DNA from: Porticoccaceae bacterium
GTDB lineage: Bacteria > Pseudomonadota > Gammaproteobacteria > Pseudomonadales > Porticoccaceae
Length of the DNA stretch: 53,937 bases
Reading direction: 5' to 3'
Assembly (NCBI GenBank): GCA_029242085.1
Contig: JAQWUP010000077.1
Coordinates: 1 to 53,937 of the forward strand
Shown here: piece by piece, positions 1 through 53,937 of the stretch
Position numbering within the stretch: position 1 is the first letter of the stretch
How the letters are laid out: each line of letters starts with the position of its first letter
The notes under the pieces: model-generated
Told to the model about the DNA's origin: nothing
What the model saw: the letters and a program-made list of their open reading frames with translations, nothing else
The model's database searches: none
Position numbers and translations under genes: made by a program

Positions 1-898
1 CCATCAAAAAGCGGCTTTTTATACCGAAGCCGATCCGACCGAAGCCAGCGTTGCAACGGCCGTGCAGCTGCAAGGTAAAGAACTGTCGTTTAATAATATT
101 GCCGACACCGATGCAGCCCTTGAATGCGTAAAACAATTTGATCAGCCCGCCTGTGTCATTGTTAAGCACGCCAATCCCTGTGGTGTCGCTGTAGCAGTGG
201 ATATCAGCACGGCTTACCAACTGGCCTTTGCCACAGATCCAGAATCTGCTTTTGGCGGCATTATCGCGTTTAACCGCGAACTCGACGCAGCCACTGCATC
301 AGCAATTTGTGAAAAACAATTTGTTGAAGTGATTATTGTCCCTTCAGTTGCCGCAGATGCGTTAGCAGTTGTCGCCGCTAAAAAGAATGTGCGACTTCTG
401 GAGTGCGGTACCTGGGGTACTGAGCGTCCACAGGACTTTGATTGCAAGCGCGTCAATGGCGGCCTATTAATTCAGGACCGTGACAACGGTATGGTCAGCG
501 AGCAAGATTTAAAAGTCGTTACCGAGCGCGTGCCGACTGAATTAGAAATGGGCGATATGATGTTTGCCTGGAAGGTCGCCAAGATGGTTAAGTCTAATGC
601 GATTATCTATGCCAACAATAATCAGACTGTGGGTGTGGGTGCAGGCCAGATGAGCCGAATTAATTCTGCTCGTATTGCCGGTATAAAAGCCGAGCATGCG
701 GGACTAGAAGTGGTGGGTGCAGTTATGGCTTCCGATGCATTCTTTCCTTTCCGCGATGGTATCGACAATGCTGGCGCCGCGGGCATTAGCTGCATCATCC
801 AGCCCGGTGGATCTATGCGCGACGACGAGGTGATTGCCGCTGCCAATGAGCATGGTATGGCGATGGTGTTTACCGGAATGCGTCACTTTAGGCACTAG
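1..898 (+). CDS. purH: Bifunctional AICAR transformylase/IMP cyclohydrolase PurH (5' end outside window)
   Basis: PurH performs the last two steps of IMP synthesis: formyl transfer from 10-formyl-THF to AICAR, then ring closure to IMP. The gene is open from the first base (first full codon at position 2), so its start and the cyclohydrolase domain lie outside. Visible residues begin HQKAAFYTE, matching the family's ENPHQ-AAFY region, so an internal GTG at 62 is not the start. The transformylase domain shows the catalytic KHANPCG motif (near 164-184), [10 protein letters not shown], and the conserved end GMRHFRH. About 298 codons are present, against some 525 in full proteins. An intrinsic terminator follows 25 nt after the stop. 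purD lies downstream on the same strand, but phrB on the opposite strand is inserted between them, so the two are separately transcribed here. Confidence 0.96.
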
Positions 899-922
899 GC
901 AATAAAAGTGATCTTTCGAATT

Positions 923-947
923 AAGCCCGCACCCTGCGGGCTTTTTT
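923..947 (+). terminator. Intrinsic terminator of purH
   Basis: A perfect hairpin with arms AAGCCCGCA and TGCGGGCTT and loop CCC is followed by six T. The T run overlaps the stop codon of the convergent phrB gene (946-948). On the opposite strand the hairpin has no good downstream T tract, so it mainly serves purH. Confidence 0.9.
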
Positions 948-2388
948 ATTCGGTAATTTTTGTTAGCTTAAATGCATCTAGCGCCCTTTCACGGGACTCT
1001 TTTATATCTATCACTGGCCCGGGATAGTTAACGCCAATTTCTACATTAGCAGCACTAAGGATTTCCGCCGGCGCCAACCAAGGTGCATGAATATACTTGG
1101 CAGGCATGTCCGCCAACTCTGGCACATAGCGACGAAGATATTCTCCCTGCTTATCAAACTTCTCACTCTGGGTGATCGGATTAAAAATACGAAAGAAAGG
1201 CGCAGCATCTGCGCCACAACCGGCAATCCACTGCCAGCTGGCACTGTTGCTGGCCAGATCTGCATCGACGAGACAGTCCCAAAACCACTCTTCACCTCTG
1301 TGCCAGTGAATCAAAAGATTTTTAACTAAGAATGAGCCCACCACCATGCGTACGCGGTTATGCATATAACCTGTGGAGTAAAGCTCGCGCATACCAGCAT
1401 CGACCAGAGGGTAGCCCGTTTTCCCCTGCTGCCAGGCCTTGAGATCTTGATCGGTATTACTGGCCCATGGGAATGCATCGAAGCGCGACTGCAAATTCTT
1501 AGCCGGCAGTTGTGGAAAGTGATAGAGCAGGTAGTAGGAAAACTCACGCCAGCCCAACTCGCTTAAGAAAGTATCCAAGCTATCTTCATTATTGATAATG
1601 GCTGCGGCATCCGCAGCTCGGTGCCATGCAGTATTCGGCGAAATTTGACCAAAATGTAGGTAGGGTGAAAGGCGCGACACATTGGCCTTGTCAGGAAAAT
1701 TACGCCCCTCGCGATAGCCCTCGAGTTCGGCCATCACAAAGTCATCAAGTCGATCTTGCGCAGCCTCTTCGCTAATATCCCAGCGGCTGTGCATCTGGGT
1801 GTCCCACTTTATAGTGGGCAATAAATTAAGATTATTTAGCGACAGTGAGTCTTTACTTACACTGACTGAATCGATAACTACTGGTGCCGCTAGAGGGCGT
1901 CTTGGTGCCACGTTAGACAGGCAGCCACGACGATAATAGGGAGTGAAAACTTTGTAGGGGGTCTGGTCTTTTTTCAGTACTTGCCAGGGCTCCCACAGCA
2001 GTGATCCATTAAAACTTTGCACCTCGATATCAGCCAATTTTAACGCCGCCTTGATTTCGCCATCTCGCGCTATTCTCCATGGCTCGTAGCAGCGATTCCA
2101 ATACACGGCCTGCGCTGAGGTGGCACTGGCAAGCTGGGTTAAAATAGTCTGAGGCTCGCCCTTGTAAATATGGAGTTTGCCTTGGAGGGATTTATTTAAT
2201 GACGCCAGCGCATGATGTAACCACCAGCGGCTGGCACCACCCAGAGCCCAGTTGCCAGCACTTTTATCATCGAGGATATAAACCGGAATAATCTTGCCTT
2301 TTTCGCAGGCGGCACAGAGCGCAGGATTATCAGCCAGTCTTAGATCCTGGCGAAACCAAACAATGGAGGAGTGATTAGAATCTGAGAT
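946..2388 (-). CDS. phrB: Deoxyribodipyrimidine photolyase, apparent ATC start
   Basis: Class I cyclobutane pyrimidine dimer photolyase, which repairs UV-damaged DNA using FADH2 and an antenna cofactor. The frame upstream of a GTG at 2106 reads IVWFRQDLRLADNPAL, the family's conserved N-terminus, so the gene must begin near 2388. The C-terminal FAD domain shows LSPYLHFGQIS, WREFSYYLL, MHNRVRM, DADLASNSASWQWIAG and FFRIFNP. Between the in-frame stop at 2428-2430 and the conserved N-terminus there is no ATG, GTG or TTG. An ATC at 2386-2388 has AAAGGA seven bases upstream and would give 480 residues (SDSNHSSIVWF... after the start), the usual family length. ATC is therefore the likely initiator, or it marks a sequencing error for ATG. 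The gene is convergent with purH. Confidence 0.9.
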   Translation of the reverse strand: MSDSNHSSIVWFRQDLRLADNPALCAACEKGKIIPVYILDDKSAGNWALGGASRWWLHHALASLNKSLQGKLHIYKGEPQTILTQLASATSAQAVYWNRCYEPWRIARDGEIKAALKLADIEVQSFNGSLLWEPWQVLKKDQTPYKVFTPYYRRGCLSNVAPRRPLAAPVVIDSVSVSKDSLSLNNLNLLPTIKWDTQMHSRWDISEEAAQDRLDDFVMAELEGYREGRNFPDKANVSRLSPYLHFGQISPNTAWHRAADAAAIINNEDSLDTFLSELGWREFSYYLLYHFPQLPAKNLQSRFDAFPWASNTDQDLKAWQQGKTGYPLVDAGMRELYSTGYMHNRVRMVVGSFLVKNLLIHWHRGEEWFWDCLVDADLASNSASWQWIAGCGADAAPFFRIFNPITQSEKFDKQGEYLRRYVPELADMPAKYIHAPWLAPAEILSAANVEIGVNYPGPVIDIKESRERALDAFKLTKITE

Positions 2389-2533
2389 GGGAAAATCCTT
2401 TATATATTGGGTTGCCGAGAGTACGGCTTATTATTGGGTTTAGATTGGCCGAGAGCTAGCTTAGCACTATACGGCGGACTCAGACTAGCGCCGCGGCAAT
2501 GGCTTTTTTTACTGCGCTAATTCTTCACTCTGC

Positions 2534-2539
2534 TACAAT
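2534..2539 (+). promoter_or_regulatory. Possible -10 element of the purD promoter
   Basis: TACAAT (5 of 6 consensus) lies 33 nt upstream of the purD ATG in the region divergent from phrB. No convincing -35 box is spaced 16-18 nt upstream, so the call is weak. No PurR-like operator was recognised. Confidence 0.35.
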
Positions 2540-2572
2540 CTCTCCCTTATTTTATTAGGCGGAAAACAATCG

Positions 2573-3868
2573 ATGAATGTACTGGTTATTGGCTCTGGTG
2601 GTCGCGAACACGCTCTGGCTTGGAAGGCAGCGCAGAGTGTTGATGTGGGTACTGTTTTTGTGGCGCCGGGCAATGCGGGTACTGCTATTGAACCCAACCT
2701 TGAGAATGTTTTAATCGGGGTTAATGACTTTACGGCACTGGCTGATTTTGCCGAGGCTAATCAGGTTGGACTTACTATTGTAGGCCCGGAGCAACCACTG
2801 GTTGATGGCGTAGTTGATTATTTTCAACAGCGCGGACTGCCGATCTTTGGTCCGTCCAAAGGTGCGGCGCAGTTGGAAGGCTCCAAAGCATTCACTAAAG
2901 ACTTCCTTGAACGCCAGCAAATACCCACTGCCACCTATGGTAATTTTACTGATCTTGATGAGGCGTTGGCCTATCTTCAGACAGTGGGCGCACCTATTGT
3001 AATTAAGGCTGATGGTCTGGCTGCCGGTAAAGGCGTGATTGTTGCCATGACTATGGCTGAAGCTGAGGAAGCCGTGCGCGATATGCTGGCCGGCAATGCG
3101 TTTGGTGAGGCTGGTCACCTTGTGGTGATTGAAGAGTTTCTCGATGGTGAAGAAGCCAGCTTTATTGTGATGGTAGATGGCACCAACGTTCTGCCTATGG
3201 CCACTAGTCAGGATCATAAGCGGGCGGGCAATGGCGACACTGGACCTAATACCGGCGGCATGGGTGCCTACTCACCTGCTCCAGTGGTCGACGATGAAAT
3301 TTACCAGCGTATTATGGACGAGGTTATCTATCCGACCGTCAATGGTATGGCCGCGGAGGGTAATGATTACACAGGGTTTCTGTATGCTGGCCTGATGATT
3401 ATGGCCGATGGGACGCCCAAGGTTATTGAGTTTAACTGTCGCTTTGGAGATCCTGAAACGCAGCCAATATTATTGCGCTTGCAGTCCGATCTTGTGGCTC
3501 ACTGTCTGGCCGCTCTGAATGGTGAGCTGGACAAACAGCAAGCGCAGTGGGACCAGCGCCCAGCAGTAGGCGTTGTGCTAGCGGCCGGAGGCTATCCCGG
3601 AGCCTATAGTGGTGGCGATGTAATTAATGGTCTGCGCCCGACTGCGGCTGGCGATCAGCACAAGAAAGTATTCCATGCTGGCACTGCACAGCATGAGGGC
3701 AAGGTGGTCACTAGTGGGGGCCGAGTCCTCTGCGCGACCGCTATGGGCAGTTCGGTGGCCGATGCTCAACAGAAGGCTTATGAGCTGGCATCTGAGATTC
3801 ATTGGAATAACCTGTATTTTCGCGACGATATTGCTTGGCGGGCAATCGAGCGAGAAAATAATCATTAA
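2573..3868 (+). CDS. purD: Phosphoribosylamine-glycine ligase (GAR synthetase)
   Basis: Second step of de novo purine synthesis: joins phosphoribosylamine and glycine with ATP to give GAR. The 431 residues match the family length. The N-terminal VIGSGGREHALAW motif, the ATP-grasp region with ADGLAAGKGV (about 144-153), GPNTGGMGAYSP, and the metal/ATP-binding EFNCRFGDPETQ (about 286-297) are all present. The ATG is preceded by AGGCGGA at suitable spacing. The adjacent purH works later in the same pathway. No defect is visible. Confidence 0.97.
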   Translation: MNVLVIGSGGREHALAWKAAQSVDVGTVFVAPGNAGTAIEPNLENVLIGVNDFTALADFAEANQVGLTIVGPEQPLVDGVVDYFQQRGLPIFGPSKGAAQLEGSKAFTKDFLERQQIPTATYGNFTDLDEALAYLQTVGAPIVIKADGLAAGKGVIVAMTMAEAEEAVRDMLAGNAFGEAGHLVVIEEFLDGEEASFIVMVDGTNVLPMATSQDHKRAGNGDTGPNTGGMGAYSPAPVVDDEIYQRIMDEVIYPTVNGMAAEGNDYTGFLYAGLMIMADGTPKVIEFNCRFGDPETQPILLRLQSDLVAHCLAALNGELDKQQAQWDQRPAVGVVLAAGGYPGAYSGGDVINGLRPTAAGDQHKKVFHAGTAQHEGKVVTSGGRVLCATAMGSSVADAQQKAYELASEIHWNNLYFRDDIAWRAIERENNH

Positions 3869-3924
3869 CAGCTAATCGAAAAATCAACTCCGATAAAAGC
3901 CTAAAAAAAAGCTGGAGTAGTTGA

Positions 3925-4671
3925 ATGAGTAATCAAGGGTTCTTTAGCGTCGATATTCATTTCGAGTCGTTTAGTCCGACTCATCTGGTGACCCTGGCTG
4001 TCTTTATTATCCTTTTAATCGCACTGATAGTTGCGGGGAAAAAGTTTAATGACCATCAGAATTTGATACTGGGCAGGGCACTATCTGTATTTATGTCCGT
4101 CTCGGTATCAATTTGGGCTGCACTCCATCTGATCTATGACCGTTTTAATATCGCTGTCGATCTGCCCCTCTCCCTGTGCAATCTATTTGCTTTTTTAGCG
4201 CCCCTACTGTTTTGGAATCCAAACCATAGGCGATTTGAGGTGATCTATTTTATGGTCATATGTGGCACCTTTCAGGCCATTCTCACACCTGACCTCTATG
4301 TTGGCTTTCCCAGTTATGGCTTTTTTAAATACTGGATTGTGCACCTGGGTTTAGTCATGGTGGTCATCCATTACCTGCTGGTATTCAAATTATATCCACG
4401 ACCCAAAGCCATGTTTACTACCTTTGTTTGGTTAAATATCTATCTGCTGAGTCTGATACCAGTAAATCTTTGGCTCGATGCTAACTACTTTTATATGATG
4501 GAGAAGCCAGGCAATCCATCAATTTTGGATTATTTTGGACCCTGGCCGTTTTATATTTTTGTGTCAGAGGCGCTGGCATTCGTCTTTTTTGCTGTTGCTT
4601 ACGTACCTATAGGCATTGCCAAGAAATTTTTTGTAGATCCGGCTACAATTTCACCAACCTCAACTCAATAA
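3925..4671 (+). CDS. TIGR02206/YwaF-type integral membrane protein
   Basis: The 248-residue protein has about six or seven hydrophobic segments. It carries family signatures LPLSLCNLFAFLAPL (after the second segment) and the C-terminal MMEKPGNPSILDYFGPWPFYIF, which I recognise from the YwaF/TIGR02206 group of inner-membrane proteins. The biochemical role of that group is not established. The start ATG has GGAG a few bases upstream. It lies 56 nt after purD and 15 nt before coq7 on the same strand, so co-transcription with either is possible. No signal peptide or soluble domain is apparent. Confidence 0.8.
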   Translation: MSNQGFFSVDIHFESFSPTHLVTLAVFIILLIALIVAGKKFNDHQNLILGRALSVFMSVSVSIWAALHLIYDRFNIAVDLPLSLCNLFAFLAPLLFWNPNHRRFEVIYFMVICGTFQAILTPDLYVGFPSYGFFKYWIVHLGLVMVVIHYLLVFKLYPRPKAMFTTFVWLNIYLLSLIPVNLWLDANYFYMMEKPGNPSILDYFGPWPFYIFVSEALAFVFFAVAYVPIGIAKKFFVDPATISPTSTQ

Positions 4672-4686
4672 GCGCGCTCACAGATT

Positions 4687-5331
4687 ATGGCCAACCGACA
4701 GCTATCAGCTATAGACCAACTGCTTACTCAGCTCGATCAAGGGCTGCGCACAGCATTCGCCAGTGCGCCATCTCCACAGCGAGCATCTCCAGCGATAACG
4801 CTAGAGGATACTGAGCTGTCAGAGCAAGAGCGTAACCATGCGGTCGGGTTAATGCGTGTCAATCATGCAGGTGAGGTCTGTGCTCAGGCGCTTTATCAGG
4901 GACAGGCTCTAACAGCTAAACTACCTGAAGTCAGTGAGCAGATGGAGCATGCCGCAGCAGAAGAGATTGATCATTTGGCCTGGTGCGAAGAGCGCATTAC
5001 TGAACTCGGTGGAAATACCAGTCTACTCAACCCGATTTGGTATGCCATGTCTTTTGGCATTGGTGCTGGTGCGGGTTTGATCAGTGATAAGCTCAGTTTG
5101 GGATTTGTCGCTGCCACCGAAGATCAGGTCTGTGAGCATCTAAAAACCCACCTCGATCAACTGCCCGTCAATGACCACAGGAGCCGCGCTATCGTCGAGG
5201 AAATGCTGGTTGATGAAGAGCGCCATGCCCAAAGCGCTCTAGATGCGGGGGGTCACCAGTTTCCAAAACCGGTTAAAACAATTATGACTGCGGTCTCTGC
5301 AGCCATGACAGGCAGCAGCTACCGACTCTAA
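4687..5331 (+). CDS. coq7: Demethoxyubiquinone hydroxylase (Coq7 family)
   Basis: Di-iron monooxygenase that hydroxylates the ubiquinone ring precursor in aerobic quinone biosynthesis, membrane-associated. The 214 residues show the two carboxylate-bridged iron-binding modules: [20 protein letters not shown] with [13 protein letters not shown], and later [12 protein letters not shown] with [12 protein letters not shown]. The C-terminus [13 protein letters not shown] is typical. Its stop overlaps the stop of the convergent LysR gene by four bases. Neighbouring OsmC and crp genes resemble the coq7-speD-OsmC-vfr-trpC order of Pseudomonas, but no speD is present here. Confidence 0.95.
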
Positions 5332-6299
5332 AGCGCAGCGCTATCCGCCGCCAGATCCTTATCCCACTCACGAATAAGCCCGACGATTTTATCGGCAAGC
5401 CAGCGATGAATCGGGGAGCCAGAGGTTCTCTTATGCTGCAACAATACCAGCGAAATAGTGCCTTCATGCGGTAGCTCAGCCGGGTAGCGCTTGCGCACAA
5501 TACGGTACATTTCCCGCTCCATCGTCAAACCATACTTGGCCGCAACCATAAGGCAGTCAGTGTCACAGACTGTTTCCATCGCTGTCATTAGCTGATTGGT
5601 TACCATGGCCTTTTTGCGTTTGCGACCAAGATCGCGAAGTACTCGATCAAATCGGGCATCGGTTCTGGCACTGACTCGCTTGGAGATAAGTAGGTAGTAC
5701 TGCACAAAGGGATATTCGAGGATTTCATCCAATGTCACACGGGACTTGCTGGCCAACGGGTGGCCCTCTCTCATCCAGATAGATGGAGTGAAAATTGCCA
5801 AATTTCGGGCACTGATATCCTCGGTAATTCCTTTTTCAATATCAATGGCAAAATCCAGCACACCATCAGCCAGTTCCCCTTCTACAGTATCGGTTTCACT
5901 GGAGATTGATAGGATAACGCCCGGGGCATATTGGGTAACAACTTTGGTAAGTTCTGATACTAGCGAGATGGCTACAAACTCTGGCACTGCAATGGTGATT
6001 TCACCAACATAGGCCGCGGGGTCAAACTCCCCCTCACTCACTATCTCTAAAATATTTTCCAGTAATCTCGGCAGACGCATTTGTAGGTCTCGCGCCTTGG
6101 GCGTAGGCACTAACTCATTTCCTGTTCTGGTAAACAGCGGGTCATCCAATTGATGTCTCAACCGTTGTAGAACTCTACTCATGGCAGGCTGAGTGATAAA
6201 GAGGCGCTGAGCGGCTCTTGTCACACTCTTTTCCTCAAGCAGTGCCTGAAGAGAGACCAGTAAATTGAGGTCGAGACGAGATAGTTTTTGTAGATTCAT
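5328..6299 (-). CDS. LysR-type transcriptional regulator
   Basis: A 323-residue LysR-family regulator. The N-terminal winged helix-turn-helix spans about residues 8-66, with [20 protein letters not shown] as recognition region and [15 protein letters not shown] following. The rest is a periplasmic-binding-fold effector domain with no recognisable ligand specificity. It is transcribed away from a short gene at 6430, with a perfect T-N11-A palindrome (6339-6353) only 40 nt from its start codon, the classic arrangement for an autoregulated LysR protein that also controls a divergent target. A second copy of the palindrome lies at 6727-6741. The regulon proposed here is inference. Confidence 0.92.
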
Positions 6300-6338
6300 G
6301 GCTAAAATCCTTAGTCATTACCTAGGCGCATATAGTTG

Positions 6339-6353
6339 ATGCAAACAATGCAT
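6339..6353. promoter_or_regulatory. LysR-type operator box, copy 1
   Basis: ATGCAAACAATGCAT is a perfect inverted repeat (ATGCA, 5-nt spacer, TGCAT) that fits the LysR T-N11-A rule. It lies between the divergent LysR gene and the 36-codon gene and abuts the -35 box of the rightward promoter. The same 15-mer occurs again at 6727-6741. Confidence 0.6.
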
Positions 6354-6382
6354 TTGGATTATGACATGAGAACGCCTATATT
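6354..6382 (+). promoter_or_regulatory. Promoter P1 of the small-gene unit
   Basis: TTGGAT and TATATT are separated by exactly 17 nt, placing a transcript start near 6389. The LysR-type palindrome sits directly upstream, in a position expected for activation through the -35 region. Confidence 0.55.
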
Positions 6383-6429
6383 GTCACCCATAGAGCGATA
6401 GCTCTTCAAATTAACCAAGGAGATACACC

Positions 6430-6540
6430 ATGACACTCGTTTATATATTGATCGGTTTTACCGGCCTAGCGGGTGCTGCAATTGCGAAAGACGATTTCGT
6501 TAAGTTGGAAGCACCTAGAATGGACGCTTCTGAAAAGTAA
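6430..6540 (+). CDS. Small membrane or exported protein, 36 residues
   Basis: An open frame of 36 residues with a strong Shine-Dalgarno (AAGGAGA, 6418-6424) six bases before ATG. It starts MTLVYILIGFTGLAG, a single hydrophobic segment ending AAIA, followed by a charged tail (KDDF...DASEK). This resembles either a tiny single-span membrane protein or an exported peptide. It is the first gene behind promoter P1, next to the LysR operator, and is followed by about 130 nt of untranslated sequence and an intrinsic terminator. I do not recognise the family. The ribosome binding site and the framing promoter and terminator support its being real. Confidence 0.6.
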   Translation: MTLVYILIGFTGLAGAAIAKDDFVKLEAPRMDASEK

Positions 6541-6644
6541 GGCCCTCGGTCACGAAACAATGTGACCCAGCTTAGTTTACAGATGTACCAAATTCGTAGT
6601 ACCCCGCATTACCCCTCTTAATCCTTGCTATAGGATTCTTTTAC

Positions 6645-6672
6645 AGGGACCCACCAGGGTCCCTATTTTTTT
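6645..6672 (+). terminator. Intrinsic terminator of unit 1
   Basis: Arms AGGGACCC and GGGTCCCT close a 4-nt loop (ACCA) and are followed by A and seven T. It ends the transcript carrying the 36-codon gene, about 105 nt beyond its stop codon. Confidence 0.9.
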
Positions 6673-6726
6673 GCACCCAACCTTTTTATATCCAATAATG
6701 CGGTATTACCAAAATGCATTACATGA

Positions 6727-6741
6727 ATGCAAACAATGCAT
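6727..6741. promoter_or_regulatory. LysR-type operator box, copy 2
   Basis: An exact second copy of the 15-nt palindrome found at 6339-6353, again continuing into TTGGAT. A further ATGCAT half element lies at 6714-6719. It is inside the 403-nt gap between the small gene and the OsmC gene, immediately upstream of promoter P2. Confidence 0.6.
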
Positions 6742-6770
6742 TGGATTTATGGGCCTTAAGTTTTTATTAT
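6741..6770 (+). promoter_or_regulatory. Promoter P2 upstream of a non-coding unit
   Basis: TTGGAT and TATTAT are separated by 18 nt, with the second LysR-type palindrome directly upstream. The layout copies promoter P1. A transcript start near 6777 is predicted. Confidence 0.5.
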
Positions 6771-6776
6771 GGACCC

Positions 6777-6901
6777 AAGTTATTCGTTACAGATTTTAGA
6801 GAGGTTGCTGAGAGGCGAGCTTTCAAAGTTTCACCCCTTACCCCTTCTTTGCGTTTCATCCAAAGATTCTTTCAGGAGCCTACCCTAGGCTCCTTTTTTT
6901 T
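6777..6901 (+). ncRNA. Candidate small RNA of about 125 nt, sibling of unit 1 3' region
   Basis: The stretch between promoter P2 and an intrinsic terminator has no credible open frame. It shares three 8-mers in the same order with the untranslated part of unit 1: TTACAGAT (6577 and 6787), TTACCCCT (6609 and 6838) and GATTCTTT (6634 and 6865), the last a short distance before each terminator stem. The C-rich run ACCCCTTACCCC could pair with G-rich ribosome binding sites. Existence and boundaries are inferred; it could also be a decayed duplicate. Confidence 0.45.
6874..6901 (+). terminator. Intrinsic terminator of unit 2
   Basis: Perfect 9-bp arms AGGAGCCTA and TAGGCTCCT close a CCC loop and run into eight T. 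There is no gene on the plus strand just upstream other than the proposed small RNA, so the terminator itself argues for a transcript here. Confidence 0.9.
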
Positions 6902-6943
6902 GCCTGTTGCTTTTCACCCCAGAAGAGAAGCCAGTGGTTACCA

Positions 6944-7363
6944 CTAAACTTCCTCTACAACATAGCTGTGGCTTATCTCTACGCCACCAGCTTCCAGCAT
7001 AATCGAGGCAGAACAGTATTTTTCTGCTGACAGCTCAACCGCTCGTTTAACCTGACTCTCTTTGAGATTGGTCCCGCTAACTACAAAGTGCAGATGAATT
7101 TTACTAAATACAGCAGGCACGGCATCTACGCGCTCGGCTTCTAGTTCGGTCCTACAATCGATGACGTTCTGGCGACCCTTCTGCAGCATCGCCATCACAT
7201 CGAACGACGCACAGCCCCCCAGCCCGGCCAAAACCATCTCCATGGGACGAATACCCATGTTTCTGCCACCCTGATCTGGTGCGCCATCCATAACAACAGA
7301 ATGCCCACTTCCGGACTCACCCAGAAACATTACTCCATCAACCCATTTAATCGTTGCTTTCAT
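6944..7363 (-). CDS. OsmC-family protein (YhfA-like)
   Basis: The 139-residue protein has the OsmC/Ohr fold signature with two redox cysteines, Cys51 in LGGCASFDV and Cys116 in EKYCSASIML. The family reduces organic hydroperoxides or acts on related electrophiles; the YhfA subgroup has no firmly known substrate. It is divergent from crp, as yhfA is in Escherichia coli and as in Pseudomonas next to vfr, so the pairing is ancient. The intergenic region of about 160 nt must hold both promoters. It is probably cytoplasmic, since no signal peptide is seen. Confidence 0.88.
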   Translation of the reverse strand: MKATIKWVDGVMFLGESGSGHSVVMDGAPDQGGRNMGIRPMEMVLAGLGGCASFDVMAMLQKGRQNVIDCRTELEAERVDAVPAVFSKIHLHFVVSGTNLKESQVKRAVELSAEKYCSASIMLEAGGVEISHSYVVEEV

Positions 7364-7527
7364 AGTTTACCTCGTTTTCAAGGGCGCAAAGGTTAGCATA
7401 GAGTCCCATGGAATATTTGCTCGCCTACAGAATATTTTTACTACACTGAATCACAAGGGTCGGGAAATAACTGTTATATAAAGTGGTAATCAGTGGCGGC
7501 TTAGGAAACCACACAAGGAGAAACACA

Positions 7528-8163
7528 TTGGCGCCTGCACCTCTCACACCACATATAAACAATGTAGAAGAATTTTTATCGCATTGTCACCGTCGTCGAT
7601 ATCCCGCAAAAAGTACTATTATCTATGCGGGCGATCAGGGTGATACGCTTTATTACATCATTAAAGGATCCGTCACTGTCGTTATCGAAGATGATAGCGA
7701 TGGCAAGGAAATGATACTCGCCTATCTCAATCCCGTTGATTTCGTTGGCGAAATGGGCCTTTTCGACCAAGAGCATCGCAGTGCCTGGATTCGCACTAAA
7801 ACAGAATGTGAAGTTGGCGAAATCAGCTACGCAAAATTTATTGAGCTCGGACATCAGCGCCCAGAGTTTCTTTTTGCAATCAGCAAACAAATTGCTCAAT
7901 GTCTGCGCGATACCACTCGTAAAGTTAGCGACTTGGCATTTCTTGATATAACCGGTCGTGTCGCACGCACCCTGTTAGATTTATGCAAGGAGCCAGACGC
8001 GATGACTCATCCGGATGGTATGCAGATCAAAATTACCCGTCAGGAAATAGGCCGAATTGTTGGCTGCTCTCGTGAGATGGTAGGACGTGTACTTAAAGAT
8101 TTAGAAGAACGCGAATTAGTTTCTGTGTCGGGTAAAACTATGGTGGTCTTTGGTACCCGTTAA
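7528..8163 (+). CDS. crp: cAMP-binding regulator, Crp/Vfr
   Basis: Global cAMP-responsive transcription factor. The chosen TTG start at 7528 has AAGGAG (7515-7520) seven bases upstream and gives 211 residues, close to Pseudomonas Vfr (214). A GTG at 7483 extends the frame but lacks a ribosome site. The N-terminal cyclic-nucleotide domain includes [17 protein letters not shown] and the phosphate-binding [14 protein letters not shown] with its Arg-Ser pair. The C-terminal helix-turn-helix reads [20 protein letters not shown], and the end KTMVVFGTR is identical in style to Vfr. Vfr in Pseudomonas controls twitching, quorum and virulence genes; targets here are unknown, though pilT and pilU lie 12 kb away. 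Confidence 0.96.
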
Positions 8164-8234
8164 GGTCGCTTGCAACGAGTAGTGATTTAAATTGAATATA
8201 GGTGCTAGAACATCGATCAAACTATCAGTGCTAT

Positions 8235-8269
8235 AACACCTTATTGGAATCTGATTCCAATAAGGTGTT
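8235..8269. repeat. Perfect 35-bp inverted repeat between crp and DUF2164
   Basis: Arms AACACCTTATTGGAATC and GATTCCAATAAGGTGTT are exact reverse complements around one central T. As RNA it would fold into a stem of about 15 bp. There is no T run on either side, so it is not a standard intrinsic terminator. It could be an operator, a processing stem or a factor-assisted terminator for crp. Confidence 0.85.
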
Positions 8270-8304
8270 GATCGGACATCTAGGATAATGAGCACGCGAT
8301 TGAA

Positions 8305-8559
8305 ATGACCAAAATTAGGTTCAGCAAAGAAGAAAAAGATCTAGTCATACAGAAAGTCCAGCTGTATTTTAATGATGAGCTTGACCAAAAATTAGGTCAG
8401 TTCGACGCTGAGTTTTTAATAGATTTTATTTCTGAACAACTGGGTTCATTTTATTACAATCGCGGTTTATTTGATGCTCAAGCTATAATCCAGGAAAAGG
8501 TGGAGCATATTGCTGAGGCTATTTATGAGTTGGAAAAACCGACTGCCTTCATTAAATAA
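8305..8559 (+). CDS. DUF2164 family protein
   Basis: An 84-residue acidic protein matching DUF2164. It begins with IRFSKEEKDLVIQKVQLYF, then LGQFDAEFLIDFISEQLG and YYNRGLFDAQAII. The family is small, soluble and functionally uncharacterised. It is on the plus strand after crp, separated by 141 nt holding the 35-bp palindrome, and convergent with trpC (10 nt between stops). The Shine-Dalgarno is weak. In Pseudomonas vfr adjoins trpC directly, so this gene is an insertion relative to that order. Confidence 0.82.
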   Translation: MTKIRFSKEEKDLVIQKVQLYFNDELDQKLGQFDAEFLIDFISEQLGSFYYNRGLFDAQAIIQEKVEHIAEAIYELEKPTAFIK

Positions 8560-8569
8560 TCCATCGATC

Positions 8570-9373
8570 CTATTTACTGAACATTTCACTTAATCGAGCG
8601 CCTGGATCGTCACTGCGCATAAATGCTTCTCCCACTAAGAACGCATGGACATCCTGTTCATGCATAGCAGCAACATCCTCTTGGCTGTGAATTCCACTTT
8701 CGGTGATAACAATTTTCCCGCGGGGAATTTTATTTAATAGTTTGTAGGTGTTGTCCAGTGATACTTCAAAGGTATGCAAGTTTCTATTATTGATACCAAC
8801 CATTGGGTTTTCTAAGGTGAGTGCAACATCCAACTCTGCTTCATCATGGACTTCGATAAGAACATCCATACCCAATGATAACGCAACATCATGCAGCTGA
8901 TTGAGCTGATCCGGCGTCAGTGCAGAAACAATTAAAAGGATACAGTCTGCACCCATAGCTCGGGCTTCATAGATTTGATATTTATCAATAATAAAATCTT
9001 TACGAATCACTGGCAGAGTACTGGCGCTTCGGGCCATTTTTAGATATTCATCTGCACCCTGAAAGAAATCGACATCGGTTAAAACCGATAGGCAACAGGC
9101 GCCGCCCTTTTCGTAACTCACTGCAATGGCGGCGGGATCAAAGTCTTCTCGGATCACACCTTTGCTCGGCGAGGCTTTTTTAATTTCCGCAATGACACCG
9201 GATTGCCCAGCAGCAATTTTCGCAGCAATAGCTGCAGCAAAACCCCTTGGCGCGGAAGCAGATTTAGCTTTTTCGATCAGCTGGGGAATACTAATTCGAG
9301 CACTGCGTTCGGCAATCTCTTCATGCTTTCGAGCAAGAATGTTTTTTAATATGGTTGGGGTATCTGAACTCAT
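8570..9373 (-). CDS. trpC: Indole-3-glycerol phosphate synthase
   Basis: Converts CdRP to indole-3-glycerol phosphate in tryptophan synthesis. The 267-residue TIM barrel shows the substrate motif [61 protein letters not shown] and ITESGI. It is a monofunctional TrpC without the fused TrpF found in enterics. It is the last gene of the leftward trpE-trpG-trpD-trpC series, 18 nt after trpD. Confidence 0.97.
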
Positions 9374-9391
9374 CTTATATCTCTTAAATTT

Positions 9392-10444
9392 TTAAGCGTC
9401 TTGCTGAACCTGAGTGAAGGTTGCTAGGTCATTAATTTTAGCTCGAGCTAATCCTGACCCTATTGCATCCTGCGCCATAGTGACACCTTCCTTAATATCG
9501 CGAGCACAGCCTGCAACATAGAGAGCAGCGCCGGCATTAAGTGCAATTAAATCCGCTGCCTTGCTGGCATTGGTACCATGTCTTTTTCCAAGCGCGTCGG
9601 TAATTAGCGCCAAGGATTGCTCGGCATTTTCAACATCAAGACCTTCAAGACTTTGTCGCTGGGCTACAAAGTCTTCTGGCGCAACTGTATATTCAGTAAT
9701 CAGGTTATCCTTAAATTCGGCGACATGGGTTTCTGTGGCAATACTAATTTCATCGAGGCCATCTGCAGAGTGCACCACCATAATATGTTCGGCGCCTAAT
9801 CGTCCAAGCACTTCGGCCATAGGTTTGCATAACGCCTTATCATAGACGCCAATTAGCTGTCGCGTCACTCCGGCTGGATTGGTCATGGGGCCCAGAATAT
9901 TAAAGATGGTACGCAGGCTTAACTCTCGCCTTGGTCCGATAGCATGCTTCATAGCACTGTGATGGGCTGGGGCAAACATAAAGCCGACGCCCAACTCCTG
10001 GACACAGAGGGCTACCTGTTCTGGGGTTAAATCTAGATTGACCCCGGCAGCCTCAAGCAGATCAGCGGCACCACTGTTACTGCTCACCGAACGATTGCCA
10101 TGCTTGGCAACACGCCCACCAGCAGCAGCAACAACAAAAGTCGATGCAGTCGAAACATTAAATAGGTTGGAATCATCGCCACCGGTACCAACGATATCGA
10201 CCAGTCCATCGCCAGATACTTTGACGCCGGTCGCCAGCTCACGCATTACTTCTACTGCACCGGCAATCTCATCGATGCTTTCCCCTTTCATTCTAAGGGC
10301 AACTAAAAAGCCACCTATTTGAGCTTCGCTGGCATTACCTGTCATTATCTGACGCATGACATCGCGCATATCTGCAGCACTCAGATTTTCGCCATTAACC
10401 ACCACTTCTAATGCTTGTTTAATATCCACATTTTGCTCCTTCAT
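9392..10444 (-). CDS. trpD: Anthranilate phosphoribosyltransferase
   Basis: Transfers phosphoribose from PRPP to anthranilate. The 350 residues contain the glycine-rich PRPP loop [36 protein letters not shown], and GPMTNPA. The start ATG overlaps the trpG stop (ATGA), indicating translational coupling. It is a separate polypeptide, not fused to the glutamine amidotransferase as in Escherichia coli. Confidence 0.97.
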
Positions 10445-11022
10445 TGGCTCTTGAGGAAATTATCTAACAGCTCATGACCGTGCTGAGTAAGAATTGATTC
10501 GGGGTGAAACTGCACCCCTTCAATCGCTAACTCTCGATGCCGAATGCCCATAATCTCGTCGAGGGTGCCATCTTCATTTTGAGTCCATGCGGTGACTTGC
10601 AAACAATCAGGCAGCGTTGCCTGATCAATAACTAGTGAATGATAGCGAGTAGCCTCAAATGGATTGCTCAAGCCTTTAAAAACACCAGTGTCGTTATGAT
10701 GCATCATTGATGTCTTGCCATGCATGACCTGTTTGGCACGAATTATTTTACCGCCGAAAGCCTGTCCGATGCTCTGGTGTCCTAAACAAATCCCTAACAT
10801 TGGGATCTTGCCAACAAAGGTTTTTATGGTGTCGACGGAAACCCCTGCTTCATTTGGAGTACATGGCCCTGGGGAGATAACGATTCTCTGTGGTGCCATT
10901 TTTTCTATGTCAGCAAGAGTAATCTCATCGTTGCGATAAACCTTTACCTCAGCTTTTAACTCGGCCAGGTACTGCACAATGTTGTAGGTAAATGAGTCGT
11001 AATTGTCGATCATTAATATCAT
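10441..11022 (-). CDS. trpG: Anthranilate synthase glutamine amidotransferase subunit
   Basis: Supplies ammonia from glutamine to TrpE; the protein may also serve p-aminobenzoate synthase. A start at 11022 ([14 protein letters not shown]) overlaps the trpE stop as ATGA and fits the family; a longer frame from 11037 is unlikely. The 193-residue class I amidotransferase shows the nucleophile Cys79 in [15 protein letters not shown] and the His173/Glu175 pair in GVQFHPES. It is flanked by four-base overlaps on both sides, so trpE-trpG-trpD are tightly coupled. Confidence 0.96.
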
Positions 11023-12497
11023 TTGGACACTCCACACACCATTGCCGCCGCGCGCATTAAAGCGCGCGCCTTATTATTGGTTTCTTTCCATTCCAACTCT
11101 GGAACAGAATCGGCCACGACGCCGGCACCGGCTTGCACATGTAGCATGCCGTCTTTAATCACTGCGGTACGAATGGCAATTGCAGTATCCATATTGCCGT
11201 TCCAGCCAATATAGCCCACCGCACCACCGTAGATACTGCGCTTAACGGGCTCGAGCTCGTCAATAATTTCCATGGCGCGGATTTTTGGTGCGCCACTCAA
11301 TGTACCTGCAGGCAGGGTCGCTTTAAGTACTTCCAGGGCACCCATTCCTTCAGTCACATCACCCACTACATTGGAGGTGATATGCATTACATGAGAGTAG
11401 CGCTCGACGACCATTTTTTCGGTGACTTTTACGGTACCGGTTTGACTGATACGACCCACATCATTGCGGCCTAAATCAATCAGCATTAGATGCTCGGCAA
11501 TTTCTTTTGGATCGGCAAGCATCTCATCTTCCATGGCCTGATCTTCCTCTGCACTTTCTCCGCGTTTACGGGTGCCGGCGATAGGCCGGACAGTGACCTG
11601 GCCATCTTCTAGACGCGCCAATACTTCTGGGGACGAGCCAACAATATGGAATCCATCGAGATCCAGAAAGTACATATAGGGTGAGGGATTAAGCCGACGC
11701 AATGCTCGGTAAAGGTTTATCGGTGATGCGTCGAAGGGGGCTGACAGTCTCTGTGATGGTACGACCTGCATTACATCACCGGCCACCACGTAGTCTTTGA
11801 TCTTATTGACCGCTGCTTTAAAGTCTTGCTCACCAAAGCTGGAGACAAAATCTTGTTCTGATATACCGTCGGCCTGCATGTTCATCGGTGGCAGATCCGG
11901 TTTAGGCTGCGCGAGTCTGTGCTCTAACTCATCGAGTCGCGCCTCGGCTTTTGCTAATGCCCCCACTTCTTTGGCATCGACATGCACCACTAACATAATA
12001 GAGCCTGACAAATTATCAAAAATCGCCACCTCGTCTGAGGCCATTAACAATATATCCGGAGTGCCCAGCTCGTCAGCCGCCGCACTAGCAGCTAAACGCG
12101 GCTCTACAAAGCGAACGGTGTCATATCCAAAATAGCCGACAAGACCGCCGGTAAATCGCGGTAGATCAGGGCTGTCTGGCATGCTGAACAACTGCCGAAA
12201 GCGCTCTACTTCAGCCAGTGGATCACTGGTAGTACGGTTAACCATGGGCTTGCCGTCACGGACAATTTCCAGCCGATTGCCAAACACTTTGAGCACGGTG
12301 GAGGTCTGCAGACCAATCAGCGAGTAACGACCCCATTTTTCTCCGCCCTGCACTGATTCAAACAGATATGAATTGGGACCATAGGCGAGTTTAAGATAGA
12401 CGCTGAGAGGCGTTTCAAGATCAGCTAAGACTTCGCGAGTAACGGGGATGCGGTTAAAGTCTTGGCTTGCCAGGGTGGCAAATTTTTCGGGGGTCAT
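11019..12497 (-). CDS. trpE: Anthranilate synthase component I
   Basis: Chorismate-binding subunit that makes anthranilate with TrpG. The 492 residues include the N-terminal tryptophan feedback region ([17 protein letters not shown]), the chorismate domain motif [42 protein letters not shown], and the C-terminal [20 protein letters not shown]. It is the first structural gene of the trp series. Upstream there is a 209-nt leader with a short peptide carrying two Trp codons, so expression is probably tuned by charged tRNA-Trp. In Pseudomonas trpE lies apart from trpGDC; here all four are contiguous. Confidence 0.97.
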
Positions 12498-12518
12498 AGC
12501 AGTTTCCTTGTTCGATAG

Positions 12519-12600
12519 CAGTTTGATTCATATAGGCGTTCGCAACGCCCAAGCAGCACTAGTTGCGCCATCGCCGCCAATGGCAGCCAAAATCAAACTG
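12519..12600 (-). promoter_or_regulatory. Possible trp leader RNA pairings
   Basis: In the transcript upstream of trpE, CAGTTTGATT (12600-12591) can pair with AATCAAACTG (12528-12519). CGCAAC (12567-12562), directly after the second leader Trp codon, can pair with GTTGCG (12546-12541). That same segment can instead form GGCGTT/AACGCC (12549-12544 with 12540-12535). The last two pairings exclude each other, as in attenuators, but no U run follows, so the mechanism is uncertain. Confidence 0.45.
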
Positions 12601-12621
12601 TATAAAACTGATGCTTTTCAA
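12559..12621 (-). CDS. Putative trp leader peptide, 20 residues
   Basis: A TTG-initiated frame with AGGAG seven bases upstream encodes 20 residues ending CHWRRWRN, with two Trp codons three codons apart just before the stop. It lies 61 nt upstream of trpE on the same strand, where leader peptides of tryptophan attenuators sit. A possible -10 (TACAAT, 12651-12646) lies just upstream, but its -35 is poor. The competing ATG at 12628 directly abuts the AGGAG and contains no Trp. Position, ribosome site and Trp codons together support it; function is inferred. Confidence 0.6.
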   Translation of the reverse strand: MKSISFIQFDFGCHWRRWRN

Positions 12622-12706
12622 GACCCATCTCCTTTCGGGGTTGGTATTGTAATCAATATCGGTCATCCAAGGAACCGTTGGGCTCAATCAGACCGAGGGT
12701 ATGGTA

Positions 12707-13378
12707 TCAGCTCGCCTTAGCTAGTTCGGCTCGCAACTGGCCAATTACACCAGCATAGTCGGGCTGACTAAAGATGGCCGAGCCTGCAACAAAGGTATCT
12801 GCGCCCGCTGCCGCTATTTCGCCAATATTACTGACGCCAACCCCGCCATCAACCTCCAAACGAATATCGTAGCCACTGTCATCAATAAGCTGGCGGGCTT
12901 CACGCAGCTTGTCCAGGGTCGCAGGAATAAATTTCTGCCCGCCGAATCCCGGGTTTACTGACATCAGTAACAACATGTCCATTTTGTCCATGACCCAGCG
13001 TGTTGTTTCCAGGCTGGCACCCGGATTCAGCACCAGTCCGGCCTTACAACCAAGGTCACGCACCAACTGTAACGAGCGATCTATATGATTAGAAGCCTCT
13101 GGATGAAAGGTGATATAAGTGGCACCGGCATCTGCAAACATTCGAATCAGATCATCCACCGGCTGCACCATGAGGTGCACATCAATAGGTGCTGTTACGC
13201 CGTGATCGCGCAGCGCCTTACACACCATAGGACCAATGGTCAGGTTGGGGACATAATGATTGTCCATCACATCGAAATGCACGATATCGGCACCAGCTTC
13301 CAGCACGTTATCAACCTCGTCTCCCAGACGAGCGAAATTTGCCGCGAGAATGGAGGGAGCAATCAAAAATTCAGTCAT
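12707..13378 (-). CDS. rpe: Ribulose-phosphate 3-epimerase
   Basis: Interconverts ribulose 5-phosphate and xylulose 5-phosphate in the pentose phosphate pathway. The 223-residue TIM barrel has [14 protein letters not shown], the metal-binding [38 protein letters not shown] and LEVDGGV. It stands upstream of trpE on the same strand. The phosphoglycolate phosphatase gene (gph) that usually separates rpe and trpE in related bacteria is absent from this interval. Confidence 0.97.
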
Positions 13379-13459
13379 AAAACACCATGGGTTAGTTCAG
13401 GCGCAATGATGCGCGACTTCGATTGCGTGTGCAAATTATTCGCCCTTTTCTGCAGGTGT

Positions 13460-13490
13460 AAAAAAACGGCCACTGAATTCAGTGGCCGTT
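13460..13490 (-). terminator. Intrinsic terminator of the EF-hand gene
   Basis: A 26-bp perfect palindrome (AACGGCCACTGAA and its complement) at 13465-13490 is followed on the minus strand by a run of seven T. It lies 22 nt past the EF-hand gene stop and upstream of rpe, so it insulates rpe from that gene. Confidence 0.9.
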
Positions 13491-13512
13491 AGGTTAAGCG
13501 CTGTGCATTTGA

Positions 13513-13806
13513 CTATTGGGCAGCCTTTTTCGCCTCGCGCTTTTTATGCCTCTCGGCGCGCATTGCCTTTGCTTCTTCGCGACTGACAGCACCGTCACCA
13601 TCTGCATCCATTGCAGAGAATCTCTGACGTCTGAGATCCGCCATTTTCTGTATTGCGGCTTCGTGCTCATCGGCGGAAATAGCGCCATCTTGGTTAAGAT
13701 CTGCCTGCTTAAAAAGCCCACCTTTTTTATGACCGTCGCCATGGTGACCGGCGAGCGTTGAGACTGACATCAACGTCAGTAATGTAAAAATAAACCAGTT
13801 TCTCAT
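13513..13806 (-). CDS. Secreted EF-hand calcium-binding protein
   Basis: A 97-residue protein with an N-terminal signal peptide (about residues 1-19, ending STLAG) and a His-rich start of the mature chain (HHGDGH). Two canonical EF-hand loops follow: DLNQDGAISADE (36-47) and DADGDGAVSREE (67-78). The C-terminus is very rich in Lys, Arg and Ala. It is probably periplasmic or secreted and binds calcium; its partner is unknown. It forms its own transcription unit with a strong terminator. Confidence 0.85.
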   Translation of the reverse strand: MRNWFIFTLLTLMSVSTLAGHHGDGHKKGGLFKQADLNQDGAISADEHEAAIQKMADLRRQRFSAMDADGDGAVSREEAKAMRAERHKKREAKKAAQ

Positions 13807-13871
13807 CTTGTAAACCTCCTATTTTTTATACCAACCTCAAAACGCTCAACCATCTATCTCGTTGACAGCCC

Positions 13872-15491
13872 CTAGTAACTGTAATCTTTAAATTGATCCC
13901 GCAGATCCTTTTTGCTGATTTTGCCTGTGGCCGTATGCGGAATTTCTTCGACAAACACACAGTCACCGGGAATCCACCACTTGGCAATCTTGCCTTCTAA
14001 GGAGGCCAAAATACCGGCTTTATCTGGCGTTACACCCTCTACAGGAATAACAATAAGCAGCGGGCGTTCAGTCCACTTGGGGTCGGCAACACCAATGACT
14101 GCAGCTTCCTGAACATCTGGGTGGCCCATAGCGGCATTTTCGACATCTATGGAGCTAATCCACTCACCTCCAGATTTGATAACATCTTTAACTCGATCGG
14201 TGATAGTGACATAACCATATTCATCAATGGAGGCCATATCGCCAGTATCGAACCAGCCCTCTGCATCCAGTGCTGGCTTTTCATCGAGGCGGTAATAGCC
14301 ATTGATGACCCAGGGGCCCTTAACTAGCAGGAGACCTGAGGCTATGCCGTCCCAAGGGAGCTCATTGTGCTCTTCATCGACTATTCGCATATCTACGCCA
14401 TAGACCATGCGGCCTGCACGAACGCGATAGGTATCCTGCTCTTCCTCAGTCGCCGATGCCATCCATTCCATTGGGCGGTTGTATGACCCCAGTGGACTCA
14501 TTTCAGTCATACCCCAGCCCATGTGCACCGTCACGCCATGTTTTTCCATCTCTTTAATCAGTGACAGGGGGCAGGCAGAGCCACCACAGACAACAGAGTT
14601 GAGTGTTTCTATGGTTTTACCTGAGGCATTGAGGTAGCCAACAAGTGCCAGCCATACGGTGGGCACGCCGAGAGAATAGTTAACTTTCTCAGTATTGATC
14701 AGGTTGGTCAGCGTCTCGCCATCGGCCATCTTCGGCCCCGGGAAGACCAGCTTGGCCCCCGTCATAGGCGCATTGTAGGCGGTACCCCATGCATTGACGT
14801 GAAACATTGGCACTATGGGCATAACCACATCATCAGCCGACAGATTCATCAAGTCGGGCATGGAGCCCACAATGGAATGCAATACGGTGCTGCGATGGCT
14901 GTAGAGAACACCCTTAGGGTTGCCTGTGGTTCCAGATGTATAGCACATAGAACTGGCGGTATTCTCATCCAGATCTGGCCAATTAAAGGTATCTGCCTGA
15001 TCACCAATAAAAGTTTCGTAGCAATGGGTGTTAGCTAGGCTGGTCTCTGGCATATGCGCTTGATCGGTCATGATGACATAGCCGCGAACGGTCGGCAGTC
15101 GATCTTTGAGCGCTTCCAGCAGAGGCACAAACATAGGATCAGCAAAAATCCACTGGTCTTCGGCATGATTGATAATAAAGTCTATCTGCTCGGGAAATAG
15201 GCGCGGATTAATTGTGTGACAAACCTGACCTGAACAGGAGATGGCGTAGTACAGCTCAAAGTGGCGATAATCATTCCAAGCCAGCGTGGCAATGCGATCA
15301 CCCTGTTCAAAGCCTATGCCTTGGAGGGCATTTGCCAGCTTCCGAACGCGCTGAAAAGCGTCTTTATAGGTGTACTTATGGTGAGGGTTATCCCCTGTTA
15401 CTGAAACAATCTCACTCTTGCCATTAATTCGATCTGCATGCTTCATTATTGATGTAATAGTGAGCTGCGAATCCATCATTAAACCGTTCAT
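13872..15491 (-). CDS. Acyl-CoA synthetase (AMP-forming), fatty-acid type
   Basis: A 539-residue member of the ANL adenylating superfamily that activates a carboxylic acid to its CoA thioester through an acyl-AMP. It shows the P-loop [13 protein letters not shown] (near residue 190), [31 protein letters not shown], and the C-terminal catalytic Lys motif [12 protein letters not shown]. The start [12 protein letters not shown] is typical of the medium-chain AlkK-like subgroup. Substrate is inferred to be a medium- or long-chain fatty acid. It stands alone, with a 93-nt upstream gap before the orphan at 15585. Confidence 0.9.
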
Positions 15492-15584
15492 ACTTACCCC
15501 GAAAATTTTTAATAGTTATCGGGTAAGATTATCACCTGTCCCACAGGGTTCAACACTTAAATCTGCGGACAGGCAGTCATAGGG

Positions 15585-15950
15585 CTAGTAGTAGAGGGGG
15601 ATTTCCTTTGAATGGGTCTCGATTTGGCTGAAATCTGGCAGTAACAGCTTTTCATTGTCGACCTGCAAATCAATTTTGATACAGTTGCCATTGTCGGCGG
15701 CGGACTGAGTCGTCATTTCACAGTCGGCTTCAACACGCAATGTATGTGGGAATTCTCGGGTTAATATGGCGTAGTAATGGTGGCTGTGCCCCTCAGCAAA
15801 ACTATTTAGCACCAGTGTTCTAGTGCTGGCGCCAAAAAGCTGAGGCTGCGGTCCCATGTTGCAGCGCCGCAAAGTCAATAAGTGGGATATTGAGATGCCG
15901 CCAGGCGACCCAAGCCGGCAACCTGTCGCTTTGAGGCCCTGAACATCCAT
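15585..15950 (-). CDS. Hypothetical protein, 121 residues
   Basis: I do not recognise this protein. It has no signal peptide or membrane segment. The N-terminal part contains CRLGSPGGISISHLL and a GPQPQLFG turn; the C-terminal half alternates polar and hydrophobic residues, suggesting beta structure. The ATG has AAGGG about nine bases upstream. It sits between the acyl-CoA synthetase and the divergent gshB. The gene is plausible from its length, ribosome site and placement, but a function cannot be given. Confidence 0.55.
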   Translation of the reverse strand: MDVQGLKATGCRLGSPGGISISHLLTLRRCNMGPQPQLFGASTRTLVLNSFAEGHSHHYYAILTREFPHTLRVEADCEMTTQSAADNGNCIKIDLQVDNEKLLLPDFSQIETHSKEIPLYY

Positions 15951-16024
15951 TTTGTATCACCCTTAAAACCACTTAACGCCTTAAGTACTGCCAACATCAC
16001 TCAAGTTATGGAATTTTAAACACA

Positions 16025-16046
16025 GTTGTAATATATAATCTACAAC
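16025..16046. promoter_or_regulatory. Inverted repeat enclosing a TATAAT in the orphan/gshB divergent region
   Basis: GTTGTA and TACAAC flank a 10-nt AT-rich spacer containing TATAAT (16034-16039). A dyad wrapped around a -10 box is a common repressor layout. No good -35 is present at 17 nt, so promoter direction is unsure. It may control gshB, the orphan, or neither. Confidence 0.3.
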
Positions 16047-16147
16047 GCTCACTTTTTAATAATATTTTTGTTTGCTGGCTCACAGATTTTCATCCAGTTT
16101 CGCGTCCTATTAGTTATAGTGCATAAATAACCACAAGGCAGTCATTT

Positions 16148-17098
16148 ATGAGTAAAACTCTCGGGGTCGTCATGGACCCAATTCAATCACTTAAATATAA
16201 CAAAGACACCACGCTGGCACTGCTGTTTGCCGCCCAGCGGCAGGGCTTTAAGCTCTACTATATGGAGCAGCAGCACTTATTTATGGAAAATGGGAATCCG
16301 CGAGCAGAAGTGCGTCCGCTCAAAGTCTTTGAAAACCCTTTTAAATGGTTTGAACTTGAGGAGAGCAGCTCGATCCCGCTGGAGGAGCTGGACGTTGTGC
16401 TCATGCGCAAAGACCCACCATTTGATAGCGAATTTATCTACTCAACTTATATACTCGAAGCCGCGGAAAGACGCGGTACGTTAATAGTCAACAGACCTCA
16501 GAGTCTGCGCGACTGCAATGAGAAGGTGTTTGCCACCGAATTTCCCGAATGTACTCCGCCGCTGATGATTAGCCGTGATCAGAAGCGCCTAAAGGGCTTT
16601 TTGCAAGAACATGGGGACGCTGTTTTTAAGCCCTTAGACGGTATGGGCGGAACGTCGATTTTCCGCATCAGGCAGGGTGACCAAAATCTCAATGTTATTC
16701 TTGAAACCCTCACTAACCATGGTCAGCAGACCATTATGGCGCAAAAGTATCTGCCCGAAATTGTCGAGGGCGACAAACGAATTTTGGTGATTGATGGCGA
16801 AGTGGTGCCATTCTGTTTAGCCCGCATCCCCGCAAAAGGTGAATTCCGCGGAAACCTCGCGGCTGGCGGCCAGGGCCGCGTGCAGCCACTGAGCGATCGC
16901 GATCGTTGGATTGCAGAGCAGATTGCACCGACATTGGTGGAGCGCGGTCTTATTTTTGTCGGCTTGGATGTTATTGGTGACTACCTCACCGAGATCAATG
17001 TGACCAGTCCCACTTGCGCACGCGAGATTGACGATGCCCAGGGCACGGCGATTGGTGACAAGTTAATCGATGCCATTGAAGATCGTTTAAACCGCTAG
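16148..17098 (+). CDS. gshB: Glutathione synthetase
   Basis: ATP-dependent ligation of glycine to gamma-glutamylcysteine, the second step of glutathione synthesis. The 316-residue ATP-grasp enzyme shows LGVVMDPIQSLKYNKDTTLAL at the N-terminus, KPLDGMGGTSIFR as ATP-binding loop, and the conserved C-terminal EINVTSPTCAREI. The first-step gene gshA lies 25 kb away in this window. tonB follows after 14 nt and yqgE/ruvX come next, the same order as in Pseudomonas. Confidence 0.97.
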   Translation: MSKTLGVVMDPIQSLKYNKDTTLALLFAAQRQGFKLYYMEQQHLFMENGNPRAEVRPLKVFENPFKWFELEESSSIPLEELDVVLMRKDPPFDSEFIYSTYILEAAERRGTLIVNRPQSLRDCNEKVFATEFPECTPPLMISRDQKRLKGFLQEHGDAVFKPLDGMGGTSIFRIRQGDQNLNVILETLTNHGQQTIMAQKYLPEIVEGDKRILVIDGEVVPFCLARIPAKGEFRGNLAAGGQGRVQPLSDRDRWIAEQIAPTLVERGLIFVGLDVIGDYLTEINVTSPTCAREIDDAQGTAIGDKLIDAIEDRLNR

Positions 17099-17112
17099 TC
17101 TAAAGGTTGGTT

Positions 17113-17985
17113 ATGGACAGCTTTATTGACAGCCCATGGAATCAAACCAATGAACGGCTCAAGGGGACATTCTCCGCAGCGCTGGCCCTGCATCTGGTGC
17201 TGTTACTGGGGCTGACTTTTACCCTGTCCTCGCCATCCAGGCCTGTGGCCTCAATGGAGGTCACGCTGGCTCATTACGCCAGTGCTGAGGCCCCGGAGAG
17301 AGCCGATTTTATTGCTCAGGCCAATCAGGCCAGTAGTGGTGATAGCAGTGATAAGGTTGCCGAAGTGACTAGCAATAGGTTGTCAGAGTTTCAGACCGAT
17401 CAGCAATCTACAACCGCAGCTCAGAGGCAATACGCGAGCCAAGAGACCGACCGTCCGCTATTGGCCGCTAAAAATTCGTCTGAGCTGGCGCCCGAGATAT
17501 TTTCACAGCTCCAGCCTGACAAGGGGCTTCAACTGGCTAAAAAACCTGTGCAGGATGTGGCTCTGCAGCGGTCTATTGGCGCAATACGCGCCAAACTTGA
17601 CCAGCTCAATCAAACCTATAGCAACCTTCCCAAGGTTGCTCGGCTGACGTCCGCCTCTACCAAAACGGCCGAGGAAGCAGCCTATATGAATTATTTTGAA
17701 GAGCGTATCGAGCGCGTGGGCAACCTTAATTATCCTCGCGAAGCGCGAGCCCAGGGCCTTGTGGGCAGAGTGCAGCTTATCGTGGTTATACTGCCCGATG
17801 GCTCTGTGGATCGGGTGCAGATTACGACGAGCTCAGGGATCAAAATTCTTGATCAGGCCTCGGTGCGATCGGTGCGGCTGGCATCGCCGTTTAACGCCTT
17901 TCCCCAAGAGCTGCGCGATCGCGATGAAGTCCATGTTATTCGCACCTGGCAGTATCAGACAGGCAAGCTGCACACCACCAACTAA
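17113..17985 (+). CDS. TonB-family energy transducer (TonB3-like)
   Basis: A 290-residue protein with one membrane segment near residues 20-38 and a long, Gln/Ser/Ala-rich periplasmic linker rather than a Pro-Lys repeat. A C-terminal TonB domain spans about 200-285 (YPREARAQGLVGRVQLIVVILPDG). The start at ATG 17113 has AAAGG upstream; an in-frame TTG at 17107 is less likely. The gene between gshB and yqgE in Pseudomonas is tonB3, linked there to twitching motility. No exbB lies nearby; an exbD occurs 35 kb away. The energised receptor is unknown. Confidence 0.85.
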   Translation: MDSFIDSPWNQTNERLKGTFSAALALHLVLLLGLTFTLSSPSRPVASMEVTLAHYASAEAPERADFIAQANQASSGDSSDKVAEVTSNRLSEFQTDQQSTTAAQRQYASQETDRPLLAAKNSSELAPEIFSQLQPDKGLQLAKKPVQDVALQRSIGAIRAKLDQLNQTYSNLPKVARLTSASTKTAEEAAYMNYFEERIERVGNLNYPREARAQGLVGRVQLIVVILPDGSVDRVQITTSSGIKILDQASVRSVRLASPFNAFPQELRDRDEVHVIRTWQYQTGKLHTTN

Positions 17986-18035
17986 TCGCCCTTCACTCCT
18001 TGAGTTTAGAGCTCTAAACCCTCATATTGCACAGT

Positions 18036-18614
18036 ATGACGAAAGCATCGAAAAAATCGATTTCCAGCCTCAAAGACTTCTTCTTGCTGGCCATGCCCGG
18101 TCTCAATGACCCAAATTTTGCCCAGTCTGTAGTCTATATTTGCGAGCATAATGCCGACGGCGCTATGGGGCTTATAATTAATCAACAGCTGGATATTCCC
18201 GTCAAAGCCATTTTTGACCAACTCGAACTCAGCTACCTCGACGAATGTGGCAGCTCGCTAATATTCGACGGCGGGCCGGTGCAGCGCGATCGCGGCTTTA
18301 TTCTCCATCCCAGTGTTGAGCAACAATGGGAATCCACTGTGGCCATCGGTGAAGATATTAGCCTTACCGCCTCAAAGGATATTCTCACTGATATAGCGCT
18401 GGGCAGAGGGCCGGAGAACGCCCTGATCACACTGGGTTATTCAAGCTGGGAAGCTGGACAACTAGAGCAAGAACTCAGTCAGAATAGTTGGCTCACCATT
18501 CCCGCCGATTCGGCAATTATCTTTCATACCGACTGCGCCAAACGCGCCGGAGCTGCGGCATCGACGATAGGACTGGATCTGGCAATGCTATCCCATGATG
18601 CCGGCCATGCCTGA
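18036..18614 (+). CDS. yqgE: YqgE/AlgH family protein
   Basis: A 192-residue UPF0301 protein (AlgH in Pseudomonas), cytoplasmic, of unsettled biochemical function. It shows FFLLAMPGLNDPNFAQSVVYICEHNADGAMGLIINQ, split here as LAMPGLNDPNF and YICEHN, then GGPVQRDRGFILH and LGYSSWEAGQLEQEL. The start is taken at ATG 18036 instead of the in-frame TTG at 18027. It overlaps the start of ruvX by eight bases, a conserved pairing. Confidence 0.93.
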   Translation: MTKASKKSISSLKDFFLLAMPGLNDPNFAQSVVYICEHNADGAMGLIINQQLDIPVKAIFDQLELSYLDECGSSLIFDGGPVQRDRGFILHPSVEQQWESTVAIGEDISLTASKDILTDIALGRGPENALITLGYSSWEAGQLEQELSQNSWLTIPADSAIIFHTDCAKRAGAAASTIGLDLAMLSHDAGHA

Positions 18615-19062
18615 AACCACGACCTTACTGGCGTTTGATTTTGGTCTTAAGCAGATTGGTGTGGCCTATGGCCAGACCCTGACCAACAGTGCCTCGGGCC
18701 TGACGATTATCAAGGCCTCGGACGGTGTGCCTAACTGGGCTGATATCGAAGTCGTTTTAAATGAGTGGAAACCGGATCTTGTATTAGTCGGATTGCCTCT
18801 AAATATGGATGACAGTGAAAGTGAGCTTAGCGGCAGAGCCCGCAAGTTTGGGCGCAGGCTGCAGGGCCGTTTTGCAGTGAATGTCATGATGATTGATGAA
18901 CGCCTCACCAGCCGTGAGGCAAAGTCGGTGTTGCGCGAGCAACAGGAGTCCTCTAGAGGTAGGAAAGGTAAAAGTCACGACCTGACTAAGATTGACCATA
19001 TTGCTGCCTCACTGATATTGCAAACCTGGCTGGAAAATCCTGGGCTCGGTGAGCAACCCTAA
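18607..19062 (+). CDS. ruvX: RuvX/YqgF RNase H-like resolvase family protein
   Basis: A 151-residue RNase H-fold protein implicated in 16S rRNA 5' processing and possibly Holliday junction resolution. It shows LLAFDFGLKQIGVAYGQ with the first catalytic Asp, LVLVGLPLNMD, DERLTSREA, and a C-terminal DHIAASLILQTWLE. Upstream in-frame ATGs at 18595 and 18598 exist, but 18607 gives the usual spacing to the first beta strand. It is convergent with pilU (7 nt between stops). Confidence 0.92.
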   Translation: MPETTTLLAFDFGLKQIGVAYGQTLTNSASGLTIIKASDGVPNWADIEVVLNEWKPDLVLVGLPLNMDDSESELSGRARKFGRRLQGRFAVNVMMIDERLTSREAKSVLREQQESSRGRKGKSHDLTKIDHIAASLILQTWLENPGLGEQP

Positions 19063-19069
19063 TTAAGTA

Positions 19070-20218
19070 CTACCAGCGCAATCTATCTGAGGGGTCATCC
19101 TCAATCGACAAACCATCTGCTGCACGCTCCAGCTCATTAATATGATTATCTGACTGCATTTTGATCATCAGCCGCAAATCATTTTTTGAGTCGGCATAAG
19201 CAATTGCGTTTTCGTAGCTGATCTCACCATCTGCATAGAGGGTGTAAAGCGCCTGATCAAAGGCCTGCATACCGTGCTCTGTGGCGCTGGTCATAATCTC
19301 TTTAATTTTGTGCACACTGCCCTTGCGAATCGTGTCGGCTACTAGAGGCGTATTGAGCATAATTTCGATCGCCGCTCTGCGGCTTTTGCCGTCGCGAGTC
19401 GGCACCAGCTGCTGCGCCACAATACCCCGTAGATTCAGAGACAGATCCATCCACAACTGGCTGTGGCGGTCTGCTTCAAAAAAATGGTTAATGCGATCCA
19501 ACGCCTGATTAGCATTGTTAGCATGCAAGGTTGCCAGCACCAGATGGCCAGTCTCAGCAAAGGTTATTGCATGCTGTATGGTTTCACGGGTGCGAATTTC
19601 ACCAATCAAAATAACATCGGGCGCCTGGCGCAGGGTGTTCTTTAGCGCTACATCAAATGACTCAGTATCCACCCCCACTTCGCGCTGGGTGATAATACAG
19701 CCCTGATGTTGGTGAACAAATTCAATCGGATCTTCAATTGAGACTATATGGCCTCGACTACTTTTATTTCGATGTCCAATCAGTGCCGCCAGAGATGTCG
19801 ACTTGCCGGTGCCGGTAGCACCAACAAAGATAACAATACCACGCTTGTTCATAACCAATTCTTTAAGAATAGGCGGCAATAATAATGCCTCAGGAGTGGG
19901 AATTTCGGTTTCAATACGTCGCAGCACAATACCAATTTCACCACGTTGATAAAAAGCACTGGCACGAAACCGCCCAGACTCCTCACTGATAACTGCGTAA
20001 TTTAGTTCCTTGCTGTCTCTAAACTCAACTTGCTGCTGTGCCGTCATAGTGCTCAATACCAGTTCTTCGCAGCGTTCTTGGGTCAATTTCTCTTTGCTGA
20101 CAGGTACCAGGCTGCCATTCACTTTTATACAGGGAGGCAGGCCAACGGTTAAAAACAGATCAGAGGCCTTTTTTTCAGCCATATGTCTCACCAGCTTTTC
20201 AAATGTTCGATCAAGCAT
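19070..20218 (-). CDS. pilU: Type IV pilus retraction ATPase PilU
   Basis: A 382-residue secretion ATPase of the PilT/PilU group, acting at the inner membrane in pilus retraction. Walker A GATGTGKST, Asp box DPIEFVHQHQG, Walker B region VILIGEIRTRETIQ, and the His box TGHLVLATLHANN are present. The N-terminal KASDLFLTVG and the C-terminal extension beyond the ATPase core fit PilU rather than PilT. It lies 24 nt downstream of pilT on the same strand. Confidence 0.95.
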   Translation of the reverse strand: MLDRTFEKLVRHMAEKKASDLFLTVGLPPCIKVNGSLVPVSKEKLTQERCEELVLSTMTAQQQVEFRDSKELNYAVISEESGRFRASAFYQRGEIGIVLRRIETEIPTPEALLLPPILKELVMNKRGIVIFVGATGTGKSTSLAALIGHRNKSSRGHIVSIEDPIEFVHQHQGCIITQREVGVDTESFDVALKNTLRQAPDVILIGEIRTRETIQHAITFAETGHLVLATLHANNANQALDRINHFFEADRHSQLWMDLSLNLRGIVAQQLVPTRDGKSRRAAIEIMLNTPLVADTIRKGSVHKIKEIMTSATEHGMQAFDQALYTLYADGEISYENAIAYADSKNDLRLMIKMQSDNHINELERAADGLSIEDDPSDRLRW

Positions 20219-20242
20219 GATCTGTCCTCGACATAATTGAGC

Positions 20243-21277
20243 TTAAAAACTATCCGGTAGTTTGGCTTTTTCTTTGGCGACATCATTACTAATCAGGCGC
20301 TGTTCAACCAGGTTGTGGAGACATTGATCCAATGTCTGCATCCCCAAGGCACCACCGGTTTGAATGGCAGAATACATCTGCGCCACCTTATCCTCTCGAA
20401 TCAAATTGCGGATGGCTGGCGTGCCGATCATGATTTCGTGAGCAGCGACCCGTCCGCCGCCAATTTTTTTTAATAATGCCTGAGAGATTACTGCCTGCAG
20501 TGAGTCTGAGAGCATCGAGCGAATCATCGGTTTCTCACTACCGGAGAATACGTCTACCACTCGGTCAATGGTCTTAGCCGCGGAGGTCGTATGTAATGTA
20601 CCAAACACCAAATGACCTGTTTCCGCCGCCGTAAGTGCCAGACGAATGGTTTCAAGGTCGCGCAGCTCGCCGACGAGGATTACATCGGGATCTTCACGCA
20701 GCGCCGATCGAAGCGCCTCATCAAACCCCATGGTGTCACGGTGTACCTCACGCTGGTTAATCAGACACTTCTTGCTCTGATGGACAAATTCGATGGGATC
20801 TTCGATGGTTAGGATATGGTCATAGCGGCTTTCATTGACATAATCGATCATGGCCGCGAGTGTGGTTGACTTACCAGAACCCGCGGGCCCAGTGACCAAT
20901 ACCAGACCGCGTGGCAGCAGCGACACCTTCCTAAAGATATCTCCCATACCCAGCTGTTCAAGGGTTAATACTTTCGAGGGAATGGTTCTAAAGACTGCTG
21001 CGGCGCCACGATTCTGGTTAAACACATTGACCCGAAATCGAGCGACACCAGGCACATCAAAGGAAAAGTCTGTTTCCAGAAACTCTTCGTAATCCCTTCT
21101 TTGCTTGTCATTCATTATTTCGTAGATCAAACTATGGACCTGCCGGTGTTCCATAGGTGGCAAGTTAATGCGGCGGACATCGCCATCAATTCTTATAATG
21201 GGGGGAAGACCAGCGGAAATATGTAAATCCGAGGCCCCCTCTTTGGCACTAAACGCTAATAATCCGGTGATATCCAT
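20243..21277 (-). CDS. pilT: Type IV pilus twitching motility ATPase PilT
   Basis: Hexameric retraction motor of type IV pili. The 344 residues contain GASDLHISAGLPP, Walker A GPAGSGKST, DPIEFVHQSKKC, the Walker B region VILVGELRDLETIRLALTAA, HLVFGTLHT, and the AIRNLIRE motif important for retraction. It precedes pilU in one transcription unit and is divergent from yggS with a 47-nt gap, as in Pseudomonas. The other pilus genes are not in this window. Confidence 0.97.
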   Translation of the reverse strand: MDITGLLAFSAKEGASDLHISAGLPPIIRIDGDVRRINLPPMEHRQVHSLIYEIMNDKQRRDYEEFLETDFSFDVPGVARFRVNVFNQNRGAAAVFRTIPSKVLTLEQLGMGDIFRKVSLLPRGLVLVTGPAGSGKSTTLAAMIDYVNESRYDHILTIEDPIEFVHQSKKCLINQREVHRDTMGFDEALRSALREDPDVILVGELRDLETIRLALTAAETGHLVFGTLHTTSAAKTIDRVVDVFSGSEKPMIRSMLSDSLQAVISQALLKKIGGGRVAAHEIMIGTPAIRNLIREDKVAQMYSAIQTGGALGMQTLDQCLHNLVEQRLISNDVAKEKAKLPDSF

Positions 21278-21324
21278 TTTCTATCTCGCTCATTCCCTGA
21301 AGCCATTGTTGACGATTTAAAACT

Positions 21325-22020
21325 ATGCCAACCATTAAAAATAACATTAGCTCTATACAGAGACGACTGCAACAGGCTGCCAGTGATGCAGGTCGCACTC
21401 CGAATGAGGTGCTGTTACTGGCTGTCAGCAAGACGAGAACCAGCGCACAGATAAATGAGGCCTTGGCGGCCGGCATAACGAGCTTTGGCGAAAACTATCT
21501 TCAGGAAGCCCTAGAGAAAATTGATCAATTATCCAGTGCCAAGCTCGACTGGCATTTTATTGGTCCACTGCAATCTAACAAGACCCGTCTGGCTGCAGAG
21601 AGCTTTTCTTGGGTCCACTCGGTCGACCGGCTAAAAATTGCTCAGCGCCTCAGCGATCAAAGGCCCTCTACCATGGCGCCACTCAACCTATGCCTGCAAA
21701 TCAATATTGATAATGAATCGAGCAAATCTGGATTTAGCCCACAACAGGCACTGGCAGTGGCTGCAGATATTGCCAGCTTACCCAATATTAAATTGCGCGG
21801 TTTAATGGCTATTCCACAGTCCCGCACTGAGTTAGAGGCGCAGCGCATACCTTTTAAGCAGCTGCGGCAATTAAAAGACCAAATAAATAGTCTGCTGGAC
21901 AATTCACGGAAACTGGATACCCTCTCCATGGGGATGTCTGGCGATATGGATGCTGCAATTTTAGAGGGCGCAACTATTGTTCGGGTGGGCACAGATATTT
22001 TTAGCCCAAGAGACAGCTAA
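21325..22020 (+). CDS. yggS: YggS-type PLP homeostasis protein
   Basis: A 231-residue PLP-binding protein (PROSC/PLPBP family), an alanine-racemase-like barrel without known catalysis, involved in vitamin B6 and amino acid homeostasis. Motifs include LLLAVSKTR (the PLP lysine region), FGENYLQEALEKI, WHFIGPLQSNK, LRGLMAIP, and the phosphate-binding LSMGMSGDMDAAI. It precedes proC by 28 nt. Confidence 0.95.
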   Translation: MPTIKNNISSIQRRLQQAASDAGRTPNEVLLLAVSKTRTSAQINEALAAGITSFGENYLQEALEKIDQLSSAKLDWHFIGPLQSNKTRLAAESFSWVHSVDRLKIAQRLSDQRPSTMAPLNLCLQINIDNESSKSGFSPQQALAVAADIASLPNIKLRGLMAIPQSRTELEAQRIPFKQLRQLKDQINSLLDNSRKLDTLSMGMSGDMDAAILEGATIVRVGTDIFSPRDS

Positions 22021-22048
22021 CTAATTTAAAGTAAACAAAGGAAAGGGA

Positions 22049-22873
22049 ATGAGTTCAATTGTATTTATCGGCGGCGGCAATATGGCCTCCTGCATTATTG
22101 GCGGCATGATCGCCAATGGCTTCGACGCAGACAGCATAACGGTGAGCGAACCAGGCGAAGAGCCGCGCAAGCGCCTCGAAGACAGCTATGGCATCAAGAC
22201 CACGACTGATAATAGAGCCGCAGCTAAGCAGGCCGAAGTCATTGTGCTGGCGGTAAAACCACAGATTATGAGCGCTGTGGCCGCCGACTTGGCCGAGTCG
22301 CTAGATCACTGGCCAGCTCTGGTATCCATCGCTGCTGGTATACCACTGATGGCGCTAGAAAACTGGCTAGGCAGCAGCTCAGCTATTATTAGAGCCATGC
22401 CCAACACACCTGCGATGGTACTCTCTGGCGCAACTGGGCTGTATGCCAATGCCCAGGTAGGTACTGAGCAAAAAGCCTTGGTGGAAAAGATATTCGCAGC
22501 CATTGGCTACGCTTGCTGGGTGGAGAATGAAGCGCAGATTGATGCGGTTATCGCTGTGTCTGGAAGCGGCCCCGCGTATTTCTTTCGCATAATGGAAATT
22601 ATGCAGCAAGTCGGCCAAGAACTTGGCTTGCCCCAGCAGGTTGCTCAGGATCTCAGCCTCAAAACAGCCCTAGGCGCAGCGCGTATGGCGACTGAGTCCG
22701 GTATCAACCCAACTCAGCTACGCGAACAGGTGACCTCGCCCGGCGGCACAACTCAGGCTGCACTGCAGACCTTTGAAGAGCAGGGCTTGGAAGAGATTTT
22801 CCGCAAGGCGATGAATAGCGCGCTGACAAGAGCAGAAGAAATGTCAGCAGACTTTGGCGCTGCGTCTAAATAA
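22049..22873 (+). CDS. proC: Pyrroline-5-carboxylate reductase
   Basis: NAD(P)H-dependent last step of proline synthesis. The 274 residues begin with the Rossmann loop FIGGGNMA and include VLAVKPQ, IRAMPNTPA, VSGSGPAYFF, and the substrate motif VTSPGGTTQAAL. Strong upstream purine tract (AAAGGAAAGG) precedes the ATG. It is co-directional with yggS and yggT, a widely conserved set. Confidence 0.97.
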   Translation: MSSIVFIGGGNMASCIIGGMIANGFDADSITVSEPGEEPRKRLEDSYGIKTTTDNRAAAKQAEVIVLAVKPQIMSAVAADLAESLDHWPALVSIAAGIPLMALENWLGSSSAIIRAMPNTPAMVLSGATGLYANAQVGTEQKALVEKIFAAIGYACWVENEAQIDAVIAVSGSGPAYFFRIMEIMQQVGQELGLPQQVAQDLSLKTALGAARMATESGINPTQLREQVTSPGGTTQAALQTFEEQGLEEIFRKAMNSALTRAEEMSADFGAASK

Positions 22874-22894
22874 CAGCATTAAGGAATAAGCAGC

Positions 22895-23458
22895 ATGGAT
22901 AACACGATTATTTTTATTCTTCGAACAGCATTAGATATATACGCGACCGCGCTTTTAGTGCGGGTACTATTGCAGCTGGTGCAGGCGGACTTTTTTAATC
23001 CCATTTCACAAACACTGTTTAAACTGACTTCGCCAGTGGTGGAACCACTGCACAGGGTATTTCCCACTATTGGTCGGCTCAATACCGCTGCGTTGGTGGC
23101 AGCAATACTGGTTAAATGGTCTTTCTACTTAATAGTATTGAGTTTCAGCGGTATGTTTGGCGCGCAGATGTTTACCTATCTCGCGGTTGCCGGCTTGGAA
23201 TTGCTCGGCACCTTGATTGAGATTTACTTCTGGGGAATTTTTATTCTGGTTATCTCAAGCTGGATTGGCACCGGCTCACATCCAACTGTGCGTCTAGTCA
23301 GTCAGGTGGTTGACCCATACATGGCAATTTTCCGACGCTTTATCCCGCCCATTGGCATGATCGACCTATCACCGATGGTGGCTATTTTTGGGCTGATGAT
23401 TATTCGCGCCAATGTGATGCCAATACTCGGCGGCTTGGTTCAGCCTCTGCTGGGCTAA
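22895..23458 (+). CDS. yggT: YggT family membrane protein
   Basis: A 187-residue inner-membrane protein with two copies of the YggT repeat, each with a pair of hydrophobic segments. Diagnostic phrases are NPISQTLFKLTSPVVEPLHRVFP in the first half (quoted here only as TSPVVEPLHRVFP) and VDPYMAIFRRFIPPIGMIDLSP, shortened to FRRFIPPIGMIDLSP, in the second. The family is linked to osmotic tolerance or membrane protein quality; function is not settled. An AAGGAAT ribosome site precedes the ATG. It ends the yggS-proC-yggT series. Confidence 0.92.
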   Translation: MDNTIIFILRTALDIYATALLVRVLLQLVQADFFNPISQTLFKLTSPVVEPLHRVFPTIGRLNTAALVAAILVKWSFYLIVLSFSGMFGAQMFTYLAVAGLELLGTLIEIYFWGIFILVISSWIGTGSHPTVRLVSQVVDPYMAIFRRFIPPIGMIDLSPMVAIFGLMIIRANVMPILGGLVQPLLG

Positions 23459-23471
23459 GCGCTGCATTGAA

Positions 23472-23508
23472 GGCCCATTTGCAGGATTGAAAATCCTACA
23501 AATGGGCC
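23472..23508. terminator. Long hairpin between convergent yggT and the tas-like gene
   Basis: Arms GGCCCATTTGCAGGATT and AATCCTACAAATGGGCC pair with a single mismatch around a 3-nt loop. The element is symmetric and lies between two convergent stops, so it can stop transcription from both sides. It lacks a clear T run. Confidence 0.6.
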
Positions 23509-23522
23509 CGCTAACAGATTAC

Positions 23523-24569
23523 CTAAGGTGCAGGGTCTGGATACTGGTTATGTATGGCGTTGATTTCGGCCATCACGTCTTCGGAAAGTGTCAGCTCGAC
23601 CGCCGCTATATTCTCTTTAAGTTGTTCCATGGTCGTTGCCCCAATCAAACAGCTAGTCACAAATGCCTGCTGACAGACAAAGGCCAATGACATCTGTGTG
23701 AGACTGTAACCATGTTTATCAGCTACTGCTTTGTAGGCCTCAGTAGCAGCAGTCGACTGGGCACTGTCATAGCGGGAAAAACGTGTGAACAGCTCCATTC
23801 TTGAGCCTGCAGGCTTTTTGCCGCCGATATATTTGCCGCTTAAAACACCAAATGCCAGCGGTGAATAAGCTAGCAGACCAGCCTCTTCGCGAATCGCCAT
23901 TTCTGCGAGACCGGTTTCAAACTGCCGGCTCAACAGGTTGTAGACATTTTGGATACTGACGACCTTGGCCATGTCCCGCTCTCTGGCCAGGCGCAAGTAT
24001 TCCATAACGCCCCAGGGCGTTTCATTGGACACGCCCACGTGTTTAACCAGACCCTCGGCCACCAACTCCGACAATGCATCCAATGTCTCTTCGATGGCAA
24101 TGCCATCGGCCTCAGGTTTGTGGCTGTATCCGCGCTGACCAAAATAGTTAGTGCCACGTTCGGGCCAGTGAACCTGATAGAGATCGACATAGTCAGTCTG
24201 AAGCCTTTCCAGAGAGCCTTCGATAGCGCGGCGAATATGATCGCGACTCAGCCTTGGACCACCGCGCATATGTTTCCAATCCGGCACCTGATCCGCACGC
24301 CCAGCAACCTTAGTTGCCAATACAATATCTGAGCGTTTACCCGTACGATTAAACCACTCACCAATACAGGACTCTGTAGCGCCCTGAGTTTTAGCTGTGG
24401 GCGGCACCGGATACATTTCCGCAACATCAAAAAAGTTAATGCCTTTGGAGACAGCGTAATCCATCTGCTCACAGGCTTCTTCTACATTATTTTGCTGGCC
24501 CCAGGTCATAGTGCCCAAGCCAATTAACGATACATCTAAATTGGTGTGTCCCAATTTTTTATACTGCAT
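23523..24569 (-). CDS. tas: NADP(H)-dependent aldo/keto reductase, Tas-like
   Basis: A 348-residue aldo/keto reductase barrel. The N-terminal LIGLGTMTWGQQNNVEEA, active-site FDVAEMYPVPP (Asp-Tyr), DIVLATKV, and VDLYQVHWPERGTNYFG match Escherichia coli Tas, a protein isolated as a tyrosine auxotrophy suppressor. Natural substrate is unknown. It is divergent from metX; 103 nt separate the two proposed starts. Confidence 0.88.
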   Translation of the reverse strand: MQYKKLGHTNLDVSLIGLGTMTWGQQNNVEEACEQMDYAVSKGINFFDVAEMYPVPPTAKTQGATESCIGEWFNRTGKRSDIVLATKVAGRADQVPDWKHMRGGPRLSRDHIRRAIEGSLERLQTDYVDLYQVHWPERGTNYFGQRGYSHKPEADGIAIEETLDALSELVAEGLVKHVGVSNETPWGVMEYLRLARERDMAKVVSIQNVYNLLSRQFETGLAEMAIREEAGLLAYSPLAFGVLSGKYIGGKKPAGSRMELFTRFSRYDSAQSTAATEAYKAVADKHGYSLTQMSLAFVCQQAFVTSCLIGATTMEQLKENIAAVELTLSEDVMAEINAIHNQYPDPAP

Positions 24570-24672
24570 AAGTTACCCCCTAAAAATAACTCCATGCAGT
24601 CTACCTCAGAAAATGGCCCTCGCATTAAAAAACTCACAGCCATCGATAATACAAGACGCTATACTATCGGCC

Positions 24673-25839
24673 ATGTCATCTCATTCTTTAGAAGTCCCCG
24701 CACAATCCATTGGCTTAGTCAGTCCACAAAAGGTGTTGATCGAAAAACCACTGACACTGGCCTGCGGCACAGTGCTGCCAAGTCACGAACTGGTATTCGA
24801 AACCTACGGCACCCTCAATAGCGACAAGAGTAACGCCATTTTGATCTGCCATGCTCTCAGCGGTGATCATCATGCCGCGGGCTTTTATGAAGACGATAGT
24901 AAGCCGGGCTGGTGGGATCATCACATTGGCCCAGGCAAGTCCATGGACAGCGACCGATTCTTTATTGTCAGTGTCAACAATATCGGCAGCTGTTTCGGTA
25001 GTACTGGGCCGACCTCTATCAACCCTGAAACTGGCACTCTGTGGGGAGCAGACTTCCCCTCACTGCGAGCAAGAGACTGGGTAGAGTCGCAAAAGCTACT
25101 GATGGAATACCTCGGCATCAACTGCTGGGCTGCGGTCATTGGTGGCAGTTTGGGCGGCATGCAGGCCATGCGCTGGTCACTAGAGCATCCGGACAAATTA
25201 CTAAACGCCGTGGTGATTGCCTCATCGATGAAGTTGAGTGCGCAGAATATTGCCTTTAATGAAATTGCCCGCAGGGCGATTAAGTCAGATCCCGACTTCT
25301 GTGATGGTAACTACCTGCAGGAGGGGAAGGCGCCTCTGCATGGGTTGGCACTGGCTCGTATGATTGGCCATGTGACCTATTTATCGGATGAAGCCCTGGG
25401 CAAGAAGTTTGGTCGCGAACTGGCCAGCGGTGACTTTGTCGATGGCACTGAGGACCCGATAGAGTTTCAGATTGAGAGTTATCTAAACTATCAAGGCGAT
25501 AAGTTTTCCAGTAATTTTGATGCCAATTCCTATATCTTGATTACTAGAATGCTCGACTACTTTGACCTATCCAGGGAATACAACAACAGTCCCGTTGAGG
25601 CCTTCGAACGGGCCCAGTGCAAATTTTTGCTGATTTCCTTTAGCAGCGACTGGCGATTTTCGCCCAAGCGCTCTCAGGAAATTGCCGATGCTCTAATTAC
25701 CGCGGGCAAGAATGTGAGCTATGCCGCCATTGATTCCAATCAGGGGCATGACGCATTTCTGCTACCAAACAGCCGCTATCAAGCAGCCCTGGGTAATTAC
25801 CTTAGCAGAGTTGCCGATCAGTTGGAGGCAGCGCAATGA
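24673..25839 (+). CDS. metX: Homoserine O-acyltransferase MetX
   Basis: Acylates homoserine with acetyl- or succinyl-CoA, the first committed step of methionine synthesis. The start at 24673 (MSSHSLEVPAQSIG) gives 388 residues; the frame stays open further upstream into the divergent reductase gene, but those residues are not conserved. The alpha/beta hydrolase has ICHALSGDHHAAG, the nucleophile Ser159 in GGSLGGMQAMRW, KLSAQNIAFNE, and the C-terminal His in NQGHDAFL. Fold alone does not decide acetyl versus succinyl donor. The stop overlaps the metW start (ATGA). Confidence 0.95.
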   Translation: MSSHSLEVPAQSIGLVSPQKVLIEKPLTLACGTVLPSHELVFETYGTLNSDKSNAILICHALSGDHHAAGFYEDDSKPGWWDHHIGPGKSMDSDRFFIVSVNNIGSCFGSTGPTSINPETGTLWGADFPSLRARDWVESQKLLMEYLGINCWAAVIGGSLGGMQAMRWSLEHPDKLLNAVVIASSMKLSAQNIAFNEIARRAIKSDPDFCDGNYLQEGKAPLHGLALARMIGHVTYLSDEALGKKFGRELASGDFVDGTEDPIEFQIESYLNYQGDKFSSNFDANSYILITRMLDYFDLSREYNNSPVEAFERAQCKFLLISFSSDWRFSPKRSQEIADALITAGKNVSYAAIDSNQGHDAFLLPNSRYQAALGNYLSRVADQLEAAQ

Positions 25840-26426
25840 GTCAAGACTTTAGCTTTATAAGTACCTGGATCAAGTCCGGCTCGCGGCTGCTTGATTTGGG
25901 CTGTGGCGATGGCTCTCTACTAGCAGATCTAACCCGCGCTCATGATATTAGTGGCTATGGCTTAGAGATTGACCCTGAGTCAATCGAGAACTGTATTTCC
26001 AGAGGGGTCAATGTTATTGAACAAGACCTCAACAAAGGTCTCGATAACTTTGCCGACAATAGCTTTGATACTGTAGTGATGACTCAGGCGCTGCAAGCAA
26101 TGCGCTATCCGCATCTGGTATTAGATGAAATGCTTAGAATCGGTAACCAATGCATTATCACATTCCCCAACTTTGGCAGCTGGCGCACGCGGGCCTATCT
26201 GGCGTTTCGCGGTCGTATGCCCGTCACCAAGCAGCTAGCTTATGAATGGTATGACACACCCAATATTCACTTCTTTACGTATAGTGATTTTGAAGCCCTG
26301 TGTCATGAGCGCAATATTAAGGTGCTGCATCGCAAATTTATTGCCGAACAATTTCCTGATAATCTACTCAAAAGCCTATGGCCGAATTTATTCACCGAGA
26401 CAGCGGTTTATCATTTAAGTCGATAA
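25836..26426 (+). CDS. metW: Methionine biosynthesis protein MetW
   Basis: A 196-residue class I methyltransferase-fold protein. It shows SRLLDLGCGDGSLLADL as SAM-binding glycine motif, DTVVMTQALQAMRYPHLVL, and FPNFGSWRTRAYLAFRGRMPVT, shortened here to FPNFGSWRTRAYLAF. MetW is almost always coupled to metX and has been reported to support MetX activity; direct methyltransferase substrate is unknown. Overlaps metX by four bases. Confidence 0.94.
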   Translation: MSQDFSFISTWIKSGSRLLDLGCGDGSLLADLTRAHDISGYGLEIDPESIENCISRGVNVIEQDLNKGLDNFADNSFDTVVMTQALQAMRYPHLVLDEMLRIGNQCIITFPNFGSWRTRAYLAFRGRMPVTKQLAYEWYDTPNIHFFTYSDFEALCHERNIKVLHRKFIAEQFPDNLLKSLWPNLFTETAVYHLSR

Positions 26427-26482
26427 GCGGCCGATGTAATAAATGGAGAGCTAAATTGATAATAGCTAAGAGGATAGAGTCT

Positions 26483-26920
26483 ATGAAACGGTTACTGCTG
26501 GTAATCTGTCTACTGACAGCACCTGTTTTAGGGCAGGCCTTTGAAGAAAACCTATACAAACAGCATGGTGAACACAAAATATTTTACAGTGCCTTTAGCA
26601 CTTCATTTATCGCACCGGATATTGCCGTAGCCAATAATATTGTCCGCGGTAAGGGCAAGGGCCTAGTCAATATTGCCATGGTTAAAACACTGGGGGTTGG
26701 CGTACCAGGTATCGTTACTGGCACCGTGTCAAATATCCTGCAACAGACCCAGACCCTTGAGTTTGTAGCGGTGCGTGAACAGAACACGGTGTACTATTTA
26801 GCGCCATTTAAATTCGATAACGAAGATTTTCTAACCTTTAAAATTGATGTAAAGCCGCAGACTGATAATCTTGATTACGGCTACAACTTTAAATTTCAGA
26901 AAAAAATGTATCACGACTAG
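26483..26920 (+). CDS. DUF4426 exported protein
   Basis: A 145-residue protein with a clear signal peptide (MKRLLLVICLLTAPVLGQAF, cleavage after about residue 19). The start at 26483 follows AGAGGA; the open frame reaches upstream into metW but the signal sequence marks the true start. The mature part has HKIFYSAFSTSFIAPDIA and ends in alternating beta-type sequence. DUF4426 sits between metW and rdgB in many gammaproteobacteria. It is presumably periplasmic; function is unknown. Confidence 0.85.
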   Translation: MKRLLLVICLLTAPVLGQAFEENLYKQHGEHKIFYSAFSTSFIAPDIAVANNIVRGKGKGLVNIAMVKTLGVGVPGIVTGTVSNILQQTQTLEFVAVREQNTVYYLAPFKFDNEDFLTFKIDVKPQTDNLDYGYNFKFQKKMYHD

Positions 26921-26950
26921 CATTGCTATCAAAACTACAGGAACGACACA

Positions 26951-27553
26951 TTGAGCAGTCCACAAGATTTGGTCTTGGCCAGCGCCAATGCAGGCAAAAT
27001 AAAAGAACTGCAGCAGATGTTAGGTGGCTTGGGCGTTAGGATAATTCCTCAGACAGATCTCGGTATTCCAGATATTGAAGAGACCGGCCTTACCTTTGTG
27101 GAAAATGCCATTCTTAAGGCGCGCAATGCTGCCACCCTGTCTAATCTACCTGCCATCGCCGATGATTCTGGCTTAGAAGTAGACTTTTTGCAGGGCGCGC
27201 CAGGCATTTACTCTGCGCGCTTTGCCGGTCAAGGTGCTGGCGACATGGCCAACAAAGAAAAGCTCCTGCAACTTATGGCTGACGTACCGACGGATCAGCG
27301 CAGCGCCCGCTATCAAACAGTGATCGTATATATGCGCCACGGCAATGATCCCACACCGATTATTTGTCAGGGTACCTGGGAAGGTAAGATAGCGACAGAG
27401 TCTCGCGGTGATCAGGGGTTTGGTTATGACCCTATTTTTTATGTCACCGAAACCAACTGCCATGCCGCCGAGCTAGATAAGGTAACCAAAAATCTCCTGA
27501 GTCATCGCGGCAAGGCAATTGCCAACTTGCTGCAGCAACTGCAAACTCATTAA
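26951..27553 (+). CDS. rdgB: XTP/dITP pyrophosphatase
   Basis: Removes non-canonical purine triphosphates such as dITP and XTP from the nucleotide pool. The TTG start at 26951 has AGGAAC at good spacing, and no ATG lies nearby. The 200 residues show LASANAGKIKELQQML, TFVENAILKARNAA, the metal-binding ADDSGLEVD, PGIYSARFAG, and GFGYDPIF. The stop is four bases before the hemW start. Confidence 0.95.
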   Translation: MSSPQDLVLASANAGKIKELQQMLGGLGVRIIPQTDLGIPDIEETGLTFVENAILKARNAATLSNLPAIADDSGLEVDFLQGAPGIYSARFAGQGAGDMANKEKLLQLMADVPTDQRSARYQTVIVYMRHGNDPTPIICQGTWEGKIATESRGDQGFGYDPIFYVTETNCHAAELDKVTKNLLSHRGKAIANLLQQLQTH

Positions 27554-27557
27554 ACCC

Positions 27558-28694
27558 GTGCTGCAACTCCCGCCACTCTCCCTCTACGTTCATATTCCCT
27601 GGTGTGTACGCAAATGCCCGTACTGCGACTTTAACTCTCATCAGGCGCCAGAAGAAATTCCCCAGCGTGCCTATGTGGATGCGCTAATCGCCGATCTTAA
27701 AGCGGATCTGCACTGGGTTCAGGGAAGAAAACTGCATTCAATCTTTTTTGGCGGCGGTACTCCAAGTCTTTTTTCTGGCCGAGCCATCGGTGAAATCTTA
27801 ACTGCTGCCGAACATCTTATCGGCTTCGAAGAGGGTATTGAAATCACTCTGGAAGCCAACCCAGGCACCTTTGAACAGCAGAAATTTTCAGACTTTCGCA
27901 GTGCTGGGATCAATCGACTATCGATAGGTATTCAAAGTTTCAGTTCAACTCATCTAGAGCGGCTCGGCAGAATTCACGATGGCAGCCAAGCATTGCACGC
28001 CATAGCTACAGCTGGGACGGCTGGGTTTAATAACTTCAATATTGACCTGATGCACGGCCTGCCCGATCAAACAATTGACCAAGCTGTAGCTGACATCGAG
28101 CTCGCTATCGACAATGGCGCCCAACATATCTCTTGGTATCAGCTAACCATAGAACCCAATACTGAGTTTTATGCACGCCCACCATCTCTGCCCAATGATG
28201 ACCGTCTAGCTGATATCCAGCAGGCTGGCATGAATCTGCTGCATGATAATAACTTTGTTCAGTATGAAGTCTCCGCCTTCGCACTCGACGGTCAAACGTC
28301 AAAACACAATATTAACTACTGGCAGTTTGGCGACTATCTGGGTATCGGTGCCGGCGCTCATGGCAAGATCACATTGCCAGAGTCAGGCTTGGTTATGCGC
28401 AGCAGCAAGACCCGACAGCCCGATAAGTATTTAGCGCGTATCGACTCTTTTATGGCACAGAATAAAGCAATCGCCGCAGATGAGATGGCGCTAGAATTTA
28501 TGATGAATGGGCTGCGGCTTAAAGAGGGTGTTCCAGCTGAGTATTTTCCTCCTCGCACGGGGCTGGCGTTATCCAGTATTAAACCGCAGATTAACGATCT
28601 GCAGCGCAAAGGTCTTATGGAGATGGATGGTGGGCATTACCGCACCACGAAACTGGGTTATCAATTCTTAAACTCGGTGCTGCAGCAGTTTTAA
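27558..28694 (+). CDS. hemW: Radical SAM heme chaperone HemW
   Basis: A radical-SAM-family protein (formerly misnamed HemN-like coproporphyrinogen oxidase) that delivers heme to respiratory enzymes. The GTG start at 27558 gives 378 residues, the usual length; the earlier in-frame TTG at 27519 lies inside rdgB. The 4Fe-4S motif is Cys16-x3-Cys20-x2-Cys23 (WCVRKCPYCDF). FFGGGTPSLF, EANPGTF, RLSIGIQSF, and the C-terminal HemW domain (LMNGLRL-type, here MMNGLRLKEGV) are seen. It ends the metX series. Confidence 0.94.
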   Translation: MLQLPPLSLYVHIPWCVRKCPYCDFNSHQAPEEIPQRAYVDALIADLKADLHWVQGRKLHSIFFGGGTPSLFSGRAIGEILTAAEHLIGFEEGIEITLEANPGTFEQQKFSDFRSAGINRLSIGIQSFSSTHLERLGRIHDGSQALHAIATAGTAGFNNFNIDLMHGLPDQTIDQAVADIELAIDNGAQHISWYQLTIEPNTEFYARPPSLPNDDRLADIQQAGMNLLHDNNFVQYEVSAFALDGQTSKHNINYWQFGDYLGIGAGAHGKITLPESGLVMRSSKTRQPDKYLARIDSFMAQNKAIAADEMALEFMMNGLRLKEGVPAEYFPPRTGLALSSIKPQINDLQRKGLMEMDGGHYRTTKLGYQFLNSVLQQF

Positions 28695-28777
28695 CCTAGC
28701 ACTGCCCTGCACTTCAGGCAGGCTGATAAATTTGCTAAACTGCGGACCTATTTCACATCAATACCAACAGCTAAACA

Positions 28778-29704
28778 ATGACCACATCTAGCCCTCTATC
28801 AACAGGCCCAGAAGAAACCGCAAGACTGCTGCGACTTGCCACCTATGCATCTATTTCTGTCGCACTGGTGCTTATTGTGGCGAAACTGGTGGCCTGGGGG
28901 CTGTCAGATTCGGTTAGTTTGCTGGCTACATTAATTGATTCTGTATTGGATGCATTGGCATCACTGATTAATCTAGTCGCGGTGCGTCATGCATTGACAC
29001 CAGCCGATAAAGAACACCGCTTTGGACATGGTAAGGCCGAAGCTCTGGCAGGACTCAGTCAATCAATGTTTATTGCTGGCTCCGCTGGTTTTTTACTTTT
29101 GGAAGCCGGGCGCAGGATTATTAGCCCTATCGCCGTCGAAGCAGTGGGTGTTGGTATGCTGGTGATGGTATTTTCTATTGTTGCAACACTGCTGCTGTTG
29201 GCCTTTCAACATCATGTCATTCGCAAAACTAATTCGACCGCCATCCGCGCCGATGCACTGCACTATCGTACCGACCTGCTGGTTAACGGCGGTGTGATTT
29301 TGGCACTATGGTTGTCGGTGCAGGGTTGGGCCGGGTTTGATGCACTGTTTGCCTGCGCTATCGCCATTTATATCCTCTTCAGCGCATGGGAAATTATTAA
29401 GGTCTCCTACGACCATTTAATGGATCGTGAACTGCCCGATGAGCAGCGGGAAGAGATTCAAATCCTTGTGCTAGAGAATAAAAGTGTGCGTGGTATGCAT
29501 GATCTGCGCTCTAGACATTCCGGGACTGTGACCTTTATTCAATTTCATCTTGAGCTAGATGATGACCTGTCATTATTAGAGGCTCACAAGATTTCAGACG
29601 AGGTGGAAATGCGTCTGCTGGAGGCCTACCCCGGCTCCGAGATTATTATCCATATCGACCCTCAGTCAGTCGTCGGCCATGAACCAATGGCCAGTTTTAG
29701 CTAA
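28778..29704 (+). CDS. Cation diffusion facilitator, FieF/YiiP-type
   Basis: Proton-coupled divalent metal exporter in the inner membrane. The 308 residues have six hydrophobic segments and the paired metal site: Asp54/Asp58 in TLIDSVLDALASL and His162/Asp166 in ALHYRTDLL. The loop FGHGKAEALAGLSQS and the C-terminal cytoplasmic metallochaperone-like domain with HDLRSRHSG are typical of FieF. This 2+2 pattern favours zinc, iron or related ions, but the specificity is not proved by sequence. It stands between hemW and the convergent fusion gene. Confidence 0.92.
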   Translation: MTTSSPLSTGPEETARLLRLATYASISVALVLIVAKLVAWGLSDSVSLLATLIDSVLDALASLINLVAVRHALTPADKEHRFGHGKAEALAGLSQSMFIAGSAGFLLLEAGRRIISPIAVEAVGVGMLVMVFSIVATLLLLAFQHHVIRKTNSTAIRADALHYRTDLLVNGGVILALWLSVQGWAGFDALFACAIAIYILFSAWEIIKVSYDHLMDRELPDEQREEIQILVLENKSVRGMHDLRSRHSGTVTFIQFHLELDDDLSLLEAHKISDEVEMRLLEAYPGSEIIIHIDPQSVVGHEPMASFS

Positions 29705-29713
29705 GAGAGCTAG

Positions 29714-31840
29714 CTAGCGACCTAATTTCCAGCGGTAGTATTTAGCGATCCAATGCAATAGCCGCTCCGGCACATGCTTGCGCTTCCACTCCCCAGCCAC
29801 ATATTTATTGGCCTCGCTAAGAGTCGGGTAACTATGAATGGTAGCGAGAATTTTATTTAGGCCGAGGTTATGTTTCATCGCTGTCACAAATTCGGTTATT
29901 AATTCACCGGCCTGAGGGCCTAGAATAGTCGCCCCAAGAATACGGTCGCTGCCTGTGCCCGTGAGCACTTTGACCATGCCATTGGCATCGCCATCAGCAA
30001 TCGCTCTATCTAGATCTGATAGATCATAGACCGTGACCTCAACATCAACTCCCTGCTCCGCAGCCTCTCGCTCATTCAATCCAACGCGAGCGAACTGCGG
30101 ATCAATGAAAATTACCTGCGGCATAACCCTGTAGTCCACGGCAAACTTTTTAAACTGCCCGAAGAGAGCATTAACTCCAGCAAACCAAGCCTGATGCCCT
30201 GCAGCATGGGTCAGCTGATAGGGACCAGCTACATCACCGGCAGCAAAAATAGTGGGGCAGCTGGTGCGTAAATACTGATCGACTGCCACCGTTCCGTTTT
30301 TATTGGTTGCAACTCCCAGCTCCTCCAGTCCAAAGCCCGCCGTATTGGCATGACGGCCAACGGCCACCAGAACACGGTCAAATTCAACCGCTATTTGGTT
30401 GCCATCAGCGCCAGATATTAGGGCACTCTGTGCGCTGGCCTGAGAAGTAAACTCGGTAATCTCGCCGCCGGTGATTATCTGCACGCCCTCATCGACAAGT
30501 GTTTTAGTGACGATTGCTACCATATCATCATCCTCTCTCGGCAAAAGCTGAGGCATAGCATCAACCAATATAACCTGCGCACCCAGCCGCTGAAACGCCT
30601 GAGCCATCTCACAGCCAATGGCGCCCCCACCCATAATTAGTAGCTTTTTGGGCAATGTCTGTAACTGCCATAGATTTTCTGAGGTAAGAGGATCTGTCTC
30701 GGCCAAGCCGGGAATAGGTGGAATAATCGGGCTTGCACCAGTAGCCAGAATAATCTTTTCCGCACTTAGTCGGCGGCCCTCAATCTCCACCTCCCAAGGA
30801 CTAATAATCCGCGCCTGACCGGCGACACAGTCAACCCCCAGGCGAGTAAATCGCTCAACTGAATCATGGGGCTCAATCTCGGTTATAGCATCCTGAACTC
30901 GGCCCATCACTGCGGCAAAGTCCACCTCGGGTACACCTACTTTAATACCAAAGGTCTTTGCCTTTTCAATATCTCTGACCGACCTGGCAGCACGAATCAG
31001 TGCCTTACTGGGAACGCAGCCAGTGTTTAAACAGTCACCACCCATCCTCGCCTGCTCGACCAACATCACCTTTGCTCTAACAGTTGCCGCAATGTAAGCG
31101 CTTACTAATCCAGCACTCCCGGCCCCGATAACCAGCAAATTCGCATCAAACTTTTTAGGTCGTTTAAATCCAGCAAGTGCCTTACGCCGCTGCAGACCCG
31201 CTAAAAAATAGCGTGCGATAAAGGGGAATACTGCCAATAGTGCGAATGACAGCAGGACCTTGGGCGTGAGTATTCCCGTGGTAGACAGCTCGTCTACTGC
31301 ACCCAAACTGGCACCGGCGTTAACGAACACAAAGGTGCCTGCCAACATACCCAGCTGACTGACCCAATAATAGGTACTCAGCTTTATCGGCATCAGTCCC
31401 ATCACCAGATTGATGATCCAAAAGGGAAAGATTGGAATAAGCCGCAGACTGAACAGATACAGTGCGCCATCCCGCTCTACACCAGAATTAACGGCTGTAA
31501 GATATTTAGAGAACTTCGCCTGCACCCAGTCGCGCAATACAAAGCGTGACAATAAAAATGCCCCTGTAGCACCCAGAGCACTGGCAAATGAAACTAGCAA
31601 CACACCCAGCCACAGACCAAAGATCAAGCCGCCGATAATAGTTAATAGCGCTGCCCCCGGCAGAGACAGGCTAGTGGCGAGAATATAGATAGCAAAATAG
31701 ATCAGTGCGACCGCTAGCGGCTGCTGTTGATAATATTGCTGAAAAAAGTCTAGAGACAGATATTGCTGTCCATCAAAGACAAAATAGGCCGCGATAAGAA
31801 GTGTGATCAGAATGATCAGCGCAAACTTAATAATAGACAT
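29714..31840 (-). CDS. TVP38/TMEM64 (VTT) membrane domain fused to FAD pyridine nucleotide-disulfide oxidoreductase
   Basis: A 708-residue two-domain protein; the start at 31840 (MSIIKFALII) has GGGGGA upstream, while an ATG at 31921 adds a non-conserved tail. Residues 1-215 form a VTT/DedA-like membrane domain with LSLPGAALLTIIGGLIFG and FPFWIINLVMG. From about 232 comes a soluble flavoprotein: GxGxxG in VIGAGSAGL, redox pair Cys270/Cys275 in GGDCLNTGCVPSK, GGGAIGCEMAQAF, FAAGDVAG, and the dimer-interface HSYPTLSEA. Mercuric reductase's C-terminal Cys pair is absent, so Hg(II) reduction is unlikely. This fusion is known in marine bacteria, but its substrate is not. Confidence 0.88.
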   Translation of the reverse strand: MSIIKFALIILITLLIAAYFVFDGQQYLSLDFFQQYYQQQPLAVALIYFAIYILATSLSLPGAALLTIIGGLIFGLWLGVLLVSFASALGATGAFLLSRFVLRDWVQAKFSKYLTAVNSGVERDGALYLFSLRLIPIFPFWIINLVMGLMPIKLSTYYWVSQLGMLAGTFVFVNAGASLGAVDELSTTGILTPKVLLSFALLAVFPFIARYFLAGLQRRKALAGFKRPKKFDANLLVIGAGSAGLVSAYIAATVRAKVMLVEQARMGGDCLNTGCVPSKALIRAARSVRDIEKAKTFGIKVGVPEVDFAAVMGRVQDAITEIEPHDSVERFTRLGVDCVAGQARIISPWEVEIEGRRLSAEKIILATGASPIIPPIPGLAETDPLTSENLWQLQTLPKKLLIMGGGAIGCEMAQAFQRLGAQVILVDAMPQLLPREDDDMVAIVTKTLVDEGVQIITGGEITEFTSQASAQSALISGADGNQIAVEFDRVLVAVGRHANTAGFGLEELGVATNKNGTVAVDQYLRTSCPTIFAAGDVAGPYQLTHAAGHQAWFAGVNALFGQFKKFAVDYRVMPQVIFIDPQFARVGLNEREAAEQGVDVEVTVYDLSDLDRAIADGDANGMVKVLTGTGSDRILGATILGPQAGELITEFVTAMKHNLGLNKILATIHSYPTLSEANKYVAGEWKRKHVPERLLHWIAKYYRWKLGR

Positions 31841-31955
31841 ATGTCCCCCATTTTGAATTTGTGTACTGTAAGACCCACAACCGAGCATTGGTTCCCCGAG
31901 CGCTGCAGTGCTGGCAGTCATAGTCTAAATCTTTTATACCAATTGAGCATATCCA

Positions 31956-31985
31956 TTGTTGCACTCCCAGCGTCGATGCTATTAT
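31956..31985 (+). promoter_or_regulatory. Probable trxA promoter
   Basis: TTGTTG and TATTAT are 18 nt apart, about 52 nt before the trxA start. TTGCAC (31960-31965) with TATGCT further right offers an alternative reading. Confidence 0.4.
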
Positions 31986-32036
31986 GCTAAAAATTAGATC
32001 GTTAAACTCGACCACACCTCTGGAGATACCCTGAAA

Positions 32037-32363
32037 ATGAGCGACAATATTGTTCACGTCACTGACGCAAGCTTTGAAACCGATGTATTGCAATCAGACA
32101 CACCTGCACTAGTAGATTTTTGGGCAGAATGGTGTGGCCCTTGTAAAATGATTGCCCCCATTCTTAACGAAGTTGCCGATGAGTACGCTGGCAAGATCAA
32201 AATCTGCAAGGTTGATGTCGACAGCAACCCAGAATCCGCAGCTAAATTTAATGTACGCGGTATTCCAACCCTGTTGGTGTTTAAAAATGGGACGGTTGAA
32301 GCGACTAAAGTAGGCGCGCTCTCCAAAACCCAATTGGTAGAATTTGTAGACGGATTGGTATAA
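32037..32363 (+). CDS. trxA: Thioredoxin
   Basis: Cytoplasmic disulfide reductase recycled by thioredoxin reductase. The 108 residues contain the active site WCGPCKM (Cys33, Cys36), the structural cis-Pro in [12 protein letters not shown], and VGALSKTQL. The length matches Escherichia coli thioredoxin 1. A hairpin follows just after the stop and then rho with its own promoter, the same neighbour as in Pseudomonas and Escherichia coli. Confidence 0.97.
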
Positions 32364-32369
32364 ATCTAT

Positions 32370-32391
32370 GCGGCCCTGGTGACAGGGCCGC
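32370..32391 (+). terminator. Hairpin after trxA
   Basis: Arms GCGGCCCTG and CAGGGCCGC around GTGA lie seven bases past the trxA stop. The following AAAACTTTTCTT is a poor T tract, so termination may be partial. Confidence 0.6.
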
Positions 32392-32401
32392 AAAACTTTT
32401 C

Positions 32402-32429
32402 TTGCGATTTACGAATCCATCGCTATAAT
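32402..32429 (+). promoter_or_regulatory. rho promoter and long leader
   Basis: TTGCGA and a perfect TATAAT (32424-32429) are 16 nt apart. Transcription from about 32436 leaves a leader of about 140 nt before the rho ATG, consistent with the long autoregulated rho leader known in other bacteria. Confidence 0.6.
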
Positions 32430-32576
32430 TCAAACATTATTTCTTAAATAACGCCTCCTCTGACGCTCCAAATCAACGCTTTTGCGCTTCACGCGGCATA
32501 CAATCTACCCAATCTCTTACAAATGGCATTTTGCCAAACCTTCTTAAACCTATAGCAACGCGAAATAACCCTTCCT

Positions 32577-33836
32577 ATGAATCTATCTGAATTAAAACAA
32601 AAACCTATCGCTGAACTCATCGAAATGACCGCTTCTATGGGTCTTGATAATTTAGCTCGCTCACGTAAACAAGACATCATCTTTGCCTTATTAAAGAAAC
32701 ATGCAAAAAGCGGCGAAGATATTTATGGCGACGGAGTTTTAGAAATACTCCCTGATGGATTTGGTTTTTTGCGCTCAGCCGGCGCATCCTATCTGGCTGG
32801 GCCAGACGATATCTATGTTTCACCCAGCCAGATCAGACGCTTTAATCTGCGCACTGGCGATGGTATCGCCGGAAAGATTCGACCACCCAAAGATGGCGAG
32901 CGGTATTTCGCTATGCTCAAGGTGGATGAGATTAACTTCGATGCTCCTGAGAATGCTCGCAGCAAAATTCTATTTGAAAATCTTACGCCTCTATTCCCCG
33001 ATCAACGTTTATCGCTAGAAGCAGGTAATGGGTCTACTGAGGATATTACTGGCCGTATCATTGATCTGGTGTCCCCGATAGGAAAAGGTCAGCGAGGTTT
33101 GATTGTCGCGCCGCCCAAAGCGGGCAAGACTATTATGATGCAGAATATTGCGCAGTCGATTATTCGCAATAATCCAGAATGTATTATTATTGTTTTACTG
33201 ATCGATGAGCGCCCTGAAGAAGTAACTGAAATGCAACGTACCGTGCGCGGCGAAGTTATTGCATCGACTTTTGATGAACCACCGACCCGCCATGTCCAGG
33301 TTGCCGAAATGGTTATCGAGAGGGCCAAGCGCCTGGTAGAGCACAAAAAAGACGTCGTTATTCTGCTCGATTCTATTACCCGTTTAGCCAGAGCCTATAA
33401 CACGGTTATTCCATCATCAGGCAAGGTACTTACCGGTGGTGTAGATGCCCATGCGCTAGAAAAGCCAAAGCGTTTCTTTGGTGCGGCACGTAATATTGAA
33501 CATGGTGGCAGTCTCAGCATTATTGCAACTGCATTGGTTGAGACCGGCTCTAAGATGGATGAAGTTATCTATGAAGAGTTTAAGGGCACAGGTAATATGG
33601 AATTAATTCTGGATCGCAAGCTTGCTGAAAAGCGAGTTTACCCAGCTATTAATATTCGTCGCTCTGGCACACGTCGTGAAGATTTATTGATGGATGAGTC
33701 AGAATTACAACGAGTTTGGATACTGCGTAAATTACTGCATGATATGGAAGATCTCGCCGCTGCAGAATTTATGGTTGAAAAGCTCAAAGGCTTCAAAAAT
33801 AATGCCGAATTCTTTGGTGCGATGAAGCGCAAGTAA
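32577..33836 (+). CDS. rho: Transcription termination factor Rho
   Basis: Hexameric RNA-dependent helicase that ends transcription. The 419 residues are the standard length. The N-terminal [17 protein letters not shown] and the RNA-binding cold-shock-like domain ([17 protein letters not shown]) are followed by Walker A PPKAGKT (179-185), [25 protein letters not shown], and the secondary RNA site region. There is no insertion domain. A GNAT gene begins ten bases after the stop. Confidence 0.98.
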
Positions 33837-33846
33837 TCCTCAGACA

Positions 33847-34359
33847 ATGATTTGTTATCGATTGGCTGAAGCCAATGAACTGGATAGCTTAAAGTCGTTT
33901 CTGTTTGAACATGGGACTAGCCCTTGGAATCATTTACCCATAGAGGGCGTAGATGATGAATTTTCCCTGGTAGCTGAGCGGCAAGCTTCGGCTATCATTG
34001 CGGTAGAAGACAGTCAGCCAGTTGGCTTTGTTATCTTTTACCGCCCTACAACACTTCCCAACAGATACCTGCAATTTACCAATGGCGATAAGGCAATTTA
34101 TATTGCTGAAGCCGTAGTTCACAAAAACTATGTCGGTCAGGGTATTGGCTCCTGTCTACTGAGACAGGTTATTGAGCGGGCCCCTGCCACGGGTGCTTCA
34201 ATGTTGATTATCGATCGACATGAGCAGAATGCCGCATCTGCTGGTATGATGAGAAAGGTTGGGTTTACTGAACTGTGCACATTTGTTGACGAGCCACGCC
34301 GTGACTATGGCAGTAAAAAAACCACGGTACTTAGCTTAACATTGGGCGCTATAATTTAG
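33847..34359 (+). CDS. GNAT-family N-acetyltransferase
   Basis: A 170-residue acetyltransferase-fold protein. The acetyl-CoA loop is VVHKNYVGQGIGSCLLRQVIE, reduced here to NYVGQGIGSCLL, and the C-terminal part has QNAASAGMMRKVGFTE, the usual GNAT motif B. The substrate is unknown. It is ten bases after rho and may be co-transcribed with it. A GC-rich stem (34342-34350 with 34362-34370) spans its stop codon but lacks a T run. Confidence 0.85.
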   Translation: MICYRLAEANELDSLKSFLFEHGTSPWNHLPIEGVDDEFSLVAERQASAIIAVEDSQPVGFVIFYRPTTLPNRYLQFTNGDKAIYIAEAVVHKNYVGQGIGSCLLRQVIERAPATGASMLIIDRHEQNAASAGMMRKVGFTELCTFVDEPRRDYGSKKTTVLSLTLGAII

Positions 34360-34416
34360 GCAGCGCCCAAATGTAAAAAAAGAGATCATCAATAAAAATA
34401 ATAAATAGAGCTTACT

Positions 34417-35748
34417 ATGGAACAGAAAAAATTAAATCAGTTCCACCTTTTTACCCAGCGACGATTTCTACCTTTTTTTGCAACCCAATTTTTGGGCGCG
34501 CTGAATGATAATATTTTTAAAAATGCACTGCTGGTAATTGTTGTTAGTAGTGCAGTTGCCAGTGCGCAGAGCAGCACCAACTTTACGACCAACCTGGCTG
34601 CTGGATTATTCATTCTTCCGTATTTTTTATTTTCTACAACGGCTGGCCTGCTAGCTGATAAGTATGACAAAGCACTGCTTATTCGACGTATTAAGTTTGC
34701 TGAAATAATTATTATGTTAGCTGGCTGCTACGCTCTCTGGATTATGAATGTTTCTTTAATGCTGGTGATTTTATTTTTTCTCGGTGTGCAATCTTCCTTT
34801 TTCGGCCCGATCAAATATTCAATTATCCCACAGCATTTGAGTACTGATGAATTACTCGCCGGCAATGCTCAGGTTGGCATGGGAACCTTTGTTTCTATTT
34901 TAATGGGCACCTTGCTTGGTGGCTGGATTGTGACCTTTGAGCAGGGGCCGCTATTAGTCGGCGGTCTGGCAGTGTTGGTGGCGATAATAGGTTGGCTCTG
35001 CAGTAGGCAAATTCCAGACGCCGCCGCAGAAAATACTGACCTAGTGATAGACTTAAACCCCATTCGCCAGGGTCGAGAGAACTTTGCACTCGCCAAACAG
35101 GACCCAACCGTTTTTTATTGTATTCTGGCCAACTCATGGTTTTGGCTATATGGCGGTAGCTTTTTAACTCAGGTACCCAACTTTGCGGTAACCGTGCTCA
35201 ACGGACATCCCACATTAATTTCAATTTTATTAGCCGCCTTTATTATCGGCGTGGCAATTGGATCTCTACTTTGCAATCGACTCTCGAATGGCAAAGTTGA
35301 ACCTGGCCTTATACCCATTGGCGCGCTCGGGCTGACCGTTTTCGCGATTGATTTATTTTTCTCTTCCAATGCATTTCAACTGGCCAATCAGGGATTGGGT
35401 CCAGTGATGCCCAATGAATTCTTTGGTCTTTCAGGCGGTATTCGAGTGGGCTTTGATCTAATGTTTATTGGGCTCTGTGGCGGCCTTTTTATTGTGCCAC
35501 TCTACTCTATGATTCAGCAGCGCTCGGCAACTAATATTCGTGCGCGAGTTCTGTCGGTCAACAATATTTGCAATGCATTTTATATGGTGATCGGCAGCTT
35601 TATCGGTATTATTTTTCTAAGCATTTTAGGCTGGTCTATCCCACAGTTCTTTTTTGCAATTGCTCTATTAAATCTGGTTTTCACCGGCTTTATTTTCTAT
35701 CTCGTCCCGGAGTTTATGCAACGGGCTAGAATCTGGATATTTGGCTAG
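34417..35748 (+). CDS. MFS transporter, LplT-like
   Basis: A 443-residue major facilitator with about 12 membrane segments. The N-terminus FLPFFATQFLGALNDNIFKNAL, partly quoted as ATQFLGALNDNIFKNAL, FSTTAGLLADKYDK, QSSFFGPIKYSIIPQHL and ARVLSVNNICNAFYMV are hallmarks of the lysophospholipid transporter LplT/YgeD group. In many bacteria that domain is fused or adjacent to acyltransferase and acyl-ACP synthetase (Aas); none is adjacent here. A role in lysophospholipid flipping is inferred from family only. Confidence 0.85.
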   Translation: MEQKKLNQFHLFTQRRFLPFFATQFLGALNDNIFKNALLVIVVSSAVASAQSSTNFTTNLAAGLFILPYFLFSTTAGLLADKYDKALLIRRIKFAEIIIMLAGCYALWIMNVSLMLVILFFLGVQSSFFGPIKYSIIPQHLSTDELLAGNAQVGMGTFVSILMGTLLGGWIVTFEQGPLLVGGLAVLVAIIGWLCSRQIPDAAAENTDLVIDLNPIRQGRENFALAKQDPTVFYCILANSWFWLYGGSFLTQVPNFAVTVLNGHPTLISILLAAFIIGVAIGSLLCNRLSNGKVEPGLIPIGALGLTVFAIDLFFSSNAFQLANQGLGPVMPNEFFGLSGGIRVGFDLMFIGLCGGLFIVPLYSMIQQRSATNIRARVLSVNNICNAFYMVIGSFIGIIFLSILGWSIPQFFFAIALLNLVFTGFIFYLVPEFMQRARIWIFG

Positions 35749-35863
35749 CTGAGACTAATCGCATCTATTGGTATCAGAGGTGCGTATAATGTCAACGTGA
35801 CGGGGGTTATACCGTTATATAGCAACTTATTATTTACCCAGCCTCTAAAAGGTTCGACTATCA

Positions 35864-37078
35864 ATGTTCCTGTTAAGCCACAAAGCACGAGTAACCTCTC
35901 TGGTTATTATTATCGGAGTTGCGTTGATATCCGCTCTCGCCTTGCTAAAACCTGAGACTCAGCGCAAGCCCAGAGCGGCCAAGCCGCTGTTAGCCGTAGA
36001 GGTCATTGTTGCGTCCCCCGCGCCATTACAAGTTAGTATTAGCTCTCAGGGAACTGTGGCACCCAAACGAGAGATAGATCTCGTTTCTCAGGTGTCGGGG
36101 AAGATTGTTGCCGTCGCTGATAACTATGCCAATGGCGGCTTTTTTCAAGCGAACAGCAAACTGGTCCAGATTGAGTCGGCGGATTACGAGTTTGCTGTGG
36201 TGCGCGCCAAGGCACAGCTGGCAAGAGCTGAGGAGAATGTAGCGCTTGAACAGGGCCGTTCACGGCAGGCCAAACGCGAATGGCGCGATCTCGGAGATAA
36301 GACAGCCAATAGGCTTTTCCTGCGTCAACCTCAACTCAACGCAGCTAGGGCCACTCTTGACTCTGCTCAGGCAGACCTGCAAAAAGCTGAGCTCGACCTT
36401 GCTCGAACCGGCATCAGCGCGCCTTTTCAAGGCCGCATCCGCAATACGGTTGTCGACTTGGGCCAATACGTCACGCCGGGTGCACGAATTGCTAAGGTCT
36501 ACAGTACAGATGTTATCGAGGTTCGCCTGCCTCTCTCTGATCGGGAGGCAATGCTGGTCGATTTACCCGTAAACTTTGAAGGCAGCCAGGCGGTCAATTA
36601 TCCGGCAGTGACACTGCGCAGCCGTGTCGGTGAACTCAGCCATGAATGGCTGGGCAGAATTGTTAGAACCGATGCCTCTATCGATGTACAGAGCCGTATG
36701 ACCTTTGCGGTGGCGGAGGTAAGGAATCCCTTTAAAGCTGATGCCGGCGATGATCGTCCGCCCCTGAATATCGGCCTGTTTGTGGAGGCAGATATCGACG
36801 GCAGAGTGATTCAAAATGCACTTAAACTGCCAAAAGACATTATCTACCGGGGCCGCGAAGTTCTGGTGCTCAACGACAGCAATCAAATCAGCTTTCAAAC
36901 AATTTCAGTGCTTCGTTCAGATGCCTCCTCTGCGGTGGTCGTAGGCATTGCCGCTGGTACCAGAATCGTAGCGACGCGCATCTCTCTGCCGATTAATGGC
37001 ATGCAGGTCGCGCCTAATACGGACACCGCCGCAGAGCCCATCACTGGATCATCTTCAGCAGCCGGTGAACAGCGGTGA
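35864..37078 (+). CDS. RND efflux periplasmic adaptor (membrane fusion protein)
   Basis: A 404-residue HlyD/AcrA-type adaptor with an N-terminal membrane anchor (residues about 11-27) and no lipobox. It has a lipoyl-like domain (VSISSQGTVAPKREIDLVSQVSGKI, shortened to EIDLVSQVSGKI), a coiled-coil hairpin rich in Ala, Glu and Gln at about 100-170, and the beta-barrel part with ISAPFQGRI. A TATAAT at 35785-35790 may be its -10. The stop overlaps the GTG of the permease gene by four bases (GTGA). Confidence 0.9.
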   Translation: MFLLSHKARVTSLVIIIGVALISALALLKPETQRKPRAAKPLLAVEVIVASPAPLQVSISSQGTVAPKREIDLVSQVSGKIVAVADNYANGGFFQANSKLVQIESADYEFAVVRAKAQLARAEENVALEQGRSRQAKREWRDLGDKTANRLFLRQPQLNAARATLDSAQADLQKAELDLARTGISAPFQGRIRNTVVDLGQYVTPGARIAKVYSTDVIEVRLPLSDREAMLVDLPVNFEGSQAVNYPAVTLRSRVGELSHEWLGRIVRTDASIDVQSRMTFAVAEVRNPFKADAGDDRPPLNIGLFVEADIDGRVIQNALKLPKDIIYRGREVLVLNDSNQISFQTISVLRSDASSAVVVGIAAGTRIVATRISLPINGMQVAPNTDTAAEPITGSSSAAGEQR

Positions 37079-40000
37079 GTAATTTAATTACTTGGTTTGT
37101 GCGCAACCCCATTGCCTCCAATTTGCTGATGATTCTGATTTTGATCAGTGGTGCCATGGGCGCCTCCAGCATTGGTAAAGAGGTATTCCCGGCTATACCG
37201 GTCAACTATATTGATATCAATATGCCCTACCCTGGCGCTGGGCCGAGGGAAGTTGAAGAACAAATAGTTATTCGCATTGAAGAGGCTATTTATAGTCTTG
37301 ACGGTATCAAGCATATCAACTCCGAAGCTCGTCAGGGCAGAGGCAAGGTAACGGTGGAAGTGGCTACCGGGCATGATATGAATAAGATGCTCAACGATAT
37401 TAAAAGTCGTGTCGATTCAGTGACTACCTTTCCCGCCGATGCTGAGCGCCCCATCGTGATGGAGCAGATATTCCGTGAGGAAGTAATTCGCGTGGCACTT
37501 TATGGCGATGCAGATGAGACTGTACTCAAGGAGTACGGCGAGCGAATTAGAGATGATTTAGCTGCCCTGCCTGAGGTTGATCACGCGGAACTTAATGGTG
37601 CGCGTAACGCACAGATAGATATTGAGCTCTCCGAGATGGCCCTGCGACGCTATGGCATCTCGTTTAATGATGTAGTCAATGGCATTAGTCGATCTTCGAT
37701 TAATTTGCCCGCGGGTACTATTCGCGCAGCCACGGGTGATATTCAGATTCAAACTCGCGGCCAGGCCTACTATGAGGAAGACTTTAACAATATTTCGATT
37801 AGCAGCCGCGCCGATGGCACTGAGATTAAAATCTCTGATGTGGCAACCGTAAAAGATACCTTTGAAGAGCGCAATGTGATGGTGCGCTTCAATGGCCAGC
37901 CCGCGGTTTTTCTCGGTATCAGTGTGGGCAACCAGCCGGATGTAATGGCCACCACGGGCGCGGTTAAACGCTTTATAGCCGAAGAAATTGACTATTTGCC
38001 GACCGAACTGGGCATTGCTACCTGGGCAGATTTTTCGATCATGTTTTCCAGCCGCTTAGAGCTGTTATCAACCAATGCCTTCGGCGGTTTGATACTGGTT
38101 TTTGTCGTGCTTATGCTGTTTTTAAGACCACAGCTAGCGTTTTGGGTAGCACTGGGTATTGCCATTGCCTATATGGGCGCGCTGTGGATTTTGCCCGGTA
38201 TGGGCCTCACGTTAAATATGTTGTCGATGTTTTCATTTCTGCTTATTTTGGGAATTATCGTCGACGATGCCATTGTGGTAGGCGAGAGTATCTACCGCCA
38301 TCAACAGGAGGGCTATGATCGCAGCGCGGCAGCACAGCTCGGCGCTCAGGCCGTCTCTAAGCCTGTAATTCTAGCGGTGGTAAGCACTATGATTGTGTTT
38401 TTACCCATGCTGTTCTTACCTGGCATCTGGCCAAAAATGCTCTGGGCTATCCCCGCGGTAACAATTGTAGCGCTGAGCTTCTCACTGATTGAATCGCTGC
38501 TGATACTGCCGTCTCACTTGGCGCAGATGAAACCCGAAAAAGAGCCTAAATCAGAATGGGGCATTAAGTTTTATCGTCTCCGTCAATGGTTTGCCTCTGG
38601 CATGATGCGCTTTGCCAAAAACAGTTATCAGCCGCTACTAATAAAGGCACTCGATTGGCGCTACTTGACCCTGGTCAGCTTTACCTTGGCTTTTGCCCTA
38701 TCCATCACGCTGGTCGGCTCTGGTTATATTAAACAGCGATTTATGCCCAAGGTAGGCTCGGACATTATTCAGATGAAGATCAATATGCCAGACGGCTATT
38801 CTCAGGCCGACAAACTGGAAATTATTAAGCGCGCCGAAAAAGCCGTGGCAATGCTGCCTGATGACCCGCTTATTGCTCCCCAGACAGACAGTGTTGAACT
38901 GACTAAAAACCAGCTATCCTTTATGTGGGGAGATCATCTGCGTCTCATTCTAGAAATAAGCCCCGAGTACAGTGGTAAGATAGATCCACATTTGCTGGCC
39001 GAGCGCTGGCAGTATCATGTCGGCAAGGTGCCGGAAGCCAAAAGCTTTGCAACTGAAGCCTCATTGTCACGCACCAGCTCGGGACGATTTTCGGTGCTGC
39101 TGTCATCGACCAATATTGAGCAGTTACAGGCTGCAACGGCCTATGTCAGCCAACAGCTGCGCCAGGTACCTGGAACGAGTAATATTCGTGACAATATTCA
39201 TTCTGGCCGATCTGATATAGATATTAGCCTGCGCGCCAATGCAGACAACCTCGGGATTGGTCTAGCGGACGTCGCCCGGCAGGTGCGTCAGGGGTTCTAT
39301 GGTGCGGAAGCGCAACGAATACCCAGAGGACGGGATGATGTTCGAGTGATGGTGCGCTATCCCAAGGACGATCGTGCCCAGGTAGATACCCTTGAGGATC
39401 TGCGTGTCCGCACCACCAGCGGCACTGAGATCCCTTTCTATTCGGTCGCTCAGGCTGAGTATGTGCCGGGCTACAGTAGGATCAATCGCCGCGACCGTGA
39501 ACGCAGTGTAAGGGTCACCGCGCAGCCGACTATGGGGACCATTACCATCACTGAGATCGCCGAGATCGTTTACGGCGATGTGGCTGCGGAAGTCGCACTA
39601 AAGTTTCCTCAGGTCAGTCTGGTTAAGGATGCCGAACTCGCCGATCAGGAAGATTTCTACAGCTCATCGGCGAAGTTGTTTACATTGGCGCTGGCAGTTA
39701 TTTATATGCTGATGGCGATTGAGTTTAAGTCCTATCTCAAGCCCTTGGGCGTTTTGTCAGCAGTGCCATTTGGCATTATGGGGGCGATTTTTGGTCACCT
39801 GTTAATGGGTTTGGATTTCAGTCTGTTATCGCTTCTTGGCGTACTGGCGGTGAGCGGGGTGGTGGTCAATGATAATCTGGTACTCATTGATCGAATTACC
39901 CAGTTGCGTGAAGAGGGCTACGATGTCAAAGAGGCACTTATACGCGGAGGTCATGAGCGATTTAGGCCGATTATTCTGACCTCTATTACAACCTTTATTG

Positions 40001-40188
40001 GATTGGCGCCTATTTTGCTGGAGACCAGTATGCAGGCGAGGTTTTTAATTCCAATGGTGTCTTCCCTCGCCTTTGGCGTCTTATTCGCGACGTCGGTGAC
40101 GCTGGTTTTTGTCCCCTGCCTGTATCTGGCTGGCGCCAACCTCAAGGCCAGATTGACTAATATTCAGCCGGTGGAAAATAACGCTTAG
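37075..40188 (+). CDS. RND-family efflux permease
   Basis: A 1037-residue AcrB-like inner-membrane proton antiporter, starting with GTG inside the adaptor stop. It has 12 membrane segments with two large periplasmic loops. The segment-4 proton site is GIIVDDAIVVGESIYR, with the Asp pair intact. In segment 10, where AcrB has a key Lys (AKNAIL), this protein reads GVVVNDNLVLIDR, as in several uncharacterised RND clades. No outer-membrane channel gene lies next to it, so a TolC-like protein from elsewhere must complete the pump. The substrate is unknown. Confidence 0.93.
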   Translation: MSNLITWFVRNPIASNLLMILILISGAMGASSIGKEVFPAIPVNYIDINMPYPGAGPREVEEQIVIRIEEAIYSLDGIKHINSEARQGRGKVTVEVATGHDMNKMLNDIKSRVDSVTTFPADAERPIVMEQIFREEVIRVALYGDADETVLKEYGERIRDDLAALPEVDHAELNGARNAQIDIELSEMALRRYGISFNDVVNGISRSSINLPAGTIRAATGDIQIQTRGQAYYEEDFNNISISSRADGTEIKISDVATVKDTFEERNVMVRFNGQPAVFLGISVGNQPDVMATTGAVKRFIAEEIDYLPTELGIATWADFSIMFSSRLELLSTNAFGGLILVFVVLMLFLRPQLAFWVALGIAIAYMGALWILPGMGLTLNMLSMFSFLLILGIIVDDAIVVGESIYRHQQEGYDRSAAAQLGAQAVSKPVILAVVSTMIVFLPMLFLPGIWPKMLWAIPAVTIVALSFSLIESLLILPSHLAQMKPEKEPKSEWGIKFYRLRQWFASGMMRFAKNSYQPLLIKALDWRYLTLVSFTLAFALSITLVGSGYIKQRFMPKVGSDIIQMKINMPDGYSQADKLEIIKRAEKAVAMLPDDPLIAPQTDSVELTKNQLSFMWGDHLRLILEISPEYSGKIDPHLLAERWQYHVGKVPEAKSFATEASLSRTSSGRFSVLLSSTNIEQLQAATAYVSQQLRQVPGTSNIRDNIHSGRSDIDISLRANADNLGIGLADVARQVRQGFYGAEAQRIPRGRDDVRVMVRYPKDDRAQVDTLEDLRVRTTSGTEIPFYSVAQAEYVPGYSRINRRDRERSVRVTAQPTMGTITITEIAEIVYGDVAAEVALKFPQVSLVKDAELADQEDFYSSSAKLFTLALAVIYMLMAIEFKSYLKPLGVLSAVPFGIMGAIFGHLLMGLDFSLLSLLGVLAVSGVVVNDNLVLIDRITQLREEGYDVKEALIRGGHERFRPIILTSITTFIGLAPILLETSMQARFLIPMVSSLAFGVLFATSVTLVFVPCLYLAGANLKARLTNIQPVENNA

Positions 40189-40198
40189 GAAAATGACG

Positions 40199-40783
40199 CT
40201 AGTAATAGGCCGTTGCCGAGGTCGTTAGCACCAACCTTGAACTGACCTCTTCACGCTTTACCAGGCCACACAGCTGTTCAACCAGTTCCAAGGCAAAATC
40301 CAGCGCCGTTCCCGGTCCCTGACTGGTAATGCAGTTGCCATCGACAACCACGCGAGATTCACTATTCACCTCTTTGGCGTTGGGTAGCGTCTGGAACATG
40401 GGATGGCCAGTAACCATCTTATTGTCCAGCAAACCCTTGCTCGCGAGCACTAGCTGTGGTGCCGCGCAAATTGCCCCATAGAGCTTGCCCTCTGCTGCCT
40501 GCTCGCGCAGGAGTTTGTCGAGTGCCGCATTAGCTGCGAGATGTTCTGCTCCAGGCAGGCCACCCGGGATTGCTATAAGGTCAAAGTTGGTTTTTGCACA
40601 GATATCAATACTGCAATCGGCAACAATCTGAATTCCATGGGATCCGCGAATGTGCAGATCACCGCTGTCATTTATGCTGGCAACAGTAACATCAATGTCC
40701 GCTCTACGGAGCACATCGATAATGGTAACTGCTTCAATTTCTTCACTGCCATTGGCAAGCGGAATTAGTGCTGTTTTACTCAT
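40199..40783 (-). CDS. DJ-1/PfpI family protein, YajL-like
   Basis: A 194-residue DJ-1-superfamily protein. The start at 40783 (MSKTALIPLANGSEEIEAVT) has AAGGGA upstream; the longer frame to 40807 is not needed. The catalytic Cys106 lies in YGAICAAPQLVLASKGLL with Glu15 nearby in GSEEIE, the triad layout of DJ-1 and YajL. SQGPGTALDFALELVE is also diagnostic. The family protects against glyoxal or oxidative damage and YajL has chaperone-like reports; the exact role is unsettled. It is convergent with the RND permease. Confidence 0.88.
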   Translation of the reverse strand: MSKTALIPLANGSEEIEAVTIIDVLRRADIDVTVASINDSGDLHIRGSHGIQIVADCSIDICAKTNFDLIAIPGGLPGAEHLAANAALDKLLREQAAEGKLYGAICAAPQLVLASKGLLDNKMVTGHPMFQTLPNAKEVNSESRVVVDGNCITSQGPGTALDFALELVEQLCGLVKREEVSSRLVLTTSATAYY

Positions 40784-40858
40784 ATGATTTCCCTTTTTAT
40801 AAGCCACAGGTATAGGTTACACTGTGCCGGAAATCAATGTGGCTGTCACGGGATTGGC

Positions 40859-41116
40859 ATGAAAGTTTATATTTTAAAAACCCAGAATAATCTTGTTCTT
40901 AACAAAAATTTTGAATGGAGCTCTGAGCCACATCGAGACTCCGTATTCTCCAGCCCGCATAGAGATATTGCACTCAATCAACTGATTGAGATCAACGCTA
41001 AAGATATCAGCCTGCGAGTCTTTATCGTGGAATGTGAGTCAGACTCCAAAGGCCGTCCTATTCTTATTCCCAGTGAGAAAATCGCAGCCAACTCTGCTCA
41101 GTCCGACGCGGCTTAA
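40859..41116 (+). CDS. Hypothetical protein, 85 residues, before gshA
   Basis: A small soluble protein beginning MKVYILKTQNNLVLNKNFEW, with DIALNQLIEINAKDISLRVFIVEC and a disordered Ser/Ala-rich end. I do not recognise a family. The frame is also open upstream to 40784, but that part is low-complexity and abuts the divergent yajL-like start. It ends 11 nt before the gshA ATG on the same strand, so it is probably co-transcribed with gshA. Confidence 0.55.
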   Translation: MKVYILKTQNNLVLNKNFEWSSEPHRDSVFSSPHRDIALNQLIEINAKDISLRVFIVECESDSKGRPILIPSEKIAANSAQSDAA

Positions 41117-41127
41117 GCGTAAAAGTT

Positions 41128-42690
41128 ATGCTGTCACTGGCGACGAAACTGGCTCTGTTGAGCGGCTCCGATAGAGCGCCGTTGCTGGCCGGTATTACTC
41201 GCGGAATTGAAAAAGAAAGCCTGCGTGTTCAGAGCAATGGGAAACTAGCGACTACAACCCATCCACAGGCGCTTGGCTCGGCGCTGGCGCACCCGTCGAT
41301 CACCACAGATTACTCTGAGGCGCTACTAGAATTTATCACCGCCCCCTCATCATCAATTGCACAGGTGCTCGCTGAGCTGGATGAGATTCATCGCTTCACC
41401 TATCAACATATTAATGATGAGTTGCTCTGGGTTAGCAGTATGCCCTGCCAGCTCGGCGATGATGACAGTATCCCTATCGCCAAATATGGCAGCTCTAATA
41501 TAGGCACTATGAAGAATGTCTATCGGGTGGGCCTTGGCCATCGTTATGGACGGTTGATGCAAACCATTGCCGGGATTCATTATAATTTTTCGGTCCCTGA
41601 AGAGTTGTGGCGTGAACTGCAAACCGCCAGCAATAATACTGCTAGCCTGCAGGATTTTAAGACCGCAGGTTACTTTGCTTTGATTCGTAACTTTCGCCGC
41701 TACTCCTGGCTGCTGCTCTATCTCTTTGGATCGGCTCCAGCTGTGTGCAAGAGTTTTGTCCGAGGGCGACAGCATCAGCTGGTTCCCTTTGGCAAAGATA
41801 CCCACAGCCTGCACACCCCCTATGCAACATCTCTGCGTATGGGTGACCTTGGCTACCAGAGTGAAGCTCAGAGCTCGCTGGTGGTGTGTTACAACAGTCT
41901 TGATCAGTACATCAAGACCTTGCGCGAGGCGCTGGAGCAACCCTACCCAGCCTATGACGAGATTGGTCTAAAGGATGCAGTGGGCAACTATAAACAGCTC
42001 AATACCCATCTATTGCAGATTGAGAATGAATTTTATAGCGCCATTAGACCCAAGCGCATTGCCGCTTCTGGCGAGACACCTCTGCAAGCGCTTGAGCAGG
42101 GCGGCGTGGAATATATTGAAGTGCGCTGCATAGACTTAAATCCGCTGGCCGCAGCTGGCATTGATGAAGAAACTATCCGCTTTTTAGACACGTTCTTGAT
42201 GTTCTGTCTGCTACAGGAGAGCCCGGCAACTAGCGATCGGGAATATGCTCAAATCCCAGTAAATAATAGTCGTACCGTATACAGCGGCCGCGATCCTGAA
42301 ATGACCTTAATGCGCGATGATGCTGAAGTCGGACTGCGCGATTGGGGCCGCGCGCTACTGGCTGAATTAGGGCCAATTGCTGAACTGCTTGATAGCGCTA
42401 ACCAGACTCAGGCCTACTCTGCTGCCTTAGCTAATATGCAGGGGCGCATTGAAGATGATAGTTCGACGCCCGCGGCTGCACTGCTGCGCGAGATGACCGA
42501 TAATAATGAAACCTACTATTCGATGGCTATGCGCAAAGCCTGTGACCAGCGCGACTATTTTCGCCAACGGCCGCCGAGCGATGAAACCATCGCTAAGTAT
42601 AATCAGCTGGCGCAGCAATCTATTCAGCGTCAGGCTGAGATTGAAGCCAGCGACAGTCTGCCCTTTGATGAGTTTCTTGCCGACCACTGA
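41128..42690 (+). CDS. gshA: Glutamate-cysteine ligase
   Basis: First and rate-limiting step of glutathione synthesis, ATP-dependent formation of gamma-glutamylcysteine. The 520-residue protein is of the proteobacterial GshA class, with GITRGIEKESLRV, ALGSALAHPSITTDYSEALLEF (shortened: HPSITTDYSEALLEF), GIHYNFSV, EFYSAIRPKR, and YIEVRCIDLNPLA. Its last base overlaps the acpH start (TGATG). gshB is at 16.1 kb in a separate operon. Confidence 0.97.
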   Translation: MLSLATKLALLSGSDRAPLLAGITRGIEKESLRVQSNGKLATTTHPQALGSALAHPSITTDYSEALLEFITAPSSSIAQVLAELDEIHRFTYQHINDELLWVSSMPCQLGDDDSIPIAKYGSSNIGTMKNVYRVGLGHRYGRLMQTIAGIHYNFSVPEELWRELQTASNNTASLQDFKTAGYFALIRNFRRYSWLLLYLFGSAPAVCKSFVRGRQHQLVPFGKDTHSLHTPYATSLRMGDLGYQSEAQSSLVVCYNSLDQYIKTLREALEQPYPAYDEIGLKDAVGNYKQLNTHLLQIENEFYSAIRPKRIAASGETPLQALEQGGVEYIEVRCIDLNPLAAAGIDEETIRFLDTFLMFCLLQESPATSDREYAQIPVNNSRTVYSGRDPEMTLMRDDAEVGLRDWGRALLAELGPIAELLDSANQTQAYSAALANMQGRIEDDSSTPAAALLREMTDNNETYYSMAMRKACDQRDYFRQRPPSDETIAKYNQLAQQSIQRQAEIEASDSLPFDEFLADH

Positions 42691-43295
42691 TGAACTACCT
42701 CGCCCATATTGCGCTGGCAGGCTCTAATCCACAACACCGTGTTGGGGGTCTGCTCGGAGACTTTGTCCGCGGACCACTGTCAGGTGAACTACCTATCGCT
42801 ATCGAAGCGGGAATTACAGCTCACCGCAAACTCGATGCCTTTGTAGATCAGCAACCTGAAATTCAGCTATTTCTTCAGCGTTTTGAAACGCCCATGCGCC
42901 GCTATGCAGGTATAGTCGCAGATGTGTTTTACGATCATCTTCTGGCGCGTGAATGGACTCAATATTACCAGCAACCACTGCAAGACTTTTGCCGCGAGTT
43001 TTACCAACAGCTCGCAGAATATGATGGTCAGCTGCCTACGCGGGCGCAATATTTTCTTCAACATGCCCCCAGAGTCGGTTGGCTAGAGAGTTATAGCAAT
43101 GCCGATAATTTGCCCTTAATTTTGCAACGTATTGGCTCGCGGCTGAGGCGACCCGTCGCATTGCAGGACGCTCTGTCGGTTGTAGCGCAGCATCAGGTGG
43201 CCATAGACCGTGAGTTTCATCAGCTATATCCACGGCTGCAAGTATTTGTTCGCACAAAGTTGTGCGAAATTGAATTAAACTATCGCGCTAGTTAG
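42690..43295 (+). CDS. acpH: ACP phosphodiesterase family protein (AcpH/DUF479)
   Basis: A 201-residue HD-like phosphodiesterase family protein; Escherichia coli AcpH removes phosphopantetheine from acyl carrier protein. Motifs: MNYLAHIALAG, GGLLGDFVRG, GITAHRKLDAFVDQ, GIVADVFYDHLLAREW. Start codon shares a base with the gshA stop. The dsbB gene follows in 19 nt, so gshA-acpH-dsbB-lrgA-lrgB may be one transcript. Confidence 0.88.
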   Translation: MNYLAHIALAGSNPQHRVGGLLGDFVRGPLSGELPIAIEAGITAHRKLDAFVDQQPEIQLFLQRFETPMRRYAGIVADVFYDHLLAREWTQYYQQPLQDFCREFYQQLAEYDGQLPTRAQYFLQHAPRVGWLESYSNADNLPLILQRIGSRLRRPVALQDALSVVAQHQVAIDREFHQLYPRLQVFVRTKLCEIELNYRAS

Positions 43296-43314
43296 TCCAG
43301 CTGAGGAGCCAGAT

Positions 43315-43809
43315 GTGATTTTTCCGAATTATCGAACAACCAATCTTGTTGTGGCCCTTGGTTGCGCCGCGCTTATGGCGATTGCAGTGTTTTATTTTCA
43401 GGATTACCTCGGGCTAGTGCCCTGCTATCTATGTATTACCCAGAGGGTATTTGTTATTGCAGCTGGTGTTATTTGTGCGGTTGCTGCACTGCATAATCCC
43501 CTGCGAAAGGGACAGCAAGCCTATGCTGGACTGCTGGTGATCTGTGCAGCTACAGGCGGTTTTTTCTCGATCAAGCAGATTTTGTTACAGAATCTCCCTG
43601 AAGATCAGGTGCCGGCCTGCGGCCCCCCGGTAGACTATCTTTTCGATGCTTTTTCCGCCTCCGACGCCATCGGCATGCTGCTGCGCGGCGATGGCAACTG
43701 TGCCGAGGTGCAATGGCAACTGCTTGGTCTAAGCATGCCCGCATGGGTGCTGATCGCGTTTATTCTGTTAGCTGGCACAGGACTGATGCAATTCTTTCGC
43801 AAGGCCTAA
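43315..43809 (+). CDS. dsbB: Disulfide bond formation protein B
   Basis: Inner-membrane quinone reductase that reoxidises DsbA. The GTG start gives 164 residues with four membrane segments. The first periplasmic pair is Cys37/Cys40 (CYLC) and the second Cys102 and Cys129 in the second loop, as required for electron transfer. The segment ISIKQ-type (FFSIKQIL) follows the family. The lrgA frame overlaps its 3' end. Confidence 0.92.
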   Translation: MIFPNYRTTNLVVALGCAALMAIAVFYFQDYLGLVPCYLCITQRVFVIAAGVICAVAALHNPLRKGQQAYAGLLVICAATGGFFSIKQILLQNLPEDQVPACGPPVDYLFDAFSASDAIGMLLRGDGNCAEVQWQLLGLSMPAWVLIAFILLAGTGLMQFFRKA

Positions 43810-44150
43810 AGTTTGTCTGCGCCCTCCTGATACTGGTGACGTTTCAATGGCTGGGAGAAATTGGTGTGTGGCTGACGGGACTGGCCATTCCCGGCCCGCT
43901 GCTGGGCATGCTGCTGTTGCTGACAGCATTGAGCCTTAGTGATCGGCCTGTTGAATTTCTCGAAAACACCAGCAGTCTGCTGATTCAAAACCTATCGCTG
44001 ATGTTTATCCCCATATCAGTGGGTGCCTTTTTTCTCAGCCGTGAAATATACCAACAATTCCCCTCAATTTTGACTCTGATACTTCTGAGCACTGTTGGCG
44101 TGATTATATTTATGGCGCTGCTAATTAAACGGCTGGTGAGAGATGACTGA
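43743..44150 (+). CDS. lrgA: CidA/LrgA family holin-like membrane protein
   Basis: A small four-segment membrane protein of the CidA/LrgA family. The core GLAIPGPLLGMLLLL and LSLMFIPISVGAF are diagnostic. The start is uncertain: the first conserved residues (LKFVCALLILV) fall exactly at the dsbB stop without a clear ATG/GTG/TTG there. In-frame ATGs at 43743 and 43713 lie within dsbB and would give 135 or 145 residues, while GTG 43836 cuts into the first segment. Translation coupled to dsbB is likely. It overlaps lrgB by eight bases. Confidence 0.82.
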   Translation: MGADRVYSVSWHRTDAILSQGLKFVCALLILVTFQWLGEIGVWLTGLAIPGPLLGMLLLLTALSLSDRPVEFLENTSSLLIQNLSLMFIPISVGAFFLSREIYQQFPSILTLILLSTVGVIIFMALLIKRLVRDD

Positions 44151-44862
44151 GGTAATGCTGCAGCAGTGGCAGCAAATTACTGCCAGCTCCTGGTTGCTGG
44201 GGCTGTCCTTAGCTGGTTTTACTATCGGCCTCTGGGTTTATCGGCGCAGCGACAACAATCCTTTTTTACACCCACTGCTGATAGGTACCCCAATAATTGC
44301 CAGTTTTTTATACCTGAGTAATATTAATTTCGAATTGTATTATCAGGCTAATGGCGCACTTTCATGGCTGCTGGGCCCGACCACCGTGGCGCTTGCTGTA
44401 CCCCTCTCAAAAGAGCTGCGGCAACTCCCGGCGCTTATGCGTCCGGTTTCGCTATGCGTTCTGTTGGGTGGATTTGTGGCCGCTGTGCTGGCCCTTAGCT
44501 TGGCGGTATTGTTTAATATTAGCGATGAGGTGTTGCTGTCCATTGCAGCAAAATCTGTGACCACGCCTATTGCTATGGGTATCACCCAGCAACTCGGCGG
44601 CCTGCTTACGCTGATTACGCTGGTCGTGCTACTCACAGGTATTGTTGGCATTGTGGTCACTAATATTATTTTTAAGCGCACGGGAATTGTAGACGAGCGC
44701 TGGCAGGGCCTGATCCTGGGCATTGCTTCCCATGCTATCGGCACCGCCAGAGCGTTTGAAATAAGCCCCCGTTGCGGTGCCTTTTCCACTCTTGGCATGG
44801 GTTTAAATGGTATCTGGACATCAGTGTTTTTGCCTTCTCTGGTAGCATTATTTCTGCATTGA
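44143..44862 (+). CDS. lrgB: LrgB family membrane protein
   Basis: A 239-residue protein with six to eight hydrophobic segments. It contains LLGPTTVALAVPLSKE, SVTTPIAMGITQQLGG, and GIASHAIGTARAFE, the family's best-conserved blocks. LrgA/LrgB pairs affect murein hydrolase activity and in some organisms export small organic acids; the role here is undecided. It follows lrgA with an overlap, indicating coupled production. Confidence 0.92.
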   Translation: MTEVMLQQWQQITASSWLLGLSLAGFTIGLWVYRRSDNNPFLHPLLIGTPIIASFLYLSNINFELYYQANGALSWLLGPTTVALAVPLSKELRQLPALMRPVSLCVLLGGFVAAVLALSLAVLFNISDEVLLSIAAKSVTTPIAMGITQQLGGLLTLITLVVLLTGIVGIVVTNIIFKRTGIVDERWQGLILGIASHAIGTARAFEISPRCGAFSTLGMGLNGIWTSVFLPSLVALFLH

Positions 44863-44938
44863 ATCATCCTGAATAGCTTTTCTCCGGGTTAAAAAGATGT
44901 AAACTTAGAGGCCAAGGGAGTGACGAGTAGAGGTAGTT

Positions 44939-45430
44939 ATGTTGGAAAATTGTCAAACATTGCAGCAACACTGGGGTGGCGTCAGTGAAATCATTGACCG
45001 CTGGTTAGAAGAGCGCCGTGAAATGCTGGTCAAGTACTGTGAACTAAGCGAAATAAAAGACTTTGATGGTGGCAATGATGATCATGGCACTAAACTTCAG
45101 CGATTCTGTGAAGTTATGGTCGACTATGTATCAGTGGGCCACTTTGAAGTATTTGAGCAATTAGCCGGTGAAGGTAAGGCCTTTAGCGATAAAGACGGCC
45201 TGCGACAGGGCGCCGAGCTGATGGAAAAAATCCAGCCCTCTACCGAGGAGCTATTGGATTTTAACGATAAATATCTCGCCACCGATGATCTGGAGACGTT
45301 AGGAACGGACCTTTCGGTGATTGGCGAAACCCTCGCGCAGCGATTTGAGTCGGAAGACAAGATGATTGAGGTTTTGCATAACGCCCACCTGGTACAGCTT
45401 ATGGCAGCTCAGCAACCTGACTCTGTATAG
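44939..45430 (+). CDS. rsd: Anti-sigma-70 factor Rsd/AlgQ
   Basis: A 163-residue helical protein that binds region 4 of the housekeeping sigma factor. It shows LLERWL-type N-terminus (here IIDRWLEERREMLVKYCEL, cited as ERREMLVKYCEL), LQRFCEVMVDYVSVGHFEVFEQL (cited as VDYVSVGHFEVFEQL), and IGETLAQRFESEDKMIEVL. In Pseudomonas algQ lies near dsbH in a similar way. A strong bidirectional terminator follows. Confidence 0.92.
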   Translation: MLENCQTLQQHWGGVSEIIDRWLEERREMLVKYCELSEIKDFDGGNDDHGTKLQRFCEVMVDYVSVGHFEVFEQLAGEGKAFSDKDGLRQGAELMEKIQPSTEELLDFNDKYLATDDLETLGTDLSVIGETLAQRFESEDKMIEVLHNAHLVQLMAAQQPDSV

Positions 45431-45482
45431 GGCTCGATACAGGGTAGCTGCTTTTTGTAACGATACAAATTGTAGCGGCATT

Positions 45483-45510
45483 AAAAAGCCCCGATTAATC
45501 GGGGCTTTTT
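45483..45510. terminator. Bidirectional intrinsic terminator between rsd and the FKBP gene
   Basis: The perfect 28-bp palindrome AAAAAGCCCCGATT with its complement ends in five T on both strands. It serves rsd on the plus strand and the convergent FKBP gene on the minus strand. Confidence 0.93.
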
Positions 45511-45531
45511 AATGCGCGGCTATTTTTGCTA

Positions 45532-46260
45532 TTACTCAGAATCGCTTATATTCGCCTGCAGCAGCTCAACCTCAAAAATCAGTGTTGAGTTGGGACCGAT
45601 CGGGCCTGTACCACCGGGGCCGTAAGCTAACTCAGCAGGGATATAGAGCTCCCACTTTGAACCTTCAGGCATAAGCTGCAATGCTTCAGTCCATCCAGCA
45701 ATAACCTGAGTTACTCCAAATTGAGCCGGCACACCACGCTTAAACGAGCTATCAAATTCAGTGCCATCAAGCAGGCGGCCTGCATAATGAACCTCAACCG
45801 TACTGGAGGCATTTGGTTTTACACCAGTTCCAGCGGTCAACACTCTGTACTGCAGACCGGATTCAGTCGTTGTAACACCCTCTTTAACACCGTTGGCCGC
45901 CAAGAACTCAGTACCTGCAATGGCATTGCCCTCAGCCTGAAGCTCATTTGATTGCTGCTCTGCTTTTTGCATTTCTTCGCGCTTGGCCAGCATCTCGGTT
46001 TCGAAGATCTTTATCGTCTCGGCAATCTGCTCTTCGGTCAATTTAGGGTCTGCGCCCTCTATACCTGCAGTAAAACCCTGCTGGAAAGCCGCGGTATCAA
46101 TCTCAACACCTACAGATTGAATGTTTTTGCCGTTGTCCATGCCCAACAGATAACTGATTTTTTGCGCCTGAGTTTCTAGAGCCACGTCCTCTTGCTTGAG
46201 CTGATCGCAGGCGCCTAACGCCAGTAGCGCAGCCAGTGGAAGAAGTTTCAATGCTTTCAT
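45532..46260 (-). CDS. FKBP-type peptidyl-prolyl isomerase lipoprotein (FkpA/Mip-like)
   Basis: A 242-residue isomerase and chaperone of the cell envelope. The N-terminus is a lipoprotein signal with lipobox LALGAC, modified Cys18. An FKBP N-terminal dimerisation domain (helical, with ISYLLGMDNGKNIQ and QQGFTAGIEG) is followed by a long helix and the C-terminal FKBP domain (VEVHYAGRLLDGTEFDSSF, VIAGWTEALQLMPEGSKW). After Cys18 comes Asp19, often an inner-membrane retention signal in enterics. Confidence 0.93.
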   Translation of the reverse strand: MKALKLLPLAALLALGACDQLKQEDVALETQAQKISYLLGMDNGKNIQSVGVEIDTAAFQQGFTAGIEGADPKLTEEQIAETIKIFETEMLAKREEMQKAEQQSNELQAEGNAIAGTEFLAANGVKEGVTTTESGLQYRVLTAGTGVKPNASSTVEVHYAGRLLDGTEFDSSFKRGVPAQFGVTQVIAGWTEALQLMPEGSKWELYIPAELAYGPGGTGPIGPNSTLIFEVELLQANISDSE

Positions 46261-46352
46261 TGCTATTCCTTTATAAAGTTAATGTTTTGGTTAAATTCGC
46301 TTAAAGCTCTGTTACACAGGCGCGATCAGCCAATTTTTTAGGGGTTGTGCGA

Positions 46353-47048
46353 CTAATCTCGTTTTTTGTAAATCAGATCCCAAACACCATGACCTAGGCG
46401 TTCGCCGCGTTTTTCGAACTTGGTCATGGGGCGATAATCGGGTCTGGGAGAATACTGACCAATGCCAGCAATATTTTCAAAGCCCTCTGCCTCGTCGAGG
46501 GTTTCGAGCATCTGCTCTGCATAGTGCTGCCAATCAGTGGCCATATGGAGTACACCGCCGGGACGTAATTTTTCGCGCACTAACTGCACAAATTGTGGCT
46601 GCACAATACGCCGTTTATTGTGCTTTTTCTTATGCCAGGGATCTGGGAAATAAAGCTGCAGTCGATCAATGCTCTGAGGAGCAAAGCACTCTTCAAGTAC
46701 ATCATTGGCATCGGCTAAATAAACCCGAAGATTAGATATACCCTCTGACTGGGCAATATTCATAATAGTGCCAACTCCTGGGGGATGCACTTCAATGCCG
46801 ATGAAATCTGTCGCTGGTTCAGCGGTAGCCATCTGTAATAGTGAGTCGCCCATGCCAAAACCAATTTCCAGCACCTTGGGACCAGCGCGACCAAATACTG
46901 TATCTGTATCAATGGCGCCGTCGGCTAATTTCAGGCCATAGGTTGCCCAGCTGTTTTCAAAGGCATTGCGCTGACCATCGGTCATACGCCCCGCTCGCAC
47001 TACATAACTGCGAATAGATTTCTTGCGATATTCCGGTCTTATATCCAT
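46353..47048 (-). CDS. trmB: tRNA (guanine-N7-)-methyltransferase
   Basis: Makes m7G46 in tRNA using SAM. The 231 residues show VLEIGFGMGDSLLQMA (SAM loop), FIGIEVHPPGVG, LQLYFPDPWHKKKHNKRRIVQP (shortened: YFPDPWHKKKHNKRR), and TKFEKRGERLGHGVWDL (shortened: TKFEKRGERLG). It lies three bases after DUF423 in the same direction. Confidence 0.96.
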   Translation of the reverse strand: MDIRPEYRKKSIRSYVVRAGRMTDGQRNAFENSWATYGLKLADGAIDTDTVFGRAGPKVLEIGFGMGDSLLQMATAEPATDFIGIEVHPPGVGTIMNIAQSEGISNLRVYLADANDVLEECFAPQSIDRLQLYFPDPWHKKKHNKRRIVQPQFVQLVREKLRPGGVLHMATDWQHYAEQMLETLDEAEGFENIAGIGQYSPRPDYRPMTKFEKRGERLGHGVWDLIYKKRD

Positions 47049-47051
47049 GGT

Positions 47052-47435
47052 TTAATCTTGGGTCTTTGGTTTTACCGAGAAAAAAAGAGTTCCCCAACCG
47101 ACGATGAAGGCTGTGCCGCCTAATGGGGTGATGATTCCCAATGCACTAATACCGGTAAATACCAGTGCATAGAGAGATCCTGAAAATAGAATAATGCCTG
47201 CCAGGAAGCTTCGGGCCACCCATAGCTGTCTGCGACTGTGCAGTAATTGCTCCGGAAGACAAATAATACCGAGCAGCGCGAGGCTGTGAAGAAATTGATA
47301 CAACACAGCAGTGCGAAAGGTCTCCATTAACCGCGGCGACAAGCTGCCGTCCAAACCATGGGCAGCAAAGGCTCCCATGGCAACAGATAGCGCGCCACTA
47401 AGGGCAATAATTTTTATCCAAGCTGCTTTATTCAT
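47052..47435 (-). CDS. DUF423 membrane protein
   Basis: A 127-residue inner-membrane protein with four hydrophobic segments. The start GALSVAMGAFAAHGL, then TAVLYQFLHSLAL, and ITPLGGTAFIVGW are DUF423 (YgdD-like) signatures. Function is unknown. It begins just after the rpoH terminator and is followed by trmB. Confidence 0.9.
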   Translation of the reverse strand: MNKAAWIKIIALSGALSVAMGAFAAHGLDGSLSPRLMETFRTAVLYQFLHSLALLGIICLPEQLLHSRRQLWVARSFLAGIILFSGSLYALVFTGISALGIITPLGGTAFIVGWGTLFFSVKPKTQD

Positions 47436-47439
47436 CGCA

Positions 47440-47469
47440 ATAAAAAAGCCGCGTTTGACGACGCGGCTT
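47440..47469 (-). terminator. Intrinsic terminator of rpoH
   Basis: Arms AAGCCGCGT and ACGCGGCTT close a six-base loop and, on the minus strand, run into six T. It lies 20 nt past the rpoH stop and five bases before the DUF423 start. Confidence 0.9.
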
Positions 47470-47488
47470 GTTAAATTCGTTTAGTTAA

Positions 47489-48343
47489 TCAAGCTTCCAT
47501 TAATACGCGGACTTTTTTCATGGCATTTTTTTCTAACTGGCGAATGCGCTCAGCAGAGACACCATACTGGTCAGCAAGCTGATGTAATGTGGCTTTTTTG
47601 TCGTCTAACCAGCGGCGCTGCAAGATATCCTGACTGCGCTCATCAAGGCTTTTAACCGCTTCTGCAAGACGGTGATTACTGTCGCCTTCATAATCTTCTT
47701 TTTCGACCTGCTCTGCAGGATCTGCGCTCTTATCATTGAGATAGAACACAGGCGCATACTGCACGCTGTCTTCGTCTTCGTCTGCCGGGGCATCAAAGGC
47801 GGCATCCCGAGCATAGAGACGCATCTCCATCTCTTTGACGTCTTTTACCTCAACACCTAAATCGCCAGCAACCGCTTTGGCTTCATCGGCGGTTAACCAC
47901 TGCAGTTCTTTCTTGGCACTGCGCAGATTAAAGAATAACTTGCGCTGCGCCTTGGTCGTCGCAACTTTGACAATGCGCCAGTTACGAAGAATAAATTCAT
48001 GTATTTCTGCTTTGATCCAATGCACCGCAAAGGAGACTACGCGCACGCCTTTTTCTGGATTAAAACGTCGTACCGCCTTCATCAGACCCACATTGCCCTC
48101 TTGGATCAGATCGGCCAGCGGCAGACCATAACCGCTGTAAGAGCGAGCGATATGCACAACAAAACGCAGATGAGACATTACCAGGCGACGTGCTGCATCG
48201 AGATCTTCCTCGTAATACAGGGCTTCACCCAATGATTTCTCTTCTTCGACAGATAAAATAGGCACCGTGGCTGTGCCCTGAATATAAGCATTCAGGTTAG
48301 CGCCTGGTGTCATCCAATCCATAGTTTGAAGGGCTGTGTTCAT
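47489..48343 (-). CDS. rpoH: RNA polymerase heat-shock sigma factor (sigma 32)
   Basis: Directs transcription of chaperone and protease genes. The 284 residues have region 2 motifs ([20 protein letters not shown], cited to 20 residues; [19 protein letters not shown]), the RpoH box in region 2.4-3 ([10 protein letters not shown]), and region 4 ([19 protein letters not shown]). The upstream 120-nt gap holds an AGAGTC hairpin and a possible -10. It follows ftsY-ftsE-ftsX in the same direction, the conserved order. Confidence 0.97.
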
Positions 48344-48463
48344 GCTGCACTCTTTAGTCGTCGGCCGACAATTCTATCATTAAACAATTACTGGTTACTA
48401 GAGTCTGTAAGGACTCTGTTAGTTCCCCAAGAAGCTGAGCTGGGGCCTCGTTAGATGGCTATT

Positions 48464-49456
48464 TTACCTTGGCTCTATATCCCGCAGATGCCTGCTCACC
48501 GCAATCCATGCACCACCCAGGCCAAACACAGCGCCCAGTAGCATCAGGGTGAAAAAGCCGCCAACACCAAGGCCCTCTATCCTGTATTGACTCTGGTAGA
48601 GACTGGCGAGGTTTTCAATTGAACTACTCATCCATAGCAGACAGCTAAACAGCATAATTGAGGCTATCAGGGCGCCCAAGAGTCCCAGCAACAGGCCTGT
48701 ATACAAAAAGGGTCTGCGCACATAGGCGTTGGTGCCGCCCACTAGCTTAACCACAATAATCTCATCGCGACGGCTCTCAATTGCCAGACGAATGGTGTTG
48801 CCTATCACCAGCAATACACCTATGCCCAGTGTAATGCCCAGAGCCAAAACTATTTTGTGGCCCATTTCGATCAATGAGTGCAAGCGCTGTAGCCAGGCCA
48901 TATCAATCTGTACATCCTCAACCACCGGTAGCCCACTAATAGCGTCGACAACCTTTTTAGTCTCGCCTAAATCAATCTCTCCCTCTACTCTGGGTTGCAC
49001 TAAAAATATGGCTGGCAGCGGATTGTCTTCGAGATAGCGCAGCGCAGAGCCAAAACCCGATAGGGCTTTAAACTCTAACAGCGCCTGCTGGGCTGAAATA
49101 TAGTCGACACTCGCTACGGCCGGCATTGCTGTAAGCTGTTGCTCAAGGCCCTGAATAGCCTCGGTTTTGGCGCCTTTTTGCACAAATACAGTGATCTGTG
49201 CCGAGGACTCAAAGTTACTGCCCAGCTGCTGTACATTGTCGACCGTTAGATACAGCGCGGCAGGTAATGTCAGGGCAATGGCAATTACCATAACCGTGAG
49301 TATCGTCTGCAGCGGCTCCTGCAGCATCTTCTTAAAACTGGTGCGCAATGTTGTGCGGTGATGTGACTTGTAGCCACGCCAGCGATGGGAAAAACTGAGT
49401 TTTTGACCGCTTGCGCCGCGCTGATTAGCATCGCGGTTATTATCAGTAGCCGCCAT
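48464..49456 (-). CDS. ftsX: Cell division protein FtsX
   Basis: Membrane subunit of the FtsEX complex that activates septal murein hydrolases. The start at 49456 (MAATDNNRDANQRG) has GGAGG five bases upstream and overlaps the ftsE end; frames reaching 49537 run into ftsE coding. The 330 residues have a cytoplasmic N-tail, a first segment (TILTVMVIAIALTLPAALYL), a periplasmic loop with ISAQQALLEFKALSGF, and three C-terminal segments around KLVGGTNAYVRRPFLYTG. Confidence 0.94.
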   Translation of the reverse strand: MAATDNNRDANQRGASGQKLSFSHRWRGYKSHHRTTLRTSFKKMLQEPLQTILTVMVIAIALTLPAALYLTVDNVQQLGSNFESSAQITVFVQKGAKTEAIQGLEQQLTAMPAVASVDYISAQQALLEFKALSGFGSALRYLEDNPLPAIFLVQPRVEGEIDLGETKKVVDAISGLPVVEDVQIDMAWLQRLHSLIEMGHKIVLALGITLGIGVLLVIGNTIRLAIESRRDEIIVVKLVGGTNAYVRRPFLYTGLLLGLLGALIASIMLFSCLLWMSSSIENLASLYQSQYRIEGLGVGGFFTLMLLGAVFGLGGAWIAVSRHLRDIEPR

Positions 49457-50120
49457 AACCGCCTCCATCATCAGTAAGTTCACCGTCTTCCAGACGCATA
49501 ATGCGCAGCTGCATACGGTTGATAAGGCTAATATCATGAGTGGCGATCAATACGGTGACACCAACACTTTGAAAGCGGCGGAACAGCGCCATAATCTCAG
49601 TGGATAACTGGGGATCAAGATTGCCGGTCGGCTCATCGGCCAGCAGAATACGAGGCTTGTGCACCACCGCTCTGGCAATACCCACACGCTGCTGCTCCCC
49701 TCCAGATAGGGCCATGGGTTTTTGCTGTTCTTTGTCTAACAGGCCCACACCGTCTAAGGCAGCGCGCACGCGGCGGCCAACCTCGCTGGCTGGATAGCCC
49801 GACACCTGCAGCGGCAGGGCGACATTGTCAAAAACGGAGCGATCTAACAGCAACTGATGATTCTGAAAAACCACCCCCACCTGACGTCGGTACATAGGTA
49901 TCTGAGAGTTCGACAGGCGATTGAGGTTTTTGCCATTGATAAGCAGGTTCCCTGATGTCGGCCGCTCCATCAACATCAGTAGTTTTAATAATGTACTTTT
50001 ACCCGCACCAGAATGGCCAGTGAGAAAAGCCATTTCTCCAGCGTCCATCTTAAAACTGACATTGCGCAGAGCTTCAAAGCCGCCAGGGTAGCGTTTACTG
50101 AGATTATCGAACTGAATCAC
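49443..50120 (-). CDS. ftsE: Cell division ATP-binding protein FtsE
   Basis: ABC ATPase partner of FtsX. The 225 residues contain Walker A GHSGAGKST (35-43), QNHQLLLDRSVFDNVALPL (Q-loop), signature ALSGGEQQRVGIAR, Walker B ILLADEPTGNLD, and the H-loop LIATHD. The C-terminus is unusually Gly/Tyr-rich (DDGGGYGGY). It lies 18 nt after ftsY. Confidence 0.97.
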   Translation of the reverse strand: MIQFDNLSKRYPGGFEALRNVSFKMDAGEMAFLTGHSGAGKSTLLKLLMLMERPTSGNLLINGKNLNRLSNSQIPMYRRQVGVVFQNHQLLLDRSVFDNVALPLQVSGYPASEVGRRVRAALDGVGLLDKEQQKPMALSGGEQQRVGIARAVVHKPRILLADEPTGNLDPQLSTEIMALFRRFQSVGVTVLIATHDISLINRMQLRIMRLEDGELTDDGGGYGGY

Positions 50121-50138
50121 GCTTTCTCAACCTCTAGG

Positions 50139-51194
50139 TTATTCATCATTTTCGCTCATACCTGCACTCAGCAGCGCATCGACAAAGTCACTGGCAACAA
50201 AGGGCTGCAAATCTTCCTGACCCTCACCAACGCCTATATAGCGAATCGGCACTGAAAACTTATCGGCCAAAGCAAAAATAATACCGCCCTTGGCAGTCCC
50301 GTCCAGCTTAGTTAGGGCAATACCAGTGACGCCAATCACCTGATTGAATTCGGCCATCTGCGATACAGCATTCTGGCCGGTGCCTGCGTCCAGAACTAAT
50401 AACACCTCGTGGGGCGCACTTTCATCGAGCTTACCGGCAACGCGTTTTACTTTTTTAAGCTCTTCCATCAGGTTGCTTTTGTTGTGCAACCGTCCAGCGG
50501 TATCGGCAATAACGATGTCGACGCCCCTCGATTTGGCCGCCTGAATGCCATCAAAGATTACTGAAGCGCTGTCTGCGCCTGTATGCTGAGCAACCACAGG
50601 TACCTGATTGCGCTCGCCCCAGACCTGCAGCTGCTCTACCGCTGCCGCTCTAAAAGTATCGCCGGCAGCCAGCAATACTGACTTACCCTGCTGCTGCAGA
50701 CGGCTGGCAAATTTACCGATGGTGGTGGTTTTTCCGACGCCATTGACCCCAATAACTAATACCACGTAGGGAGCTGCAACTGACTCTATGGCCATTGCCT
50801 GCTGGCAGGGCTCTAATCTGGCCAGCAATATTTCACGCAGTGCCGACTGCAAGGCGGTACTGTCTTTAAGTTCTTTGCGGTTGAGCCGCTCGGTTAGCTG
50901 CTCAAGTATGGCGCTGGTCGCTTCAATGCCCACATCCGCCATTAACAACAGCGTTTCGAGCTCTTCTAGCAGGCCTTCATCAATAGTCTTACCACCCAGA
51001 AATAAGCTGCCAAGCCCTTCTCCGGTTCGAGAGAGCGCATTACGCATGCGCTGAGAAAAGCTAAGCTTTTCTTGGGCTGGAGCAGCGGACTCTGAACTCG
51101 GGGTTGCAGCTGAGGCAGGGCTGCGGCGAAACCTATCCATGAAGGATTTTTTCTTGGCGTCGGCTGGTGGGGTGTCGCTTGACTGAGGATCCAT
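50139..51194 (-). CDS. ftsY: Signal recognition particle receptor FtsY
   Basis: GTPase that receives SRP-ribosome complexes at the membrane. The 351 residues have a short acidic/Ser-Ala-rich A region (about 1-45), then the NG domain: GVNGVGKTTTIGKFA, DTFRAAAVEQL, IADTAGRLHNKSNLM, LTKLDGTAKGG, and GEGQEDLQPF. The first gene of the ftsY-ftsE-ftsX-rpoH series, divergent from rsmD with a 92-nt gap. Confidence 0.97.
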   Translation of the reverse strand: MDPQSSDTPPADAKKKSFMDRFRRSPASAATPSSESAAPAQEKLSFSQRMRNALSRTGEGLGSLFLGGKTIDEGLLEELETLLLMADVGIEATSAILEQLTERLNRKELKDSTALQSALREILLARLEPCQQAMAIESVAAPYVVLVIGVNGVGKTTTIGKFASRLQQQGKSVLLAAGDTFRAAAVEQLQVWGERNQVPVVAQHTGADSASVIFDGIQAAKSRGVDIVIADTAGRLHNKSNLMEELKKVKRVAGKLDESAPHEVLLVLDAGTGQNAVSQMAEFNQVIGVTGIALTKLDGTAKGGIIFALADKFSVPIRYIGVGEGQEDLQPFVASDFVDALLSAGMSENDE

Positions 51195-51286
51195 TGAGGC
51201 TCGTGGACTACGGTTATTAAAATCTAGTGTATCCTACCATTTACATCGAAAAAAGTGCTTAAAAGTCACCCTCAAGGAGCATCTAA

Positions 51287-51883
51287 TTGCCGAGGAAACA
51301 AACTCAGGGGCCATCAGCCCAAAAGCTAAGAATCATTGCCGGAAAATGGCGCAGTCGGGTTGTCGCCTTCCAACCAGCTGATGGTTTGCGCCCAACCGGA
51401 GATAGGATTCGGGAGACCGCATTTAACTGGCTGAGAGAGAGTATTGATGGCGCTCGCTGTATCGATCTGTTCGCCGGATCCGGTGCGCTGTCTTTTGAGG
51501 CACTCTCAAGGGGGGCAGCCCACTGCACCTCTCTAGAGCAGCAAGGCGCCGCCATTAAACAGCTGCGTGAAAATGCTGCTCTTTTGCAGGCCCAGGACCT
51601 AGACATTGTTCATACCGATAGCCTCAGGTATTTACAGCAAGGCGCGCCAGCACAGCCCTATAATCTAGCCTTCGTTGATCCACCTTTTGCTGCCGGGATA
51701 ATCAACAACACTTGCGTACTTCTCAATAATAATAGCTGGCTGGCCGATAAGGCCATGATCTACTGTGAAATGGCTGCCACGGACAATAGCTTCGTGGCGC
51801 CGGAGAATTGGCAGATGCTGCGTGAGAAGGTCAGCGGCGAGGTGCGCTACTGCCTCTACTCGCGTATTGAGCCAAAGCTTTAA
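51287..51883 (+). CDS. rsmD: 16S rRNA (guanine966-N2)-methyltransferase
   Basis: Methylates G966 of 16S rRNA. The TTG start has AAGGAG seven bases upstream. The 198 residues show LRIIAGKWRSRVV, RPTGDRIRETAFNWL, the SAM loop DLFAGSGALSFEALSRGA, and the catalytic FVDPPF. It is divergent from ftsY and precedes coaD by 45 nt, the common arrangement. Confidence 0.95.
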   Translation: MPRKQTQGPSAQKLRIIAGKWRSRVVAFQPADGLRPTGDRIRETAFNWLRESIDGARCIDLFAGSGALSFEALSRGAAHCTSLEQQGAAIKQLRENAALLQAQDLDIVHTDSLRYLQQGAPAQPYNLAFVDPPFAAGIINNTCVLLNNNSWLADKAMIYCEMAATDNSFVAPENWQMLREKVSGEVRYCLYSRIEPKL

Positions 51884-52411
<528 letters not shown>

Positions 52412-52420
52412 CCTTCGCCT

Positions 52421-53227
52421 TCAGCGTTGACAGCTCGGACAGAAAACCGAGCTGCGCTGACCCAGCTTGATCTCTTTTAATACAGTACCACATTGGTTAC
52501 AGCTCTGACCTCCACGGCCATAGACATCCAAAGTCTGCTGGAAGTAGCCAGGCTCGCCATTGCCATTAACAAAGTCGCGCAACGTCGTACCGCCCTGTTC
52601 TATCGCCGCCGCCAATACCTCCTTGATATGCCCAGTCAGCACCTTATAGCGCTGGCGAGAAATACGCCCCGCAGCACGATCTGGTCTGATGCCACTGCGA
52701 AATAGTGCTTCGGAGGCATAGATATTACCCACGCCAACAACCACATTGTTGTCCATAATATAGGGCTTCACTGCCATCTTTCGCTTGCGTGACAGCTGGA
52801 ATAGCCGCTCGCAGTCAAAAGCATCTGACAATGGTTCAGGTCCAAGCCGGGCAAGCTGGCTGTGATAACCCTCGGACCAAAGCCAACAGCCAAAGCGCCG
52901 CGGGTCGTGATATCTCAGAGTGGAGCCATTACTCAGCTGCATTTCTATATGGTCGTGCTTGCGCCAGGCTTGATCGCGGTCAGTCAACCGTAAACTGCCA
53001 CTCATCCCCAGATGGATGAGCATCGAGCCATACTCAAGCTCGATAACCAGATACTTGGCGCGCCGCTTAACCGCCATTACAGTCTGCCCTTTAACAATTT
53101 CCGACATACCTTCAGTCACAGGCCAGCGCAAAGAGCTCTGTCGCACAGTAACCAGATCAATAACCTGACCTGCAATCCAGGGCTCTATGCCGCGCAAGGT
53201 AGTCTCTACTTCGGGCAATTCGGGCAT
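52421..53227 (-). CDS. mutM: Formamidopyrimidine-DNA glycosylase
   Basis: Excises 8-oxoguanine and ring-opened purines. The 268 residues begin [16 protein letters not shown], with the catalytic Pro2 and Glu3. The beta-elimination Lys is in [12 protein letters not shown], the helix-two-turn-helix around [17 protein letters not shown], and the zinc finger Cys243, Cys246, Cys263, Cys266. The strand is opposite to coaD, as in Pseudomonas. Confidence 0.97.
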
Positions 53228-53412
53228 AAAAAACTCAATTGTTGCGGTTTTATTTGTTTAACAGGCATTATTTCTGGCACACTAGTTTCCGGTTCAGCAG
53301 GGTAACATATTGCCTAGCGACACTAAGGGTTGAGGCCACTGGTATTTTGTAAAAAAATCAGTAGAATGCCCCCTCCATTGCATGACTTGTTTTGATTAGG
53401 GTACGGTTAAAC

Positions 53413-53820
53413 ATGGCGCTAGGTAAAAGACGTAAAGAAGAAGATGAATCACAAATCGATATGACACCCATGCTGGATGTCGTTTTTATCATGCTTATTT
53501 TCTTTATTGTGACCGCTTCATTTGTTAACGAGTCAGGCATCAGCGTAAGCCGTCCACCAACCTCGGATCAGCCGCCACCAGATTCTGAGAACACTAATAT
53601 CGTGTTCCGTATCTCGGAGAGCAATGAGTTGACGCTCGAGGGTCGACGTATTGATATTCGCGCCGTTCGCGCCAATGTTGAGAGAATGCACGCCGAAAAA
53701 CCTGAGGCCAAGGTTGTTATTAGCTCCCATCCAAAATCTAGAACTGAGATGTTTGTAAAGATCTCAGATCAGGCCCGCGAAGCTGGCGTCTACGATATTT
53801 CGCTGTCCACCGACGAGTAA
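53413..53820 (+). CDS. ExbD/TolR-family biopolymer transport protein
   Basis: A 135-residue protein with a short cytoplasmic N-terminus, one membrane segment (about residues 20-40, MLDVVFIMLIFFIVTASF), and a periplasmic domain. The proton-path Asp lies in IDMTPMLDVVFIM. The start at 53413 is preceded by a weak site; the frame remains open to 53392. An exbB partner is not seen within the window. It may energise a TonB protein, such as the one at 17.1 kb, but that is inference. Confidence 0.9.
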   Translation: MALGKRRKEEDESQIDMTPMLDVVFIMLIFFIVTASFVNESGISVSRPPTSDQPPPDSENTNIVFRISESNELTLEGRRIDIRAVRANVERMHAEKPEAKVVISSHPKSRTEMFVKISDQAREAGVYDISLSTDE

Positions 53821-53937
53821 TCACTTCTCAGGCATCGAGTCTCCTCTGGATCGGTGCCCAACCCAGAAAATACGCTTCAAGGTGAATCCCGACATTTTCG
53901 TGGTTAATTCCCCCCCCCATTTTCAACAACTCTCTAT
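53821..53937. other. Right-hand tail with no recognised gene
   Basis: 117 bases follow exbD. No frame continues to the window edge with family resemblance. A run of nine C (53911-53919) is present close to the end, a place where assemblies often carry length errors. Confidence 0.6.

Follow-up and report, generated by a model that had tools for sequence, protein, structure and literature searches.

Putative tandem sibling small RNAs beside a LysR-type regulator gene in the SAR92 clade

Two adjacent units, at 6314-6672 and 6702-6902 of the window (the whole stretch of 53,937 nucleotides analysed here), each have a promoter with a long LysR-type control box and, farther along, a C-rich segment left single-stranded, which is followed by a short hairpin and an intrinsic terminator. 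We consider it likely, with a probability of roughly three in four, that they encode two sibling, LysR-controlled and partly dual-function small RNAs (sRNAs) acting in trans in an anti-Shine-Dalgarno manner. This reading builds on the paralogy, conservation and covariation of the units, on the privacy of their box and on coding constraint in a peptide carried by one of them, all of which are visible in the sequences compared. By its named relatives the window belongs to the SAR92 clade (HTCC2207, Porticoccaceae), whose members are common marine heterotrophs. As a pair, the RNAs appear to belong to a regulatory RNA family that has not been described; no described sRNA of SAR92, HTCC2207 or Porticoccaceae was found in the open-licence literature, and neither the window nor any of 20 related loci reached the gathering score of an Rfam family.

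Two units sharing a promoter and a 3' module

The gene neighbourhood comprises coq7, a divergent LysR gene, an OsmC-family gene and CRP. The LysR-type regulator (Pfam HTH_1 and LysR_substrate) is encoded at 5328-6299 on the minus strand, divergent from both units, which lie on the plus strand. An earlier note on this DNA had described a duplicated palindrome leading into two promoters, and in fact the window has just two perfect copies of ATGCAAACAATGCAT, at 6339-6353 and 6727-6741. The first copy lies inside the control box of unit 1 (6314-6362; GTCATTAC...GCAT...ATGCAAACAATGCATTTGGATTATG) and the second inside that of unit 2 (6702-6749). Read by eye, both palindromes have a promoter, TTGGAT (6354-6359) and TATATT (6377-6382) with a 17-nt spacer in unit 1 (6354-6382), and TTGGAT (6741-6746) and TATTAT (6765-6770) with an 18-nt spacer in unit 2 (6741-6770); a plain sigma-70 scan listed neither, none of its 4 sites (3.8 expected) being one of these two. 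The predicted transcripts, 6389-6672 for unit 1 (peptide and sRNA 3' part) and 6777-6902 for the non-coding sibling, have estimated ends, and both fold better than shuffles (z -3.60 and, for 6777-6901, -3.55).

The 3' part of unit 1 is a type A module (6592-6672), with the C-rich ACCCCTCTT at 6611-6619, a hairpin AATCCT/AGGATT at 6620-6637 and a terminator at 6645-6664 followed by a T tract, whereas that of unit 2 is of type B (6821-6902), in which the C-rich run (6833-6846) is kept, the hairpin differs (CTTTG/CAAAG, 6847-6865) and the terminator at 6874-6894 is again followed by a T tract. The two terminators are those that the earlier note had placed at the unit ends; the terminator scan is weak by itself, because 2.2 terminator-like sites would be expected in 2.5 kb and it returned 4. 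The pieces said to be shared were likewise recovered in the same order, namely a 47-nt box region (72%), TTACAGAT, a segment with TTACCCCT and, by eye, GATTCTTT, while the 36-codon frame at 6430-6540 is confined to unit 1 of the window and the middles of the two units differ.

In order to compare the modules, a covariance model, R1, was made of 51 type-A 3' ends, 44 from first units and 7 from the second units of species in which both modules are type A, and it contains no type-B sequence. Unit 1, a member of the training set that is also in alignment A1, scores 84.9 bits; unit 2 is detected with an E-value of 3.4e-7 in the window and 1.4e-5 in the whole genome. At E<=0.001 the two units are all that R1 finds in their own genome (83% complete). 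Since a model free of type-B sequences detects unit 2, the likeness of the units is not due to chance, and they are siblings as regards both the promoter and the 3' module.

Conservation of the C-rich segment and covariation of the stems, which the earlier note had proposed as checks, are both observed. The type A core AACCCCTCTTAATCCTTGCTATAGGATT is close to invariant, with the C-rich segment among its most conserved letters, and a hairpin follows this segment in 84 of 85 modules folded separately, the exception being the second unit of one locus (L088). In alignment A3 (98 distinct rows), 97.5% of 1169 cells are paired and 12 of 13 pairs have changed on both sides, with 0 of 500 shuffles on all five measures, figures to be read knowing that the covariation alignments were fitted to the model and lean toward the structure. 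Alignment A5, obtained from A3 by adding 16 unlinked and 2 linked matches of the sister genus g31 and 3 of g34 and by removing the 13 weakest A3 rows (E>0.001), has 13 of 13 pairs changed on both sides, with 0 of 500 shuffles on four measures and 26 of 500 on the fifth. The terminators used for choosing 3' ends were selected for perfect stems, a choice that favours helix 2 and did not extend to helix 1. When RNAalifold was run on plain MAFFT alignments, 10 pairs were called for type A and 3 for type B, a low yield which we think is due to gaps shifting the stems.

A control box private to the locus

In addition to the palindrome, 89 distinct promoters have GTCATTAC and GCAT upstream in common; the sites were chosen by palindrome pattern and -10, and the conservation of the letters used for choosing is in part a product of this selection. 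When the box ATGCANNNAATGCATTNGNANTA was searched genome-wide with at most one mismatch, 66 matches were obtained in 37 of 39 genus genomes and none lay off the locus, 58 of them being checked or set by LysR coordinates and the remainder placed by locus coordinates. Two-mismatch matches elsewhere are scattered, and the reversed-pattern control gave 2 matches in all. From these sequences, the strongest sites of the LysR regulator appear to be these units alone. The earlier proposal that the adjacent LysR protein controls the units thus holds as far as the box is concerned, which is private to the locus and also kept before most inspected unlinked copies in the sister genus; binding by LysR is putative. 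The unit 1 box is overlapped by a sigma-70-like promoter that points at lysR (6358-6387, minus strand; its -10 is preceded by TG), and given this overlap there may be competition between lysR and unit 1, or co-regulation of the two.

Relatives of this LysR are present in 91 of 98 sampled Porticoccaceae genomes, covering all 14 genera. Its nearest solved sequences are LysR-type regulators (E about 1e-21), and the best NCBIfam models among 25 of the 42 families listed were BsrA, YidZ, CitR and LelA, all far below their cut-offs. At four further loci (L125-L128; LysR 36-38% identical) a similar box lies about 40-200 nt upstream of the LysR relative and is followed by a different putative structured RNA, with CCATCCAGGTCC near a hairpin and a terminator AACCCGCC.

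Distribution of the units and position of the peptide

Interval DNA matches 34 of 35 genus genomes, its own included, and 0 of 21 genomes of other families. R1 gave the same 34 of 35, with at least two matches in 31 genomes, one in three and none in one (G012, the genome also lacking a DNA match, is 71% complete). Accordingly, the second unit, whose conservation in relatives the earlier note had made a touchstone, is kept: 31 of 35 genomes have at least two related putative sRNA genes. All genus matches are at the LysR locus bar one extra in G025 (L344, C49:3232-3310), a module without a visible box which may be a relic.

The peptide of unit 1, MTLVYILIGFTGLAGAAIAKDDFVKLEAPRMDASEK, is preceded by a Shine-Dalgarno stretch AAGGAG at 6417-6422. 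Among 38 distinct peptide sequences, pairwise differences over the first 24 codons number 2560, 729 and 6012 at codon positions 1, 2 and 3, a bias which fits real coding sequence, so that translation is predicted. With one hydrophobic stretch by hydropathy, and with an AIA-K/W-DD motif, the 36-residue peptide is probably membrane-inserted. It has no Pfam or NCBIfam match; in a search of 145 genomes of the order it matched 5, three of its own family strongly and two of another family weakly and inside long frames.

A survey of 53 loci (the window and L049-L100) gave box-peptide-module-box-module in 26 (one box, that of L075, was missed by the script and seen in other analyses) and box-module-box-peptide-module in 9, one of them with three units. 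Three more read box-module-box-peptide with the last module not found, six have two modules and no peptide, one is cut by a contig end, two (LSUCC0057 and kin, g27) have the peptide with a single module, and in six, all g31, nothing was detected. The peptide may sit in unit 1, in unit 2 or nowhere, both RNA modules staying, in agreement with the earlier suggestion that the promoter and the non-coding 3' part, and not the peptide, are what is kept in duplicate. Peptide-free loci include genomes of 1.3-1.4 Mb (G005, G008, G010, G034); genome size alone does not decide the loss, because the 1.3 Mb drafts G027 and G126 (76-80% complete) keep the peptide.

These data bear on the idea that the units are small mRNAs for the peptide, the 3' module being only a terminator or stability element and the peptide-free units decayed copies. 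Coding constraint would be expected from it, as would the recurrence of the peptide with the module even where both are unlinked from LysR in g31. We nevertheless regard it as unlikely, since the six loci with two modules have no peptide at all (a seventh is cut by a contig end), a unit with box and module but no peptide is present at each of the 45 loci outside g31 and g27, and the C-rich segment, which termination would not need, is held so constant.

Outside the genus, 54 of 55 LysR-bearing genomes were taken in (in G074, left out, the LysR gene begins at a contig end). Across these 54 stretches, which represent 13 other genera, R1 gave 58 matches at E<=1, and 54 of them are on the strand divergent from LysR and no more than 1.5 kb away from it, where by our estimate from stretch lengths about a third would be expected by chance. 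Matches upstream of LysR occur in 42 of the 54 stretches and in at least one genome of each of the 13 genera, five of these being represented by one genome only. Many single family-level scores are weak, and for such matches (E 0.001-1) position counts as much as the score does; in a model-fitted alignment 13 of 13 weak matches took the expected place, but their loci come largely from the same genomes. The C-rich segment in these genera reads TACTCCCTC or CCTCCTAACCCCCTGTA, which we take to be close to the anti-Shine-Dalgarno sequence of 16S rRNA.

In g31 the units are gone from the LysR side in most genomes, a match beside LysR being found in 3 of 12 stretches, one of them at E 0.43. R1 matches at E<=0.1 are present in 11 of 12 g31 genomes, and in 10 of 12 a match at E<=0.001 is on a contig other than that of LysR, these genomes being drafts in which long-distance linkage is still possible. 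Of 27 g31 matches 2 are beside LysR, and among 19 inspected of the other 25 the motif AT[AG]CATT lies upstream of the module in 15; the remaining four comprise two weaker variants read by eye, one cut by a contig end and one without motif, which is probably a false match. With the true boxes counted, this short motif has 29 occurrences in the 50,396 nt searched on the two strands of these loci; a single case therefore carries little weight, yet the positions agree. G090, G117 and G107 have two strong copies each, at separate places, and some unlinked copies have peptides such as MEIVYGAMIFSCVLLAAIATQDFMSS. Judged by their sequences, the g31 copies argue that the units are independent, box-controlled RNA genes.

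Some loci deviate further. Three or more module matches were seen at L182 and L339 (three near LysR in G077; five in the genome of G109), suggesting that the cassettes expanded in some genomes. Very short peptides reminiscent of that of SAR92, MFIPTMFALYFALIGMIAWDDYQNSQ and MFIASMFGLYFALIGLIAWEDFQS, lie near the box at about position 130 of L122 and position 145 of L123, upstream from the LysR start. In the region 127-490 upstream of the LysR start of L119, one unit contains a tandem pair of peptide genes of this type, and a C-rich RNA unit stands farther out behind its own box.

Proposed mechanism and comparison with known systems

In the mechanism that we infer, which covers transcription, LysR binding and its sign, use of Hfq, targets and peptide function, each sRNA would be driven by its own LysR-box promoter, with the adjacent LysR protein as the most likely controller; LysR would sense a ligand and both RNAs would be made. 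The 3' module, with its unpaired C-rich segment, short hairpin, U-rich stretch and strong terminator, has the layout of Hfq-binding sRNAs. Sequence and alignments display a U-tract terminator with a U-rich stretch before it, as in Hfq-dependent trans-acting sRNAs, and 38 of 39 genus genomes encode Hfq. The C-rich segment, which presumably resembles the anti-Shine-Dalgarno end of 16S rRNA, would pair with ribosome-binding sites and lower translation. Unit 1 would also be the mRNA of a membrane-type peptide, and consequently a dual-function RNA in which the peptide is a movable passenger.

Targets were sought by seed complements (AGGGGT, AGAGGGGT, TAAGAGGGGT) near ATG across the genus genomes. 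AGGGGT was found 105 times, against 54 for the reversed pattern, an excess which ordinary ribosome-binding sites would give. TAAGAGGGGT was found in 17 of 39 genomes, and of its 23 listed places 9 are the antisense of the sRNA itself; a further place concerns a 129-residue frame in G019. When 21 of the listed seed places were examined, 5 preceded a long frame: a DUF3604 gene in the own genome, hydantoinase B in three genomes and, by eye, a protein with a J-domain-like end. Two candidates were rejected, the DUF3604 gene, whose 12-nt match in the own genome is missing, under the same pattern, from a near relative (G009), and an accessory LysR gene, which has an 11-nt match in 3 of 3 carriers with copies 93-100% identical and is missing from 36 of 39 genomes. 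Pairing with ribosome-binding sites, as first suggested, is plausible from the sequence, and the seed-complement searches near ATG in the 39 genus genomes yielded, among the places listed, no conserved mRNA target.

The absence of a conserved partner from these searches, together with an invariant segment that is short and C-rich, would also suit protein sponges or ribosome decoys that do not pair with specific mRNAs. One C-rich segment per RNA, or two in many type B modules, would be unlike the known multi-site sponges, and we consider this explanation quite improbable. A self-contained peptide switch, with the peptide's ribosome-binding site controlled by the C-rich segment of its own RNA or of the sibling, is suggested by the minimum-energy fold of unit 1, where the Shine-Dalgarno stretch of the peptide pairs with the C-rich segment just before the 3' hairpin. 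The peptide start was rejected as an RNA target, its duplex energies being no better than shuffles (mean z -0.41 with the sibling and +0.63 with the own module, 33 modules each); moreover, energies with the lysR start region are similar or lower and the C-rich segment remains where the peptide is gone, which leaves such a switch slightly less probable still.

Returning to two trans-acting siblings, we tentatively hypothesize, at somewhat less than even odds, that this family-wide LysR acts solely via small RNAs and micropeptides, its strongest sites being interchangeable RNA cassettes (box, optional membrane peptide, fixed anti-Shine-Dalgarno module), which duplicate, swap the peptide between siblings or lose it with both RNAs retained, and can leave the regulator's side together with the box.

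Parts of this design have precedents. In E. coli, the LysR genes gcvA and oxyR are divergent from the sRNA genes under their control, gcvB and oxyS, as the SAR92 LysR gene is from its units; each of those systems has a single sRNA and is not known to include a peptide or tandem siblings. SgrS/SgrT is a dual-function sRNA in which small protein and base-pairing part are on one RNA, in contrast to SAR92, where the peptide changes unit between species and a sibling goes without it. The siblings NgncR_162/163 of Neisseria are adjacent and obstruct ribosome-binding sites with single-stranded segments, according to the available text of the source (PMC9973317), and the SAR92 siblings are likewise adjacent and have a single-stranded segment proposed to act on such sites. 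The same text gives 78% identity for the Neisseria pair, whereas the SAR92 siblings share promoter and 3' module only, and the portion available mentions neither a LysR neighbour nor a peptide (PMC9973317).

The closest design is that of VtlR/LsrB with AbcR1/AbcR2 in Rhizobiales, in which, by the available portions of the papers, the LysR gene adjoins tandem sibling sRNAs with short C-rich anti-Shine-Dalgarno motifs, the regulator directly activates one sRNA and also small-protein genes, and the siblings can be unlinked, as in Brucella (PMC7486931, PMC5461406, PMC8844928). The SAR92 LysR gene likewise adjoins tandem siblings with a C-rich segment of anti-Shine-Dalgarno type; the SAR92 units differ in belonging to another bacterial class and another neighbourhood (coq7-lysR-osmC-crp) and, as far as the accessible text of those papers goes, in having the box at both siblings and the peptide on the sRNA transcript. 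The VtlR consensus GCAT-N3-TG-N3-T, searched on either strand, is present in 8 of 89 genus promoters, and its 6 matches in the window (14.1 expected) include one in the unit 2 region (6718-6730, minus strand) and none at unit 1. We thus see a similar plan without shown homology and do not claim membership. If our reading is true, SAR92 would possess a conserved RNA regulator that has a transcription factor to itself and persists even in genomes of 1.2-1.4 Mb, the changing place of the peptide would offer a natural series on how dual-function RNAs arise and come apart, and the whole would stand as a parallel to the rhizobial VtlR-AbcR design.
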